64,000 nucleotides of DNA from an uncultured Pelagibacteraceae bacterium (GTDB lineage: Bacteria; Pseudomonadota; Alphaproteobacteria; Pelagibacterales; AG-422-B15), in NCBI GenBank assembly GCA_902523535.1, contig CABYZQ010000001.1:117047-181046 (forward strand). The letters are read 5' to 3'. Position 1 is the stretch's first letter. Every line of letters begins with the position of its first letter. Positions 1 through 64,000 of this stretch are shown here, piece after piece. The translations under genes and the position numbers were made by a program. The notes under the pieces were generated by a model. It made no database searches. It was not told the origin of the DNA and saw nothing but the letters and a program-made list of their open reading frames with translations.

Positions 1-712
1 ATCCCGAGATAATGAACTCTATAAAGAAGTAGTTAGCCGAATTAAAGATAGTGGAACGAATGTGATAATTAATCTCACAAGTGGAATGGGAGGAGATATA
101 GAAATTGGTCCAGAAGATGATTTATTAAACTTTGGTTCGAATACAGATTTTGTAAATGCACTTGAAAGACTAAGTCACGTTGAAGAACTATTGCCAGATA
201 TATGTTCCTTAGATTGCGGTACTCTAAATTTTGGTGATGGAAATATGATTTATGTTGGAACCCCAGAACAACTAAGAATTGGCGCTAAGAGAATTCAGGA
301 ATTAGGAGTTAAACCTGAACTAGAAGTCTTTGATACAGGTCATTTGTGGTTTGCAAACCAGATGTTAGAGGAAGGATTGCTAGATCAGCCTTCATTGTTT
401 CAAATTTGTTTAGGTATACCATACGGTGCGCCTGCGACTACCGGTTCAATGAAGAATATGGTTGATATGATACCTGAAGGAAGTAACTGGGGAGCTTTTG
501 GAATTGGAATTAATCAAATGCCAATGGTAGCGCAAGCGGTATTATTAGGAGGCAATGTTAGAGTTGGTCTTGAAGATAATCTTTATTTAGAAAAAGGTGT
601 TTATGCAACAAATGGATCACTTGTTGAGAAGGCTGGTACAATAATAAATAATTTAGGCTCGAATGTAATGGGTCCTGATGAAGCAAGAATCAAACTTGGA
701 TTAAAAAGTTGA
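1..712 (+). CDS. Beta-keto acid cleavage enzyme (BKACE, DUF849 family), 5'-truncated by window edge
   Basis: The reading frame is open from base 2 and runs to a TGA at 710-712, so the N-terminus lies outside the window. The visible C-terminal ~236 residues include [28 protein letters not shown] and [12 protein letters not shown], all characteristic of BKACE enzymes. These zinc-dependent enzymes transfer the acyl part of a beta-keto acid to CoA, using acetyl-CoA and releasing acetoacetate. The next genes are a carnitine-dehydrogenase-type protein and gamma-butyrobetaine hydroxylase, so 3-dehydrocarnitine is the likely substrate, giving betainyl-CoA plus acetoacetate. Family assignment is firm; substrate is inferred from context. 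Confidence 0.88.
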
Positions 713-1680
713 AAAGAAAGATTGTTTCGATTATTGGAACAGGCGTAATTGGTGCTGGATGGGCGGCACGATTTCTTGCTAAAGGTTATGTTGTTAAAGC
801 TTATGACCCCAATAAAGAGTCGCTAGAAAAATTAAAAAAAAATATTCAGACTGCCTTTAAAAGTCTTAAAAAGTTAGGTTTAAATAAAAACGCTTCATTG
901 AAGAACCTAAATGTTTTTACTAATTTGAATGATGCTTTACATGAAACAACCTTTGTTCAGGAAAATGCGCCTGAAAGTGAAAGAATAAAAAAAAATATTC
1001 TAAAAACAATTGATAATATAATTCCCAAAAAAGTTATAATTGCATCTAGTTCTTCTGGATTACTACCATCAAAAATTCAATCCGCCTGTAAATTTCCTGA
1101 AAGAGTTTTAATCGGACATCCATTTAATCCAGTATACTTATTGCCTCTTGTGGAGATTGTAGCTGGTAAAAAAACTAGTCATACAAATGTTAAAAAATTA
1201 AAAAAATTATATGAACATATTGGAATGCGACCACTAATTGTTCAAAAAGAAATTGAAGGATACATTTCAGACAGACTTCAAGAAGCTTTATGGCGTGAGG
1301 CCTTACATATAATAAATGATGGCGTAGCATCAACTGAGGAAGTTGATGATGCTATTGTCTATGGTCCTGGATTGAGATGGGCTTTTATGGGGGTTTGTTT
1401 GACATTTCATTTAGCTGGTGGAGAAACTGGAATGAAACATATGCTGGAGCAATTTGGTCCTGCTCTAAAACTACCCTGGACTAAGTTGAAAGCTCCTGAA
1501 TTGACGAATAAACTAAAAAAAGCAATGGTTTCTGGAACAAAAAAACAGGCTGGAAAGTTTAATATCCAAGAGCTTGAGGAACAAAGAGATTTATTTTTGA
1601 TTGAAATTATGAAAACTTTAAATAAAAATCAAAAAGAGAAGTTTCCAAATTGGGGCAGGAAATACAATAATTTTAAATAA
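709..1680 (+). CDS. lcdH: L-carnitine dehydrogenase (3-hydroxyacyl-CoA dehydrogenase family)
   Basis: 323 residues. An N-terminal Rossmann motif GTGVIGAG (residues 10-17) binds NAD, and GHPFNP around residue 136 belongs to the 3-hydroxyacyl-CoA dehydrogenase catalytic region. A C-terminal helical domain follows ([17 protein letters not shown] onward). The start is TTG at 709, overlapping the TGA stop of the BKACE gene, which implies translational coupling. Carnitine dehydrogenase oxidises L-carnitine to 3-dehydrocarnitine, the substrate expected for the preceding BKACE enzyme. Some rhizobial versions carry a fused betainyl-CoA thioesterase domain; this one is single-domain. An ordinary hydroxyacyl-CoA dehydrogenase is possible, but context favours carnitine. 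Confidence 0.85.
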
Positions 1681-1683
1681 TTT

Positions 1684-2826
1684 ATGAGTCATTATCCATC
1701 TATATCGTCGTTGAAAAAGAATGGTAAATCAATACTAGTTGATTGGAGTGATGGTGAACAAAGTAAGTTTAATTTTTTATGGTTAAGAGATAATTGTCCA
1801 TCAGAGGTTCATCCAACTGCAAGAGAGAGGACTTTCAACCTACTAACAGTTACAGATGATATTCATCCAAAGTCTTATAAAGTAAATGATAAAGGTGAGC
1901 TTGAGATTGAATGGAGTGAGGGTGATCATACAAGTTACTATGGCAATGATTGGCTAAGACATAATTGCTATACACTTAAAAGTAAAAAAAAATATATATC
2001 ACCATATTTTCTATGGGATCAAAGCATGGAGTCAAATTTTGAAGACATTCAAATAGACTATGAAGAAATTATTAGTGGAGATGATGGAATAAAAAAATGG
2101 CTTGAGCAACTTCACTACAAAGGCATTTCTATTGTGAAAAACGCGCCTATAGAAAAGGAGTCTGGATTTGATGTAATTGCTAATATTAGTCACCATAGAG
2201 AAACATTTTTTAAAACACCTTTTGAAGTTATTGATATTCCTAATCCAAATAATTCTGCTTATACCGCAGCCGCATTAAGAAATCATTTGGATCTCCCATA
2301 CTATGAAATAGCACCAGGATATCAATTCTTGCATTGTCTGATTAACAATGTCACTGGAGGTGAGTCTGTCGCAGTCGATGGATTTAAAGTTGCTAGTTAT
2401 ATGAAAGAAAATTTTACTGAATTCTTTGAAACTCTCTTGGAAACTCCTGTAAAATTTGTAAATAGAGATTATACTTCAAATGCTATAAGAGTAATGCATA
2501 AGCCTCTATTCTCCTTAGATCACAATAATGATTTTAATGATATAAGATTTAGTGTTGCTTATATGGGAGTTATGGACTGTGACCCCGACCAAATGGATAA
2601 GTTTTACGAAGCTTACCGAAAACTAATTGCCTTACTTCACGATCCAATATTTGAAATAAATTTCAAACTTAAAGCTGGAGATATATTCAGTTTTAATAAT
2701 AGAAGGGTGCTTCACGGTCGAAAAGAATACGATGCTAATTCTGGTGAAAGACACCTGCAGGGATATTATATTGATAGAGATGAAATAATAGGAAGACTTA
2801 ACTTTCTAAATAAAATTAATCCTTAG
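1684..2826 (+). CDS. Gamma-butyrobetaine 2-oxoglutarate dioxygenase
   Basis: 380 residues with the two-domain layout of gamma-butyrobetaine hydroxylase: an N-terminal DUF971 domain (about 1-100) and a TauD-type double-stranded beta-helix. The Fe(II) triad is visible as His201-x-Asp203 (NHLDLPYYE) and His344 (RVLHGR), with Arg356 placed to bind 2-oxoglutarate. The enzyme hydroxylates gamma-butyrobetaine to L-carnitine. The gene starts 3 nt after lcdH, completing a butyrobetaine-carnitine-dehydrocarnitine series. In the N-terminal domain, the zinc site known from human BBOX1 (Cys38, Cys40, Cys43, His82) reads Cys38, Ser40, His43, His82 here. The 3' end overlaps the convergent transporter ATPase gene by 11 nt. 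Confidence 0.92.
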   Translation: MSHYPSISSLKKNGKSILVDWSDGEQSKFNFLWLRDNCPSEVHPTARERTFNLLTVTDDIHPKSYKVNDKGELEIEWSEGDHTSYYGNDWLRHNCYTLKSKKKYISPYFLWDQSMESNFEDIQIDYEEIISGDDGIKKWLEQLHYKGISIVKNAPIEKESGFDVIANISHHRETFFKTPFEVIDIPNPNNSAYTAAALRNHLDLPYYEIAPGYQFLHCLINNVTGGESVAVDGFKVASYMKENFTEFFETLLETPVKFVNRDYTSNAIRVMHKPLFSLDHNNDFNDIRFSVAYMGVMDCDPDQMDKFYEAYRKLIALLHDPIFEINFKLKAGDIFSFNNRRVLHGRKEYDANSGERHLQGYYIDRDEIIGRLNFLNKINP

Positions 2827-3841
2827 ATCTCCTCAAGATTTCAGCAATATTATTCTTAGAAATAACACCCACAAAATTTTTATCATTATCGAGTACATTA
2901 AGACTCGACTCACTTTCAAGCATAGTTGGTAGACAGTTTTCAATACTTTCATCGACCATTACTGATGGATTAGACTCATTCATATTTCCATCTATGTTCA
3001 TAATAGATCCAATTTTCAATACTTTAATTCGGTTCACATCTTTTACGAAATTGGAAACATACTCATCAGCAGGATTGAGTAGGATTTCTTCAGCGTTACC
3101 ATCTTGAACAAGTTTTCCGCCATTTAGGATAGCAATTCTATCGCCTAATTTAAGAGCCTCATCTAAATCATGAGTTATAAAAATAATTGTTTTTTTTAGA
3201 TTTTTTTGTAAATCTAGAAGCTGATCTTGCATATCTGTCCTTATAAGTGGGTCCAGTGCGCTAAATGCTTCATCCATTAATAGAATATCAGGATCTATCG
3301 CAAGTGCTCGAGCTAGCCCAACTCTTTGCTGCATGCCACCTGATAGTTGATTTGGAAATTTATTTTCAAACCCTGTAAGTCCTACTTTTTCAATCCAATA
3401 CATTGCTTTGTCCTTCGACTCTGATTTGTCTAAATTTTTTATACTTAGTCCAAATTGAACATTGTCTAATATGTTATGATGAGGAAAAAGAGCAAATCTT
3501 TGAAATACCATGCCTGTTTTATTTCTTCTAAACTCAAGTAAATCTGCTTTGTTCAGTTTAGTTATATCTTCTCCGTCGACCAATACCGTTCCTTCTGTTG
3601 GCTCTATCAAACGATTAATATGACGAATAAGAGTTGATTTTCCTGAACCAGATAACCCCATCACAACTTGAATAGATTGTTCTTTTATATCTAAATTTAT
3701 ATTGTCCAGTCCCAACACATGATTATATTTTGCGAGAAGCTCATCTTTATCAATCCCACTTTTTACTTTATTGGTGTACTCTTTGGCCCTAGGTCCAAAT
3801 ATTTTATATAAATTTTCAATTTTGATTTTAACCTCACTCAT
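2816..3841 (-). CDS. Glycine betaine/carnitine/choline ABC transporter ATP-binding protein (ProV-like)
   Basis: 341 residues from the chosen ATG at 3841 (MSEVKIKIENLYKIFG). The frame continues upstream, but that extension lies inside the permease gene. Walker A is GLSGSGKST, the signature is LSGGMQQRVGLARALA and Walker B is ILLMDEAFSALDP. The C-terminal ~60 residues look like a shortened CBS-type regulatory region, as in ProV/OpuAA, which senses ionic strength in characterised homologues. Start and permease stop overlap by 8 nt, implying coupling. It powers import of a quaternary amine; carnitine or butyrobetaine is likely given the adjacent catabolic genes. Confidence 0.93.
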   Translation of the reverse strand: MSEVKIKIENLYKIFGPRAKEYTNKVKSGIDKDELLAKYNHVLGLDNINLDIKEQSIQVVMGLSGSGKSTLIRHINRLIEPTEGTVLVDGEDITKLNKADLLEFRRNKTGMVFQRFALFPHHNILDNVQFGLSIKNLDKSESKDKAMYWIEKVGLTGFENKFPNQLSGGMQQRVGLARALAIDPDILLMDEAFSALDPLIRTDMQDQLLDLQKNLKKTIIFITHDLDEALKLGDRIAILNGGKLVQDGNAEEILLNPADEYVSNFVKDVNRIKVLKIGSIMNIDGNMNESNPSVMVDESIENCLPTMLESESSLNVLDNDKNFVGVISKNNIAEILRRSKD

Positions 3842-4730
3842 TAGCACCTGCTCTATGCTGCTGCATTCTTTTACCATAAGATTGAGATACTCTATCAAAT
3901 ATAATTGCTAGTGCGACGATGGCTAAACCATTAAGTAATCCCATTGTAAAGTATTGATTAGTTATTGCCTTTAAAACTGGTTGACCGAGACCCTTAACAC
4001 CAATCATTGAAGCAATTACAACCATGGCTAGCGCCATCATAATTGTTTGATTAATCCCAGCAAAAATTGTAGGCAGGGCTAAAGGGAGTTGTACTCGAAA
4101 TAGTTTTTGCATTCTGTTAGCTCCAAATGCATCAGCTGCTTCTAGTACCTCTTTATTGACTTCTCTTATTCCTAAATCAGTGAGTCTAATCACTGGAGGT
4201 ATTGCATAAATAATAACAGCTAATAAACCTGGAATTTTTCCAATACCTAGCAACATAACAACAGGAATAAGGTAAACAAAGCTAGGCATGGTTTGCATGA
4301 TATCCAATATTGGGGTAATCATTGCTCTTGCTCTATCACTGCCAGACATAAGGATACCAACAGGAATTCCAAATCCAATAGTCAGCGCAGTACAAACACC
4401 AATGATACTTACTGTAGACATAGTATCATCCCACATTCCAAAGTAACCAATGAACAAAAACGCAAATAATGATCCAATAGTCAGGTAAATACTTCTACTA
4501 CCAAGATATACTAAGCCCAGTAGAGCAAGTATTACAAGAGGCCAGGGTGAATTATGCAGAAGCTTCTCAAACCAAACTAAGAAATAAAGAACTGGATCAA
4601 AAACAGCTTCTATAGCATCACCGTATTTTGCAGAAAAACTTCTATAAGCACCATCAACTGACTTTTTAAAAAGTCTTAGACTTTCAGAGCTCATTTCAGG
4701 GAATGAAGTAAAAAATTCTATCAAGTTCAT
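3834..4730 (-). CDS. Glycine betaine/carnitine ABC transporter permease (ProW-like)
   Basis: 298 residues. After a ~55-residue N-terminal extension come about six hydrophobic segments, and the cytoplasmic EAA-type loop reads EVLEAADAFGANRMQKLFRVQLP, where the ATPase docks. This matches ProW/OpuAB permeases of the quaternary-amine uptake family. The gene follows the substrate-binding protein gene, separated by 49 nt that contain a strong intrinsic terminator on the same strand, so its expression probably depends on read-through. It is co-translated with the overlapping ATPase gene. Confidence 0.93.
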   Translation of the reverse strand: MNLIEFFTSFPEMSSESLRLFKKSVDGAYRSFSAKYGDAIEAVFDPVLYFLVWFEKLLHNSPWPLVILALLGLVYLGSRSIYLTIGSLFAFLFIGYFGMWDDTMSTVSIIGVCTALTIGFGIPVGILMSGSDRARAMITPILDIMQTMPSFVYLIPVVMLLGIGKIPGLLAVIIYAIPPVIRLTDLGIREVNKEVLEAADAFGANRMQKLFRVQLPLALPTIFAGINQTIMMALAMVVIASMIGVKGLGQPVLKAITNQYFTMGLLNGLAIVALAIIFDRVSQSYGKRMQQHRAGANE

Positions 4731-4732
4731 CT

Positions 4733-4768
4733 TAAAAAAAAAGCGGGCTAAAAAGAAATTAGCCCGCT
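4733..4768 (-). terminator. Rho-independent terminator/attenuator between binding protein and permease genes
   Basis: On the minus strand a perfect 10-bp stem AGCGGGCTAA / TTAGCCCGCT (4768-4759 with 4751-4742) with a 7-nt loop is followed directly by nine T residues. It sits just after the ProX-like gene and before the ProW-like gene of the same operon. Such an internal hairpin would let the binding protein be made in excess of the membrane subunits. Confidence 0.85.
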
Positions 4769-4779
4769 GTTATTAGCTG

Positions 4780-5796
4780 TTATATAGCTGCTTCTATTAG
4801 TTTACGCGTATCAGCATCAACCCAATCATGCCACTCACTATAATTTTTTAAGAAGTATAGTGCAGCATCCTCTCCAGAGGCTTGTTGATCTGCCATCCAA
4901 GCTAACACTTCGTTAACAGTTGTGTTTGGTAACGCTCGCTTCTCCATGTAGTCCATGGCACCACTGCCCGCTTGATTTTTAAAGCGATCTGTTACGTAAG
5001 TGAAGACTTCAGATAAAACCCAAGAATTCTTTTTTGGATCTCCACAGTCTTGAGATGTGCAATTAGCCCATTCATCAGCATCAAACGGAACTCCAAAATC
5101 TAGTCTTTTCATTGGATACTTTCCAAGAATTGCTGTTGGGGCCCAATAATAGCCCATCCAACCTTGTTTTTTATTATACGCTTCAGCAATTGAACCATCT
5201 AAACCAGCTCCAGAACCAGGGTCAACAAGTCTAAAGCCTTTAGACTCTGCTTCAAATGCCTTAAACAAATTGCCAGTACTTATTTGACAGTTCCAACCAG
5301 ACGGACAAGTGTGAAGAGCTCCGTCACCACCTTCAGGGTGTGGAAACAATTCAGGTCTAGCAAGCGCATCCTCAACAGTCTGAATGTCAGGATTAGCGTC
5401 AGCTAAATACTGAGGAATCCACCAGCCTTCTTCACCATAACTTGAAAGAACCATAGCACCATAATGAAGCTTGCCTTCATCAACAGCTTTATCAAGTTCA
5501 ATTCTATTCGCATTTGCCCACATTTCAGGCGCAACATCTGGCTCCCCTTTAGAAACCATTGACGCAGTTGTTGGTTGTGTTGAGCCAGGGACTAACTCGA
5601 CATCACATCCAAATCCCTTTTCTAAAACAACTTTATCTAAATTAGCAAACATTTCTGCTGATGCCCAATCCATTTCAGCAACCGAAATGGTACCACAGTC
5701 AGAAACTTCTTGATTTCTGTCACAACTGACAGCAAAGATCATCGCAAAACCTATAAGAAATATTGCAATAACCGACTTTCTAGAGAATAAACTCAT
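4780..5796 (-). CDS. Glycine betaine/carnitine ABC transporter substrate-binding protein (ProX-like)
   Basis: 338 residues. A positively charged N-terminus and a hydrophobic stretch (about residues 9-23) end in AVSC, which could be a signal peptidase site or a loose lipobox with Cys25. The body has features of the OpuAC family: a PGSTQPTTASM segment, a PDVAPEMWAN segment and several tryptophans (WWIP, WMGYYWAP) of the sort that form an aromatic cage for trimethylammonium groups. The protein captures quaternary amines in the periplasm. It is first in its transcription unit, with an AT-rich 100-nt region upstream. Exact ligand cannot be read; carnitine, butyrobetaine, betaine or choline are candidates. 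Confidence 0.9.
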   Translation of the reverse strand: MSLFSRKSVIAIFLIGFAMIFAVSCDRNQEVSDCGTISVAEMDWASAEMFANLDKVVLEKGFGCDVELVPGSTQPTTASMVSKGEPDVAPEMWANANRIELDKAVDEGKLHYGAMVLSSYGEEGWWIPQYLADANPDIQTVEDALARPELFPHPEGGDGALHTCPSGWNCQISTGNLFKAFEAESKGFRLVDPGSGAGLDGSIAEAYNKKQGWMGYYWAPTAILGKYPMKRLDFGVPFDADEWANCTSQDCGDPKKNSWVLSEVFTYVTDRFKNQAGSGAMDYMEKRALPNTTVNEVLAWMADQQASGEDAALYFLKNYSEWHDWVDADTRKLIEAAI

Positions 5797-5898
5797 TCAT
5801 AACTCCCATTTTTTATTTTTGTATAAATCAATTGAAACATATATCCATCCTACTATCTAGGTAAAAAGGGGGAAATTTTAATAGTTTATAGAAAAATT

Positions 5899-6795
5899 CT
5901 AAGCTACTGATTTATATAATTTATTTCCAGCGTATATCTCAATCAATGGCGCACTCATAACAAATACCGCACCAATAAATTCTCTCATTGTAATAATTTC
6001 ATTGGCTAATAGATATGCAGATATTATGCCAATAACAACTTCGAACATAAGTAGAATACCAGCCCTACCTGGATCTACTTGATCTTGGCCGAAAGTAATA
6101 AGCCAATATCCAGGAAGCAGCCAAATAAAAGCAAATATCAAAATTATTATATAAGTATTATATATTATCTCAGTATTGAAACCTGTAAGCACTTGTCCAT
6201 CTGGCAAAAGAGTTGCAATGATAACAAATAATCCCCCGATGAGTATGAAGATTGAAGTCCCAAAGTTAACATCCAATTCCTTATTAATTCTGATTATAGT
6301 TGCACAAACTGACCACAAAAAACCAGAGGTTATACCGAATAAATCAGCGAGAGAACTTGGCAAAATATTACCTTTGTCCAGCCCTGTTATAATAAAAAGA
6401 CCCGTGAATCCGGCTGCTATAGAAAAGGCCCTATATATAGTTAAAGGAGTTCTTAAAAAGACGATCTCAATAATTGTACTCCACACAGCTGTAAGATAGA
6501 AAAATATTAAAATCCTTGCTACGTTCCCACGTAATAATCCTTCATTATATAAACACATTGCGGCCGCACCTGCGGTCGCTGCAACTATTGTAAGTATTAT
6601 ATTTTTTTTTGTTAATAAATGTACGTTTCGAAGTGAAAAACTTAAAAGAAAAAAGCCAGCAAGCATAAAGCTTAATGTTAGTGGTATCGCATTATTGTTT
6701 GCATACTCATTTAATAAACGCAAAGGATACCACCATGTGCCCCAAAGCAGAGTAGATAATACTATTGCTAAACTTGGATTTAAGTTTTTTAACAT
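5899..6795 (-). CDS. DMT superfamily (EamA) membrane transporter
   Basis: 298 residues, almost entirely hydrophobic, with about ten predicted membrane segments in two repeats of five, the pattern of EamA drug/metabolite transporters. It is transcribed divergently from the choline-dehydrogenase-like gene at 6841, with a 45-nt shared intergenic region. Members export or import small metabolites, and nothing in the sequence fixes the substrate. Its placement beside the choline/carnitine genes suggests, without proving, a related metabolite. Confidence 0.85.
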   Translation of the reverse strand: MLKNLNPSLAIVLSTLLWGTWWYPLRLLNEYANNNAIPLTLSFMLAGFFLLSFSLRNVHLLTKKNIILTIVAATAGAAAMCLYNEGLLRGNVARILIFFYLTAVWSTIIEIVFLRTPLTIYRAFSIAAGFTGLFIITGLDKGNILPSSLADLFGITSGFLWSVCATIIRINKELDVNFGTSIFILIGGLFVIIATLLPDGQVLTGFNTEIIYNTYIIILIFAFIWLLPGYWLITFGQDQVDPGRAGILLMFEVVIGIISAYLLANEIITMREFIGAVFVMSAPLIEIYAGNKLYKSVA

Positions 6796-6840
6796 TATCT
6801 AATGTTGTACTATAAATATAATGTTTGATAAAATCATTTC

Positions 6841-8433
6841 ATGAAATTAAATAACTTTGATTACATTATAATTGGAGCTGGTAGTGCTGGTTGTGTTCTA
6901 GCTAATCGCCTTTCATCAAATACAGCTATTAATGTCCTGCTAATAGAATCTGGACCTTCAGACAAGACTTGGAAGACTGCAATGCCTGCAGCACTGCTTT
7001 ATACGATGCACGATCCAAAATATAATTATCTTTATGAATCTGAGCCAGAGCCATTTATGCATAATAGGACTATGTTCTGCCCCAGGGGCAAGATGTTGGG
7101 AGGAAGTTCCTCACACAATGGCATGGTTCATGTAAGAGGCAATGCAAAAGATTTTGATAACTGGGGACAGTTGGGTTTAACAGATTGGACTTACGATAAA
7201 GTTCTACCCTATTTTAAAAAATCTGAGTCAGTTGAGGGTTTAGACTCAAATTTTCGAGGAGAGTCGGGACCATTAAAACTTTCAAGATCGCCCAATGGCA
7301 ATATTCTTAGTCAAGTTTATTTAAATGCCGCTCAACAAGCTGGATATCAAATCAATAATGATATGAATGGTGAAAGACAAGAAGGTTTTGGATTAATGGA
7401 TACAACTATTTTTAATGGAAAGAGGCAAAGTACAAGCGTTACTTATCTTCATCCAATAAAGCACAGATCTAACTTGGAGATATTAACTAACGTAACTGTA
7501 AATAAGATACTATTTGAGGATAAAAAAGCTGTTGGGGTTGAATGCAAGGCGAATGGTGAAAATAAAAAATATTTTTCAAGCAAAGAGGTCCTTCTTTCTG
7601 CTGGGGCTATAAATTCACCTCAACTACTTATGCTATCTGGAATTGGTCCAGAAAATGAATTATCAAAATATAGCATTGAGCCAGTAGAGTGTTTGGAGGG
7701 AGTTGGGAAAAACCTGCAAGACCATCTAGAAACCTATGTTCAATATAAATGCAAAAAGCCTGTAACACTGCACAGTGCTCAGAACCCATTAAAAATGGCA
7801 TTGATAGGTGCTGAATGGTTTTTGTTTAAGACGGGTGTTGCTGCACACTCTAATCTAGAAACAGGTGGATTTGTGAGGAGCAATGAAATGTCTGATTATC
7901 CAAATATGCAATTCCATTTTTTTCCATCTTTAGTTTTAGATCATGGTAGAAAGAGCTCTACCTGCCATGCTTTTCAAGCACATGTTGGACCGATGCGACC
8001 TACTAGCAGAGGATCAGTAAAATTAAAATCAGCTAATCCAAACGATGCGCCTTCAATCCAATTCAATTACATGCAAACTGAACATGATCTTAGAGAAATG
8101 CGAGAAGGAATAAAAATTGCAAGGGAGATATTTAATCAAAAAGAATTCGATGAATATAGAGGAGAAGAAATCTCGCCAGGAAGTGACACAAACAATGATG
8201 AAGATCTGAATAATTTTATAAGAGATAAAGGAGATACTGCATACCATCCATCATGTACGTGTAAAATGGGTAAAGATAATTTATCAGTTGTAGACGAGGA
8301 GCTGAAAGTATACGGAATAGATGGATTGAGAGTCATAGATGCATCGATTATGCCTAATATTATTACGGGTAATCTGAACGCATCAACAGTAATGATTGCT
8401 GAGAAGGCGTCTGATTCAATTATAAATAATTAA
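6841..8433 (+). CDS. betA: GMC-family FAD oxidoreductase, choline dehydrogenase-like
   Basis: 530 residues. The FAD-binding motif GAGSAGCVLANRLS is near the N-terminus. GGSSSHNGMVHVRG near residue 90 and GAINSPQLLMLSGIG near residue 260 are the two GMC signature regions. The C-terminal active-site region has HPSCTCKMG and TGNLNAST, supplying the conserved His and Asn. Length and motifs match choline dehydrogenase (BetA), which oxidises choline to betaine aldehyde. No betaine aldehyde dehydrogenase is adjacent, so another alcohol substrate is possible. Neighbouring transport and carnitine genes support a quaternary-amine role. Confidence 0.82.
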   Translation: MKLNNFDYIIIGAGSAGCVLANRLSSNTAINVLLIESGPSDKTWKTAMPAALLYTMHDPKYNYLYESEPEPFMHNRTMFCPRGKMLGGSSSHNGMVHVRGNAKDFDNWGQLGLTDWTYDKVLPYFKKSESVEGLDSNFRGESGPLKLSRSPNGNILSQVYLNAAQQAGYQINNDMNGERQEGFGLMDTTIFNGKRQSTSVTYLHPIKHRSNLEILTNVTVNKILFEDKKAVGVECKANGENKKYFSSKEVLLSAGAINSPQLLMLSGIGPENELSKYSIEPVECLEGVGKNLQDHLETYVQYKCKKPVTLHSAQNPLKMALIGAEWFLFKTGVAAHSNLETGGFVRSNEMSDYPNMQFHFFPSLVLDHGRKSSTCHAFQAHVGPMRPTSRGSVKLKSANPNDAPSIQFNYMQTEHDLREMREGIKIAREIFNQKEFDEYRGEEISPGSDTNNDEDLNNFIRDKGDTAYHPSCTCKMGKDNLSVVDEELKVYGIDGLRVIDASIMPNIITGNLNASTVMIAEKASDSIINN

Positions 8434-8702
8434 TTAATTTCAGTAATAATTTGGTTTTTCTTAGAGTCATAAATGTATACCGGACCATCAAAACATTTAA
8501 GCAATATTTTTTGATCTTCGAGTTTAATAACATCTTCGATACCTGATGTTCCACATGTACTATGAAATTCAGTATCAGTAGTATTTTCAAAAAAATCTAC
8601 ATTTCTTGATCTTTCAATAACTGTTGTGATTACCACGGTTGTACCAACAATAATTAAAAATCCTAAAAAAATAACTATGAATAGTAATATTCTCTGGTTC
8701 AT
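8430..8702 (-). CDS. Small single-pass membrane protein, unknown function
   Basis: 90 residues: a single hydrophobic segment at about residues 4-27, then a charged, mainly beta-type tail with two cysteines (STCGTSG, LLKCFDG). It overlaps the end of the GMC gene by 4 nt on the opposite strand, and its start lies 14 nt from the divergent rluD start. I do not recognise a family. The tail most likely lies in the periplasm. Supported by an intact frame in an otherwise unexplained gap and by a plausible membrane protein composition. Confidence 0.6.
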   Translation of the reverse strand: MNQRILLFIVIFLGFLIIVGTTVVITTVIERSRNVDFFENTTDTEFHSTCGTSGIEDVIKLEDQKILLKCFDGPVYIYDSKKNQIITEIN

Positions 8703-8716
8703 TTAAAATACTATTA

Positions 8717-9688
8717 ATGATCTATGAATATAAAGTCAATAATATCAAGTATAACGGGTTAAGACTTGATAAATACATTTCATTAGAACTGACTCATCTG
8801 AGTCGATCAAAAATTAAGCTTTTAATAAATAATAAAATGGTATTAGTGAATGGCAAATGGGAAGATCCGGACTATAAAATTTCTCTTAAAGATAAAATTA
8901 AAGTTACAGAAGAAATTAAAAATGAAACTTCTTTAAAAAGTGAAAAAATTGACCTTAATGTTGTTTACGAAGATGAAGATTTAATAGTAATTGATAAACC
9001 TGCTGGCATCGTAATGCATCCGGGTGCTGGCAACAAATCAGGTACCATTGTAAATGCTTTAATCAACCATTGTGGAAATAGTTTAAAATTTGTAGGAGAC
9101 TCCCAAAGACCTGGGATAGTTCACCGAATAGATAAAGATACAAGTGGACTCGTTGTTGTGGCAAAAAATGACTTTAGTCACCAACACCTTTCACTTCAAT
9201 TTGCTGATCATTCAATTAGAAGAGAATACATGGCTGTCTGCTGGGGTTCAATAAAACCTGCAAGTGGAAAAATATCGTCTTTAATTTCAAGAAGTAATAA
9301 AAATAGAACAAAAATGATGAGCTCTAAGATAAAGGGTAAAGAAGCAATAACGAATTATAAAACCATTGAAAACTTAAAAAACAGTAAAGGTAATACAATT
9401 GCAAGTGTAATTGAATGTAAGCTTCATACTGGCAGGACTCATCAAATTAGAGTTCATATGACTGACAAGGGTCATCCTCTCATAGGAGATAAGACCTATG
9501 GAAGATCCCCTCAAAGAAAACTGAAACAATTATCAGATAGTGCAATTTCTGCGATTAATGCACTGCCAGGGCAAGCTCTGCATGCCAAGAGTCTTGGCTT
9601 TGTTCATCCTCACAAAGAAAAAATTCAATTATTTCAGTCAGTTATCCCAGATTACTTGAGCAATTTAATAAATTCTATTAAAAGCTGA
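8717..9688 (+). CDS. rluD: 23S rRNA pseudouridine synthase, RluD type
   Basis: 323 residues. An N-terminal S4 RNA-binding domain (about 8-75, LDKYISLELTHLSRSKIKLLI) precedes the RluA-family catalytic domain with the motif HRIDKDTSGLVVVAK, whose Asp is the nucleophile, and HTGRTHQIRVHM further on. RluD modifies uridines in helix 69 of 23S rRNA. It directly precedes rpoH, a pairing common in alphaproteobacteria. Length agrees with RluD (about 320-330). Confidence 0.93.
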   Translation: MIYEYKVNNIKYNGLRLDKYISLELTHLSRSKIKLLINNKMVLVNGKWEDPDYKISLKDKIKVTEEIKNETSLKSEKIDLNVVYEDEDLIVIDKPAGIVMHPGAGNKSGTIVNALINHCGNSLKFVGDSQRPGIVHRIDKDTSGLVVVAKNDFSHQHLSLQFADHSIRREYMAVCWGSIKPASGKISSLISRSNKNRTKMMSSKIKGKEAITNYKTIENLKNSKGNTIASVIECKLHTGRTHQIRVHMTDKGHPLIGDKTYGRSPQRKLKQLSDSAISAINALPGQALHAKSLGFVHPHKEKIQLFQSVIPDYLSNLINSIKS

Positions 9689-9691
9689 GCA

Positions 9692-9718
9692 TTGAAAATA
9701 AGCATATAAGTACCATAT
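9692..9718 (+). promoter_or_regulatory. Candidate heat-shock sigma-32 promoter of rpoH
   Basis: TTGAAA (9692-9697), a 15-nt spacer and CCATAT (9713-9718) resemble the alphaproteobacterial RpoH consensus (CTTGAAA ... CCATAT). The same TTGAAA-N15-CxATAT layout appears upstream of the hsp20 gene. Transcription would start close to the rpoH ATG at 9726, giving little or no leader. Assigned by eye only. Confidence 0.4.
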
Positions 9719-9725
9719 CTAATAT

Positions 9726-11899
<2,174 letters not shown>

Positions 11900-11911
11900 T
11901 TATCCTAGATA

Positions 11912-13246
11912 TTAAGAAAAATATTTAGTAACGTTTTTAGTTAATTCATCAATTTTATTCTGACTTTTACACTCTATCATAACTCTCAAAAGTGGCTCTG
12001 TACCAGACATTCTAACAACGATTCTACCTTCACCTGCAACTTCTTCCTCACACTTTTTAATAAAATTCTTAGTTTCATCATTTTCCAAAATATTCTTAGT
12101 TTTAACTTCAAAATTAATGAGGTTTTGAGGATGCGGAGTAAATAAATTAAAAATTTCACTAGCCTGTTTTTTACTTTGCATGATAATTGCAAGTGCTTGT
12201 AAGGCAACAATGATACCATCACCAGAGGATGTATAATCCCTCATGATAATATGACCTGATTGCTCTCCACCTAAATTTAGATTTTCATGTATCATTTTTT
12301 CTTTGACATATCTATCGCCAACATTTGCTCTAATTAACTCAATATTATTCTCATTGAGTAGGATTTCTAACCCTATATTGGCCATGGAAGTCCCAACAAC
12401 TTTATTTTTTTGGAGTAAGTTTTTTTTACTCATATGTAATGCTAACAATGCAAGGATTTGATCGCCATTAATGACATTTCCTTTTTCATCGACTATTGCT
12501 AACCGGTCTCCGTCTCCATCCAATGCAATGCCTATGTCAGCTTTTTCCTCTATTACAGTTTTTGCTAATAAATCCGTATTAGTTGAGCCACAATTATCAT
12601 TGATATTTATTCCATTTGGCTGAGTTCCAATTTGAATTATTTCTGCTCCTAACTCCCATAAGATAAGAGGAGCTGAAATATATGAAGCACCATTAGCGCA
12701 ATCAACAACTATTTTTAATCCATCAAGGCGTTGGGTCTTTGGAAATGTGTTTTTCAAATATTCTATGTACCTCCCATTTGCATCTTCTAATCTTTTAGCT
12801 CTTCCTATGTTTTCAGGCTTGGCTAGGGTTTCTTCAAGTTTACTTTCCATTAGATTTTCTATCTCTAGTTCTGTCTCATCAGAGAGCTTGTTACCAAGTC
12901 TATCAAATATCTTTAAACCATTATCCTGATATTGATTATGAGATGCTGTAATCATAATTCCAAGATCAGCTCGCATTGATCTTGTTAACATTGAGACTGC
13001 AGGAGTAGGGATCGGACCAAATAAAAAAACATCCATGCCCATTGAGAGTAAGCCGGATGTTAAAGCTTGTTCGATCATGTAACCAGAAAGCCTAGTATCT
13101 TTTCCAATAACAACCTTATGTCTGTGATCTCCTTTAGTAAAATATTTTCCAAGTGCCATCCCTAGATTAATTAGGGTAGGTCCATTTAATTTATCGCTGT
13201 TTGAGCTTGCTCGAATTCCATCTGTTCCAAAATATTTTTTTTTCAT
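11912..13246 (-). CDS. glmM: Phosphoglucosamine mutase
   Basis: 444 residues, a typical length. The active-site serine loop is IMITASHNQYQDNG near residue 98, the metal-binding loop is DGDGDRLAIVD near residue 240, the sugar-binding loop is GGEQSGH and the phosphate-binding loop is RMSGTEPLLRV near the C-terminus. It converts glucosamine-6-phosphate to glucosamine-1-phosphate for UDP-GlcNAc, peptidoglycan and lipopolysaccharide. The start overlaps the folP stop by 4 nt, and the ftsH-folP-glmM order is conserved widely. Confidence 0.97.
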   Translation of the reverse strand: MKKKYFGTDGIRASSNSDKLNGPTLINLGMALGKYFTKGDHRHKVVIGKDTRLSGYMIEQALTSGLLSMGMDVFLFGPIPTPAVSMLTRSMRADLGIMITASHNQYQDNGLKIFDRLGNKLSDETELEIENLMESKLEETLAKPENIGRAKRLEDANGRYIEYLKNTFPKTQRLDGLKIVVDCANGASYISAPLILWELGAEIIQIGTQPNGININDNCGSTNTDLLAKTVIEEKADIGIALDGDGDRLAIVDEKGNVINGDQILALLALHMSKKNLLQKNKVVGTSMANIGLEILLNENNIELIRANVGDRYVKEKMIHENLNLGGEQSGHIIMRDYTSSGDGIIVALQALAIIMQSKKQASEIFNLFTPHPQNLINFEVKTKNILENDETKNFIKKCEEEVAGEGRIVVRMSGTEPLLRVMIECKSQNKIDELTKNVTKYFS

Positions 13247-14298
13247 ATTAATTTCGTATAGACTTTTATTGCTTGGTTTGTCTCATATACGTCATGCACT
13301 CTGAATATTTGAATACCTTGAGACAGACCGTATAAAACTGAAGCTATCGATCCCCCTTTACGATCATCGTATAATTCATTTTTTTGTATCTTTCCAATAA
13401 AACTTTTTCGAGAACTGCCTAGCATCACTGGCAGACCAAGCGAGTGAAGTAAACTAATCTTTTTTATAAGTGTCAAATTTTGTTTCAGAGTCTTACCGAA
13501 GCCAATGCCTGGATCGATTATAATTTTATTTTCAGATATGCCTTTTAATTTACATTTTCTTATTTGATTTTCTAGAAAATCATAAACATCAAGTAAAACG
13601 TCGTTATATTTAATTGTTTTTTGCATTTTTGCAGGATTAGAAATTGAATGCATAATAATGAAAGGAATTTTAGCATTTTTTAAAAAACTAATTGTTTTAC
13701 TGTCATACCTTAATCCCGAGACATCATTGATAAAATCAATATTATATTTCAGCACAGCTTTCATTACTGTTGATTTTCTTGTATCAACTGAAATTAAAGA
13801 GTTTTTTGAATTACTTTTAATTTGACCAATAACTTGCATTATTCTTTGAAGTTCTTTTTTAGCTGGAACTGTCTTTGACCCAGGTCGTGTAGACTCTCCA
13901 CCAATGTCAACTATGACTGCACCCTCTTTCTTCAACTTTTTATATTGGGCATAAGCATTATCAATTGATAAAAATTTTCCACCGTCAGAAAAGCTATCTG
14001 GAGTGACGTTTAATATTCCCATTATTAAAGGCTTATTAAAATTTAAATTTTTGATTTTTTTTCTAGTTTTTGTTATTTTTTTTAATTGAATTCTTATGGT
14101 CTTACTAATATCCCTAGGTAGTCTGGTGACCTCTTTTAAATGAAGATATTTTGACGATATATCCTTTCCATTTCTTGTAATTAATTCAATTTTATCAAAA
14201 TAAAGTTTGGAAGAGCCAAGATTTAGAGAGTCTTTATTTTTAATGTTATTTAGTATGGGTCTAACGTAATACTTAACAAGTTTACGCGCAGCGGTCAT
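13243..14298 (-). CDS. folP: Dihydropteroate synthase
   Basis: 351 residues, about 70 longer than the usual ~280. The extra length is an N-terminal basic region of roughly 90 residues. The catalytic TIM barrel starts at about residue 90 with MGILNVTPDSFSDGG, followed by VDIGGESTRPGS and DPGIGFGKT, the pterin- and phosphate-binding signatures. It condenses p-aminobenzoate with dihydropterin pyrophosphate in folate synthesis. It lies between ftsH (12-nt gap) and glmM (4-nt overlap). N-terminal extensions of this kind occur in other alphaproteobacterial FolP proteins. Confidence 0.93.
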   Translation of the reverse strand: MTAARKLVKYYVRPILNNIKNKDSLNLGSSKLYFDKIELITRNGKDISSKYLHLKEVTRLPRDISKTIRIQLKKITKTRKKIKNLNFNKPLIMGILNVTPDSFSDGGKFLSIDNAYAQYKKLKKEGAVIVDIGGESTRPGSKTVPAKKELQRIMQVIGQIKSNSKNSLISVDTRKSTVMKAVLKYNIDFINDVSGLRYDSKTISFLKNAKIPFIIMHSISNPAKMQKTIKYNDVLLDVYDFLENQIRKCKLKGISENKIIIDPGIGFGKTLKQNLTLIKKISLLHSLGLPVMLGSSRKSFIGKIQKNELYDDRKGGSIASVLYGLSQGIQIFRVHDVYETNQAIKVYTKLI

Positions 14299-14310
14299 AT
14301 TTAATTCAGT

Positions 14311-16221
14311 TTAACTAGTCTGTGGTTTAGGCTTGAAACCAGGAACAACTGTTGAAGGTTTACCACTTTTAGGTACGGATGGACCAGCATTGCTAATTTC
14401 CTCTTCTGGGTTTGGTCTGTCAATTTTTCCATCCTTAAGTAACGACAAAATTTCATCTCCATTCAAAGTTTCATATTCAATTAAGCCTTTTGCAAGAGCA
14501 TGAAGATCGTTGATTTTATCAGTAAGGATCTTCCTTGCAAGATCATAACATGTATCAACAATTATTCTTATCTCAGAATCAATCAGTCTCGCTGTATCTT
14601 CTGAGACATTTTGATGTTTTTGAACTGATCTACCTAAAAAGACTTCTTCCTCATTTTCACTGTACTGAAGTGGACCTAGTTTTTCACTCATTCCATATTT
14701 TGTAACCATATTTCTTGCCATCTTAGTTGCCATTTCAATATCAGAAGATGCGCCTGATGTTACCTTTTTATCACCAAAAATTATTTCTTCTGCTACTCTT
14801 CCTCCCATAGCCACAGTGATATCAGCAAGCATCTTTTCTCTAGCCATTGATAACTGATCTCGCTCAGGTAGCCTCATAACCATTCCTAAGGCTCTACCAC
14901 GTGGTATGATTGTAGCCTTATGAATTGGATCTGATGCTGGTTGGTTTAAAGCAACAATAGCGTGACCACCTTCATGATAAGCTGTTAATTCTTTTTCCTC
15001 TTGACTCATAACAAGAGACCTTCTCTCTGATCCCATCATGACTTTGTCTTTTGCTTCTTCGAAATCTACCATCGTCACAATTTTTTTATTTTTTCTTGCA
15101 GCAAGTAACGCAGACTCGTTAACAATATTAGCTAAATCAGCTCCTGAAAAACCAGGAGTTCCTCTCGCTATTGTTCTAATGTCGACATCAGGAGCAACTA
15201 ATATTTTTTTAATATGAACTTTTAGAATTGCTTCCCTGCCCATAATATCTGGATTTGGAACCACTACCTGTCGATCAAACCTACCTGGTCTGAGTAAGGC
15301 AGGGTCTAGTACATCAGGTCTGTTTGTTGCGGCAACCAATATAATGCCTTCTTGGGTATCAAAGCCATCCATTTCAACGAGGATTTGGTTCAACGTTTGC
15401 TCTCTCTCATCATTTCCACCACCAAGACCTGCTCCACGACTTCTTCCAACAGCATCAATCTCATCAATAAATATTATGCATGGAGAATTTCTTCTTCCTT
15501 GCTCAAACATGTCTCGAACTCTTGAAGCGCCCACGCCAACAAACATTTCTACAAAGTCTGAACCTGAAATTGTAAAAAATGGAACTCCAGCTTCGCCTGC
15601 AACAGCTCTTGCTAAGAGCGTTTTTCCTGTTCCTGGAGGTCCGATTAGTAATGCACCTTTTGGAATTCTTCCACCAAGTTTTTGAAATTTTCTTGGGTCT
15701 TTAAGGAAGTCAACAATCTCAACAAGCTCTTCCTTTGCTTCGTCAATACCTGCTACATCATTAAAAGTTACTTTATTTTTATTCTCAGTTAAAAGTTTAG
15801 CTTTAGATCTGCCAAAACCCATTGCTCCACCTCTACCACCTTGCATTTGCCTCATAAAGAAAATCCATACGCCTATAAGCAATAGCATAGGGAACCATGA
15901 AATGAGTACTCCCAGCAGTGAAGGGTAACCATCGTCAAGAGGGGCAGCAGAAATATTTACGCCTCTATCATTTAACCTGTCCACAAGCGTAGGGTCATTT
16001 GCGGCATAAGTCTTGAATGACCGGCCGTCATCAAATGCACCATTAATATTACTGCCTCTTATGACTACATCTTTGACTGATCCAGCCTCAACTTCATCAA
16101 GAAATTGAGAATATGTAAGGTCTATTATATTTCTTTCACCGCTGGTGTTGCTAAAGAGATTAAATAAACCAAAGACGATAAGGGCGATAAATACCCACAA
16201 TGTAATATTTCTGAAATTCAT
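14311..16221 (-). CDS. ftsH: ATP-dependent zinc metalloprotease FtsH
   Basis: 636 residues. Two membrane segments (about 7-24 and 105-125) flank a periplasmic domain. The AAA+ module follows with Walker A GPPGTGKT, Walker [12 protein letters not shown] and the second region of homology [19 protein letters not shown]. The protease site is HEGGH (about residue 418). A proline-rich tail ends the protein. FtsH degrades misfolded membrane proteins and, in proteobacteria, sigma-32, whose gene is about 4 kb away. It follows tilS with a 97-nt gap containing no obvious sigma-32 promoter. Confidence 0.98.
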
Positions 16222-16318
16222 TTTTTTAAATTTGTTATAGATATTAAATAATTACTATTTTACGTCATGCAAGAAAAGAAAGGTATAAATTTTAACTTTA
16301 TATTTCAATTGTTTAACA

Positions 16319-17410
16319 CTAATAATGCTCTATTAATTTTGGCCAATCCTTATTTTCAAGAATAACTCTAAAATTTTGACCTAAAAATCGGCTTCTTCTT
16401 TTCTCTTTTGATATTAAAATTTCATCGCTTTTAGAAACAAATATGCACCCATTTAAAGTGTGACTTCTAAAATCCCCAGTATTGATTTTATCAATAAGGC
16501 TTTGCAGTGACTTCGATCTGGGTACTTTGTCTTTGTTGCCCACAAGGCGACATAATTTATTGATGATGCGGTATTGTATCTCAACTGGTGCCTTTTTGAA
16601 TATTTTAGTCTTTACCTTTATAGTGCTACTTCCTCCAAGTGATACACTTTTCTTTAAATAATTATTAACTGATACAATGATTGCTTCGTCTGCTTTTTTT
16701 AAATTTTGTATAACTTCTAAAATTCTTTTCTTGTCTAGCCCTTCATTAATTAAGTTTTCAGCAATACCTCTGATACGAGATCTGTCATACTTCATATTTT
16801 GATTGGTGTTATCATAAAGATAAGATTGCTTTATTGTTGCTAGATACTTAATCAGACATTTCTTTGAATATTTCAATAAAGGTCTAATAATATTAATCTC
16901 ACCTCCTTTATGTTTAGAAATAGGCTTTAAAGAGGATAAACCTTTTATCCCACTACCTCTAATTAACCTCATCAAAAATGTTTCAATTTCGTCATCTAGA
17001 TGATGAGCAGTTAATAAATATTTAAATTTATTTTTTTTACAAACGTCTATTAATAATTCATATCGATGTTTTCTAGCTTTTGAAAGTGTATTAGAACTGC
17101 TTATTTTTTTTTTAACTTTTTTTGTTACAAAGCATACTTTCTCTTTTTTCATGAGCTTCTTTATCCATTCAATTTCTTTAGATGAATCCTCACGTAAGTT
17201 ATGATCGATTGAAACAGCTGTGAATTTTAAATTATTTTTCTTAGCAAAATTTTTAGCTAGGTATAACAGTGCTAAACTATCCGGCCCACCAGAAAGAGCG
17301 ACGATAAATTTTGAATTTACGCCAAGAAGTTTGAGTTGTTTTTCAAAATCTGCATCAGTGATCTTCTCTATATTTTTATAATTGATTGGCTTAACTAATT
17401 TCACAGCCAT
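16319..17410 (-). CDS. tilS: tRNA(Ile)-lysidine synthase
   Basis: 363 residues. The PP-loop ATP-binding motif is ALSGGPDSLALLYLA (about residue 39), and SIDHNLREDS and AHHLDDEIETFLMRLIRGSG are the conserved TilS segments. The enzyme adds lysine to C34 of the tRNA-Ile (CAU) so that it reads AUA. The start overlaps the end of the cpoB-like gene by 20 nt. Its position between cpoB and ftsH is the standard alphaproteobacterial order. The C-terminal substrate-binding domain is shorter than in E. coli TilS. Confidence 0.94.
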   Translation of the reverse strand: MAVKLVKPINYKNIEKITDADFEKQLKLLGVNSKFIVALSGGPDSLALLYLAKNFAKKNNLKFTAVSIDHNLREDSSKEIEWIKKLMKKEKVCFVTKKVKKKISSSNTLSKARKHRYELLIDVCKKNKFKYLLTAHHLDDEIETFLMRLIRGSGIKGLSSLKPISKHKGGEINIIRPLLKYSKKCLIKYLATIKQSYLYDNTNQNMKYDRSRIRGIAENLINEGLDKKRILEVIQNLKKADEAIIVSVNNYLKKSVSLGGSSTIKVKTKIFKKAPVEIQYRIINKLCRLVGNKDKVPRSKSLQSLIDKINTGDFRSHTLNGCIFVSKSDEILISKEKRRSRFLGQNFRVILENKDWPKLIEHY

Positions 17411-18428
17411 TTCTTTTTAATTCTAGGTTACTTCTATCAATGATTGAGGAATTAGCTTCAGGATATGACTCTTGCAGTTGCATAAATGTTATACATCCCT
17501 GTTCTTTCTGTTGCATGTTCACTAATGAAATTCCAAGCTTCAATAGAGCATCAGGTGCCTTGTTTGCATTTGGAAAAGTTTGATAGAGATTCAAATAATT
17601 TTTAGCAGCATCTTTGAAGTTTTCTCTGACATAATAAGTCTCAGCTAGCCAAAAATGTGAATTACTTAAATAATTTTTATCATCTCCAATAGAAATAAAT
17701 TCTGTAAACGCCTTTTCTGCTGTTTCATAGTCACCTTGCTTAAGTAGATTAATGGCATATTCATACTGACTTTTTTCATCACCCTCCGGCAGTATTGATA
17801 AAAATGTTGGTTGCTCCCCAAGGGACACTATATTATCTTGCGATATTGTATTAATAATTTGTTGCTCCTCACCTTCATTATTAATTTTTACTTCAAAAGG
17901 TGAATTTTCTTCTTCAGGTAAGCTTGACATATTTATAGTTCCAAGTGATTTTGGTTCTAAATCTAATTTATCTTCATTGGCTATAAACATTTCACTTTGC
18001 ATTACACTTAAAGTATTAGGCTGGGCATTATTTTGAATTTTTTCTATATTCTCAGCTTTAGTATTTAAATCTGTAAATCTGAATTCTGCATCTTCTTTAA
18101 ATGTATTAAAGTTGTTGACCGTAGATTGCATTGTAAAAATCATTTCTTCAATTTGAGCTGTTAAAGATTGAATTTCATTTTGAAGTTCTGCTATTTGAAT
18201 AGATTGTTTTGCAATAATTGATTGATAATCATCAAGGCTTAAATTATTTGCTTGATTAGAAGTTGTATTGTTAAAAGTTGCTTTTTCAAGAACCTTTATT
18301 CTACTTTCGATTGTTTCCAACTTTTGGAGAAGTTTATCTAATGGAATTTCTTCTGCATTGAGAACTGGATTGAATAATGTAAGAACTATTAAAGTAGCAC
18401 AAAAATATAGATAAATCTTATCGATCAT
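17391..18428 (-). CDS. cpoB: Tol-Pal system protein CpoB/YbgF (coiled coil plus TPR)
   Basis: 345 residues. A signal peptide (about 1-25) leads into a coiled-coil segment (about 30-95), then a low-complexity acidic linker and a C-terminal tetratricopeptide domain (about 225-340, YEYAINLLKQGDYETAEKAFTEFI and further repeats). CpoB is the periplasmic coordinator of Tol-Pal and peptidoglycan synthesis during division. It is the last Tol-cluster gene before tilS, in the conserved place. The linker is longer than in E. coli. Confidence 0.9.
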   Translation of the reverse strand: MIDKIYLYFCATLIVLTLFNPVLNAEEIPLDKLLQKLETIESRIKVLEKATFNNTTSNQANNLSLDDYQSIIAKQSIQIAELQNEIQSLTAQIEEMIFTMQSTVNNFNTFKEDAEFRFTDLNTKAENIEKIQNNAQPNTLSVMQSEMFIANEDKLDLEPKSLGTINMSSLPEEENSPFEVKINNEGEEQQIINTISQDNIVSLGEQPTFLSILPEGDEKSQYEYAINLLKQGDYETAEKAFTEFISIGDDKNYLSNSHFWLAETYYVRENFKDAAKNYLNLYQTFPNANKAPDALLKLGISLVNMQQKEQGCITFMQLQESYPEANSSIIDRSNLELKRNGCEIS

Positions 18429-18501
18429 AAAAATAAATATTTTTTTATAAGCCTAGACTTATCTTTTGTCTTAATTAAGGCGTAAATAATTAAATATCTA
18501 T

Positions 18502-19038
18502 TTAATTTGTTCTTACGGTTACTGATCTTCTGTTTTGTGCCCAGGCCTTTTTATTTGAGCCACTATTCACGGGTCTTTCCTTGCCAAAACTGATAGTGGT
18601 AACCCTGCTTGAACTAATGCCTTGTGTCATCAAATAATCTTTAGCAGCGTTAGCTCTTCGATCTCCAAGTGCTAAGTTATATTCTCTCGTTCCTCTTTCA
18701 TCAGCATGACCTTCAATCGCTATTGTAACCGATCCATTTGCTTTCAACCATTTCGCCTGTTTTTCTAATGTATTTTGAGCAGCTTTAGTAATTGAATAGC
18801 TGTCGTATGCAAAAAATATTCTATCAGGAACATCAACCGCTAGCATCTCTACTGTATCTGACCCAACATAAACACCATCTAATATTTCTACAGCTGCGGT
18901 TGATGTTGATGATGTTGATGATGTTGATGATGTTGATGATGTTGCAGTATCTTTTGGCACAGTTTCACAAGCTGCCAAAAACAAAGCAAATAATATAATT
19001 ACCAAATATCTGGTATAATTCTGAAAGGTTGAAACCAT
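18502..19038 (-). CDS. pal: Peptidoglycan-associated lipoprotein Pal
   Basis: 178 residues from ATG 19038. That start is preferred over an in-frame TTG at 19065 because GGGAG lies 9 nt upstream of it and it opens directly on the signal peptide. A hydrophobic stretch ends in the lipobox LAAC. A Ser/Thr-rich linker encoded by 9-bp repeats follows, and then the OmpA-type domain with IEGHADERGTREYNLALGDRRA, which binds peptidoglycan. Pal anchors the outer membrane to the wall and interacts with TolB, whose gene is next. Confidence 0.94.
   Translation of the reverse strand: MVSTFQNYTRYLVIILFALFLAACETVPKDTATSSTSSTSSTSSTSTAAVEILDGVYVGSDTVEMLAVDVPDRIFFAYDSYSITKAAQNTLEKQAKWLKANGSVTIAIEGHADERGTREYNLALGDRRANAAKDYLMTQGISSSRVTTISFGKERPVNSGSNKKAWAQNRRSVTVRTN
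18905..18940. repeat. Four perfect 9-bp tandem repeats in the pal linker
   Basis: GTTGATGAT (plus strand) repeats four times in register, flanked by partial copies. On the coding strand it encodes Ser-Ser-Thr units in the tether between the Pal lipid anchor and its OmpA-type domain. Because the unit is a multiple of three, copy-number changes would alter tether length without breaking the frame. Confidence 0.95.
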
Positions 19039-19160
19039 TTTAATAAACTCCCGTAATATTTTCAAAGCCGTTAGTACTCTATTAACTTAACTTGCGCAAG
19101 TCTAGGATAAAGTTATTACATATTCTTTAAAATATGTCTAATTTCCAGGATAAATTCCTC

Positions 19161-20483
19161 TTATTGTATTAATTTTGACCAAGATGGGTCAGATGCATCA
19201 ACCGGTGTAATAATTTTTCTCTCGTTAAACCCAGTCAAATCAATAGACCAAATGGATGAAGAGTGACCGTCCCCTGCATCATTTGCTTTTGTTTCACGAT
19301 AAAATATTAATACCCTCCCATTAGATGACCATGATGGTGCTTCTTGATACCAATTTTCAGTTAGTAATCTCTCACCACTTCCATCAGTTCTCATGACGCC
19401 AATAAAATATTGACCCTGATAAAACTTTGTAAAAGCAATAAGATCACCTCTTGGAGACCAAACAGGGGTTGCGTAATTACCTCCTTGTTTTGAAATTCTC
19501 TTTTGATTTCGCCCATTGCTGTCCATTACATAAATTTGCTGGGACCCTCCTCTATCAGAATTGAATGTAATTTTTTTACCGTCAGGAGAATAACTTGGAG
19601 ATGTATCGATTGCTGGGCTGTCAGTTAGTCGTTCAACAACACGATTTGTTAAATCCATGACGTACAAGTCAGAGTTGCCCTCTCTTGCTAAGCTCATAAT
19701 AATTTTTCCTCCATCTGGAGAAAATCGTGGTGCAAAAGTCATACCCGGAAAATCACCCACAACTTCTTGTATTCCTGTTTGAATATTTAGCAAATAAACT
19801 CTGGGCAAATTTTTAAAATATGAGAGATATGTAATCTCTTGTCTTACAGGGTTAAATCTTGGTGTTAAGACTAGTTCTTTTCCACTTGTTAAAAACTTAT
19901 GGTTAGCTCCATCTTGGTCCATGATTGCTAGTTTTTTTATTCTTTTATTTTTTGGGCCCTCTTCGGCGACATAAACTATCCTTGTATCAAAGTAGCCTTC
20001 CTCACCTGTTAGTCTCTCATATATTTTGTCTGCAATCATATGACTAATTCTTCTCCAATTATCAATTGTTGTAATAAGAACTAATCCCTCTATTTCTTTT
20101 TCCGCAAATGTATCCCATAAACGAAATTCTACTCTTAACCTATCGTCTTCAATGGTAAGTTCTCCTGTAAGCAGCCCTTGGGCTTTTATTAATCTCCAAT
20201 CTGCAAACCTAGGTTTTAAATGCATAGCGCGATTATTTTGGATGAATGCCTTATCGTCAATTGATGAAAACAAACCACTTCTTTCAAGGTCGTCTGAAAT
20301 TACAGTTCTAATATTTTCTGTTATTTTCTTATCTATTATTTCTGGGTTATTGTCATGAAAGAACTCACTGATAGCAAGTGGAAGAGGTTCTCGGTTACCT
20401 TCCGTGATATCAATTTCAATTATCGCATATGAAATATTAGTGAATAATATAAAAGGAAGTAAATATGCCAATAATTTTTTCAT
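19161..20483 (-). CDS. tolB: Tol-Pal system beta-propeller protein TolB
   Basis: 440 residues. A signal peptide (about 1-20) precedes the N-terminal alpha/beta domain and then a six-bladed propeller of WD40-like PD40 repeats ([50 protein letters not shown]). It is the periplasmic partner of Pal and TolA. Its start lies 2 nt from the end of tolA, indicating coupling. Length is normal. Confidence 0.97.
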
Positions 20484-20485
20484 CT

Positions 20486-21298
20486 TTAACCTCTTAGTAT
20501 CTCTCTAGGATCAAAATTCAACTGTAAATTTTTCCAATTATCATAACGCTCAGCTTCTGGTGCCTTTATAGGGTCACATCGTCTTACCGCTCTGAGAGCA
20601 CTCTCTGCGAGTGTTCTAAAATATTTCTCGCCTGGCTTATTCATCCGTTCATGCTGGACAACTTCTGGTGGTTTTAATAGCGACCCATCTGTATTTAAAA
20701 ATATTTTAATTTTTACTATCATTGTTTCATCATAAGGAATTCCAAGTGGAATGCTCCAACATTGCATAAACTGTGCTCTGATTGCGTCCTCCTCACTAAG
20801 CGTCAGTCTCTTATCGAGACTTGGTGTTGAATCAAGGGCTTCATAATCCTTTTCAACGATATCTTCTGGATTTGTTTGTTTTGTATCTTTTTGCTTGTCA
20901 ATTAACTCAGCTAGTTTGAGAGGATCAAATTTATCTTTCTTTTTTATCTCTGGCTTTCTGACTGGCATATTTTGTATCATTTTTTCTTCAATTTTTTTAT
21001 TTTCAATTTTCTCTTCTGTGGACGGATCTTTTACTTTTTCATTTGATTTTTCTTCTTTTGGTTTTTGAATTGGTTGATTTAATTTTTGTTCTTCTTTTTT
21101 GTTTTCTTTTTCTGGTTTTTTATCCTCTTTCTTTTTACTAATCTGAGGTACGTTTGTTTTTTCTGCTATTTCGATAAGTTCAACTTGAATAACAGGTGGC
21201 ATTTCAAGTTCATCATTATTAAATAAAGGGAGTGAGACTATTGTAAAAAAAAGGATGAACAAGTGAAGAGATACTGATCCTACAACTGAAATTCTCAT
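20486..21298 (-). CDS. tolA: Tol-Pal system protein TolA (energy-transducing)
   Basis: 270 residues. One N-terminal membrane segment (about 4-25) is followed by a very Lys/Glu-rich stretch (about 50-125) forming the long periplasmic helix. A compact C-terminal domain (about 175-270, [13 protein letters not shown] and [21 protein letters not shown]) binds TolB and Pal. TolA transmits the proton-motive force harvested by TolQR. Shorter than E. coli TolA (421 residues) because the lysine-rich region is reduced, as in many alphaproteobacteria. Confidence 0.93.
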
Positions 21299-21314
21299 AT
21301 TTAAGTCCCATTAA

Positions 21315-21719
21315 TTAATTGCTTACGGGTTTTGTAATTAAAGAAACTTTTGAAAAGCCTGATCCAGATAACTCCCCAAGTACTCTCATTACTTTTCCGT
21401 AGTCAATTGCCTCATCTCCTCTGACGTATATCTTTGTATCTAATCTATTATCAGTTATTGCTTTTATTTTAGGAATTAATTCACCCAGTGCTATTTCTGT
21501 TTCTTGAATGTAGATTATACCAGTCTCATTGATTGTTACTTCCATTGGCTCATCATTAGATTGCAGAGAGTCAGCATTGCTTTCAGGAAGATCTACTTGT
21601 ACGCCAACTGTTAATAATGGAGCAGTAACCATAAAAATTATAAGCAGAACCAACATTACATCAACAAAAGGTGTAACATTTATATCGCTAAAGGGTTTTG
21701 AACGAGTATTTCTAATCAC
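21315..21719 (-). CDS. tolR: Tol-Pal system protein TolR (ExbD family)
   Basis: 134 residues. The N-terminal membrane segment begins INVTPFVDVMLVLLIIFMV and contains the conserved proton-handling Asp. A periplasmic ExbD-type domain with IYVRGDEAIDYGKVM follows. With TolQ it forms the stator that energises TolA. It lies 16 nt from both tolQ and tolA in the same operon. Confidence 0.96.
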   Translation of the reverse strand: MIRNTRSKPFSDINVTPFVDVMLVLLIIFMVTAPLLTVGVQVDLPESNADSLQSNDEPMEVTINETGIIYIQETEIALGELIPKIKAITDNRLDTKIYVRGDEAIDYGKVMRVLGELSGSGFSKVSLITKPVSN

Positions 21720-21735
21720 TTAATAAATTTCATGT

Positions 21736-22440
21736 TTATTTTGCATTAAGTCCTCTTGAGAAAATGACATTAAAATGTTCTTTAAATCTATACATTCGGG
21801 CATTCTCGTCATTCACTTGGCTTGTGAAAATATTATAGGCTATTACAGCTGGTATAGCTGCCAGAAGTCCTAAAGCTGTGGCAAAGAGAGCTTCGGCAAT
21901 TCCTGGTGCCACTACTGCTAAGGATGTATTTCTTGATATTGCAATTGACTGAAAAGAATTCATTATCCCCCAAACTGTTCCAAATAGACCAATAAAAGGT
22001 GTTGTTGCACCTATAGTTGCGAGATAGCTAAAGTATAGTGAGAGCTTTTCATTTTGATAATCAATTGCGGCTTCCATAATTCGATTAATTCTATCAGTAA
22101 TGCTGTCGATATTTTTTTTAGTATCTTTATTAGATTTTTCAATTTCATCTACTGCCTCAAGAAAAACATACTTTATAGGACTCTCTGAAAGATGGTGGGT
22201 GGTTGATGCAATTTCTTTGATGGAACGTCCTGACCAAAATTCTTCCTCAAATTGTTTGCTGATTTTTTTTAGAGACCTAAAAAGTCGTATTTTATGAATA
22301 ATTATTGTCCATGAGAATATTGATGCAGCAAATAATATTAGAATTACTAATTTCACTACTAAGTCAGCCCTAAAGAATAGAGACATTAAGGTGAACTCAT
22401 CGTTTATTTGACTTGTACTAATCAGAGCTTCGTTTTCCAT
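21736..22440 (-). CDS. tolQ: Tol-Pal system protein TolQ (MotA/TolQ/ExbB channel)
   Basis: 234 residues with three membrane segments (about 28-46, 140-165, 175-200). The conserved ExbB/TolQ block includes [23 protein letters not shown] and [20 protein letters not shown]. It forms the proton channel with TolR. No ybgC thioesterase gene precedes it; instead an unrelated nuclease-like gene lies 39 nt upstream. Confidence 0.97.
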
Positions 22441-22479
22441 AGTATTATTTTAAAACTAAAAATTGTCTTAAATAGGGCA

Positions 22480-22863
22480 TCAAGTGTCAGTCTTCTTGCT
22501 TTCAAGTAAGATTTTGTATAGCTCCATAAAGTCATCTAACCTTAAAACGCACAATGAATTACCAGTTGTTTCCCTATTTCTTCTTGTAATTACCACAGGA
22601 AATGATTCTGATTTAGATGTTTCAATGTTTTCTTCCACTTGCTTAATTGACTCATGGATTTTAAATTTTTCAGTTCTCTTTGCCTCGACGTAAATATGGG
22701 GAGTATTTTTTAAATCACTTCCACCTGACGATTTTATTGCTCCACCTCCAGACAGAGGCATCCGCTGCACAAGATCGTCTCCACCAAAAACTTTTTCATT
22801 AAAATATTTGGCTAACTCCCTTTCATATCCATCACCTTTTCTTTTTGGAGAGCTGCCTGACAT
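22480..22863 (-). CDS. Putative PD-(D/E)XK endonuclease, Holliday-junction-resolvase-like
   Basis: 127 residues, no signal peptide. The layout fits a small PD-(D/E)XK nuclease: a helix with Glu14/Glu16 (KGDGYERELAKYF), then Asp50 in SGGSDLKN, then Glu60-x-Lys62 in YVEAKR, and a conserved-looking VVITRRNRE strand. This resembles phage-encoded Hjc-like resolvases and related endonucleases. It sits between yebC and tolQ, the position where alphaproteobacteria commonly carry ruvC-ruvA-ruvB. None of those genes is in the window. A role in processing recombination junctions is an inference; a generic phage-derived DNase is the alternative. Confidence 0.7.
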   Translation of the reverse strand: MSGSSPKRKGDGYERELAKYFNEKVFGGDDLVQRMPLSGGGAIKSSGGSDLKNTPHIYVEAKRTEKFKIHESIKQVEENIETSKSESFPVVITRRNRETTGNSLCVLRLDDFMELYKILLESKKTDT

Positions 22864-22931
22864 AAAAACGAATCAAAATTATCAATTCATTAAAGACTAA
22901 TTAATATATTTGGATTTTAAAAGTTAATTAA

Positions 22932-23675
22932 TCAAGCGATTCTGCTTAATTCTTCATCACTTGCCTCAAAATTTGAGAAGATCTGCTGTACATCTTCATC
23001 GCTATCAAGCTCGTTTATTAAATTTATAAGTGATTTTAACTTATCGCCATCAACTTTTACTAATACATCTGGCCTCCATTGAAAACCAGATGAAACTGGC
23101 TCACCATATTTAGCAGCTAATAAATCGTAAAACTTTGACATTGTATCGGGCAAGCATACCGCTTCATATTCATCCTCTTCTACGAAACAATCTTCTGCAC
23201 CATTTTCAATTGAAAAGTTAAAGAACTCATCCTCCGTTGCAACATCCTTATTAAATTTCAAAAAACCAAAATGTTTAAATGCATGTGAAACTGAACCTGT
23301 TTCACCTAATGATCCGCCAAACTTTTGAAATGATGATCTTACATTAGATGCCGTTCTGTTTCTATTGTCAGTAAGTGCCTCAACAATTATAGATGTACCT
23401 GCAGGACCAAATCCTTCATATCTCATTTGGTCATAATTAACAGTATCTTTATCCAAAGACTTTTTAATAGCACGATCAATATTCTCTTTTGGAAAACTTG
23501 ATGCTTTTGCAAGTTGAATTGCTGATCTTAATCTGGCGTTTTGATCAGGATCTGGGGAACCTAACTTTGCTGCAACAGTTATTTCTTTAGATAACTTAGA
23601 AAATAGTCCTGCTCTTTTTTTGTCTTGCGCACCTTTTCGGTATTGTATATTTTTAAACTTAGAGTGTCCCGCCAT
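22932..23675 (-). CDS. yebC: YebC/PmpR-family protein (transcriptional regulator or translation factor)
   Basis: 247 residues. It begins MAGHSKFKNIQYRKGAQD, close to the YebC family signature, and contains NRTASNVRSSFQKFGGSLGETGSV and YEGFGPAGTSIIVEALTDN. Members were described as DNA-binding regulators; recent work ties some to relief of ribosome stalling at difficult proline-containing sequences. It directly abuts the phosphoesterase gene upstream (no gap). In this class it usually precedes ruvC, which is absent here. Confidence 0.96.
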   Translation of the reverse strand: MAGHSKFKNIQYRKGAQDKKRAGLFSKLSKEITVAAKLGSPDPDQNARLRSAIQLAKASSFPKENIDRAIKKSLDKDTVNYDQMRYEGFGPAGTSIIVEALTDNRNRTASNVRSSFQKFGGSLGETGSVSHAFKHFGFLKFNKDVATEDEFFNFSIENGAEDCFVEEDEYEAVCLPDTMSKFYDLLAAKYGEPVSSGFQWRPDVLVKVDGDKLKSLINLINELDSDEDVQQIFSNFEASDEELSRIA

Positions 23676-24476
23676 CTAACTTCCTATTTTTCCACCAATA
23701 CGAATTGATTGAATATTTTTAGCAAGAAAATTATTATCCTGTGATTCTATGATTACACCGCATAATGTGCCTATACCATCTGCAGGAGGCACTCGTTTCC
23801 TTTCAGTGTCTTGTGTTGCAAATTTTCTGACAAATTCTTGTTTTTTAGTTCCAATAACGGAGTCATAATCACCGCACATACCTGCATCTGTTTGGTAGGC
23901 CGTTCCATGCTCCATGATGTTGGCATCAGCTGTTGGAACGTGAGTATGTGTACCTACTACTGCGGTTACACGTCCATCAAGATGATGACCCATGGCCATC
24001 TTTTCACTCGATGCTTCAGCATGAAAATCCACAAAAATGAATGATAAATCATTTACGTCAATTTTTTGCAATACCTCCTCAATTTTAAAAAAAGCATTAT
24101 CACAGGAGCGCATAAATAAATTGCCCATTATATTAATAACTGCAATTTTTTCCTTATTGTCCAGTTCATAAATATTAAAGCCTAGTCCAGGAGATCCTTC
24201 CGCAAAATTATAAGGTTTTAATAGATTTTGATCCTTATCGATGTAATTGGTGATTTCTTTTTGATCCCATAAATGATTTCCCGTAGTAATGACATTTACA
24301 CCGTAAGAATACAATTCATTACATATACTTTCAGTAATACCAAAACCACCTGCAGCGTTTTCACCATTTGCTATTACAAAATCAATATTGTGATCTTTAA
24401 TCGCTTGCGGGAGATGATCTCTTAAGGAATGCCTACCAGATCTACCCATTATATCCCCTAGGAATAAAATTTTCAT
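23676..24476 (-). CDS. YmdB-type metallophosphoesterase
   Basis: 266 residues. Metal-ligand motifs are visible: LGDIMGRSGR (Asp7), ANGENAAGG, TTGNHLWDQKEI, VDFHAEASSEKMAMGHHLDGRV and GTHTHVPTAD. They match the TIGR00282/YmdB family, calcineurin-like enzymes acting on 2',3'-cyclic nucleotides in characterised members. It overlaps the cyclo-ligase gene by 4 nt and abuts yebC. Confidence 0.92.
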   Translation of the reverse strand: MKILFLGDIMGRSGRHSLRDHLPQAIKDHNIDFVIANGENAAGGFGITESICNELYSYGVNVITTGNHLWDQKEITNYIDKDQNLLKPYNFAEGSPGLGFNIYELDNKEKIAVINIMGNLFMRSCDNAFFKIEEVLQKIDVNDLSFIFVDFHAEASSEKMAMGHHLDGRVTAVVGTHTHVPTADANIMEHGTAYQTDAGMCGDYDSVIGTKKQEFVRKFATQDTERKRVPPADGIGTLCGVIIESQDNNFLAKNIQSIRIGGKIGS

Positions 24477-25048
24477 ATTGCCTTATATAAATAACTTTCT
24501 GTTAAAATCCAATCAAGTTTTTGATCATGACCTTCAATTGGAATTTTATAAACATTTTGAAAAGAAAATCCTAATCCTACTTTAATAATTTCTTTTTCTT
24601 CTTGGAAAGAAAAATATTTATCATAAAAACCTCCACCATATCCTAGTCTAAAACCTCTTTCATTAAATGCTAGTAAAGGCACTAAGACTAGTTTTGGAAA
24701 AATAATTTCATTAGTTATCTCAGGTTCTAAAATATTATATTTATTTTTAACTAATTTAGTTCCAGTACTATATTTAAAAAAATTAATTTCATTAGTTTGA
24801 TAATCAATTTTAGGTAAGCAAATATTTAAATTTTTTTCAATCAAGTATTTATGTAGAGCATTAGTACTTAATTCAGAATTATAATCGATATATGAACCTA
24901 CATAATCACTATTTATATTATTTAATAATGGTCGTAAATGTACGTGAGACATATTTTTTTCTTCATAGTCTCTTGATAGGTGGTTTCTTCTATTGATTAA
25001 AAATTTGCGTAATATTTTTTTTTCTAGATGATGCTCTGTATTAATCAT
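24473..25048 (-). CDS. 5-formyltetrahydrofolate cyclo-ligase
   Basis: 191 residues. The C-terminal motif RLGYGGGFYDKYF binds nucleotide/phosphate and is diagnostic for the family, preceded by LVLVPLLAFNERGFRLG. It converts 5-formyl-THF to 5,10-methenyl-THF with ATP, recycling folate. Its place just downstream of zapA (23-nt gap) matches the zapA-ygfA linkage seen across proteobacteria, where 6S RNA often lies between; there is no room for it here. Confidence 0.91.
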   Translation of the reverse strand: MINTEHHLEKKILRKFLINRRNHLSRDYEEKNMSHVHLRPLLNNINSDYVGSYIDYNSELSTNALHKYLIEKNLNICLPKIDYQTNEINFFKYSTGTKLVKNKYNILEPEITNEIIFPKLVLVPLLAFNERGFRLGYGGGFYDKYFSFQEEKEIIKVGLGFSFQNVYKIPIEGHDQKLDWILTESYLYKAI

Positions 25049-25071
25049 TAATATTAATGATTAGAAATTTC

Positions 25072-25437
25072 TTAACTTGCCTGTGAAAGCTTAGATAGTA
25101 AATCTGTTAATTTTTCATTATTAGTTTCAATGTATTTTTGACTTTCCATTTGTTGTTGGTCTAAAATTTTTTCTTTTGAACTAATACTTGTTTGAAGCTC
25201 TTCAATCTTAGTCAAATTTGAACTTAATTTTTGATTAAGGTCGTGTATCTCATCAGCAATCAGCAATGAAGCCATTACCATGAGCCTTGTTTCACCTATT
25301 TTTCCAAATCTTTTGGTCAATTCTCTAACTTTAAAGTCAATTCGCGAACTAAGTTGCTTTAGGTGATTTTCTTCTCCTGGATCGCAAACTATCGCATAAT
25401 CTTGATCATTAATATTTACAACTATTTCAGGCATCAA
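25072..25437 (-). CDS. zapA: Cell division protein ZapA
   Basis: 121 residues. The N-terminal globular part reads INDQDYAIVCDPGEENHLKQL, then RLMVMASLLIADEIHDLNQKL and a C-terminal coiled coil. This is the ZapA pattern of an FtsZ-ring cross-linking protein. It abuts a second coiled-coil gene upstream and lies just before the cyclo-ligase gene. Confidence 0.88.
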   Translation of the reverse strand: MMPEIVVNINDQDYAIVCDPGEENHLKQLSSRIDFKVRELTKRFGKIGETRLMVMASLLIADEIHDLNQKLSSNLTKIEELQTSISSKEKILDQQQMESQKYIETNNEKLTDLLSKLSQAS

Positions 25438-25701
25438 TTATGAATCCAATATGTCTTTAATTGTATAAATGTTTTCATCAAGCTGAGATGAAATATTTCC
25501 GGCAATATTTTTGAGCTCTATAAAATCAGATTTTAAGATTTTAATTTCGTTTTCAAGGTGGTTATTTTCACTTAGAAGTTTTGCATTTTCATTTTCTAGA
25601 GACGAAACTTTTTTTGCTTCTTGTGACAATTTTTCAATCTCTCTACCAAGGTTAGCAATGGTATTACTGAATTGATCTTTAGTATCTTGATATGTTGACA
25701 T
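25438..25701 (-). CDS. Small coiled-coil protein upstream of zapA
   Basis: 87 residues, nearly all heptad-like (LGREIEKLSQEAKKVSSLENENAKL, NNHLENEIKILKSDFIELKNI), so a long coiled coil with no enzyme motif. It abuts zapA with no gap and is the first gene of the minus-strand unit. By position it matches small DUF4164/ZapB-like genes next to zapA in other alphaproteobacteria. A division-ring accessory role is inferred from context. Confidence 0.75.
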   Translation of the reverse strand: MSTYQDTKDQFSNTIANLGREIEKLSQEAKKVSSLENENAKLLSENNHLENEIKILKSDFIELKNIAGNISSQLDENIYTIKDILDS

Positions 25702-25765
25702 GTCGCACCCTTAATCCTTAGGGGGAGTTTAACTGTCTTTTTTATTCCCAGTCAACTTTTAAAAT

Positions 25766-25808
25766 CACAAAAAAAATTAAATTTTTTTTGTGAATAAGAT
25801 ATTATAAT
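25766..25808 (+). promoter_or_regulatory. Perfect A/T-tract palindrome and candidate -10 upstream of the tkt operon
   Basis: A perfect 27-nt inverted repeat (25766-25792, CACAAAAAAAATT then A then AATTTTTTTTGTG) lies in the divergent region between the zapA unit and tkt. A TATAAT hexamer follows at 25803-25808, 58 nt before the tkt ATG. The palindrome covers where a -35 element and operator would lie. It could be an operator, a bent A-tract element or a weak hairpin. Confidence 0.45.
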
Positions 25809-25865
25809 CTAAGACTCTTTCTACTTTATTGCTTATATTAGGCTCATTATTGGTATTATAAATAA

Positions 25866-27863
25866 ATGTCTCAAAACTTAAATTCATCTTCTATCCCTCA
25901 CGAGAATATGGCAAATGCCATAAGATTCTTATCGATTGACGCAGTGGAGAAAGCTAAGAGCGGACACCCTGGATTGCCAATGGGAATGGCTGATGTTGCC
26001 ACTATTCTTTTCACTAAATTTCTGAAATTTAATTCTGCTGCCCCCAAGTGGCATGATAGAGATAGATTTGTATTATCTGCAGGTCATGGCTCGATGCTTT
26101 TGTATTCAATACTGTATCTCACTGGTTACCGAGATATGACCATAAAAGATATCAAAAGATTTAGACAACTTGATAGTAAATGTGCAGGTCATCCAGAATA
26201 TGGACATGCTCAAGGCATTGAAACAACTACTGGCCCTCTAGGTCAAGGAATAGGAAATGCTGTAGGAATGGCATTAGCTGAAAAAATACTGAGCAGCCAA
26301 TTTGGAGATAAGATTATCGATCACTATACATACGTAATAGCTAGTGATGGAGACTTGATGGAAGGCATATCTCATGAGGTCGCTTCATTAGCGGGTCATT
26401 TGAAGTTAAATAAGCTAATTGTTTTTTTTGATGATAATGGAATTTCAATTGATGGACCTGTTAAACTCTCGAATTCTGAAAATACAATTGACCGTTTTAA
26501 GGCCTATGGATGGAATACGATAAAAATTAATGGGCATAATAAAGATGAAATTATAAAAGCAATAACAAAAGCTAAAAAATCAAAAAAACCGACTCTAATT
26601 TCTTGTAAAACAAAAATTGGCTTCGGCTCACCTAACAAGCAAGGTAAATCTTCCTCTCATGGCAGTCCACTTGGGAAAGAGGAAGTAAGCTTAACTAGAT
26701 CCAAACTAAAGTGGCCCCATAAGCCCTTTGCGGTTCCAATAGATGTATTAAATGAATGGAAAAAGTCTGGCAAGAGATCGACTGATGTATATAAAAAATG
26801 GAAAATAGATTTTGAAAAAATGTCCAAAAAGAAAAGAGATGAATTTGAAAGAAGAATTAACGGAAATATTCCAAAAAAAGTTAATCTGATTTTAAGCAAG
26901 TTTAAAAAAGGCTCAATTAAGAAACCAATTGATATAGCAACGCGACAAGCCTCTGAGATGGTGATTAACCAAATTGGACCCATCATGCCAGAATTAGTTG
27001 GTGGATCTGCAGATCTTACCGGTTCAAACAACACTAAAGGTAACAAAGTAGATGTTATTAATTCAAAAAATTACCGAGGTAACTATATCTATTATGGAAT
27101 AAGAGAGCATGGAATGGCAGCCATTATGAATGGCTTATCATTACATAGGGGCATTATACCTTTTGGAGGAACATTTTTAATATTTTTAGATTACTGTAAG
27201 CCTTCTCTTAGACTTGCAGCTCTTATGAAGCAAAGGGCTATTTATATTTTAACACACGACTCAATTGGCTTGGGTGAAGATGGCCCTACTCATCAACCAA
27301 TTGAACAGTTGGCATCCCTCAGGGCAACACCAAATGTAAAAGTATTTCGGCCTGCTGATGTTATAGAAACAGCTGAAGCTTGGGAATTGGCTTTATCAAA
27401 TCAAAAAGGTCCATCTGTTATTGCCCTAACTAGACAAAAGCTGCCTATGCTTAGAAGGAAATATTACACAAAAAATATTAGTTCTCAGGGCGCATATGAA
27501 ATTAAAAGTAACTCTAAAAATCCAGATATTTCAGTCTATGCCTCAGGTTCTGAGGTAGAAATAGGAATTCAGCTAATGAGTCTACTAGAAAAAAAGAAAA
27601 AAAATGTAAGAGTGATTTCAGTACCCTGCATGGAGCTATTTAAAATTCAAAATAAGACATATCAAAAAAAGATCAGAGGGAATTCTAAGTTAAATATATC
27701 AATTGAAGCAGGCTCAAGTTTTGGATGGAGTGACATCTGTGGAGGAAATACTGTGAATATATGCATGAGAGATTTTGGAGCCAGCGCTCCTTATCAAAAA
27801 CTTTATGATTACTATGGCTTCACAGCAAAAAAAATATTAAAGCAAGTAATTAAAAAAATATAG
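25866..27863 (+). CDS. tkt: Transketolase
   Basis: 665 residues, the family length. ThDP-binding elements are visible: SAGHGSMLLYSILYLTGY, GPLGQGIGNAVGMALAEK and the ASDGDLMEGISHE...DDNGISIDG segment with the GDG...N motif. The C-terminal half has GIREHGMAAIMNGL and LTHDSIGLGEDGPTHQP. It interconverts pentose and triose/hexose phosphates. First gene of tkt-gap-pgk-fba-efp-suhB, separated from gap by 11 nt. Confidence 0.97.
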   Translation: MSQNLNSSSIPHENMANAIRFLSIDAVEKAKSGHPGLPMGMADVATILFTKFLKFNSAAPKWHDRDRFVLSAGHGSMLLYSILYLTGYRDMTIKDIKRFRQLDSKCAGHPEYGHAQGIETTTGPLGQGIGNAVGMALAEKILSSQFGDKIIDHYTYVIASDGDLMEGISHEVASLAGHLKLNKLIVFFDDNGISIDGPVKLSNSENTIDRFKAYGWNTIKINGHNKDEIIKAITKAKKSKKPTLISCKTKIGFGSPNKQGKSSSHGSPLGKEEVSLTRSKLKWPHKPFAVPIDVLNEWKKSGKRSTDVYKKWKIDFEKMSKKKRDEFERRINGNIPKKVNLILSKFKKGSIKKPIDIATRQASEMVINQIGPIMPELVGGSADLTGSNNTKGNKVDVINSKNYRGNYIYYGIREHGMAAIMNGLSLHRGIIPFGGTFLIFLDYCKPSLRLAALMKQRAIYILTHDSIGLGEDGPTHQPIEQLASLRATPNVKVFRPADVIETAEAWELALSNQKGPSVIALTRQKLPMLRRKYYTKNISSQGAYEIKSNSKNPDISVYASGSEVEIGIQLMSLLEKKKKNVRVISVPCMELFKIQNKTYQKKIRGNSKLNISIEAGSSFGWSDICGGNTVNICMRDFGASAPYQKLYDYYGFTAKKILKQVIKKI

Positions 27864-27874
27864 GAGATATCAAA

Positions 27875-28885
27875 ATGGCAGTAAATGTTGCAATTAGTGG
27901 GTTTGGAAGGATTGGTAGATTAGTTCTCAGATCAATTATAGAGAGTAAACGTAAGGATATTAATGTTGTTGCAATAAATGACTTAGCGCCTGTTGATACA
28001 AACGCATTCTTACTAGCGAATGATACTGTGCACGGACCTTTAAACGAAAAAATTTCTGTAAAGAAAAACAAAATGACCATTGGAAGGAAAACTATTTCAG
28101 TACTTAATGAAAGAGATCCACAAAAACTTCCATGGAAAAAAATGAAAATTGACGTAGCTCTTGAATGTACTGGTTTATTTACCTCGAAAGAAAAAGCATC
28201 TATGCATATCAAAGCTGGAGCAAAAAAAGTTCTTGTCTCTGCCCCCTGCTCTGAAGCTGATAAAACAATAGTATATGGGGTAAACGAACAAGAAATAACT
28301 CGCAATGATCTAGTTGTTTCGAATGCATCTTGCACTACGAACTGTTTGGCACCAGTAGTTAAAGTTCTTCACGAAAAATTTGGAATTGTTCATGGATATA
28401 TGACTACCATTCATGCATTTACAGGTGACCAAAGTGTTTTGGATACATTTCATCCTGATTTAAGAAGAGCTAGAGCTGCGTCAATGTCAATGATACCTAC
28501 ATCAACAGGCGCCGCTAAAGCTGTTGGGTTAGTGATGCCAGAATTATCAGGAAAGCTTGATGGAACAGCAATTAGAGTACCAACGCCCAATGTATCACTT
28601 ATCGATTTTAAATTTGTATCAAAAAAAATAATGAAAGTTGATAGTGTAAATAAAGCCATGAATGCTGCGTCGCGATCCAATAAATTGAAAGGCATACTTA
28701 ACGTTAATTCAGAGCCACTGGTTTCATCAGATTTTAATCATAATCCTGCCTCATCAAATTTTGACCTGACTCAGACACAAGTTATAGATGGAAAATTTGG
28801 AAGAGTTTTAAGCTGGTATGACAATGAATGGGGTTTCTCAAATAGAATGTGTGATACTGCAGTAGCAATGAAAAAATCAAAATAG
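27875..28885 (+). CDS. gap: Glyceraldehyde-3-phosphate dehydrogenase
   Basis: 336 residues. The Rossmann motif is GFGRIGRLVLR, the catalytic cysteine lies in SNASCTTNCLAPV and WYDNEWGFSNRM is near the C-terminus. It catalyses the phosphorylating step of glycolysis, or the reverse in gluconeogenesis. GGAGAT precedes the ATG. Only 2 nt separate it from pgk. Confidence 0.97.
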   Translation: MAVNVAISGFGRIGRLVLRSIIESKRKDINVVAINDLAPVDTNAFLLANDTVHGPLNEKISVKKNKMTIGRKTISVLNERDPQKLPWKKMKIDVALECTGLFTSKEKASMHIKAGAKKVLVSAPCSEADKTIVYGVNEQEITRNDLVVSNASCTTNCLAPVVKVLHEKFGIVHGYMTTIHAFTGDQSVLDTFHPDLRRARAASMSMIPTSTGAAKAVGLVMPELSGKLDGTAIRVPTPNVSLIDFKFVSKKIMKVDSVNKAMNAASRSNKLKGILNVNSEPLVSSDFNHNPASSNFDLTQTQVIDGKFGRVLSWYDNEWGFSNRMCDTAVAMKKSK

Positions 28886-28887
28886 TA

Positions 28888-30084
28888 ATGCTAGATGTCT
28901 CTAATCTAAAAAAAATTACTGAAAAAAACAAAACTGTATTAATAAGATTTGATCTTAACATTCCACTTAATTCTAGTGAAGGCTATATTAGTGATAGAAT
29001 AATCAGAATTAAAAAACCTGTTTTAAATCTGTTACGTGAAAATCATAAAGTCATTATTTTATCACACCTCGGTAGACCTAATGGAAAAATAAGTAATGAA
29101 CTATCATTGCAGCAAGTGGTTCCTCAGCTAGAAAAAGTTATTGAAAAAAAAATAAATTTTTTTCCAGACTGCATTGGAAACGAAATAAAAGCTAAAATTA
29201 ATTCACTTGAAAAAGGAAAAGTTATTTTGTTAGAAAACTGTAGATTTTATAAAGAAGAGGAAGAGAATGATCATAACTTCGCAAAACAGTTATCTGAGTT
29301 AGCTGATGTCTATATAAACGACGCATTCGCCTGTTCGCATCGCGCACATGCATCAATTGAGGCAATATCTCATTTTATGCCTTCATATTGTGGCGATCTA
29401 CTTGAAGAAGAAATGATTAATCTGCAAGAAGTTATTCATAAACCTCTTGGTCCCGCTCTGACAATAATAGGAGGTTCTAAAATTTCTACAAAAATTGCTG
29501 TTCTTAAAAATTTATCAAAAAAAATGGATACCATTGTTATAGCTGGTGGTATGGCAAATAACTTTTTAAAATATCACGGATATAATATCCAAAGCTCATT
29601 GCATGAAGAAAATGTCAACAACTTAATTGAAGAGATAATAAATTTTTCAGCAAAAAATAATTGTAGGTTAGTTTTACCAATTGATGTAGTTACAGCAGAT
29701 AAAGTTTCAGACAAAGCAGACGTCAAAGAGTGTGATATTGATAACATTAAAGAACAAAATATGATTCTGGATATAGGCAAAAATACATTGAAGTTAATAA
29801 AAAATGAAATTAGTAAATCTAAAACTGTATTTTGGAATGGTCCACTTGGAGTGTTTGAAACTTCTCCGTTTGACAAAGGCACTGTAGAAATTGCAAATTT
29901 TATTGGCACTCTAACTGAAAATAATAAAGTTAGGTCATTTGCTGGGGGAGGTGATACAATTTCTGCATTGGACTTAGCCCGTGTAAAAGATAAATTTTCT
30001 TATGTTTCTACTGGCGGTGGTGCATTACTTGAGCTAATAGAAGGTAAGAAATTACCAGGCCTGGTCGCGTTAGGAATTTTATAA
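28888..30084 (+). CDS. pgk: Phosphoglycerate kinase
   Basis: 398 residues. The N-terminal domain has RFDLNIPL, ILSHLGRPNG and INDAFACSHRAHASI; the nucleotide domain ends with SFAGGGDTISAL and STGGGALLELIEGKKLPGL. It transfers phosphate from 1,3-bisphosphoglycerate to ADP, reversibly. It follows gap by 2 nt and precedes fba by 6 nt in the same operon. Confidence 0.97.
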   Translation: MLDVSNLKKITEKNKTVLIRFDLNIPLNSSEGYISDRIIRIKKPVLNLLRENHKVIILSHLGRPNGKISNELSLQQVVPQLEKVIEKKINFFPDCIGNEIKAKINSLEKGKVILLENCRFYKEEEENDHNFAKQLSELADVYINDAFACSHRAHASIEAISHFMPSYCGDLLEEEMINLQEVIHKPLGPALTIIGGSKISTKIAVLKNLSKKMDTIVIAGGMANNFLKYHGYNIQSSLHEENVNNLIEEIINFSAKNNCRLVLPIDVVTADKVSDKADVKECDIDNIKEQNMILDIGKNTLKLIKNEISKSKTVFWNGPLGVFETSPFDKGTVEIANFIGTLTENNKVRSFAGGGDTISALDLARVKDKFSYVSTGGGALLELIEGKKLPGLVALGIL

Positions 30085-30090
30085 TAGGAG

Positions 30091-31110
30091 ATGAAAATGA
30101 TACCAAAAACATTAGAAGAGATAGCGAACTATATTGTAAAGGACGGTAAAGGAATACTTGCAGCTGACGAAAGCACTGGAACAATAGAAAAAAGATTTAA
30201 GTCAATTGACGTGGAGTCAACTGAAGATAATAGAAGAAAATATAGAGAAATGCTTTTTAGATCTCCTGCTATGGCAGAGGCTATTGGCGGGGTAATTCTA
30301 TTTGATGAGACTCTAAGACAAAAAGCGCAAGATGGATCATATTTAAAGGATGTAATCTTGAAGCATGGGTCCCTTCCTGGAATTAAAGTAGACCAAGGAG
30401 TAAAAGAACTGGAAAAGAGTTCTAATGAAAAAATTACAACTGGATTGGATGGTTTAAATGAACGTTGTAGAGAATATGATGCATTGGGTGCTAAGTTTAC
30501 GAAATGGAGAGCCGTAATCAATATTAGTGATGGTATGCCGTCTTCAAAATGTATCAACGAAAATATGTTAGCTTTGTCCGAGTACGCCCTTATCGCTCAA
30601 AAAAATAATATGGTACCAATAGTAGAGCCTGAAGTTATTATGGATGGCCCGCATACAATTGATCAATGCTATGATGTTACTAAGAATACATTGTCTGTAC
30701 TTTTTGAAATGCTTGATAAAAAAAATATAAATATTAGGGGCACCCTTTTAAAACCTAACATGGTAGTTTCAGGAACAGAAAATAGTCATCAAGCAAATTA
30801 TAAGGAAGTTGCAGAAAAAACTCTTGATTGTCTAAATTCATCAGTGCCTGATGAATTACCAGGTATTGTTTTTCTATCAGGTGGTCAATCTGACATTGAT
30901 GCAACGGCACACTTGGATGAGATGAATAAAATCGGTGGGTTTAAATGGAAACTAAGTTTCTCTTATGGAAGAGCATTACAGCAAGCGGCATTGAAAGCTT
31001 GGTCAGGCAATGATAGTAATCTAGAGAATGCGCAAAAGGCATTTAGCCATCGTGCGATCATGAACATGAAAGCTTCTTTAGGTGAATGGAGCGAGTCACT
31101 TGAGGCTTAA
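30091..31110 (+). CDS. Fructose-bisphosphate aldolase, class I
   Basis: 339 residues. The class I enzyme is identified by GKGILAADESTGTIEKRF at the N-terminus, PIVEPEVIMDGPH, the Schiff-base lysine segment GTLLKPNMV, VFLSGGQSD and a FSYGRALQQAALKAW ending. It is metal-independent and cleaves or forms fructose-1,6-bisphosphate. It completes a lower-glycolysis/gluconeogenesis block with gap and pgk. An AGGAGATG leader provides a good ribosome site. Predicted start ATG lies 6 nt after pgk. Confidence 0.96.
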   Translation: MKMIPKTLEEIANYIVKDGKGILAADESTGTIEKRFKSIDVESTEDNRRKYREMLFRSPAMAEAIGGVILFDETLRQKAQDGSYLKDVILKHGSLPGIKVDQGVKELEKSSNEKITTGLDGLNERCREYDALGAKFTKWRAVINISDGMPSSKCINENMLALSEYALIAQKNNMVPIVEPEVIMDGPHTIDQCYDVTKNTLSVLFEMLDKKNINIRGTLLKPNMVVSGTENSHQANYKEVAEKTLDCLNSSVPDELPGIVFLSGGQSDIDATAHLDEMNKIGGFKWKLSFSYGRALQQAALKAWSGNDSNLENAQKAFSHRAIMNMKASLGEWSESLEA

Positions 31111-31114
31111 TTGA

Positions 31115-31678
31115 ATGAAAATTAATGGAAATTCTGTAAAACCAGGCATGATTTTAGAGCATAAGGGTGAGTTGTGGACTGTTGCCAAATCACAATCTGT
31201 AAAACCTGGCAAGGGTGGAGCATTTAACCAAGTTGAAATGAAAAATATTAAAACTGGATCAAAACTAAATGAAAGATTCAGGGCATCTGAGGAAGTGGAG
31301 CGTGTACGGGTAGATGAAGAAAATTACCAATATCTATATAAACAAGATGATAAACTAGTTTTTATGAATACCGACTCCTACGAACAAATAGAACTAGATT
31401 CAGAAATTGCTGGGGATAGAATGGTCTTAATAAGTGAAAATGATGAAGTTATAATTGAAATGTACAATGACAAAGCTATAGGAATACAACTTCCAAAGAC
31501 ACTCTCCTTTATTGTTAATGAAACGGAAGCGGTTGTTAAAGGTCAAACAGCTGCATCTTCAAGTAAACCTGCGATATTAGAGAATGGTATAAGAGTAATG
31601 GTGCCGCCTTTTATTGAACAAGGTGAGAAAATTGAAATCAATACTGAGGATTTAACCTATTCTAAAAGAGCTGACTAG
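31115..31678 (+). CDS. efp: Elongation factor P
   Basis: 187 residues with the three-domain beta structure: KOW-like N-terminal domain (GMILEHKGELWTVAKSQSVKPGKGGAF), central OB domain and C-terminal OB domain (ENGIRVMVPPFIEQGEKIEINT). The loop lysine/arginine modification site region lies at KPGKGG. It rescues ribosomes stalled at polyproline. It begins 4 nt after fba and its stop overlaps the suhB start. Confidence 0.97.
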   Translation: MKINGNSVKPGMILEHKGELWTVAKSQSVKPGKGGAFNQVEMKNIKTGSKLNERFRASEEVERVRVDEENYQYLYKQDDKLVFMNTDSYEQIELDSEIAGDRMVLISENDEVIIEMYNDKAIGIQLPKTLSFIVNETEAVVKGQTAASSSKPAILENGIRVMVPPFIEQGEKIEINTEDLTYSKRAD

Positions 31679-32460
31679 TGAGCTACTCAGATCCATACAT
31701 AAATGCAATATTCCTTGCTTCAAGAAAAGTAAGTAAAAATCTCATAAGAGACTTTGGAGAAGTTGAAAAATTACAGGTCTCTTTAAAAGGAGTTTCTGAT
31801 TTTGTTTCTTTAGCAGATACTCGAGCAGAGAAGCAAATAATAAAAGAACTTACTTATTCTTATCCTAAAATAAATATACTTGCTGAAGAAAACGGAACTA
31901 TAAAAAACTCAGACGATAATGTGAGATGGATAATTGATCCTCTTGATGGAACGAGTAATTTTGTTTTTAGTATTCCCCATTTTGCGATTTCAATTGCTTT
32001 AGAAAAAGACAATGAAATTATCGTTGGTGGAGTTTATCAACCACTGACGGATGAATTTTTTTGGGCTGTAAAAGGCAGGGGTGCTTTTTGCAATAACCTA
32101 AGACTAAGAGTTTCATCGAGGGAAAACTTACAGGACTGTATGATTGGAACAGGCATTCCTCACAGAGGAATGAAAGGGCATAAAGAGTATCTGCCTGGAC
32201 TTGAAACAGTAATGGAAAATGTATGTGGTGTTAGGAGATTGGGCGCTGCATCTTTGGATCTAGCATATGTTGCTGCTGGCAAGTATGACGGTTATTGGGA
32301 AAAAAACTTAAAGCTAGTTGATATTGCTGCAGGATCATTAATTGTAAAAGAGGCAGGCGGAAAGGTAACCGACTTTGAAGGAAGAGAGGAATATCTTAAT
32401 TCAGGGAAAATTCTTGCAACTAACTTTAGAATTCATGATCAACTTCAAAAAATAATTTAA
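31678..32460 (+). CDS. suhB: Inositol-1-monophosphatase family protein SuhB
   Basis: 260 residues. The start is GTG at 31678, overlapping the TAG of efp by one base. Metal-binding motifs are ILAEENG, the WIIDPLDGTSNFVFSIPHFAISIAL block and a C-terminal GAASLDLAYVAAGKYDGYWE plus WEKNLKLVDIAAGSLIV. SuhB hydrolyses inositol phosphates and, in enterobacteria, also serves in rRNA transcription antitermination. The window holds a second family member at 43629, more like histidinol phosphatase. Confidence 0.93.
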   Translation: MSYSDPYINAIFLASRKVSKNLIRDFGEVEKLQVSLKGVSDFVSLADTRAEKQIIKELTYSYPKINILAEENGTIKNSDDNVRWIIDPLDGTSNFVFSIPHFAISIALEKDNEIIVGGVYQPLTDEFFWAVKGRGAFCNNLRLRVSSRENLQDCMIGTGIPHRGMKGHKEYLPGLETVMENVCGVRRLGAASLDLAYVAAGKYDGYWEKNLKLVDIAAGSLIVKEAGGKVTDFEGREEYLNSGKILATNFRIHDQLQKII

Positions 32461-32763
32461 TTATATTTTTATACCAAACCTATTTAAAATTTTCTTTTCA
32501 AATTTCCAAAAATATTGGAATTGTCCAAAAGGAATGGCAACTAATAATAATAATATTTGATATATAAAAAATAAAAGAATAATTCTAATTGGCCAAAATA
32601 TAGTTGGATTAAAGTTTTCCTCCTTTAAGCCGATGATTTCAAAAAATTCGACTGTTATATAAAGTGATAAAGATCCTGTGATTGCAAATACTACCATTAT
32701 CAATGTAAACTGCCAAAAACTCATAATATTAAGCCTTTTCATCATTGCGTTAACTATTCTCAT
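32461..32763 (-). CDS. Small two-TM membrane protein (DUF6787-like)
   Basis: 100 residues. Two hydrophobic segments (about 15-37 and 55-80) are followed by VAIPFGQFQYFWKFEKKILNRFGI. That last block recalls small DUF6787 proteins, which I know mainly from Bacteroidota, where a similar PFGQF...F..K motif occurs. Function unknown. The gene is convergent with suhB with no spacer. If the match holds, lateral acquisition is possible. Confidence 0.6.
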   Translation of the reverse strand: MRIVNAMMKRLNIMSFWQFTLIMVVFAITGSLSLYITVEFFEIIGLKEENFNPTIFWPIRIILLFFIYQILLLLVAIPFGQFQYFWKFEKKILNRFGIKI

Positions 32764-32834
32764 AGAAATTCACTAAATAAATATTGATCAGAATTATTAT
32801 ATAGGTTAATTAACCTCAAAATTAACTAAATAAA

Positions 32835-33053
32835 ATGAAAAAAGATAAACATCCAAATTATCATACAATTAACGTTGTAATGACAGATGGTACGAAGTTT
32901 GAAACGAAGTCCACATGGGGTAAAGAAGGAGATACAATGTCTCTTGATATAGATCCTTTATCTCATCCTGCATGGACAGGTGGGCAGCAAAAAATTCAAG
33001 ATAAAGGTCAAGTAAGCAGATTTAAGAAGAGATTTAGCAATCTTAAAACTTAA
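32835..33053 (+). CDS. rpmE: 50S ribosomal protein L31
   Basis: 72 residues with the L31 pattern [18 protein letters not shown] and [16 protein letters not shown]. No cysteines are present, so this is the zinc-independent form common in alphaproteobacteria. It stands alone on the plus strand between a small membrane protein gene and hsp20. Confidence 0.95.
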
Positions 33054-33062
33054 ACTTCGAAC

Positions 33063-33090
33063 CTTGAAATCAAGATAATCATCACAATAT
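33063..33090 (+). promoter_or_regulatory. Candidate heat-shock sigma-32 promoter of hsp20
   Basis: CTTGAAA (33063-33069), 15 nt, then CAATAT (33085-33090). The spacing equals that of the candidate rpoH promoter, and the downstream gene is a classical heat-shock gene. The predicted leader of about 85 nt contains an imperfect hairpin (GCCTA...TAGGC, about 33129-33150) and a strong AAGGAGG ribosome site ahead of the ATG, so RNA-thermometer control is conceivable but unproven. Confidence 0.5.
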
Positions 33091-33183
33091 GTGTTCTTGT
33101 TGGTAGCAATAATGCACCAGCATAAATTGCCTAGCTTAATTTAAGTAGGCTAAAACTTTTAATCGCTTAAGGAGGATTAAACT

Positions 33184-33612
33184 ATGACTACATTTGACTT
33201 ATCGCCATTACTGCGCTCGAGCGTAGGTTTTGACGCATTTGACAATATCTTTGACTCTGTCTTTAACATGAATGAGACTGGAAGTGCTTACCCGCCTTAC
33301 AATATTGTGAAATCAGGTAATAATTATACCATAACACTTGCAGTAGCTGGTTTCTCAATGTCTGACTTAGACATTTCTGTTCAAGAAAATGAGCTAATAA
33401 TCAGTGGCAAGACCAATGATTCTAAAAATAACGTTGAGTTCTTGCATAAAGGTATTGCTGGGAGAAGCTTTGAAAGAAAATTTCGACTAGCTGATACTAT
33501 CAAAGTATCTGATGCAAGCTATGAGAATGGCTTATTGCATGTATTTCTTGAAAGGGAAATTCCAGAACATCAAAAACCAAGAAAAATAGAAATTAATAAC
33601 AAAATTAATTAA
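33184..33612 (+). CDS. Small heat-shock protein, Hsp20/IbpA type
   Basis: 142 residues. The N-terminus SPLLRSSVGFDAFDNIFDSV matches IbpA-type proteins, and the alpha-crystallin domain runs from about 37 to 125 with YTITLAVAGFSMSDLDISV and GLLHVFLEREIPE. It holds unfolding proteins for refolding by DnaK/ClpB. A strong AAGGAGG site lies 8-9 nt upstream of the ATG, and an intrinsic terminator follows the gene, so it is a single-gene unit. Confidence 0.93.
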   Translation: MTTFDLSPLLRSSVGFDAFDNIFDSVFNMNETGSAYPPYNIVKSGNNYTITLAVAGFSMSDLDISVQENELIISGKTNDSKNNVEFLHKGIAGRSFERKFRLADTIKVSDASYENGLLHVFLEREIPEHQKPRKIEINNKIN

Positions 33613-33620
33613 TTTTAATA

Positions 33621-33660
33621 AGGAGCTGCTAATAATATATAGCAGCTCCTATATATTTTT
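33621..33660 (+). terminator. Rho-independent terminator after hsp20
   Basis: A perfect 11-bp stem AGGAGCTGCTA (33621-33631) / TAGCAGCTCCT (33640-33650) with an 8-nt loop, followed by ATATATTTTT. The T tract ends exactly at the start codon of the next gene. Confidence 0.88.
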
Positions 33661-34638
33661 ATGAAAGCAATTACTTTTGACAAATTTGGAGGCCCTGAAG
33701 TCCTATATGTATCTGACAACATAGAGACACCAGTTATTAGTGATGAAGAAGTATTAATCAAAGTTCATGCAGCAGGAATAAATAGACCTGACATATTGCA
33801 ACGCATGGGGCAATATCCACCTCCTAAAGGTGCTTCGGAGATACTTGGACTAGAGGTTTCAGGAAGTATAGTAGATTGTGGTAAAGGTATTGATAAAGAA
33901 TTTTTAAATAAAAATGTTTGCGCTTTAGTAACTGGTGGTGGATATGCGGAATATGTGAAATGCCATAAATCAACAATACTGCCTCTTCCAAAAGGGATTT
34001 CACTTAGTGATGCTTGCACTATCCCTGAAACTTTTTTTACAGTATGGACAAATTTGTTTGACCTTGCGAAACTTAAAAAGGATGAAACACTGCTTATTCA
34101 CGGCGGCGCAAGCGGTATTGGTTTAACCGCTGTTTCAATTGCAATAGCCTTTGGCGTGAAATGCATTGTTACAGTGGGATCTGATGAAAAAGAAAATTAT
34201 TTAAATTCTCTAAATATTGAACGAGTAATTAATTATAAGACTGATGATTTTGAAAAAATAATTCTTAACGAATATAAAGGTATTGATGTAATTCTAGATA
34301 TGGTAGGAGGAAATTACTTCCAAAAAAATCTAAATATAATGAATCGTTTTGGAAGACTAATTAATATTGCTTATCTTCAGGGCTCAAATATTGAAGCTAA
34401 TCTTCTTCCAATTATGCTAAAAAGATTAATCATTTCGGGATCTACTTTAAGAACAAGGGCAAATAAAGAAAAGGCTGAAATAGCGGAAAATCTTAAAAAG
34501 AATATTTGGCCTTTGATAGAAAATAACAATATTAAACTTCATATTGATAAAAAATTTGATATGAGTGATGTCTCAAAAGCACACCAATACATGGAAAATA
34601 ATAAAAATATTGGCAAATTACTGCTAAATTTTGAGTAA
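33661..34638 (+). CDS. NAD(P)H quinone oxidoreductase, zeta-crystallin/PIG3-like MDR family
   Basis: 325 residues. The N-terminal catalytic domain starts MKAITFDKFGGPEVL and includes AAGINRPDILQRMGQYPPPKGASEILGLEVSG, without the zinc ligands of alcohol dehydrogenases. The Rossmann domain has LIHGGASGIGLTAVSIA. This fits the quinone-reductase branch close to PIG3 (TIGR02824). The ATG follows directly on the hsp20 terminator T tract, leaving no ribosome site outside the hairpin, so translation may be from a leaderless mRNA. Confidence 0.88.
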   Translation: MKAITFDKFGGPEVLYVSDNIETPVISDEEVLIKVHAAGINRPDILQRMGQYPPPKGASEILGLEVSGSIVDCGKGIDKEFLNKNVCALVTGGGYAEYVKCHKSTILPLPKGISLSDACTIPETFFTVWTNLFDLAKLKKDETLLIHGGASGIGLTAVSIAIAFGVKCIVTVGSDEKENYLNSLNIERVINYKTDDFEKIILNEYKGIDVILDMVGGNYFQKNLNIMNRFGRLINIAYLQGSNIEANLLPIMLKRLIISGSTLRTRANKEKAEIAENLKKNIWPLIENNNIKLHIDKKFDMSDVSKAHQYMENNKNIGKLLLNFE

Positions 34639-34690
34639 AGCTTTAAAAAAATGATAAACTAACATATAAGGATTTTTTTAATTACAGATT

Positions 34691-35332
34691 ATGAAAACAA
34701 TAAAATTACCACTTATGCCAAAAGCTACTGCAATTTGGCTTGTAGATAACACTTCCCTCTCATTCAGACAGATAGGAGATTTCTGTGGTATGCACGAACT
34801 GGAAATCAAAGGTATAGCTGACGGCGAAGTAGGTGCAGGAATAAAAGGATTAAATCCGATTACTAGTGGCCAATTAACTAAAGAAGAAATTGATAGATGT
34901 GTTGCATCCGAAGAAGAAGAGCTTCAAATCATTGAAAATGAAATCTCTGAAAAAACAGAACAATCAAAGAAAAAAAAGAAATATACTCCCCTTTCTAAAA
35001 GACAAGATCGACCAGATGCTGTCTATTGGTTGATTAGGAATCATCCTGAATTAAAAGACTCTCAAGTAGCTCGTTTAGTTGGAAGTACAAAAAATACTAT
35101 AGACGGAATAAGAAAGAGAACTCATTGGAATATGGCAAACATCAGACCTCAAGACCCAATTGGCCTTGGTCTATGTAGGCAAATAGAATTAGATGAAGCT
35201 CTTGAAAAAGCCGAGCGCTCAATCAAGCGTGCTGAAAAGAAAAAAGCAAAAGAAGAAATGCTAAAATTAGAGGAAATGAATATTAAAGCTGAAGAGAGTC
35301 TTTCCTCTACAAATACAAATATAGACGAATAA
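34691..35332 (+). CDS. trcR: TrcR/DUF1013 cell-cycle transcriptional regulator
   Basis: 213 residues. The opening LPLMPKATAIWLVDNTSLSF and FCGMHELEIKGIADGEVG match the DUF1013 family, restricted largely to alphaproteobacteria. Two helix-turn-helix-like parts are visible (about 18-40 and 108-135, RNHPELKDSQVARLVGSTKN), then a charged coiled-coil tail rich in Lys and Glu. In Brucella and Caulobacter this protein (TrcR) acts as a transcriptional regulator associated with RNA polymerase. A good marker for the organism's class. Confidence 0.88.
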   Translation: MKTIKLPLMPKATAIWLVDNTSLSFRQIGDFCGMHELEIKGIADGEVGAGIKGLNPITSGQLTKEEIDRCVASEEEELQIIENEISEKTEQSKKKKKYTPLSKRQDRPDAVYWLIRNHPELKDSQVARLVGSTKNTIDGIRKRTHWNMANIRPQDPIGLGLCRQIELDEALEKAERSIKRAEKKKAKEEMLKLEEMNIKAEESLSSTNTNIDE

Positions 35333-35341
35333 GTTTTGTTG

Positions 35342-35830
35342 ATGAAAAGTTTGCCACTCGTTAGCATAATAATGGGAAGCCAATCTGATTGGCCAACAAT
35401 GAAACATGCATCAAAAATTTTAACCACTTTTAAAATTAAACATGAAGTAAAGATTATTTCAGCCCACCGCACTCCCAAAAGATTATTCACATATGCTGAG
35501 GAAGCTGATAAAAAAGGCATAAAAGTAATAATTGCAGGAGCTGGGGGAGCTGCTCATCTTCCTGGTATGACTGCATCAATAAGTAATTTGCCGGTGCTGG
35601 GTGTCCCAGTTGAGTCTAAAAAATTAAAAGGATTAGATAGCTTGTTATCAATCGCTCAAATGCCTGCAGGTGTTCCTGTAGGATCACTAGCTGTGGGTGA
35701 GTCAGGTGCAAAAAATGCTGCCTTATTAGCAATCTCAATATTAAGTGGTGAAGATAAAATTCTTAAAAATAAATATAAGAGTTGGCGTTTTAAGCAAACC
35801 CAGTCAGTAAATATCAAACCTAAAAAATGA
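35342..35830 (+). CDS. purE: N5-carboxyaminoimidazole ribonucleotide mutase
   Basis: 162 residues from ATG 35342; a TTG two codons upstream is a less likely start. [15 protein letters not shown] binds the substrate phosphate, SAHRTPKRL carries the catalytic His and [12 protein letters not shown] completes the PurE core. It isomerises N5-CAIR to CAIR. Its stop overlaps the purK start by 4 nt, so the two successive enzymes are co-translated. Confidence 0.96.
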
Positions 35831-36900
35831 GTTTAAAAGTTTCCACCGTTGGCATCATTGGTGGTGGACAACTTGGCATGTTCTTAGCTCATTCATGTAA
35901 TAAGTTAGGACTTAAAGTATTCGTTTACTCAGACAGCAAAAGAGTTCCCGCAGAGAAATATGCTGACAAGATGTTCTACGGTTCCTTTGAAGATGTTAAA
36001 AGTTTAAAAATTTTTAGTAGTGAAGTAGATCTTATAACCTACGAATTTGAAAATGTATCAACTAAAGCTCTAAAAAAATTAAAGAGACAGAAAATATATC
36101 CACCTATTTCTGCACTGACTATTAGCCAAGATAGAAAAAAAGAAAAACAGTTCTTCTCAAAAAATAAAATTAACCACGCAGGAATTGGTCTTCTCAATAA
36201 TAAGAATAGTTTGAGAAAGCTTAAAACGTCAATTCAGTATCCTGTAATATTAAAAACAACCAGATTTGGCTACGACGGTAAAGGACAAGCATTAGTAAAA
36301 AATACTAAAAATTTAAAAAGACAATGGAAAGAAAATGGCTATCAGGACTGTATTATAGAAAGGAAGATTAATCTTAAAAAAGAAGTTTCAATCATATGTG
36401 CCAGAGACATTAAACGAAATTTTTATTTTTATCCAACATTCACCAATATACACAAAAACCATATACTTTTTGAAACAACATCTCCTAGTAGTATAGATGA
36501 GAAAATTGAAGGTAAATTATTAAAAATATCAAAAAAAATTATTACAAATCTCAATTATATTGGATTATTAACAATTGAATTTTTTATTGATAAAGAAAAT
36601 AAAATTTTTGTTAATGAAATTGCTCCAAGGGTTCATAATTCAGGGCATATAACACTTGATAATGCAAATATAAGTCAATTTGAGTTGCATATAAAAGCCA
36701 TTACAGGAAAAAAAATTCTTAAACCCAAAATACTTACAAAAGGACTTATGAGAAATCTTATAGGCAATGAAATAAAAAGTGTAAGCAGAATAAAATCTAT
36801 GAGGAAGTATAAAGACTTCAAAAAAAACATTAAGTATGACTATGGCAAAAAGATCGTAAAAGATGGCCGAAAAATGGGGCACATTAATTTTATTTCATAA
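35827..36900 (+). CDS. purK: N5-carboxyaminoimidazole ribonucleotide synthase
   Basis: 357 residues. ATP-grasp enzyme with N-terminal [56 protein letters not shown]. It carboxylates AIR with bicarbonate and ATP, delivering N5-CAIR to PurE. The 4-nt overlap with purE gives coupled translation. Lysine content is very high, as is usual in AT-rich genomes. Confidence 0.95.
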
Positions 36901-36987
36901 TTGAATATAATTTTATTTGGCTAGACAAAGGAATTCCAAGATGATAAAAACTTTCAAATTTAAAATGCTCTTAAGGAGGGCAGTACG

Positions 36988-37185
36988 ATAGTTGAAGTAA
37001 GTGTAAAAGATAATAACGTTGAAGGAGCTTTACGTATCCTCAAGAAAAAAATGCAAAGAGAGGGTATTTTTAAAGAAATGAAAATGAGAACTTACTTCGA
37101 AAAGCCTAGTCAGAAAAAATTAAGGGAAAAAGCAGAAAATATACGTCGTTCTCGAAAAATGGCTAGACGAAAATTATACAGCTAG
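36988..37185 (+). CDS. rpsU: 30S ribosomal protein S21 with a non-standard start codon
   Basis: 65 residues, too short to be found easily but clearly S21: [20 protein letters not shown], then [21 protein letters not shown] and a basic C-terminus. The frame has no ATG, GTG or TTG between an in-frame TAA at 36961 and the conserved N-terminus; the first in-frame ATG is inside the KKKM motif. A near-perfect ribosome site AAGGAGGG (36973-36980) lies 7 nt before ATA at 36988 and 4 nt before ACG at 36985. ATA is the likelier start by spacing and by homologue length. Confidence 0.88.
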
Positions 37186-37191
37186 GAATAG

Positions 37192-38592
37192 TTATAAAGC
37201 CTTAACAATACCCTCAACCATTTTTTTAGCATCAGAGAAGAGCATCATAGTATTTTCTCTGTAAAATAACTCATTATCTACCCCGGCATATCCTAAGCCT
37301 CTACCTCTTTTAACAAATAAAACTGTATTTGCATTTTCTACATCAAGGATTGGCATTCCATAAATTGGTGAAGAAGGATCAGTTTTAGCTATAGGATTAG
37401 TTACGTCATTCGCTCCTATTACAAATGCTACATCTGCTTGAGAAAATTCTGAATTGATATCTTCTAATTCAAAAACATCATCATATGGTACATTTGCCTC
37501 TGCTAACAAAACATTCATATGGCCAGGCATCCTTCCTGCAACAGGGTGAATTGCAAAAGTTACTTTAACTCCATTTTTTTTCAAGGCATCAGTCATCTCT
37601 TTTAATACGTGCTGGGCTTGAGCTACTGCCATTCCATAGCCCGGTACGATAATCACAGATCCAGCATTTTTCATTATAAATGCTGCGTCATCAAAGCCAC
37701 CCTCTTTTACGGGTCGTTGCTCTACATCTTTATTAACTGCAATATCATCACCCCCAAAACCACCTAATATTACACTTATGAATGATCTATTCATTGCAGC
37801 ACACATTATGTATGAGAGTATGGCGCCAGATGATCCAACCAAGGCGCCAGTAATTATTAGTGCTGTATTTCCAAGTGTAAACCCAATCCCCGCCGCAGCC
37901 CATCCTGAATATGAATTAAGCATAGATACAACCACTGGCATATCTGCTCCACCAATCGGAATAATAATGAGAAAACCTATTAAAAATGATAGTGCGATAA
38001 TTGTTAAATATATCTTTTGGTCTTGATTGAAGCAAAAATATACAATGCCAGCAATGATTATAATCCCAATAAGTAGATTGAGCATATGTTGCCCTCTAAA
38101 TACTATCGGAGAACCAGACATTATTCCTTGGAGTTTACCGAAAGCAATTACTGAGCCAGAAAAAGTAATTGCACCTATCACTGCCCCCAACGACATTTCA
38201 ACTAAACTTAGAGTTTTTATATTTCCCAAAGTCCCAATTTTAAATGCCTCAGGCGCATAAAATGCAGCTAGAGCAACAAATACAGCTGCTAAGCCAACAA
38301 GGCTATGGAAACCCGCAACCAACTGCGGCATATCTGTCATCGCAATTCTATTCGCAATAATTGCGCCTACTATTCCACCAATAGCAATTGCAACTATAAC
38401 AAATACGATTGTTTGAATATCCGAAGTAAAAAAATTAACTGATAACAAGGTTGCTAAAATAGCAATTACCATTCCTAAGATACCAAAAATATTTCCTCTT
38501 CTTGAACTTTCTGGGGATGAGAGACCTCTTAAAGCAATAATAAAAAATACGCCAGATACAACATATGCAATGGCAACTAGGTTTGTAAGCAT
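37192..38592 (-). CDS. pntB: NAD(P) transhydrogenase subunit beta
   Basis: 466 residues. About nine membrane segments fill the first ~285 residues. A soluble NADP-binding domain III follows with IIVPGYGMAVAQAQHVLKEM, HPVAGRMPGHMNVLLAEANV and GANDVTNP. It couples proton flow to hydride transfer from NADH to NADP+. Last gene of the pntA-pntAB-pntB unit; it converges on rpsU with a 6-nt gap. Confidence 0.96.
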   Translation of the reverse strand: MLTNLVAIAYVVSGVFFIIALRGLSSPESSRRGNIFGILGMVIAILATLLSVNFFTSDIQTIVFVIVAIAIGGIVGAIIANRIAMTDMPQLVAGFHSLVGLAAVFVALAAFYAPEAFKIGTLGNIKTLSLVEMSLGAVIGAITFSGSVIAFGKLQGIMSGSPIVFRGQHMLNLLIGIIIIAGIVYFCFNQDQKIYLTIIALSFLIGFLIIIPIGGADMPVVVSMLNSYSGWAAAGIGFTLGNTALIITGALVGSSGAILSYIMCAAMNRSFISVILGGFGGDDIAVNKDVEQRPVKEGGFDDAAFIMKNAGSVIIVPGYGMAVAQAQHVLKEMTDALKKNGVKVTFAIHPVAGRMPGHMNVLLAEANVPYDDVFELEDINSEFSQADVAFVIGANDVTNPIAKTDPSSPIYGMPILDVENANTVLFVKRGRGLGYAGVDNELFYRENTMMLFSDAKKMVEGIVKAL

Positions 38593-38916
38593 TTATTCTT
38601 TATCCTCTTTTTTTGGTTTTTTCTTATACATTGCAAGCATTCTCTGTGTTACCAGAAACCCGCCAAATATATTCACAGCGGCTAAAAGCACGGCAAGAAA
38701 GCCAAATCCCTTAGAAAGATTTCCTAAAAGTGATAGATCGCTGCTTAGAACTAGAGCAAATAACCCACCAACAATTATAACTGATGATATTGCGTTAGTG
38801 ACCGCCATCAAAGGTGTGTGTAAGGCAGGTGTAACACTCCACACGACGTAATATCCAATAAAAATTGATAAAACAAATATTGTTAGTCTGAAAATATTTG
38901 GATCAACTAATTCCAT
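38593..38916 (-). CDS. pntAB: NAD(P) transhydrogenase subunit alpha 2 (membrane part)
   Basis: 107 residues with about three membrane segments and the conserved YYVVWSVTPALHTPLMAVTNAISS. This is the alpha-subunit membrane domain encoded as a separate gene, as in Rhodospirillum rubrum. It abuts pntB and shares a base with pntA. Confidence 0.95.
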   Translation of the reverse strand: MELVDPNIFRLTIFVLSIFIGYYVVWSVTPALHTPLMAVTNAISSVIIVGGLFALVLSSDLSLLGNLSKGFGFLAVLLAAVNIFGGFLVTQRMLAMYKKKPKKEDKE

Positions 38917-40037
38917 TATACAAACTCCTCATTTGTTATTTCTTTATTCTTAGTGACAAGTATACCTTTTACAATCTCATCTTCCCAATCAATGCTTAAT
39001 TCCTTTGTCTCACTATCAATCAGCAAGTCTAAAAAATTTAAAATATTTTTAGAAAAAAGGGATGAGGCATCTTGAGAAATAGTTGAAGTAATATTTTTTA
39101 CACCTACGACTATCACCCCGTTGACATTATTTGTTTCACCAGCAGCTGAGCATTCACAGTTACCTCCACTTTCTGCAGCTAAATCAATAATTATTGAACC
39201 TGGCTTCATAGAATTAACTTGCTCTTTTGAAATTAATAATGGAGCTTTCTTCCCTGGTATCAAAGCTGTACATATAGCAATGTCTTGAGAAGCTAAAGTT
39301 TCAGAAATTAGATTTGCCTGCTTTAACTTGAATTCTTCACTCATTTCTTTTGCATATCCTCCAGATGTTTCAGCATCTTGAGACTCATCATCTTCAACCA
39401 TTACAAATTTACCACCTAAGCTTTCAACCTGCTCTTTTGCAGCCATTCTTACATCAGTTGCCGAAACAATTGCTCCTAATCTTTTTGCTGTAGCAATTGC
39501 TTGAAGTCCTGCAACACCTGCCCCAAATACCATGACTTTGGCGGGAGCAATTGTTCCAGCTGCTGTCATCATCATGGGCATTGCTTTATTAAAGAGATAA
39601 GTAGCATCAATAACAGCTTTGTATCCTGCTAAATTTGATTGAGACGACAAAATGTCCATAGATTGAGCTCTGGTTATTCTAGGCATTAATTCCATTGCAA
39701 AAGATGTTACACCTTTATCTTTTAACTTATTTAGTGTTTCACTATTATTATATGGATCGAGGGATGCAATTAGCACTGATCCCTCATTCATATGTGCAAT
39801 TTCATCATCATTTGGTTTATTAATCTTAAGTATCAAATCAGACTTACCTATATCAGTAATTTCATTCGATATTATTGCTCCATTTTTAATATATTCTTCA
39901 TTTGAAAAATTTGAGTTTAATCCAGCATTATCCTGTATAACTACATTGAGACCCCAATCCTTCATTTTCTTTACAGTGTCTGGAGAAGCTGCCACTCTAG
40001 AGTCAGAATTACTTTCTTTTAAAATATAAACTTGCAT
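38916..40037 (-). CDS. pntA: NAD(P) transhydrogenase subunit alpha 1 (NAD-binding)
   Basis: 373 residues, soluble. It resembles alanine dehydrogenase in its fold: KESNSDSRVAASPDTVKKM at the N-terminus and the NAD-binding VFGAGVAGLQAIATAKRLGA in the middle, followed by SVE-type loop residues and PGSIIIDLAAESGGNCE. It is domain I of the three-subunit transhydrogenase. A 36-residue oxidase-subunit-IV-like gene lies 12 nt upstream. Confidence 0.96.
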   Translation of the reverse strand: MQVYILKESNSDSRVAASPDTVKKMKDWGLNVVIQDNAGLNSNFSNEEYIKNGAIISNEITDIGKSDLILKINKPNDDEIAHMNEGSVLIASLDPYNNSETLNKLKDKGVTSFAMELMPRITRAQSMDILSSQSNLAGYKAVIDATYLFNKAMPMMMTAAGTIAPAKVMVFGAGVAGLQAIATAKRLGAIVSATDVRMAAKEQVESLGGKFVMVEDDESQDAETSGGYAKEMSEEFKLKQANLISETLASQDIAICTALIPGKKAPLLISKEQVNSMKPGSIIIDLAAESGGNCECSAAGETNNVNGVIVVGVKNITSTISQDASSLFSKNILNFLDLLIDSETKELSIDWEDEIVKGILVTKNKEITNEEFV

Positions 40038-40049
40038 AATGAATAGAAT

Positions 40050-40160
40050 TTATAATAAGAAAATTGCCATAAATACTAAGACTAGAACCACACCAGCTGA
40101 TCCCCAAACAATCAACTTTCCAAAAAATGAGTATGTTTTTTTTTGTTCTGAAATGTCCAT
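40050..40160 (-). CDS. aa3-type cytochrome c oxidase subunit IV-like small membrane protein
   Basis: 36 residues reading MDISEQKKTYSFFGKLIVWG then a hydrophobic helix to the C-terminus. Sequence and length match the single-helix bacterial aa3 subunit IV family (PF07835), in which a D-I-S-E-x-x-x-T-Y/F start is typical. It lies 12 nt upstream of pntA in the same direction, a linkage I recall from other alphaproteobacteria. Function of the subunit is poorly understood; it binds the outside of the oxidase. Confidence 0.75.
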   Translation of the reverse strand: MDISEQKKTYSFFGKLIVWGSAGVVLVLVFMAIFLL

Positions 40161-40249
40161 AATATTTACTGTAATATATTTCTTAATTTATAATTTAACA
40201 GCATTATTTTTATATAACTTTTATTACAAAAATTAACTTTATTTAATTT

Positions 40250-41152
40250 TTACAATGCTTTAGAAGGCTTGGAGTGATCCCAATCTATAACAAGAGATCT
40301 TAAAGCTGCAACTAATGCTAAAGGTTGATCTACCATTATATGATGGTGGGCTTCAGGAATATTTATTATAGGAGATTTTTTGTCCATCAGCTCGTGCATA
40401 TATTTTGCACTTCGGCCAGGAAAAAGAAGTGACTTCTCACCTCTAAATATCGCAACTCTACACTTTAAACCCTTAAGCTTATTTCGATACATCGCTTGCC
40501 TTTCAGCAAAACTATCACTGTTAAAAATTTTCATATAGTTTGGATCAAACTTCCATGTCCATCCACCATTTACTTTTTTAATAGATTTTTCTGCAATATA
40601 ATCCATTACATAATCGAGTGCATCACTTTGTGATGGAACAAGTCTAAACCTTTTTCTAATATCTGATTGTTTTTTATAAATTTTATTAGCTCTTATTTTT
40701 AAGTCAAATTTTGGTGGCTTTTCTGAAGGAGGCATTATTGCAGTATCCACGATTACAAGACCGTAAAGAGTTTTTTTCATTGATGAAGCAGCAATTACAC
40801 TGCACATACCCCCTAAACTGTGTCCAACTAATATAGGCTTCTTAAGTTTTTCTTTTTTACATACACCTACAATTTCATCTCCCCATGACTCTATAGAGTA
40901 CTTTTTTTTCCAATCGCTTTCACCCATACCCCCTAAATTCATTGCAATTACCCTATGTGTTTTTGCAAAATATGGTCCTATAAAATTCCACCATTCAGCA
41001 TGGGCCATTCCTCCATGAACAAATATTAATCCAGGATTTTTTTTGTCTCCCCAAGTATTATATACTATCTTAGTCCCTTTGACTTTCACGTAAAGTACAT
41101 CTGGGGAAATAGCAATTGAGTCTTTAAACCATTGAGGTGTATTTGAATTCAT
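40250..41152 (-). CDS. Alpha/beta hydrolase
   Basis: 300 residues. The oxyanion region is FVHGGMAHAEWW, the nucleophile elbow is GHSLGGM and a late catalytic-type histidine lies in PEAHHHIMVDQP. This is a standard alpha/beta-hydrolase fold with a helical lid (about 165-225). No signal peptide. Substrate cannot be told; esters or lactones are typical. It overlaps the N-formylglutamate amidohydrolase gene by 4 nt, so the two are coupled. Confidence 0.88.
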   Translation of the reverse strand: MNSNTPQWFKDSIAISPDVLYVKVKGTKIVYNTWGDKKNPGLIFVHGGMAHAEWWNFIGPYFAKTHRVIAMNLGGMGESDWKKKYSIESWGDEIVGVCKKEKLKKPILVGHSLGGMCSVIAASSMKKTLYGLVIVDTAIMPPSEKPPKFDLKIRANKIYKKQSDIRKRFRLVPSQSDALDYVMDYIAEKSIKKVNGGWTWKFDPNYMKIFNSDSFAERQAMYRNKLKGLKCRVAIFRGEKSLLFPGRSAKYMHELMDKKSPIINIPEAHHHIMVDQPLALVAALRSLVIDWDHSKPSKAL

Positions 41153-41853
41153 GAAGCGAGTTTTTTTAATGATTTAACTATAATTTTATGTAATAGCCTT
41201 GAAACTCTTTTTATCTCAATTGGATTTGAAAGTAAATCATTTCTGACTTCTATTAGTGCATGTGGAAGTTTATTTCTTAAACCATGTCGATACATACTGT
41301 CTCCTATCAAATTTCCTTTATAGGGCTTATTGTCTCCAACATTTAGTTTACGTAATCTTAGTTGGTCAATAATGATGCGACTTAAATTTTTATCTTCATT
41401 TGAAAGAACGCCAAATTCTAGAAGTCTTTTTTTATTCTTAAATATTGGATTAAAGGAATGTAAAGACAAAATTACTTTAACTTTTTCTTTTTTTATAGTT
41501 CGAATTATTTCATGGTGATAATTATTATAAATTTTTTTAACTCTGAATCTTACCTCACTTTTACTAAGTCCAATATTTCCAGGAATAATTCTTCTATCTA
41601 CTATTTCTGGAATAATAGTCGGATCATCTAAGTCTCTATTTAAATCAATGAGTAGTCTTGAATATTTGCCTTGAATGACTTTACATTTTAATCGATTTGA
41701 TAGATCTAAACTTAGTTCTTTTATTCCAATATCAAATGCAATATGCTGGTTTAAAAAAAAGTTTGATAGACCTAAGTTATTTTTTTCTTGAGGAACGTAA
41801 TTAGATGCATGATCTGCAATTATAAGAATTTGATTTTCTAAGTATTCAATCAA
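41149..41853 (-). CDS. N-formylglutamate amidohydrolase family protein
   Basis: 234 residues. Family blocks are IIADHASNYVPQEKNNLGL, HIAFDIGIKELS, YSRLLIDLNRDLDDPTIIPE, and LSLHSFNPIFK. These enzymes hydrolyse N-formylglutamate in histidine breakdown or related amides, with His/Glu-ligated zinc. There are no other histidine-degradation genes nearby, so the exact substrate is uncertain. The downstream alpha/beta hydrolase is co-translated. Confidence 0.86.
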   Translation of the reverse strand: MIEYLENQILIIADHASNYVPQEKNNLGLSNFFLNQHIAFDIGIKELSLDLSNRLKCKVIQGKYSRLLIDLNRDLDDPTIIPEIVDRRIIPGNIGLSKSEVRFRVKKIYNNYHHEIIRTIKKEKVKVILSLHSFNPIFKNKKRLLEFGVLSNEDKNLSRIIIDQLRLRKLNVGDNKPYKGNLIGDSMYRHGLRNKLPHALIEVRNDLLSNPIEIKRVSRLLHKIIVKSLKKLAS

Positions 41854-41860
41854 ATGTTGA

Positions 41861-41986
41861 TTAACCTTGGCGGGCTTTCATTCTAGGATTTTTTTTGTTT
41901 ATTACGTAGAGACGACCCTTTCGTCTAATAAGTTTATTATTACGATCTCTAGTTTTAAGGTTTTTGAGTGAACTTCTTACTTTCAT
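41861..41986 (-). CDS. rpmJ: 50S ribosomal protein L36
   Basis: 41 residues: [20 protein letters not shown] followed by [21 protein letters not shown]. It is the longer, cysteine-free L36 type (YkgO-like) typical of alphaproteobacteria. Its ATG overlaps the TGA of the upstream 44-residue gene (ATGA), so the two are coupled. Confidence 0.92.
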
Positions 41987-42117
41987 GATTGTTGCTCTAC
42001 TTGAGGAGCGTTAGCTTCCTCAATTCTTTTAAGTCTTACTTTTTCTTTTCGAATATTGCTCTTTTTAGAACGCTTTATATTAAGTCTTGCTTCCCTAATT
42101 TTGTTTGGCTTTTTCAT
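41983..42117 (-). CDS. Very basic 44-residue protein upstream of L36, unknown
   Basis: 44 residues beginning [20 protein letters not shown], with about 15 Lys/Arg residues and a short acidic-polar tail. There is no known family I can name. It overlaps rpmJ by 4 nt in ATGA form, the arrangement of a co-translated pair. Composition suggests an RNA- or ribosome-binding peptide. An open frame of this length can occur by chance, but the coupling and amino-acid bias support a real gene. Confidence 0.6.
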
Positions 42118-42170
42118 ATCTATTGCGATCTTTTATATAAAAAGTGAAAAAAAACAACATATTATTTAGC

Positions 42171-42245
42171 TGGTGGGCACGGTTGGGATCGAACCAACAA
42201 CCCCCACGATGTCAACGTGATGCTCTACCACTGAGCTACGTGCCC
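42171..42245 (-). tRNA. tRNA-Val (anticodon GAC)
   Basis: 75 nt including an encoded CCA. Acceptor GGGCACG pairs with CGTGCCC, the D-arm has AGCTCAGTGGTAGAGC, the anticodon loop is TTGACAT (GAC) and the T-arm contains GGTTCGATCC. All cloverleaf stems form. It lies alone between the small basic gene and the DUF1329 gene. Confidence 0.97.
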
Positions 42246-42291
42246 TATTAAAACATGACTATTTATATCATAATTTATTGGCCACCCATAG

Positions 42292-43572
42292 CTATCGAGC
42301 GAATCTTTTTAAGCCTTCTGGGGTGAACATTTTCTCATCATGAGGTTCATTAAGCCTCCATTGAACTTTAGGTATATCAGTTGATCTAACATTTTGAAGC
42401 TGATAGCGACGAGTTGCGAAGTCGTATGTAGCAGAATGTATAGATAAACACATTGGCTGATCATAAAAATTTATAATTGGAAACTCTCTGTATGCCATCA
42501 AGTTACTTTGATCATCAAATGTTTCTTCAGCCAGCATATTATGACTATCAGTATCAAAATACATTATCCTTTGTGGTATGATATGTCTTTTGTCTTTTTT
42601 TAATGTCGCTTTAACAACATTCACATTTACAAGTTCATACCTTAAATAGTCTTGATTGACATGATATGGGGTTAACACTTCCTCAATTTGAGTTTCATGA
42701 AACTTATAAGCATTATAAGGCATTAACTTTAACTGAATACCAATATCTGACCAATTATATCTATCTTTAGCGCCGTTGAATCCATCAAATTGATCTACAG
42801 TTGTTAATCCCTGAGATGCACTTGGTTTATAATCATAAGTAATATCTGGTGCTCTTCTTACTCTTCTAGTGCCAGGATTATATACCCATGCTTTTCTTGG
42901 AGTCTTAAAAGCATTTAATGATTCAATTACTAGTGTTGATGCATCTGCTAACCTAGGTGGATGAGTAACTTTTGTCATCAACATTCCTTGTAATCCTTTT
43001 TTTTCATCTCTTACAAATGGATTCCAAAAATTCTTAGCTACAGCTTCCCCCGCTCCAAATGTATGTGTCCCATCAGGATTTATTATATAGAAAGGAGACG
43101 CGCCATATATTTCAACACCCCTGTATCTTAAAATATGGTTCCAAACATGATGAAGGGCTTCAGTTGGATTTGGAAAAGGTATGCTACCTACTATTCCTTC
43201 AACCCCTTCACCATCATCTATTAATAATGCATTATTATCAGTTAATTCTAAAACTTCAGGTGGCACAGCACAACTTCTTCGTGAGGGATAAACATTAATT
43301 TTGAATGTATCAGGATATGCTTCAAACATTTTAATTTGACCAGGCGTTAAAATAGTGTCCTTATATTTGGTATAGTTCTTTACGTTGATAGTGAGCAGAA
43401 CTTGATCTGAGGAGAATGGATCCGGATATGAGTCTGACTCGGGATCATATTCTATCAGAGGACTCGTAATTGGTGCCCTTTCTCCAATATTTTCTAATAT
43501 TAAAGTCGAGTCTGCATGTCCACATAATGGTATAAGTAAAATTATTAATAAAATTTTAATTTTTTTAATCAT
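42292..43572 (-). CDS. DUF1329 exported protein (outer-membrane lipoprotein-sorting-like)
   Basis: 426 residues. A signal peptide covers about residues 1-20 (KIKILLIILLIPLCGHA). The mature part is rich in beta strands with WVYNPGTRRVRRAPDITYDYK and DGFNGAKDRYNW, which are characteristic of DUF1329 proteins. These resemble LolA/LolB-like folds and often accompany RND permeases; none is present here. Likely a periplasmic or outer-membrane lipid- or hydrophobe-binding protein. Function is not established. Confidence 0.85.
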   Translation of the reverse strand: MIKKIKILLIILLIPLCGHADSTLILENIGERAPITSPLIEYDPESDSYPDPFSSDQVLLTINVKNYTKYKDTILTPGQIKMFEAYPDTFKINVYPSRRSCAVPPEVLELTDNNALLIDDGEGVEGIVGSIPFPNPTEALHHVWNHILRYRGVEIYGASPFYIINPDGTHTFGAGEAVAKNFWNPFVRDEKKGLQGMLMTKVTHPPRLADASTLVIESLNAFKTPRKAWVYNPGTRRVRRAPDITYDYKPSASQGLTTVDQFDGFNGAKDRYNWSDIGIQLKLMPYNAYKFHETQIEEVLTPYHVNQDYLRYELVNVNVVKATLKKDKRHIIPQRIMYFDTDSHNMLAEETFDDQSNLMAYREFPIINFYDQPMCLSIHSATYDFATRRYQLQNVRSTDIPKVQWRLNEPHDEKMFTPEGLKRFAR

Positions 43573-43628
43573 CCTTATTATGATAAAAGTTCAACTATTC
43601 AATATCAATACTAATTATTAATGTATAT

Positions 43629-44426
43629 ATGAAACAGGATATTAGAAATTTTGTAAAAATTGGAAATTATATTGCAGATGAGTCTAGGAAAATATCATTA
43701 AAGTATTTTAAAAAAAAATTAAAAGTCCTTTCAAAGGACGTAAAGAGTTTCGATCCAGTTACAATTGCCGATATTAGTATTCAAAAAAAAATTAACAAAA
43801 TCATCTCAGTTTACTATCCAAAGCACTCAGTATTAGGTGAGGAGGCAAGCATCAAAAATAATAGCGATTATGAATGGTGCATTGATCCAATTGATGGCAC
43901 GAAGTCATTCATTCAAGGGTTTCCAATATGGGGCACTCTTATTTCATTGTCAAAAAACGAAGAAATTATTCTTGGAATAGCGGACATACCTGCTCTTGAT
44001 GAGCGCTATATTGGGCATTCAAATATATCATATAAAATAATCAGGGGTAAGAAAAGTAAACTTAAAGCAAGAAACACTGTTAAGCTAAAAGAGAGTGTAT
44101 TAAATACGACTTCTCCATATATTTTTGCAAATGAATATGATCAAAGAATTTTTGAGGAAGTAGTTAAGGGTGTACAAACAGTGAGGCTTGGTGGAGATTG
44201 TTATAGCTATTGCCTATTAGCGGATGGCCATGTTGATATTATATTAGAAAGTGGACTTAAGCCATGGGATATTAGAGCATTGGAGCCAATAATTAAAAAT
44301 GCTGGCGGTGTGTTAAAAACCTGGGAGGGAGATAAAATATTTAATGGAGGAAGAATTGTTGCTACAGCGAATAAAAAACTTTTTTTAAATACTAAAATAA
44401 AATTAAAAAAACCCAGTTATAAATAA
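43629..44426 (+). CDS. hisN: Inositol monophosphatase family phosphatase, histidinol-phosphatase-like
   Basis: 265 residues. It has the IMPase metal motifs: DPVTIADISIQKKI, LGEEAS, WCIDPIDGTKSFIQGFPIWGTLISL, and the C-terminal GLKPWDIRALEPIIKNAGG. The pattern (IDGTKSF.G.P.WGTLI) is that of HisN-type histidinol-phosphate phosphatase rather than SuhB. It would catalyse the penultimate steps of histidine synthesis. Specificity cannot be fixed without tests, since family members cross-react. Its stop codon lies inside a terminator hairpin. Confidence 0.82.
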   Translation: MKQDIRNFVKIGNYIADESRKISLKYFKKKLKVLSKDVKSFDPVTIADISIQKKINKIISVYYPKHSVLGEEASIKNNSDYEWCIDPIDGTKSFIQGFPIWGTLISLSKNEEIILGIADIPALDERYIGHSNISYKIIRGKKSKLKARNTVKLKESVLNTTSPYIFANEYDQRIFEEVVKGVQTVRLGGDCYSYCLLADGHVDIILESGLKPWDIRALEPIIKNAGGVLKTWEGDKIFNGGRIVATANKKLFLNTKIKLKKPSYK

Positions 44427-44440
44427 CTGGGCTTTAATTT
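44405..44440. terminator. Bidirectional intrinsic terminator between hisN-like and SCP2 genes
   Basis: Stem CCCAGTTAT (44412-44420) / ATAACTGGG (44423-44431) with an AA gap. On the plus strand it is followed by CTTTAATTT, and on the minus strand by seven T residues, serving both convergent genes. The hairpin includes the last codons and the TAA stop of the hisN-like gene. Confidence 0.75.
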
Positions 44441-44457
44441 GCTTTTCTTTAAAACTC

Positions 44458-44772
44458 TTAACCTAGAGCATCCATTACAGATTGTAACTTCATTGCAATG
44501 GACATGTCACCAGATACTTTTAATTTGCCCTGCATAAATGCAGAGGTTCCATCAACTTCACCTGATCTCATTTGTTCAAAAGTTTCCATTGACATTGAAA
44601 GAGTACAGTCAGCGTCCTGATCTTGATCGGAAACAGTATTAGGATTAGATTTTCCATCCAAAAAAATACAACCAGCTCCCTCGAAATCAAATTTAACGGT
44701 AGCACCGAGACCGGTGTCTTTACCTTCAATTCCTTTTTGAAATTCAGCTAATAAACTTGCTACGTCTGCCAT
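44458..44772 (-). CDS. SCP2 sterol-binding domain protein
   Basis: 104 residues forming a single SCP2 domain: GATVKFDFEGAGCIFLDGK, DCTLSMSMETFEQMRSGEVDG and FMQGKLKVSGDMSIAMKLQSVM. Such proteins bind lipids or hydrophobic CoA esters in a tunnel. No signal peptide, so cytoplasmic. It is a single-gene unit, divergent from alkA. Confidence 0.92.
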   Translation of the reverse strand: MADVASLLAEFQKGIEGKDTGLGATVKFDFEGAGCIFLDGKSNPNTVSDQDQDADCTLSMSMETFEQMRSGEVDGTSAFMQGKLKVSGDMSIAMKLQSVMDALG

Positions 44773-44860
44773 ATATATTCTCCATTATTAATTTAGTATG
44801 ACAATAAATCAATTTACATTATATATGTCAATACGTAATTTTTGTGTGAGCAAGTACATG

Positions 44861-45478
44861 ATGAAACCATATTTTTGGGAAAAAGCAAAAAAAGATCTAA
44901 TCGAAAAAGATAAACATCTCGGGAAAATAATAAAAAACTACCCAAGAGATTTTCTTTTTACCAAGTCAGACCCATTTTATACTCTTGCAAGATCAATAGT
45001 AGGTCAACAGATTTCTGTTAGTGCTGCGCAAGCTGTATGGGAAAGATTTGAGAAAAAAGTTGGAAAAGTAAATCCATGTGATGTTAAAAATATGCACCAT
45101 ATGAAGCTTAAGTCTTGTGGATTGTCTAGGCAAAAAATAACTTATCTAAAATCACTCTCTATTGCATTTATCGATAGAAAGATTCAGCCAAGAAAATGGC
45201 AAAACTTAGAAAATGAAAAAATTATAGATGAGCTTGTTCAAATAAAAGGCATTGGTAGATGGACAGCAGAAATGTTTTTAATCTTCAATTTGTGTAGACC
45301 TGATATATTTCCAGTCGATGACTTAGGATTAATAAAAGGTATATGTAATTGTTACAACATTAAATACCCAATTACAAGGGAACGTGCTATTAAAATGTCA
45401 AAAAAATGGAAGCCTTATAGATCTGTAGCCACATGGTATTTTTGGAGAAGCTTGGATCCAATACCAGTAGAATACTAA
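44861..45478 (+). CDS. DNA-3-methyladenine glycosylase II (AlkA/Mag-like)
   Basis: 205 residues from ATG 44861 (MKPYFWEKAKKDL), which aligns with usual short Mag proteins. The frame opens 21 codons earlier, but that part looks unlike the family. SIVGQQISVSAAQAVWERF is the N-terminal core. The helix-hairpin-helix LVQIKGIGRWTAEMFLIF is followed by the catalytic Asp in FPVDDLG. It excises alkylated purines from DNA. It lies 1 nt before the acyltransferase gene. Confidence 0.9.
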   Translation: MKPYFWEKAKKDLIEKDKHLGKIIKNYPRDFLFTKSDPFYTLARSIVGQQISVSAAQAVWERFEKKVGKVNPCDVKNMHHMKLKSCGLSRQKITYLKSLSIAFIDRKIQPRKWQNLENEKIIDELVQIKGIGRWTAEMFLIFNLCRPDIFPVDDLGLIKGICNCYNIKYPITRERAIKMSKKWKPYRSVATWYFWRSLDPIPVEY

Positions 45479-45479
45479 T

Positions 45480-46298
45480 ATGAATAAAATAAATTTCTCT
45501 TATGCATCAAAGTCAGAACATAACTTTGCACAACGTCTAATTATACAGACAATTGAGACCTTTACAGGGAAAAATAAATTAGAAAAATTATATAAAAATT
45601 ATTCTATTAATCAGAAGGATCCAAAAACATTCTGGACAGATATTTTGAATGCAATGCAGATTAAAATAATTAATAAATCACATAATAATTTTACTGTACC
45701 AAAAAGTGGTCCTTTGTTAGTAATTGCTAATCATCCCTTTGGGATTATTGATGGCTTAATACTATGCTCACTAGTATCACAATTCAGAGATGATTTTAAA
45801 ATAATGACCCATGAAACTCTTCAATTTTTACCGCAATTAGAACAATTTATCTTGCCTGTTGATTTTAGTGGGCAAACTAAAGAATCAAAAATTTTAAACA
45901 TGCAAACTGCAAAGAATGCGAAGGAGCATCTAAATAATAGTGGAATTTTGATTATTTTCCCATCAGGGGGTGTGTCTGTAGCAAAGAGTCTTAAGTCAGA
46001 GGCAGTAGATGATTCTTGGAAATTGTTTCCAGCAAAACTTATCCATCAAACTAAAGCGGATATTTTACCTATCTACTTTGACGGTAAAAATGGATTTTTA
46101 TTTCACTTTTTTGCTTCAAAATTAAAAAATCAAACCCTTAAATACTCTACATATATTCATGAGACTAGAAAAAAAATAGGAAAGGAAATTTGTATTTACT
46201 CTGGGAATTTAATTTCTTATTCAGAAATTGAAAATATTAAAGATAGAGTTGAACTGACAAATTTGTTAAAAAAAGCAACTTATGATTTAAAAAAATAA
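45480..46298 (+). CDS. Lysophospholipid acyltransferase-like protein
   Basis: 272 residues. The motif ANHPFGIIDG contains the His and Asp of an acyltransferase active site, and IIFPSGGVS provides the second block. It resembles the hemolysin/OlsB-like branch of the LPLAT superfamily, whose members acylate lysophospholipids or ornithine-lipid precursors. No membrane helix is evident. It lies one base after alkA, with no functional link apparent. Substrate unknown. Confidence 0.83.
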   Translation: MNKINFSYASKSEHNFAQRLIIQTIETFTGKNKLEKLYKNYSINQKDPKTFWTDILNAMQIKIINKSHNNFTVPKSGPLLVIANHPFGIIDGLILCSLVSQFRDDFKIMTHETLQFLPQLEQFILPVDFSGQTKESKILNMQTAKNAKEHLNNSGILIIFPSGGVSVAKSLKSEAVDDSWKLFPAKLIHQTKADILPIYFDGKNGFLFHFFASKLKNQTLKYSTYIHETRKKIGKEICIYSGNLISYSEIENIKDRVELTNLLKKATYDLKK

Positions 46299-46332
46299 AA
46301 TGAGGATAGATTAAGGGAAAAATTAGTAAAAA

Positions 46333-47352
46333 CTATTTATATTTTTTAATCTCGTGATCACACATCTTTTTAATGAGTTGATCAATATTCGTCTTTGGAG
46401 ACCATTGTAAATTTTTTTTCGCTTTACTTGAATTGCCATAAAGATAATTTACTTCAGTTGGTCTGAAATACTTTTTATCAATTCTAACTATTACTTTTTT
46501 AGTTTTCTTATCTAATGCTTTTTCACTTAAGCCAGTACCTTCCCAGATAAGATCAAACCCATAATATTTAGAAGCTTTATTTACAAAGTCTTTCACAGTA
46601 TATGTTTTCCCTGAAGATATTACAAAGTCCCTAGCTTTTTTTTGCTGCAACATTTTCCACATTGCCTCAACATAATCTTCAGAATAACCCCAATCCCTTT
46701 TTGAATATATATTTCCAAGACTTAAATTTGATAAATATTTATACTTTACTCGAGCTAAATCTCTAATAATTTTTTTCGTTACAAATTCTCCACCTCTTAA
46801 TGGAGACTCATGATTAAATAGAATTCCCGAGCAGCAAAAAATATTATAAGCATCACGGTACATATTAACCATCCAATGCGCATAGAGTTTTGAAATTGCA
46901 TAAGGGCTAACAGGTTCAAAAGAAGTAATTTCATTTTGGCGGTTAGATTTTGAATTACCATACATTTCTGATGTGGAGGCTTGATAAAATCTTGTTTTTT
47001 TTGAAAAGTGTCTGATAGCCTCTAATATTCTTGTGACACCAAGAGCGTTAACATTTGAAGTAAATATTGGAGAACTGTAAGAATTTCCAACAAATGATTG
47101 TGCCGCTAGATTATAAATTTCATCAAACTTTCCAAGCCTTATAACGTCAACTATATTATTTTCCTCTAATAATTCAAAGGGTACCACCTTAACTTTATTT
47201 TCTATACCTAGCTCTTTGAGTCTCCAAGTACTTCCACTAGCATTTTGTCTTTCACCACCGATAACTATATAGTTTTTACTAAGAAGAAATTTAGCTAAGT
47301 AAGCTCCATCTTGTCCAGAAATTCCAGTAATAAGTGCTTTTTTATTCTTCAT
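46333..47352 (-). CDS. gmd: GDP-mannose 4,6-dehydratase
   Basis: 339 residues. The NAD motif is TGISGQDGAYLAKFLL, the catalytic Thr/Ser region is QASTSEMYGNS with SPYAISKLYAHWM (Tyr-x3-Lys), and FNHESPLRGGEFVTKKI is diagnostic for Gmd. It makes GDP-4-keto-6-deoxy-D-mannose, the precursor of fucose, rhamnose, perosamine and colitose. No GDP-fucose synthase or perosamine synthase is in the window; the candidate next step is the lysine-less dehydrase at 53820. It marks the start of the polysaccharide region. Confidence 0.93.
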   Translation of the reverse strand: MKNKKALITGISGQDGAYLAKFLLSKNYIVIGGERQNASGSTWRLKELGIENKVKVVPFELLEENNIVDVIRLGKFDEIYNLAAQSFVGNSYSSPIFTSNVNALGVTRILEAIRHFSKKTRFYQASTSEMYGNSKSNRQNEITSFEPVSPYAISKLYAHWMVNMYRDAYNIFCCSGILFNHESPLRGGEFVTKKIIRDLARVKYKYLSNLSLGNIYSKRDWGYSEDYVEAMWKMLQQKKARDFVISSGKTYTVKDFVNKASKYYGFDLIWEGTGLSEKALDKKTKKVIVRIDKKYFRPTEVNYLYGNSSKAKKNLQWSPKTNIDQLIKKMCDHEIKKYK

Positions 47353-47464
47353 CTAATTTAAACAAAAATTAATTATTGAAATCATACTGTTACTTTAATA
47401 TATCGTTAAAACATAGAAATGTCATAAAATTTAAATATTTAATTTTTAAGTCTGATATAAAATA

Positions 47465-48406
47465 ATGAATAATAGTAATTTAAAAATCACTTCTTTTTAT
47501 AAATTTAAAAATATAAATAGCCCCAAAAAAGTAAAATCTGATCTTGATAAATTATTAAAAAATAAAAATATTAGAGGTACTATTTTATTGGCAAACGAAG
47601 GAATCAATGCATCAATATCTGGAGATGAAAATAGCTTAAAAATAGCCATTGAAGATATAAAATATTTAACAAATATTAGAGATTTTAATTTCAAAACTAA
47701 TGACGTTAATTTTCTTCCATTTAATAAAATGAAAGTAAGAATAAAGAAAGAAATTGTGTCATTAGGAAAAGAAGTTGTAAATGTAAAAAAGTATACTGGT
47801 GAACTAATTCATCCAAAAGATTGGAATAAACTTTTAAATAAAAAAAATATAAAATTAATTGATACAAGAAATAAATATGAATTTGATATTGGGCATTTCA
47901 AAAATGCAATTAACCCTGAAACATCGTCATTTCGAGATTTTCCTAACCAAATTAATAAGCTTGGAATAAAAAGAAGTGATCAAATTGTAATGTATTGTAC
48001 AGGCGGTATTCGATGTGAAAAAGTTTCAGCATACTTAAAGGCTGAAGGCTATCAGAATGTTTCTCAATTAGAAGGAGGTATCATAAATTTTCTTGAATTT
48101 TCAAAAAATTCTACAGCTAATAATTCTTGGAATGGAGAATGTTTCGTTTTTGATAATAGAGTTACAGTAAACAAGAAATTAAAAATGGGCAGTTATCGTC
48201 AGTGCCACGGCTGCAGACATCCTATAACTGAGAACGAAATAAAATTAAAAAGTTATGTGAAAGGCGTATCATGCAAATACTGTAATGAAAAAAGAAGAGA
48301 TGATCAGAAAAAAAGGTCTAAGATAAGGCAAGATCAAATTGATAAAGCAGAAAGACTAAAAATAGACCATCCATTTAAGAAAATTTATAGCGATTTTAAT
48401 AATTAA
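47465..48406 (+). CDS. trhO: tRNA uridine(34) hydroxylase TrhO (rhodanese family)
   Basis: 313 residues. The N-terminal half has LLANEGINASISGD, typical of YceA/TrhO proteins. The rhodanese domain has LIDTRNKYEFDIGHF and the active-site Cys in MYCTGGIRCEKVSAYL. The C-terminal cysteine-rich region (YRQCHGCRHPI, CKYCNEKR) follows the family pattern. It hydroxylates U34 in tRNA during formation of 5-methoxy- or carboxymethoxy-uridine. A lone housekeeping gene within sugar genes. Confidence 0.93.
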   Translation: MNNSNLKITSFYKFKNINSPKKVKSDLDKLLKNKNIRGTILLANEGINASISGDENSLKIAIEDIKYLTNIRDFNFKTNDVNFLPFNKMKVRIKKEIVSLGKEVVNVKKYTGELIHPKDWNKLLNKKNIKLIDTRNKYEFDIGHFKNAINPETSSFRDFPNQINKLGIKRSDQIVMYCTGGIRCEKVSAYLKAEGYQNVSQLEGGIINFLEFSKNSTANNSWNGECFVFDNRVTVNKKLKMGSYRQCHGCRHPITENEIKLKSYVKGVSCKYCNEKRRDDQKKRSKIRQDQIDKAERLKIDHPFKKIYSDFNN

Positions 48407-48428
48407 TAATTTATTAAGCAAAAAGTTT

Positions 48429-48914
48429 TTATTTTTTTATTATTTTACTTAAATATTTTAAATATTTTTCCCATTCATTTGATGATATAATAAACCCTAT
48501 ACATTTATTAGACCCACACTTGCATGGGTGATCTCTAAAGTCATCTTTATCAAAGGAATATCCATAATCATAAGAAAGCTCTTCGTTTTTCTTTATTTTT
48601 TTTATAGATTTTATCCATATCTTACCCTGTTTAATCTCTACTTCACAATTGGGACTGCATGAGTGATTAATGTATCTAGCCTTATTATACTTGGGCGACC
48701 CGTCTATGTCGTATTTATTGTCTAATTCAAAAATGTATACAGAACCGTCGACCTTTGAATCTAAATGTTCTTTAATTCTTCTAGCGGATCTTCTGTCACC
48801 TTCTTTTTTTGAAATTTTTTCACCGATATATTCAATTATTTTAGTCGATTTAACTATATTTTTAGTTGCATAGACGCCATAGTTGTGAATCTTAGATTTT
48901 TTTACCTTGTACAT
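48429..48914 (-). CDS. SET-domain protein-lysine methyltransferase-like protein
   Basis: 161 residues, essentially one SET domain. KSKIHNYGVYATKNI and IIEYIGEKIS open the fold, RYINHSCSPNCE binds S-adenosylmethionine, the catalytic tyrosine lies in ELSYDYGYSF, and HPCKCGSNKCIGFI is a post-SET zinc-type motif. Such domains transfer methyl groups to lysines. It ends 1 nt from galE on the same strand. Target protein unknown. The presence of a full post-SET motif is more reminiscent of eukaryotic enzymes. Confidence 0.9.
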   Translation of the reverse strand: MYKVKKSKIHNYGVYATKNIVKSTKIIEYIGEKISKKEGDRRSARRIKEHLDSKVDGSVYIFELDNKYDIDGSPKYNKARYINHSCSPNCEVEIKQGKIWIKSIKKIKKNEELSYDYGYSFDKDDFRDHPCKCGSNKCIGFIISSNEWEKYLKYLSKIIKK

Positions 48915-48915
48915 A

Positions 48916-49911
48916 TTATTTATTATTATACTTCCAAGTATCTTGTAACATATGTAACAGATTTTTTCTTGCTTTCCAATTCAGTTGTTTTTTAGCCTTA
49001 TTACAATTGGACCAAAACTTATCTAAATCTCCATTCCTTCTTGGGGATATTTCCTTACTTATTTTCTTCTTAAGAATTTTTTCAAATGAGTTAACAACTT
49101 CTAGAACACTATACCCCTTTTGAGAGCCTAAATTCCAAATATAAAAACCATTTCTATTAGATATATATTTAAGTGCTCTGGTATGCCCTTCTACCAAATC
49201 ATCAATGTGTATATAGTCTCTTACACAAGTCCCATCTTTAGTATCATAATCATTTCCATAGATCTCAACCTTAACTTCCTTCTCTTTAAAAGCCCTTATA
49301 AGATTTGGGATTAAATTATTATGATCACTTTTATGACTCAACTTAAGTATACCACTAGGTGATAATCCAATAGGATTAAAATACCTTAATATAGCAATAC
49401 TTGAATTTTTGTATTTTAGAGAGTAAGATTTTAGTAGTTCTTCTGTAATCTTTTTACTAATTGCATACGGACTCTCAGGATAAGTTAACATATCTTCCCG
49501 ATAAGGAGTTTTATTTTTAGATCCATACACAGTTGCAGAGGATGAAAATAATATATTATTTACTCCTGATTTAAAAATTTCAGAAAGTAAAACTATTGAT
49601 CCTTTTACATTACATTCATAATAATCTTCGAGTTTAATCAAACTTTCTGAAATTGATTTCATCCCAGCCAAGTGTATTAGAGTTGTAACTTTATTTTGGT
49701 TTAATATTTTCTTTACTAAAGTTCTATTTCTTATATCTCCCTTATAAAATTTGATAGACACATTAAAAAACTTTTCAATATTTTTAATATTTCCTAGTAC
49801 CCCAGTAGATAAGTTATCTAGAATAATAATTTTACTATTTTTGTTTTCTTTAAGAATTTGATAAGCTATATGTGATCCAATATAGCCACAGCCTCCAGTA
49901 ATTAAATACAT
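48916..49911 (-). CDS. galE: UDP-glucose 4-epimerase
   Basis: 331 residues. NAD-binding TGGCGYIGSHIAYQIL at the N-terminus, catalytic SSSATVYG and YAISK (Tyr-x3-Lys), RYFNPIGLSPSG and GTCVRDYIHIDDLVEGH are GalE hallmarks. It interconverts UDP-glucose and UDP-galactose, or the N-acetyl forms, for surface polysaccharide. It follows the ligase gene by 3 nt and precedes the SET gene by 1 nt. Confidence 0.94.
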   Translation of the reverse strand: MYLITGGCGYIGSHIAYQILKENKNSKIIILDNLSTGVLGNIKNIEKFFNVSIKFYKGDIRNRTLVKKILNQNKVTTLIHLAGMKSISESLIKLEDYYECNVKGSIVLLSEIFKSGVNNILFSSSATVYGSKNKTPYREDMLTYPESPYAISKKITEELLKSYSLKYKNSSIAILRYFNPIGLSPSGILKLSHKSDHNNLIPNLIRAFKEKEVKVEIYGNDYDTKDGTCVRDYIHIDDLVEGHTRALKYISNRNGFYIWNLGSQKGYSVLEVVNSFEKILKKKISKEISPRRNGDLDKFWSNCNKAKKQLNWKARKNLLHMLQDTWKYNNK

Positions 49912-49914
49912 AAA

Positions 49915-51183
49915 TTAAATTTCATTCTTTGCTTTATTTGAATAGTGAAAATATAAAAAAAATCCTAAAGGTAAATAATAAATAATATTAATCCAATTAT
50001 TAAAGAAATTCATCGTTGGCAATAAAGGCCATAATGTGCAAATCATTGATATATATATGCATATTTGTATATTTAACAATATTTTCTCCCTTCGAAAATA
50101 AAAATAAAATAAAAACTTCACAAGAGCGCCACAAAGTAAAAGAAAGAAAGAAATCATATAAATAAAACCAATAATTCCAGTCTCAGCAAGTAGTTGAACA
50201 TAATTATGGTGAGGATGAGTGGAACAAGAATGAATATTATAATTAAAATTTACGTCGTTACATAACTTTCTGAACATGTTAGGTCCTTGACCATGCAATG
50301 GATTATCAAGAAACATTTTAATTGCGGACCTTATGTGGCTATCGTGAATAGGTGAAAAAAGATTAATCTGGCTATTTTCACTATTAATTCCTAATTGCTC
50401 GATCGTAAAATCTACATTCCGTTCTTTTATAGGTGAACTTGTAAATGAGATCAAAAATATTAATGCAAGTGAAATAAAGAAAGTTATTATTCTTATTATT
50501 CTATAGTCAGGTACAAGTACTATTATAGCAATTGTACTTATAGCTATAAGGCCAAGTGCTGTTCGTTCACCAGTTATAAACACTAAAAAATCCGTTAATA
50601 TAAATAATAAACCCAGCAATAAATAATTGCGAATATTTTTTTTAATACAGAAAATAAATAGCCCTACTAGTAAAGGAAATAATCTAGCTAAATAACCTCC
50701 AAGAATAAGTTTGTCATTAAAAGGTAAAGAAAGCCTTACAGAATCAATTTGAATTCCAATAATTGTGCTGTCAAAAAAATACTGATAATACCCATCCATT
50801 ATTGCAAATAGATAAGCAAATAAAAGTGAATAAAAAAAATATTTTATAAGATCTCTCTGATTATCAATTAAGTACCAAATTGCAAATCCAAATATAAAAA
50901 ATCTAAAATAAAATAAGGAACTTTTTAGTGAAAAAGTGATATTATTTGAAATAAAAGAGACGAATAATAAAAAAATAAAAAAAGAGAGAAATATTTTAAA
51001 GTAATTATTGTTATAATATCTATCTAAATTTTCACTTATTATTGCAATAAGAAAAAAAAGGCAAATAATACTCAAAAGTAAATCTGGGAGAAATGGTCCA
51101 GTTAGTAATGCAAATGGTATTAGACAGAATAAAATACTAGAAACTCTATTCAAATTAATTATATTTATAAAATCTTTAAGCAT
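49915..51183 (-). CDS. O-antigen ligase/polymerase family membrane protein
   Basis: 422 residues with about 10-12 membrane segments. The large periplasmic loop lies at about residues 240-330. ITGERTALGLIAIS carries the conserved Arg region, and STHPHHNYVQLLAETGIIGF carries the His motif of the Wzy_C domain. WaaL enzymes attach finished O-antigen to lipid A core; Wzy polymerases share the fold. It begins close to the divergent WecA-like gene. Confidence 0.86.
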   Translation of the reverse strand: MLKDFINIINLNRVSSILFCLIPFALLTGPFLPDLLLSIICLFFLIAIISENLDRYYNNNYFKIFLSFFIFLLFVSFISNNITFSLKSSLFYFRFFIFGFAIWYLIDNQRDLIKYFFYSLLFAYLFAIMDGYYQYFFDSTIIGIQIDSVRLSLPFNDKLILGGYLARLFPLLVGLFIFCIKKNIRNYLLLGLLFILTDFLVFITGERTALGLIAISTIAIIVLVPDYRIIRIITFFISLALIFLISFTSSPIKERNVDFTIEQLGINSENSQINLFSPIHDSHIRSAIKMFLDNPLHGQGPNMFRKLCNDVNFNYNIHSCSTHPHHNYVQLLAETGIIGFIYMISFFLLLCGALVKFLFYFYFRREKILLNIQICIYISMICTLWPLLPTMNFFNNWINIIYYLPLGFFLYFHYSNKAKNEI

Positions 51184-51210
51184 GAATATTTACTATTTAA
51201 ATTTTAGTCA

Positions 51211-52248
51211 ATGATTTACTTTTATTGCATTTTTTCTTCTCTAACAATTATATTATTATTGATGCATTTGAGACGTAATGACATCTTTGTAGAAAATCTG
51301 ACAGATATATCAAGAAAAATTCACACTACAAAGATAAGTCGAATTGGTGGGACTTCTTTATTATCTATAGCAATAATATTTTTTTATACTAACAATATCT
51401 TCATCCATTCAATCGTTATATTTGCATCACTTTTTTTCGTGGTTGGATTGTTTTCGGATTTAGGTCAAAAAGATAGGCTAACAATAAGAACATTATTAAT
51501 CTCTTTTTTAATAATTATTTTTATTTTTATTTATGATGTGAGATTGATTAATTTTGATCAAGAAATATTAGATAAAATCTTGCTATCTAATATTTATATA
51601 AACTATATTTTTGTTTTTTTTTGCTATTTATTTCTTACTAATGGTTTCAACTTTATCGATGGTAATGACGGCTTAGTATTAGGCATAAGTTTGATAATTT
51701 TAATAAATTTCATATTCTATACTGAAGGAAATGATCATGATTTACAAAAATTAATGTTATGTCTAATATTTGCAATAATTCCACTATTTTTATTTAATTT
51801 TGTTTCTGGAAAAATTATTAATGGAGATGCAGGATCTTATTTTCTTGGATTCATCATTGGATCTATTGCAATTTATATTGCAAATAGTAATTTAATTTAT
51901 GCAACTCTCATTGCATGTATTGTATCTTATCCTATTAATGAGCTCGTAGTATCAGTCTTAAGAAGGATCATAATCTTGAGAAAAAATCCACTTTTAGCTG
52001 ATAGGTATCATCTTCATTCAATATTATACAGCTTCCTCGAAAAAAAGATTGGTAATATAAAATTTCAAAAATTAAATATTAATATTAACGCTTTAACTTC
52101 AATAATAATATTAACTTATTTTTCACTTTGCTGTTTAGCTATTTATAGCATTGGGGAGTTCATTGGGTATTTAACTTCATTTATTACCCTTTTATTCTTA
52201 CACTCTTTTTTTAATTATATTCTTTATGTAAATGTGTATAGAAAATAA
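51211..52248 (+). CDS. Undecaprenyl-phosphate sugar-1-phosphate transferase (WecA/MraY family)
   Basis: 345 residues with about ten membrane segments. Active-site elements are FSDLGQKDRLTIR, TNGFNFIDGNDGLV, INGDAGSYFLGFIIGS and the ADRYHLHSIL loop. It transfers a sugar-1-phosphate from a nucleotide sugar to undecaprenyl phosphate, initiating polysaccharide units. It is divergent from the O-antigen ligase gene and ends 4 nt before tRNA-fMet on the other strand. Confidence 0.9.
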   Translation: MIYFYCIFSSLTIILLLMHLRRNDIFVENLTDISRKIHTTKISRIGGTSLLSIAIIFFYTNNIFIHSIVIFASLFFVVGLFSDLGQKDRLTIRTLLISFLIIIFIFIYDVRLINFDQEILDKILLSNIYINYIFVFFCYLFLTNGFNFIDGNDGLVLGISLIILINFIFYTEGNDHDLQKLMLCLIFAIIPLFLFNFVSGKIINGDAGSYFLGFIIGSIAIYIANSNLIYATLIACIVSYPINELVVSVLRRIIILRKNPLLADRYHLHSILYSFLEKKIGNIKFQKLNININALTSIIILTYFSLCCLAIYSIGEFIGYLTSFITLLFLHSFFNYILYVNVYRK

Positions 52249-52252
52249 ATCT

Positions 52253-52329
<77 letters not shown>

Positions 52330-52409
52330 AAAAATATTTACGTTTTTAAATTACTAATTTTTGCTAGAAATACATTTATATTTCTTTTGTGTCAAATAGT
52401 TGTTTAATT

Positions 52410-52808
52410 TTAGCGGAAAGTAATAAGTTTCAAGTATATATATGATAGTAAAAAATTTAATACTGCCATAAATACACTTACATAAATTACATTCAAACCA
52501 AAATTTACAATAAAAATCGTTACCACGATTAAGTTGTTAATATAAACTATTAATTCTTTTAATATGTAAGTAAATGATTCATAGACAGTAATTGTATTTT
52601 TTTTTTTAAAAGTAAAATACTTATGTGTAAAAAAAGAGAAAATAATACATAGTACAGTCGCAATCGTTAAAATTACGTAAACACTAATTGAAAGTAAATA
52701 ATATAATATTGGGAAAAGAGAAATTGCAAAAACAAAATTAACAGCACCTACTAATAAATATCTGACCTTCTCATATGAATAAAAGTTAATTATTTTTCGG
52801 AGTATCAT
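52410..52808 (-). CDS. GtrA family membrane protein
   Basis: 132 residues with four membrane segments and the opening KVRYLLVGAVNFVFAISLFPILYYLL, typical of GtrA. HKYFTFK in the second loop is also a family mark. GtrA proteins are thought to flip undecaprenyl-phosphate-linked sugars across the membrane. A GtrB-like transferase lies at 59047. It ends a minus-strand run after an FkbM methyltransferase. Confidence 0.87.
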   Translation of the reverse strand: MILRKIINFYSYEKVRYLLVGAVNFVFAISLFPILYYLLSISVYVILTIATVLCIIFSFFTHKYFTFKKKNTITVYESFTYILKELIVYINNLIVVTIFIVNFGLNVIYVSVFMAVLNFLLSYIYLKLITFR

Positions 52809-52816
52809 TAGTGACT

Positions 52817-53791
52817 TTATTTATTATTATGAGAGAATTCTAGTAATGGAAGATCAACGCCAAACTGCTCTATTTCTCTCACTTCATAATTGTATTTTTT
52901 TAATGTAGAGATAACTAAGTTACTGCTTAAAATATTGTTTACATAATGTGGTTCAACAATTATCTTTGGTCTATACTTATTGAAGAACTGTTCATCATCA
53001 AAAATTTCTAGCTCACCTCCTTCAATGTCACATTTAATAAAATCAACTCTACCTAAATTATATTTACCAGCTAAGCCGGAGAGTGTTATTGAAGGAACTT
53101 TTTTTTCAATCCCTCTACTTCTATATTGCAATACATCAGAAGATGAAGATCCCATATTTCCCTCACTTGCGTATAATAATCCATGATCATTTTTATATAT
53201 AGCGCCTTCAAATAAATGAATATTTAATTGAGTAATTTTATTATAAAGATTAAAATTTTTTTTAATTGCTTGAATGTTATAATTATCTGCTTCAACTGCA
53301 ACCACATTACCGTTCTGACCAACTGCACTTTTAAAAAGGATTGATGTCAAGCCTGAATAAGCTCCCAAATCAATTACATTATCAGAGTCTTTTAACTGAG
53401 CAAATTCTAGATACTGCTCCGCAGTTATTAGAGGTTCAGAAGCTGATGGAAAGAAAACTGGATGCAACTCATATCCATTTAATTCATGATATGCTGGTTT
53501 AGAAAAATCAATTACATCATAAAACCCATTCTTGTAATTTTTAACAGAAGAAAAATAATAATCGAATGAAATTATATAATCATAAACATATATAGAATGT
53601 TTATGATTTAATTTTATACACCTATATGTTTTCTTGCATATAATTCTAATAGAATCACTATTGAATAGACATTTAAGTTGATGTTGATATGCGATAAACT
53701 TTAGATATATCCTCAGAAAAAAATGACCAAAAAGAATATAAAAAATTTTAATTCTTAATAATTTTTTTACAAAAATTTTAAGATTATTCAT
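52817..53791 (-). CDS. FkbM family methyltransferase
   Basis: 324 residues. The methyltransferase domain occupies about residues 125-320 with VIDLGAYSGLTSILF (AdoMet binding), VVAVEADNYNIQAIKKNF, and VDFIKCDIEGGELEIFDD followed by IIVEPHY, the FkbM pattern. The N-terminal ~110 residues show no recognisable domain. It probably O-methylates a sugar of the surface polymer. A second FkbM protein is encoded at 55051 with a different N-terminal half. Confidence 0.87.
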   Translation of the reverse strand: MNNLKIFVKKLLRIKIFYILFGHFFLRIYLKFIAYQHQLKCLFNSDSIRIICKKTYRCIKLNHKHSIYVYDYIISFDYYFSSVKNYKNGFYDVIDFSKPAYHELNGYELHPVFFPSASEPLITAEQYLEFAQLKDSDNVIDLGAYSGLTSILFKSAVGQNGNVVAVEADNYNIQAIKKNFNLYNKITQLNIHLFEGAIYKNDHGLLYASEGNMGSSSSDVLQYRSRGIEKKVPSITLSGLAGKYNLGRVDFIKCDIEGGELEIFDDEQFFNKYRPKIIVEPHYVNNILSSNLVISTLKKYNYEVREIEQFGVDLPLLEFSHNNK

Positions 53792-53819
53792 ACATTTATT
53801 TATTTCTTTGTTTCTCTAA

Positions 53820-55040
53820 TCAATTTACGTGCTCTTTTATGAACAAATCTATAGATGAGTGAATATGATTAATCATTTGTTTAGTCAACCCATGGTGACA
53901 AGCAATTAAAATACCATTTTTCATAACTTTATTAGACTCAGGGTAGCCTCGTTTATCTTTTTTCATTTTAATATTTTTAAAGCCTGGTTGTTTCATTATA
54001 TTTCCTGTAAAAACAACACGAGTTTGAATATTTCTCTTTTCTAAAAAAATTTGCATTTGTGTTCTGTTGAATGGAGCTGACTCCTTAATTGTAATAGGAT
54101 ATGCCAACCATCCTGACGTAGATCCAGGAAGCTGTTTGGGCAAAATGAAGTATTTTCTGTATTTTTTAAGAAACTTGGTATGAAACTTAAAATTTTGCTC
54201 ACGTCTTTTCAAATTTGTTTTTAATTTCTTTAGTTGTACCAAGCCAAACGCAGCGCCAATTTCTGATGGCTCTAAATTGTGCCCAATCTCTTCAAATACA
54301 AATTTTTTATCATATTGAATTCCTTCTAATTTAATATTAAACCTGTTTTCAATTGCCTCTGAGTTTTCATCATACAATGAAGAACTCCTGCCCCAAGACC
54401 TTAATAATTTTGCCTTGGTGTATTGTTTTTTGTCATTAAAACAAACCATGCCTCCATTGCCTGCACAATTAATGATATGAGAACCATAAAAACTAGTTAT
54501 GCTGATATCTGCAAGATGACCTGTCGACTTTCCTTTGTAAGTAGCTCCAAGTGTATCTGCGGAATCCTCTAAGATAATAATATTATTTTTTTTTAATATA
54601 GGATAAATTTTACTCCAGTTAACTATATTTCCCATTAAATGGGGAGCAACTAATGCTTTTGTTTTTTTTGTGATTAATTTTTTAACCTTTGTTTCGTCAA
54701 GGCAGTATGTGCCCTCTTTTACATCAACGAACACTGGAACCAAATTGTTTCTAACAATGTAACCTACAGTTGTTGAAAAAGTTAATGCTGGTGTTATTAT
54801 TTCACTCCCAGCCGGAAGTTCGAGTGCCTCCATTGCTAACATTAATGCTGAAGAGCCAGAATTAACCATTAAGCCATATTTTTTATCAAATAATTTTGCT
54901 ACTTTTTTTTCAAATGAATAAACGTTTTTTCCCATTTGTGTCGAAGTTTCTAGAACTCTAGTAACTGCTTTGATTTCATCACTACCATGTACAGTAGAAC
55001 CATAGGGAACTCTTAAATATTTATTTGCAGTCACTCTCAT
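53820..55040 (-). CDS. Lysine-less DegT-family sugar 3-dehydrase (ColD/RfbH-like)
   Basis: 406 residues of fold-type I PLP-family protein. NSGSSALMLAMEAL and LTFSTTVGYIV bind the cofactor phosphate, and EDSADTLGATYKGKSTG carries the Asp to the pyridine nitrogen. At the Schiff-base position the sequence reads SFYGSHIIN, so His188 replaces the usual Lys, as in ColD and RfbH, which remove the C3 hydroxyl rather than transaminate. The RfbH iron-sulphur cysteine cluster is not seen in the SWGRSSSLYDENSEA region, so a ColD-like glutamate-using mechanism is more likely. FTGNIMKQPG and ACHHG near the C-terminus also match ColD. Confidence 0.83.
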   Translation of the reverse strand: MRVTANKYLRVPYGSTVHGSDEIKAVTRVLETSTQMGKNVYSFEKKVAKLFDKKYGLMVNSGSSALMLAMEALELPAGSEIITPALTFSTTVGYIVRNNLVPVFVDVKEGTYCLDETKVKKLITKKTKALVAPHLMGNIVNWSKIYPILKKNNIIILEDSADTLGATYKGKSTGHLADISITSFYGSHIINCAGNGGMVCFNDKKQYTKAKLLRSWGRSSSLYDENSEAIENRFNIKLEGIQYDKKFVFEEIGHNLEPSEIGAAFGLVQLKKLKTNLKRREQNFKFHTKFLKKYRKYFILPKQLPGSTSGWLAYPITIKESAPFNRTQMQIFLEKRNIQTRVVFTGNIMKQPGFKNIKMKKDKRGYPESNKVMKNGILIACHHGLTKQMINHIHSSIDLFIKEHVN

Positions 55041-55050
55041 AATTTCCTAC

Positions 55051-56148
55051 TTATATACATAACTTTCTATTTATGCAATAAAGTACGATGCCAAAAGTGT
55101 TATGCTCATGAACTCTTAAGTAGAACTTATAACCTAAATTCCAAGAGTTAATTAAAGCAGGAATTTTGATCAAATGATCAGCAATATGATATATAGATAT
55201 ACATAAATTTGGTTTAAGGGAGTTAATTATTTCTTTTGACCCTTTTAGAGCCTCAATTTCGGCGCCTTCAACATCATATTTTATTAGATTAATTTCTTTT
55301 GTAGATAGGGTTTCATCAAGTCTCACACATTGTATTAGACTGTCGCCTTTTTTTGATAAAGAACTAGCCATTGAATTATTACTATTAAATCTAAATTGTG
55401 AATTTGAAGACCATACACCCAGAGGAAAATTAATTGAATTATAATTTTGAGTAACTTGAACTAATTTTTTATAATTAGAAATGTCTGGCTCGAAAGCATA
55501 AATGTTTCGTAAACTAAATTTATATTTAATAAATTTTTTTATTGCCTCACCTTTACACGCACCACAATCAACAATATTTAATGGATTTTTAAATTTAGGC
55601 AAATTATCTGGCGAATATTCGTCATGTAAGCTCGGATCAGGATAGTCTTCAATAATCCCACTCGATCTATATTTCACAATATCATCTAATAAATTTTGAC
55701 TTATTTTGTCACTCATGAGTTCTTTTGTTTTTGCTACTTTCTTCTTTAAAGAAGTTTCATTATATTTATTATCTAGCCAGTATAGGTTATCTAATGAAAT
55801 ATCTTTATAAATCTTAATTAGGTTTATAAGAGATAATATATTTTTAAAGCCTAATGATTTGAGTTGAATGACAATTTTTTTCATATCTACGTAATGATTA
55901 TGTAATGCAATTAGGCAAGTTATTTCTCTATCGTAGGACTTTTTTAAGTATTGTAAGTTATAAATAGGTATACCCTTGTATTTATTTCCATATTTTTTTT
56001 GATCAATTATAAATAAGATTTTGATTTTCTTGTTTAATAATTGATCAATTATTTGTTTTGAAGAGGAGCCAAAACCATAGACCAGAATACCATTTTTATT
56101 TAAATCTAATTTAGTTTTTTTTTGATTATACTTTGCCATTATATTCAA
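55051..56148 (-). CDS. FkbM methyltransferase with N-terminal nucleotide-binding-like domain
   Basis: 365 residues in two parts. Residues about 18-115 (GILVYGFGSSSKQIIDQLL, IDQKKYGNKYKGIPIYNL) look like the Rossmann-like domain found at the start of PglD-type and related sugar enzymes. The FkbM domain follows (about 190-350) with NIVDCGACKGEAIKKFI, YAFEPDISNYKKL and INLIKYDVEGAEIEALKGS. It lies 10 nt upstream of the ColD-like gene and is probably co-transcribed. Likely sugar O-methyltransferase; the role of the first domain is unknown. Confidence 0.82.
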   Translation of the reverse strand: MNIMAKYNQKKTKLDLNKNGILVYGFGSSSKQIIDQLLNKKIKILFIIDQKKYGNKYKGIPIYNLQYLKKSYDREITCLIALHNHYVDMKKIVIQLKSLGFKNILSLINLIKIYKDISLDNLYWLDNKYNETSLKKKVAKTKELMSDKISQNLLDDIVKYRSSGIIEDYPDPSLHDEYSPDNLPKFKNPLNIVDCGACKGEAIKKFIKYKFSLRNIYAFEPDISNYKKLVQVTQNYNSINFPLGVWSSNSQFRFNSNNSMASSLSKKGDSLIQCVRLDETLSTKEINLIKYDVEGAEIEALKGSKEIINSLKPNLCISIYHIADHLIKIPALINSWNLGYKFYLRVHEHNTFGIVLYCINRKLCI

Positions 56149-56182
56149 TTTTATTTTAAATTCATTTAGTATATACTTAATT

Positions 56183-57250
56183 ATGAAAAGTTATTATACG
56201 CTTAACGACTACTCAACTCAAGCAATTGAAGTTTTAAATGAAGATCTCAGACTAATCATCAAAGACACATTACCTATTTTTAAAAGAAATAAAAATAAAA
56301 AAATATTAATTACTGGCGGCACAGGCTTCATTGGCAAATGGATATTATTTACAATATATGAATTCAACATTAGGTATAATTTAAATATCAGGCTAGATAT
56401 ATTATCCAGAAATCCTAAGAAATTTTTAAGTGAATTTAGTAATTTTAAAAATCATAAAAAATTTAGATTTTTAAAAAGTGAAGTCACATCTTTGAATATT
56501 CCTAATAAAAAATATGACTATATTCTCCATGCTGCAACTGAATCTAGTGAAAGCCTTAATAGGCGTAATCCATTAAAAATGTTCGAAACAATAATAAATG
56601 GAACAAAAAATGTTCTGGAATACTCAAAGAGAAACAAGGCTGGTAAGATACTTTACTTTAGCTCAGGTGCAGTTTATGGAAATCAGCCTAAAAATATGAT
56701 GAAAATTCCTGAAAGTTGGTACGGTTCTCCAAGCTTAGATAATCACAACAACACCTATGCTGAAGCGAAGCGAGCAGCAGAAATAATGTGTCAAATATAT
56801 ATAACACAATACAAACTTAATATATCAATTATAAGAATATTTACTTTGATAGGTCCGTTTTTACCATTGAATACACATTTTGCAATTGGAAATTTTATTA
56901 ATAGTGCGCTAAGAAATAAGAAGATTTTAATAAATGGAAATGGTAAACCTGAAAGGTCATATCTGTATATAACTGACCTAATAAGTTGGATATTTAAGAT
57001 ACTTGATAAAGGAGAGAGTGGAATTGCGTACAATGTCGGTTCAGAAATTCCTTTTTCAATTAAACATATCGCAAGTCTAGTTACAAAAATACAAAAGAGT
57101 CCGGGTTATAAAATTTTAAACAGATTAGATAAAGGATGGAATACAGGCAAATATATACCAGATACGAGTTTTGCAAGAAAAAAATTTAATTTAAAACAAA
57201 AAATTTCTTTAAAAGAAGCTATAATAAGAACTGTTAAGTTTAATGTCTAA
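56183..57250 (+). CDS. NAD-dependent sugar epimerase/dehydratase/reductase (extended SDR)
   Basis: 355 residues. After ~38 residues, ITGGTGFIGKWIL binds NAD(P). The catalytic residues are in YFSSGAVYGNQ and NTYAEAKRAAE (Tyr-x3-Lys), and GNGKPERSYLYITDL is a late family motif. This is the extended SDR family of nucleotide-sugar enzymes. It starts 35 nt from the divergent FkbM gene and precedes the ThDP enzyme by 3 nt. It could be the ketoreductase that finishes a dideoxysugar, or a 4,6-dehydratase. Exact reaction unknown. Confidence 0.83.
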   Translation: MKSYYTLNDYSTQAIEVLNEDLRLIIKDTLPIFKRNKNKKILITGGTGFIGKWILFTIYEFNIRYNLNIRLDILSRNPKKFLSEFSNFKNHKKFRFLKSEVTSLNIPNKKYDYILHAATESSESLNRRNPLKMFETIINGTKNVLEYSKRNKAGKILYFSSGAVYGNQPKNMMKIPESWYGSPSLDNHNNTYAEAKRAAEIMCQIYITQYKLNISIIRIFTLIGPFLPLNTHFAIGNFINSALRNKKILINGNGKPERSYLYITDLISWIFKILDKGESGIAYNVGSEIPFSIKHIASLVTKIQKSPGYKILNRLDKGWNTGKYIPDTSFARKKFNLKQKISLKEAIIRTVKFNV

Positions 57251-57253
57251 AAA

Positions 57254-59045
57254 ATGAAAGTATCCGAATATATCTCAAAAACATTTTCGAAGCTCGGAAT
57301 AAAACATGTTTTTATGGTAACTGGTGGCGGAGCAATGCACCTAAATGATTCTTTTGGAAATAATCTTTCCTTAGAAAGTATATTTAATCACCACGAGCAG
57401 GCGTCTTCACTTGCAGCAGAGGGTTATGCAAGATATACAAATATGCCAGCATTATTGAATGTTACATCTGGACCAGGTGGCACAAATGCAATAACTGGAG
57501 TTTATGCGGCTTATGTTGACTCTTTGCCAATGATAATTGTTTCAGGTCAAGTAAAATATGAAACCACTGTTAGGAGTACAAATTTAAATTTAAGACAATA
57601 TGGTGATCAAGAACTAGACATAGAAAAACTAGTAAAACCCATTACAAAGTACGCATGTATGGTCACTGATCCAAAGAAAATACGATATCACATAGAGAAG
57701 GCTTACTACCTCGCGACAACAGGGAGAATGGGTCCTTGTTGGCTTGATATACCAATAGATATTCAGGGTGGTCAGGTTGATGAAAAAAAATTAATTGGTT
57801 TTAATTATCCTAAAACTGAAAATTACAAAAAAATTGATATAAAGAGTACATGTAAAAAAATTTTAAAAAAAATTAATTCCTCATTTCGTCCTGTGATAAT
57901 AGTTGGTAGTGGCCTTAGGATGAGCGGAAAGATAAAAGAATTTGTATCTTTTTCTAACAAATTAGATATTCCAATTGTAACTGCATGGAATGCACATGAC
58001 GCTATAGTCGATAATAATAAGAATTATATTGGTAGGCCAGGAACAATAGGAGATAGAGCGGGAAACTTTGCAGTTCAAAATAGTGACTGCATACTTATTT
58101 TAGGTTCAAGATTAAATATACGGCAAATTAGTTATAACTGGAATTCATTTGCAAGAAAAGCCTATAAAATATGGGTCGATATTGATCCTTTAGAATTGAA
58201 AAAGCCAAACATTAAAGCAGATATGCCAATTAATGCAGATCTTAAGGATTTGATTCCAAAGTTAAATTCTTTAGTTAAGAAAAATGAAAACAAAAATCAT
58301 AAAAAATGGCTAAAGTGGTGTAAAGTGAGAAAAAGAAAATACAAAGTTGTAAGAAGAGAGTTTTGGAAAACAAAAAAAATTAATCCTTATACTTTTTTTG
58401 ATAGCATGTTTAAATTACTTAAAGGTGGAGAGGTAATTATTAGCGCAAATGCAACACCTAGCATTGCTGGTTTCCAAGCTGCAATAATAAAGAAAAATCA
58501 ACGTCTTTGGGCTAATTCAGGTTGTGCAGGTATGGGCTATGATCTTCCAGCGGCAATAGGTGCTTATTTTGGTTCAAAAAATAAGCAGATTATCTGTCTT
58601 GCTGGTGATGGCAGTATAATGATGAACTTACAGGAATTACAAACAATAAAAAATTACAATTTGCCAATGAAAATAATCATATTTAATAATAATGGTTACG
58701 TTTCGATATATCAATCACAGAAAAATCACTTTAAAAGGGAGGTTGGGGGCAAGCCCAGAAAGTGGTTTAAACTTTCCCTCATTTAAAAAAATTGCTAGCG
58801 GGTTTCAGATTGAATATACTAAGATTTCTTCTCATAAAAATATGAAACAAGAATTAAAAAAATTTTTAAATAAAAAAAATGATAGACCCTATATTTGTGA
58901 GGTTTTTATCGATGGAGATTTTGAATTTCAGCCAAAATTGTCTGCAAAAGTTCTTGAAAGTGGCAAAATAGTATCTCCAAATTTAGAAGATCTTTATCCT
59001 TTTTTGAGTAAAAAAGAGTTAAGTAAAAATATGTTAATTGAATAG
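57254..59045 (+). CDS. Thiamine-diphosphate enzyme, acetolactate-synthase-like, with an apparent frameshift
   Basis: The first frame (57254-58786) encodes ~495 in-family residues. The ThDP-activating Glu is in HHEQASSLAAEGYARY, GPGGTNAITGV follows, and GDGSIMMNLQELQT with NNNGY binds Mg-ThDP. Family sequence then continues in the next frame (from within 58692 to 59045): GASPESGLNFPSFKKIASGF to the end. One extra base in the runs AAAA (58733-58736), GGG (58737-58739) or GGGGG (58745-58749) explains this; removing one G from the last run restores KREVGASPESG. Restored length is about 597 residues. It may be a pseudogene, an assembly error or a recoded gene. YerE-like two-carbon addition to a keto-sugar is one possible role. 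Confidence 0.8.
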
Positions 59046-59046
59046 A

Positions 59047-60003
59047 ATGGAAAAAAAAGAAATTTGTATTGTGCTTCCTACCTACAATGAAGAGGTAAAC
59101 ATTAAAAAAATTTACGAAGAATTAAGTACTATTTGCAATAAACTTGTAAACTACAAGTTCAATTTTTTAGTAATTGATAATGACTCAACTGACAATACCC
59201 AAAATTTACTTCGTGATATAGCAAAAAGTAATAAAAATTTTCGTGTAATAATTAATAATAGAAATTATGGACATGTCAGATCTCCTTACTGGGGTATTCT
59301 TCAATCAGTAGGCGATGCAACAATATATATGGCTTCAGATTTTCAAGATCCACCAAATAAAATTCCTGAATTATTAAATGAGTGGTCAAAGGGATCTCAA
59401 ATAGTACTTGGTGTTAAGAATAAAAGTAAAAGTAATTTTATTTTTCACAAAATTAGAAAGTTATATTACTCAATGTTGACAGGTTTGTCTAAAACCCCAC
59501 CAATAGAAAACTCAACAGGATTTGGTATATATGACTCTTCTGTTATAAAAAAGATCAATGAAAACAGAGAACCTTATCCATTTTTTAGGGGACTAATCAC
59601 TGAGCTAGGATTTAAAATAAAACAAATAGAATTTACACAAGAAAAGAGAAGTGCAGGTATTACTAAGAATAATTTCTTTACACTCATTGATTATGGACTT
59701 TTAGGAATAATTTCACAGTCAACTCTTCCGTTGAGAATTATAACTCTTGTAGGTTTTTTTATTTCAGTTTTTAGTCTAGCTTTAGGAATTATTTATTTAG
59801 TTTTGAAGCTTATTTATTGGGAATTTTTTATTGCTGGACAGGCACCTTTATTAATACTAATACTTTTACTGTTCGGATTTCTTTTTGCGGCAATTGGAAT
59901 AATTGGTGAGTATTTATCGTATATAACTATACGAATTAAAAACTTGCCTATTGTAAACGAGAAAGAGAGAATAAATTTTGATAAAGATAATTCAAATACT
60001 TAA
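59047..60003 (+). CDS. Family 2 glycosyltransferase, GtrB/DPM1-like
   Basis: 318 residues from ATG 59047; the frame opens three codons earlier with TTG, which overlaps the previous stop. IVLPTYNEEVNIKKIYEEL starts the GT-A fold, VIDNDSTDNTQNLL and YMASDFQDPP carry the nucleotide- and metal-binding acids, and two C-terminal membrane segments (about 230-255, 265-290) follow. This is the layout of GtrB, which loads a sugar onto undecaprenyl phosphate. It could work with the GtrA protein at 52410. Confidence 0.88.
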   Translation: MEKKEICIVLPTYNEEVNIKKIYEELSTICNKLVNYKFNFLVIDNDSTDNTQNLLRDIAKSNKNFRVIINNRNYGHVRSPYWGILQSVGDATIYMASDFQDPPNKIPELLNEWSKGSQIVLGVKNKSKSNFIFHKIRKLYYSMLTGLSKTPPIENSTGFGIYDSSVIKKINENREPYPFFRGLITELGFKIKQIEFTQEKRSAGITKNNFFTLIDYGLLGIISQSTLPLRIITLVGFFISVFSLALGIIYLVLKLIYWEFFIAGQAPLLILILLLFGFLFAAIGIIGEYLSYITIRIKNLPIVNEKERINFDKDNSNT

Positions 60004-60163
60004 TATTTTTTTTGAAACTAGTAACTGTTTATTAAATGAATATATTTTTACTACTGATAAATAATGTCTTATTCTGTAAAAATCTATTCAAAGCAGTATT
60101 GGAAGAACTTCTTAGCATATAATATGAACTTCGTTTTCTGAGATAAAGAATTATACAATTAAT

Positions 60164-62146
60164 ATGTTTGAGAAAATAAAAATTTTATATTCGAGATTAA
60201 CTAATGTTTTGAATTCTTTTGAATTTTCAACTTTCGAAAATAACAATTTAATTAAATTATATAATGAATTAATCAGTTATTTTCCTAAATTAAATTTCAT
60301 ATTTTCATCAAGGAACCTTGCTTATGGAATACTTTTATTATTGGTGCTTTTCTCACAATATTTTTTATTTTGGAATGCCTTTTTGTTTTCAGGTTACGAG
60401 GGAGGTTGGAAATTAATTTCGGAAGCATTAAATTCCGGCTACTTACTTCACAAGGATATCGAATACTTATTGCCTGGATTTTATCCCTTCTTTCAAGCAA
60501 CTTTATATAATTTTAATTTTAGTGAGAATTTGGTCTCAATTCTTCACATACTTATTTATGACTTTATCTTGATTATTATTTATCTTTCATTAGTTGATTT
60601 TAAGAAAGATTATCTTTTTAGAATATTAGCCACATTTGCTATTTTCTTTATTATTTTTAATTTTAAGGGACTTAGAGTAGTTGATTATCATATTATTTCA
60701 ATTCTTACAAATTTAGGAATCCTTTTTTTATTAATAAGGCAAAAAGATTTTCCAAGTTATTTCTTATATATATTCTCATCAATACTTCTTATTTTTTGTA
60801 TCTCAAATAGAATACATGACGGTGTATTAATTGCAGTGGTTTTAAGTCTAATTTTCTTGCTAAGAAAAAAATACTTAATTTCCATCTATTATCTTTTATT
60901 TGTGCCAGTGGTATCTATTATTTTCATTTCATATATTGATCCACTGTATTTTGCTACCGACCAGTTATCTAAGGCAAGCATTATTAAAGGTCCAAGTGTA
61001 CTTGATGCAATAGTTGCGGCAGCAAATCTTTTTATAGGAATATTTAAAATAAGTAATTTGCTAATAATTTTTTCAATATTTTTATTTTTAATATTAAAAA
61101 ACATTATTTTTAGACTTGGATTATTTTGCACTATCACTTTCTTATTTGTTTATAATAATACTTCAGTAAATGATCTGATTTTTTTCATATTTATTTTTTT
61201 CATACTCTATTTAGTACTAAATAAAGGATTGAAATTAATTTATAATGATGAAAATCACTTGATATTATTTCCATTTGCATATTTCTTTTCAAGCTCTCTT
61301 TCATCTAGCGGATATATTAGCGAACTTGGTCCCCAAGCTTCAGCATTTGTGATTTCCTTATTAATATTATCAAATAGATATACATCTAAAGATAATATTC
61401 TTATAAAAGATCAATCTTATTTAATTGGCTCCATAACAATAGCGCTTATTTTATATTCTACATTAGTTCCATTTAAGTGGCATAATTATAAAAGTTCCTC
61501 ATTAATTACTTTTCCAGAAATATATAATGGAAGGTTGATTGATAAGGAAGTTTCTTCTTTGCCTACTTATATATGTCCAATAATTGAAAAGAAAGAAACC
61601 TATTCAATTCCATTTAGCTTCCTTAATATTGTTTGCGATGCTCCAGTATGGAAAGCGAATATAGCAACCTTTTTTGATCTTACCTCATATAATAAAGCTT
61701 TACAGATTGTGCATGATTTAAAAAATGATCCTCCTGAGTATATTATTTTTTCAAATACTCCTGATTTATTAAAAATGCATGAGAATATATACACTAGCGG
61801 AGGCCCAAACCCACTGAGAGTAATTTATGATTTTTTTGAAAATCAACCTGAAAACTATGATTTAATATATGCAATACCTAACGGTAGAATCTATAACCCA
61901 TACCAAGATAAAAATTATAATTTAAAAAATGCATATGGCAAAATTAGAAATGACTTCTATAAAATAGGGGTTACAACAGCTTTATATAAAGAGATCAAAG
62001 TTGATTTATTTAATTTAAATAATATTAATAAAAATCAGGATTTTATTCTTAAAAATGTCATACAAATGCAATCTATTAATGAATCAAAAGTTTTAAATAC
62101 AATAATAAATGAAAATTATTTACTAATATATAAAAGAAAAAGTTAG
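60164..62146 (+). CDS. Large polytopic membrane protein, possible GT-C glycosyltransferase
   Basis: 660 residues. About eleven or twelve membrane segments fill residues 45-440, then a mostly soluble ~220-residue C-terminal domain. I recognise no named family. Topology and its place just after a GtrB-like gene are like those of GtrC-type or GT39-like transferases that use undecaprenyl-linked sugars, with early loop acids (GYEGGWKLISEALNSGY, KDIEYLLPGFYP) that may serve catalysis. Strongly AT-rich codon use. The 160 nt before it hold no convincing gene. Confidence 0.65.
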   Translation: MFEKIKILYSRLTNVLNSFEFSTFENNNLIKLYNELISYFPKLNFIFSSRNLAYGILLLLVLFSQYFLFWNAFLFSGYEGGWKLISEALNSGYLLHKDIEYLLPGFYPFFQATLYNFNFSENLVSILHILIYDFILIIIYLSLVDFKKDYLFRILATFAIFFIIFNFKGLRVVDYHIISILTNLGILFLLIRQKDFPSYFLYIFSSILLIFCISNRIHDGVLIAVVLSLIFLLRKKYLISIYYLLFVPVVSIIFISYIDPLYFATDQLSKASIIKGPSVLDAIVAAANLFIGIFKISNLLIIFSIFLFLILKNIIFRLGLFCTITFLFVYNNTSVNDLIFFIFIFFILYLVLNKGLKLIYNDENHLILFPFAYFFSSSLSSSGYISELGPQASAFVISLLILSNRYTSKDNILIKDQSYLIGSITIALILYSTLVPFKWHNYKSSSLITFPEIYNGRLIDKEVSSLPTYICPIIEKKETYSIPFSFLNIVCDAPVWKANIATFFDLTSYNKALQIVHDLKNDPPEYIIFSNTPDLLKMHENIYTSGGPNPLRVIYDFFENQPENYDLIYAIPNGRIYNPYQDKNYNLKNAYGKIRNDFYKIGVTTALYKEIKVDLFNLNNINKNQDFILKNVIQMQSINESKVLNTIINENYLLIYKRKS

Positions 62147-63231
62147 TGATTTTTTATTTGATCAAAAATATTTAGAAATTTATTTATAATCAAATTAGAA
62201 TCGAAAACAGTATTATATCTTTGACTAATATTTTGGGAGAATTTTCTAGTAATTGATAAGTTATTTTCCATTTTCTCTATCGCATCGCAAAGCTGCTCTA
62301 CTGAATTTGGCTCTATTTCAAACCCTGTTTCATTATTTATATTTACGAATGATGTTCCAGAGCCAATCTTTGTAGTTATTAAAGGTTTTTTAAAATATGC
62401 TGCCTCTAAAAGAACATATCCAAAAGCTTCATTCCGTTGCGTTGATGGGAGAATTAGTGCCTTACAAGAATCTAGTTCATGATATTTCTCATAATCAGAT
62501 ACTTCACCTAAAAATTCGACATTCGGCAATGATACTTTATCATCAATAAATCCTATTATCTTCAACTTGATTTGTTTTAGTCTTTTGAAAGCTTCATATA
62601 GAATATTTATTCCTTTGTAGCTTCTATTTTTCCCAATAAATAAAAAATTATTTTTGCTGCTTAAATTCTTTACATTTTTTTCAATTTCACTGTCATAATT
62701 TATTGTTTCGTTATTTATAAATAGTGGAACTACTTCCACTTTAAACTTCCATTTTTGTAATAGCTTGCTTGTCTGTAAGTATTGTGGTGATGTGCAAATA
62801 ATTTTTTTTGCTTTTTCAAAAAAAATTGATCTTAACGGTGAATAAATATATTCTAATTTTTTTTGACGAATGATATCAGAGTGATAAAAAATTATATATG
62901 GTATTCTTATTTTTGAAAAGAATATTGATAGATCAGCGAATGGCCATGGATAATGAAATATAATTAAATCAAACTTATTTTGAAGTTGATTTAATTTTTT
63001 GAAAAATTCAATAGTGCCGATGCTGCACGAATAAATTTCTGTAATCAATTTTGACCTATAAATAGTCAAATCATCACTTTTTATGTTCTTGTTGTTAGAC
63101 AAAAATAATACAGCGCTATCAATATTTTTTTTATTGAGCGCTATTGATAATTGCTTAATAGCTTGCTCTACTCCACCTGTTATCTCAGTAGAAAAAGTTT
63201 TATATACATTAAGAATTTTGAGTTTTTTCAT
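62143..63231 (-). CDS. Family 4 glycosyltransferase
   Basis: 362 residues, GT-B fold. NVYKTFSTEITGGVEQAIKQL is the acceptor-side loop, LFIGKNRSYKGINILYEAF starts the donor domain and NEAFGYVLLEAAYFKKPLITT has the E-x7-E motif of GT4. It transfers a sugar from a nucleotide donor to the growing polysaccharide on the cytoplasmic face. It overlaps the convergent membrane-protein gene by 4 nt, and its start lies 23 nt inside the end of the next glycosyltransferase gene. Confidence 0.92.
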   Translation of the reverse strand: MKKLKILNVYKTFSTEITGGVEQAIKQLSIALNKKNIDSAVLFLSNNKNIKSDDLTIYRSKLITEIYSCSIGTIEFFKKLNQLQNKFDLIIFHYPWPFADLSIFFSKIRIPYIIFYHSDIIRQKKLEYIYSPLRSIFFEKAKKIICTSPQYLQTSKLLQKWKFKVEVVPLFINNETINYDSEIEKNVKNLSSKNNFLFIGKNRSYKGINILYEAFKRLKQIKLKIIGFIDDKVSLPNVEFLGEVSDYEKYHELDSCKALILPSTQRNEAFGYVLLEAAYFKKPLITTKIGSGTSFVNINNETGFEIEPNSVEQLCDAIEKMENNLSITRKFSQNISQRYNTVFDSNLIINKFLNIFDQIKNH

Positions 63232-64000
63232 ATTTAATAATTTGCATTAAAAAACGAAGCATTGATACTATTTCTCCATTCATAAGACGAAACATTAATA
63301 CTAGCATGGATAAATATGGTATAATGATAATTCTAGGAAATAAGTCTACGTATCTGAACAATACGTTATATAACTTAAATTCCCTATATTTCTCGTCCAA
63401 AGATTTTTTGAAAATACGAGTATTCTTATTTCTTAAAATTTGGATCAAAAAAATATATGAATAGTAATTTTTTAATGTTGAACTTAATAGATAATTTTTA
63501 TTCTTTAAATTAATTTTTTTATTCCTTACTAAATAATTTATGAAGTAAAAGTAATCACTTATAAATAATTGATAATTGAGCAAGGCAGATTCATTATTTT
63601 TTTGGTATCCTATATTATATCTTTCAGAATAAATGTTTTTATTATCCTTAAAAAGGCAGTCAGAAAAAAGGTAGGTTTGTAAAATATTAGAGTTTTTTAT
63701 TTCTGAAAAGATTTCTTTTCTAACGTAATTTTTATTAAATATACATGAAGAGAGGTATATAAGATTAAAATTAGTTTTTTTTAAAAAATTTATTTGTGAT
63801 AAACCTTTAATTTCATTATTTTTTTCAAATAATTTATATATGTTTTTATCATTATAAAAGCCGATTGGATTGAGATACAATATACCAAATTTCTTTTTTA
63901 GATTTTTGGATATTGTATGATAGTACGACTCAAGTAAAATATCGTCATCAGATAATATATGAAGATACTTGCCCTTTGCTATGCTTATCAATTTTCTAAG
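63209..64000 (-). CDS. Family 2 glycosyltransferase, N-terminus beyond window edge
   Basis: At least 263 residues; the frame stays open through base 64000 on the minus strand, so the start is outside. The visible N-terminal part reads SIAKGKYLHILSDDDILLESYY, the DxD region of GT2 enzymes (the preceding nucleotide-binding half is missing). The rest is Lys/Asn-rich with one hydrophobic stretch near the C-terminus (about 215-240). The extreme AT content matches the neighbouring sugar genes. Confidence 0.78.
   Translation of the reverse strand, partial: LRKLISIAKGKYLHILSDDDILLESYYHTISKNLKKKFGILYLNPIGFYNDKNIYKLFEKNNEIKGLSQINFLKKTNFNLIYLSSCIFNKNYVRKEIFSEIKNSNILQTYLFSDCLFKDNKNIYSERYNIGYQKNNESALLNYQLFISDYFYFINYLVRNKKINLKNKNYLLSSTLKNYYSYIFLIQILRNKNTRIFKKSLDEKYREFKLYNVLFRYVDLFPRIIIIPYLSMLVLMFRLMNGEIVSMLRFLMQIIKYEKTQNS

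Follow-up and report, generated by a model that had tools for sequence, protein, structure and literature searches.

A phage-type nuclease gene between yebC and tolQ

The window, that is, the whole 64,000-nucleotide stretch of DNA analysed here, derives from a genome of the AG-422-B15 group of SAR11 (Pelagibacterales), whose assembly is 84% complete and spread over 25 contigs. On its minus strand, an intact open reading frame with an ATG start (22480..22863) encodes a 127-aa phage-type PD-(D/E)XK nuclease of the PDDEXK_15/PHROG 244 type, a predicted Holliday-junction resolvase. It is preceded by yebC (22932..23675, minus strand; YebC/PmpR family), the marker of the ancestral ruvC slot, and followed by tolQ (21736..22440, minus strand), the first gene of tolQ-tolR-tolA-tolB-pal, and the three belong to a colinear series of housekeeping genes. 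The minus-strand spacers measure 68 bp on the yebC side (22864..22931), leaving no room for a ruvC, ruvA or ruvB remnant of any size, and 39 bp on the tolQ side (22441..22479). The nuclease gene is the sole occupant of the interval, and an earlier reading made from sequence alone, which had described a lone 127-residue gene at this position, is confirmed by the open reading frame map.

The frame is not a chance one, since it recurs at 80–100% identity in 29 of 36 same-genus genomes. The seven genomes without it are incomplete drafts, and the two misses that were checked (G002 and G004) reflect missing assembly, yebC being absent from both as well. All 42 named genome contigs bearing the nuclease were labelled SAR11/Pelagibacteraceae, several of them AG-422-B15, and the order yebC-nuclease-tolQ was retained in all 42 loci wherever the flank was readable. 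The dN/dS values of the nuclease (0.03–0.13) lie in the same range as those of yebC; the gene is conserved in place within the genus and is under purifying selection like that on yebC.

The protein itself is a member of a known phage family. A Pfam scan matched residues 7–121 to PF24608 (PDDEXK_15, phage putative PDDEXK endonuclease) at 31 bits against a cut-off of 27 (E 2.8e-7), and PHROG 244 covered residues 1–118 at E 4.8e-20, with a weaker match to PHROG 2002 (E 6.8e-4). Both PHROGs carry the label Holliday junction resolvase, although such names are annotations, with no biochemistry behind their use here. The same scan gave no match to RuvC (PF02075), RusA (PF05866) or any RecU family, and the archaeal Hjc profile (PF01870) remained below its cut-off (13.8 against 21.1 bits). 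PHROG 244 is also called RusA-like, yet the members tested have the PD-(D/E)XK domain (PF24608) and no RusA domain, so that this label is misleading.

Across 42 aligned bacterial and viral homologues, the active-site residues Glu14, Asp50, Glu60 and Lys62 never vary, and neither do Arg34 and Ser38. The PD-(D/E)XK signature, comprising an invariant D...(D/E)xK and a glutamate in helix 1, is satisfied. The motif proposed earlier (Glu14/16, Asp50, Glu60-x-Lys62) holds and reads Glu60-Ala-Lys62, with Glu16 less strictly conserved (≥90% of the 42 homologues).

A PDB sequence search with the nuclease returned nothing significant (Hjc 4tkd at E 0.8), and a fold comparison was therefore needed. The AF2 model (pLDDT 85, pTM 0.78; low confidence in loop residues 39–44) displays the order helix-strand-strand-helix-strand-strand-helix. 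Archaeal Hjc/Hje structures occupied Foldseek ranks 1–15, with a weak best E of 0.04, and VIA ranks 1–8, with Z up to 6.8 over 89 residues at 3.4 Å, a value below the range that this tool calls safe and middling as a fold score. RecU ranked under Hjc in VIA with a weak match (Z about 4), and restriction, splicing and cap-snatching nucleases also matched more weakly. The fold is accordingly predicted to be closest to that of archaeal Hjc/Hje, with modest scores. The earlier description of the protein as Hjc-like held by fold and failed by sequence, its family being PF24608/PHROG 244; a best structural match to an unrelated nuclease without junction specificity, which would have counted against that reading, was not obtained.

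Absence of RuvABC from sampled SAR11 genomes

Profile searches found no RuvC (PF02075) in the source genome or in any of the 59 relatives searched, 31 of which are at least 90% complete: neither the 36 same-genus genomes (one 99% complete) nor the 23 sister-family genomes (many closed) yielded a match, and true RuvB was likewise missing from all 59. Matches to RuvB_N (PF05496) in nearly every genome were rejected as RuvB because they scored below 32 bits and fell in frames sized like ClpX, HslU, DnaX and Lon. Of 289 genomes sampled from the class, 256 exceeded the cut-off of a full-length ruvB model, and the three SAR11 genomes in that sample gave nothing near it. RuvA was absent from the 16 SAR11 genomes searched, weak matches in two SAR11 genomes (18 bits) being taken as noise, while small control genomes of other families gave both RuvA and RuvC matches. 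RusA (PF05866) was found in none of the 59 relatives. All but one draft among the SAR11 genomes checked encoded a full-length RecG, nearly always with a score of at least about 600 bits.

Because the source assembly is only 84% complete, its own RuvABC absences rest on these relatives. The whole RuvABC system, and not RuvC alone, is gone from the entire order as sampled, and intact ruvCAB elsewhere, which would have refuted a replacement, was detected neither in the genome nor in its relatives, including the 99%-complete congener and the closed sister-family genomes. On the proposed reading, the SAR11 lineage lost ruvA, ruvB and the canonical ruvC, the order of events being inferred. A YebC tree joined the two SAR11 families (96/82) and left the other families unresolved; it is too weak to decide between one and several RuvABC losses, or whether the MOC1-like gene described below came first in SAR11.

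Occupants of the slot beside yebC and their phage relatives

RuvB-positive alphaproteobacteria (L182, L196) retain the canonical order yebC-ruvC-ruvA-ruvB, in agreement with the arrangement that the sequence-only reading had given as common in the class. In the sister family (f2), which we take to be Pelagibacteraceae proper on the basis of kinship and closed 1.2–1.5 Mb genomes, the yebC-tolQ interval holds a different protein of about 164 aa. This protein falls short of the Pfam RuvC model, in some cases only narrowly. Its match to PHROG 1770 (‘Holliday junction resolvase’) ranges from 9e-33 to 5e-37, and its nearest solved structure is chloroplast MOC1 (2e-14 with a single sequence, 5e-20 with a profile). 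Some members of the family (L040–L042) keep ybgC ahead of tolQ. Among solved structures, plant chloroplast MOC1 resembles the RuvC-fold slot protein of L040–L049 more closely than bacterial RuvC does.

The yebC flank was also read in other RuvB-less genomes of the class, including families f119, f51, f32, f25 and f142, in whose examined genomes RuvA and RuvC were absent as well. Family f119 carries a MOC1-like protein (PHROG 1770 at 7.7e-22) together with ybgC. Family f51 encodes a D14-like, 168-aa PDDEXK_15 protein (PF24608 at 2.7e-21) that is 45% identical to proteins of Pseudomonas phage PA5oct and related phages; one of these proteins is annotated as D14 protein/putative resolvase. In f51 (L191, L193), a tilS-like gene rather than tolQ directly follows the resolvase, and tol-pal is not found where it usually lies. 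Families f32, f25 and f142 share a 97–108-aa protein of PHROG 2002; that of f142 is 66–83% identical to marine viral proteins, some of which adjoin a terminase-like gene, and a model of a phage PHROG 2002 protein likewise has Hjc as its first fold match (E 0.008). Profile comparison shows the three PD-(D/E)XK groups to be related, with their catalytic residues aligned.

A few RuvB-less genomes (f150, f108 and endosymbionts) have no resolvase beside yebC. Two RuvB- and RuvC-less genomes that are 92–99% complete, G255 (L200) and G268 (L201), show no resolvase-like gene at this position. In two near-complete genomes, ruvC follows yebC and is itself followed by other genes, with no RuvB over the cut-off (L181 in G165, L183 in G176); either ruvAB were not assembled or ruvC was retained alone, both being possible.

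Scanning viral contigs identified 108 relatives of the nuclease, those listed being 44–57% identical. Among isolates, gp22 of Roseobacter phage CRP-810 is 48% identical, is annotated as a resolvase and adjoins a primase/polymerase gene. In the nuclease tree, the AG-422-B15 sequences form one clade nested among marine viral sequences, and those of f51 group in a clade of their own, closest to a marine virus (67%). The two clades stand apart among viral sequences, and we therefore count two acquisitions; a single host origin of the two nucleases (f1 and f51) is not favoured, since they lie far from each other among those sequences. Kinship with phage is thus shown, whereas the phage-to-host direction of transfer is inferred from this nesting under midpoint rooting. 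The MOC1-like and PHROG 2002 types represent at least two further acquisitions, bringing the inferred number at this one site to at least four. For the MOC1-like genes, a single origin shared by Pelagibacteraceae and f119 could not be told apart from two (p-AU 0.27).

The replacement of RuvC by a phage-type resolvase, possibly extending to all of RuvABC, had been proposed earlier as an unusual case at one locus. The data support replacement at the locus and loss of the whole system, the function being inferred. The supposed rarity did not hold, since in sister lineages the same slot contains other phage-type resolvases, unrelated or only distantly related to this one.

Proposed function and alternative explanations

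We consider it likely that the nuclease is a phage-derived, RuvAB-independent Holliday-junction resolvase in the old slot of ruvC, although junction cleavage is inferred and no biochemical data support it. In this model, a small PD-(D/E)XK endonuclease acquired from a tailed phage, and inferred to act as a dimer, would resolve four-way DNA junctions without RuvAB. The junction would be moved by RecG, a partnership that is likewise inferred, or by spontaneous (thermal) branch migration, and the enzyme would nick two opposing strands using metal ions held by Asp50, Glu60 and Lys62, with Glu14 assisting. Its gene occupies the place once held by ruvC, after yebC and before tol-pal, and in sister lineages this place has been filled by other phage-type resolvases: a MOC1-like RuvC-fold protein in Pelagibacteraceae, a D14-like PDDEXK_15 protein in one family (beside yebC, tolQ not adjacent) and PHROG 2002 proteins in three families. 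The separate acquisitions at one site, at least four in number, point to a RuvAB-independent resolvase, probably partnered by RecG. There is a precedent in E. coli, where RusA substitutes for RuvABC when RecG is present (PMC5055574).

A bolder reading, towards which the evidence tilts without securing it, treats the yebC-adjacent site of RuvABC-less streamlined alphaproteobacteria as a resolvase socket. Under this reading, RuvAB was lost and phage-type resolvases of different families (Hjc-like, D14-like, PHROG 2002 and MOC1-like) took the place of RuvC in situ on at least four occasions, and the whole SAR11 order would carry out its very frequent recombination through a single-protein phage-type resolvase and RecG.

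Of the alternatives, the one that survives best, though we regard it as unlikely, is a domesticated phage nuclease with another role, such as restriction, anti-phage defence or end processing, that came to lie in the former ruvC slot by chance. PD-(D/E)XK folds have many functions and include many proteins that are not resolvases, the weaker fold matches comprise restriction, splicing and cap-snatching nucleases, and no activity data exist for this nuclease; to our knowledge, there are no biochemical data on any PDDEXK_15 protein. Against this explanation, sister families have different proteins in the slot. Each of these belongs to a family called Holliday junction resolvase, and one can be aligned with the solved chloroplast MOC1. 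Moreover, these slot proteins occur only in genomes without RuvABC, and the nuclease is kept across congeners under purifying selection, unlike accessory defence genes.

If junctions were resolved by a different enzyme, such as YqgF/RuvX or a resolvase not yet known, the nuclease would be redundant or dedicated to other branched intermediates. YqgF lay outside the searches made, and viral resolvases are often promiscuous (PMC3864405). This explanation nevertheless appears very improbable: no RuvC or RusA was found in the 59 relatives, E. coli genetics indicates that such junctions require a canonical resolvase (PMC5055574) and a conserved gene occupies the ruvC position. An artefact, in which ruvCAB went unassembled or escaped detection through divergence and the nuclease is merely additional, could appeal to the incomplete, fragmented source assembly and is all but ruled out by the closed relatives, the absence of RuvC and true RuvB from all same-genus and sister-family genomes and of RuvA from those searched, the RuvA and RuvC matches in control genomes of similar size and the strong RecG scores.

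RecU is known to stand in for RuvC in Firmicutes, and the neighbourhood yebC-ruvABC-tol has also been described previously (PMC3403352). A 2025 study of SAR11 recombination, whose main text never uses ‘ruv’, reported missing RecBCD, RecF and MutSL (PMC12374537). In the open-access literature searched, supplements excluded, we found neither RuvABC loss in SAR11 nor these replacements described. Within that literature, what is new is the repeated in-situ replacement of RuvC by phage-type genes together with RuvABC loss across SAR11, non-orthologous replacement of RuvC being itself known from RecU. SAR11 are the most abundant marine heterotrophs and recombine very freely; an order-wide absence of RuvABC, compensated by phage-type resolvases at its site, bears directly on how their crossovers are finished. 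The loci also amount to a natural experiment in which a single enzyme activity was replaced independently, time after time, at the same site. They open the question of what else, apart from RuvC, a recombination system requires, and they make testable candidates of three or four phage resolvase families whose function is inferred.

RecU of Firmicutes and Mollicutes resembles the window nuclease in that it is a resolvase of PD-(D/E)XK type and takes over from RuvC in bacteria (PMC3403352), but it occurs with RuvAB, from a gene distant from ruvAB. The window nuclease, by contrast, is encoded in the ruvC slot itself and in the absence of RuvAB; the fold match to RecU is also the weaker one. The RusA and RecG pathway of E. 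coli, with its prophage-type gene, is similar in that a phage-type resolvase replaces RuvABC with RecG (PMC5055574); RusA, however, belongs to another family and is normally silent and dispensable, whereas the window nuclease is fixed and the only candidate found. Archaeal Hjc/Hje (PF01870) share the order KGx..ER, R-x-P-x-SG, D and E-x-K and provide the best fold match, but the window nuclease falls under their Pfam cut-off and belongs to a bacterial and phage lineage. Chloroplast MOC1 gains free-living bacterial counterparts, as the Pelagibacteraceae slot protein aligns to NtMOC1 over nearly its full length; this RuvC/RNase-H-type fold (PHROG 1770) is unrelated to the window nuclease, and the plant proteins are organelle-targeted. 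The phage genes of PHROG 244/PF24608, such as that for CRP-810 gp22, share the family and active-site residues of the window nuclease, which has about 50% identity to marine viral proteins; unlike them, its gene is fixed in the chromosome and surrounded by housekeeping genes. The few bacterial contigs outside SAR11 that carry the nuclease (L172, L173, L174 and L175) resemble prophage or viral DNA, and in several of them primase/polymerase-like and HTH genes lie upstream of it.
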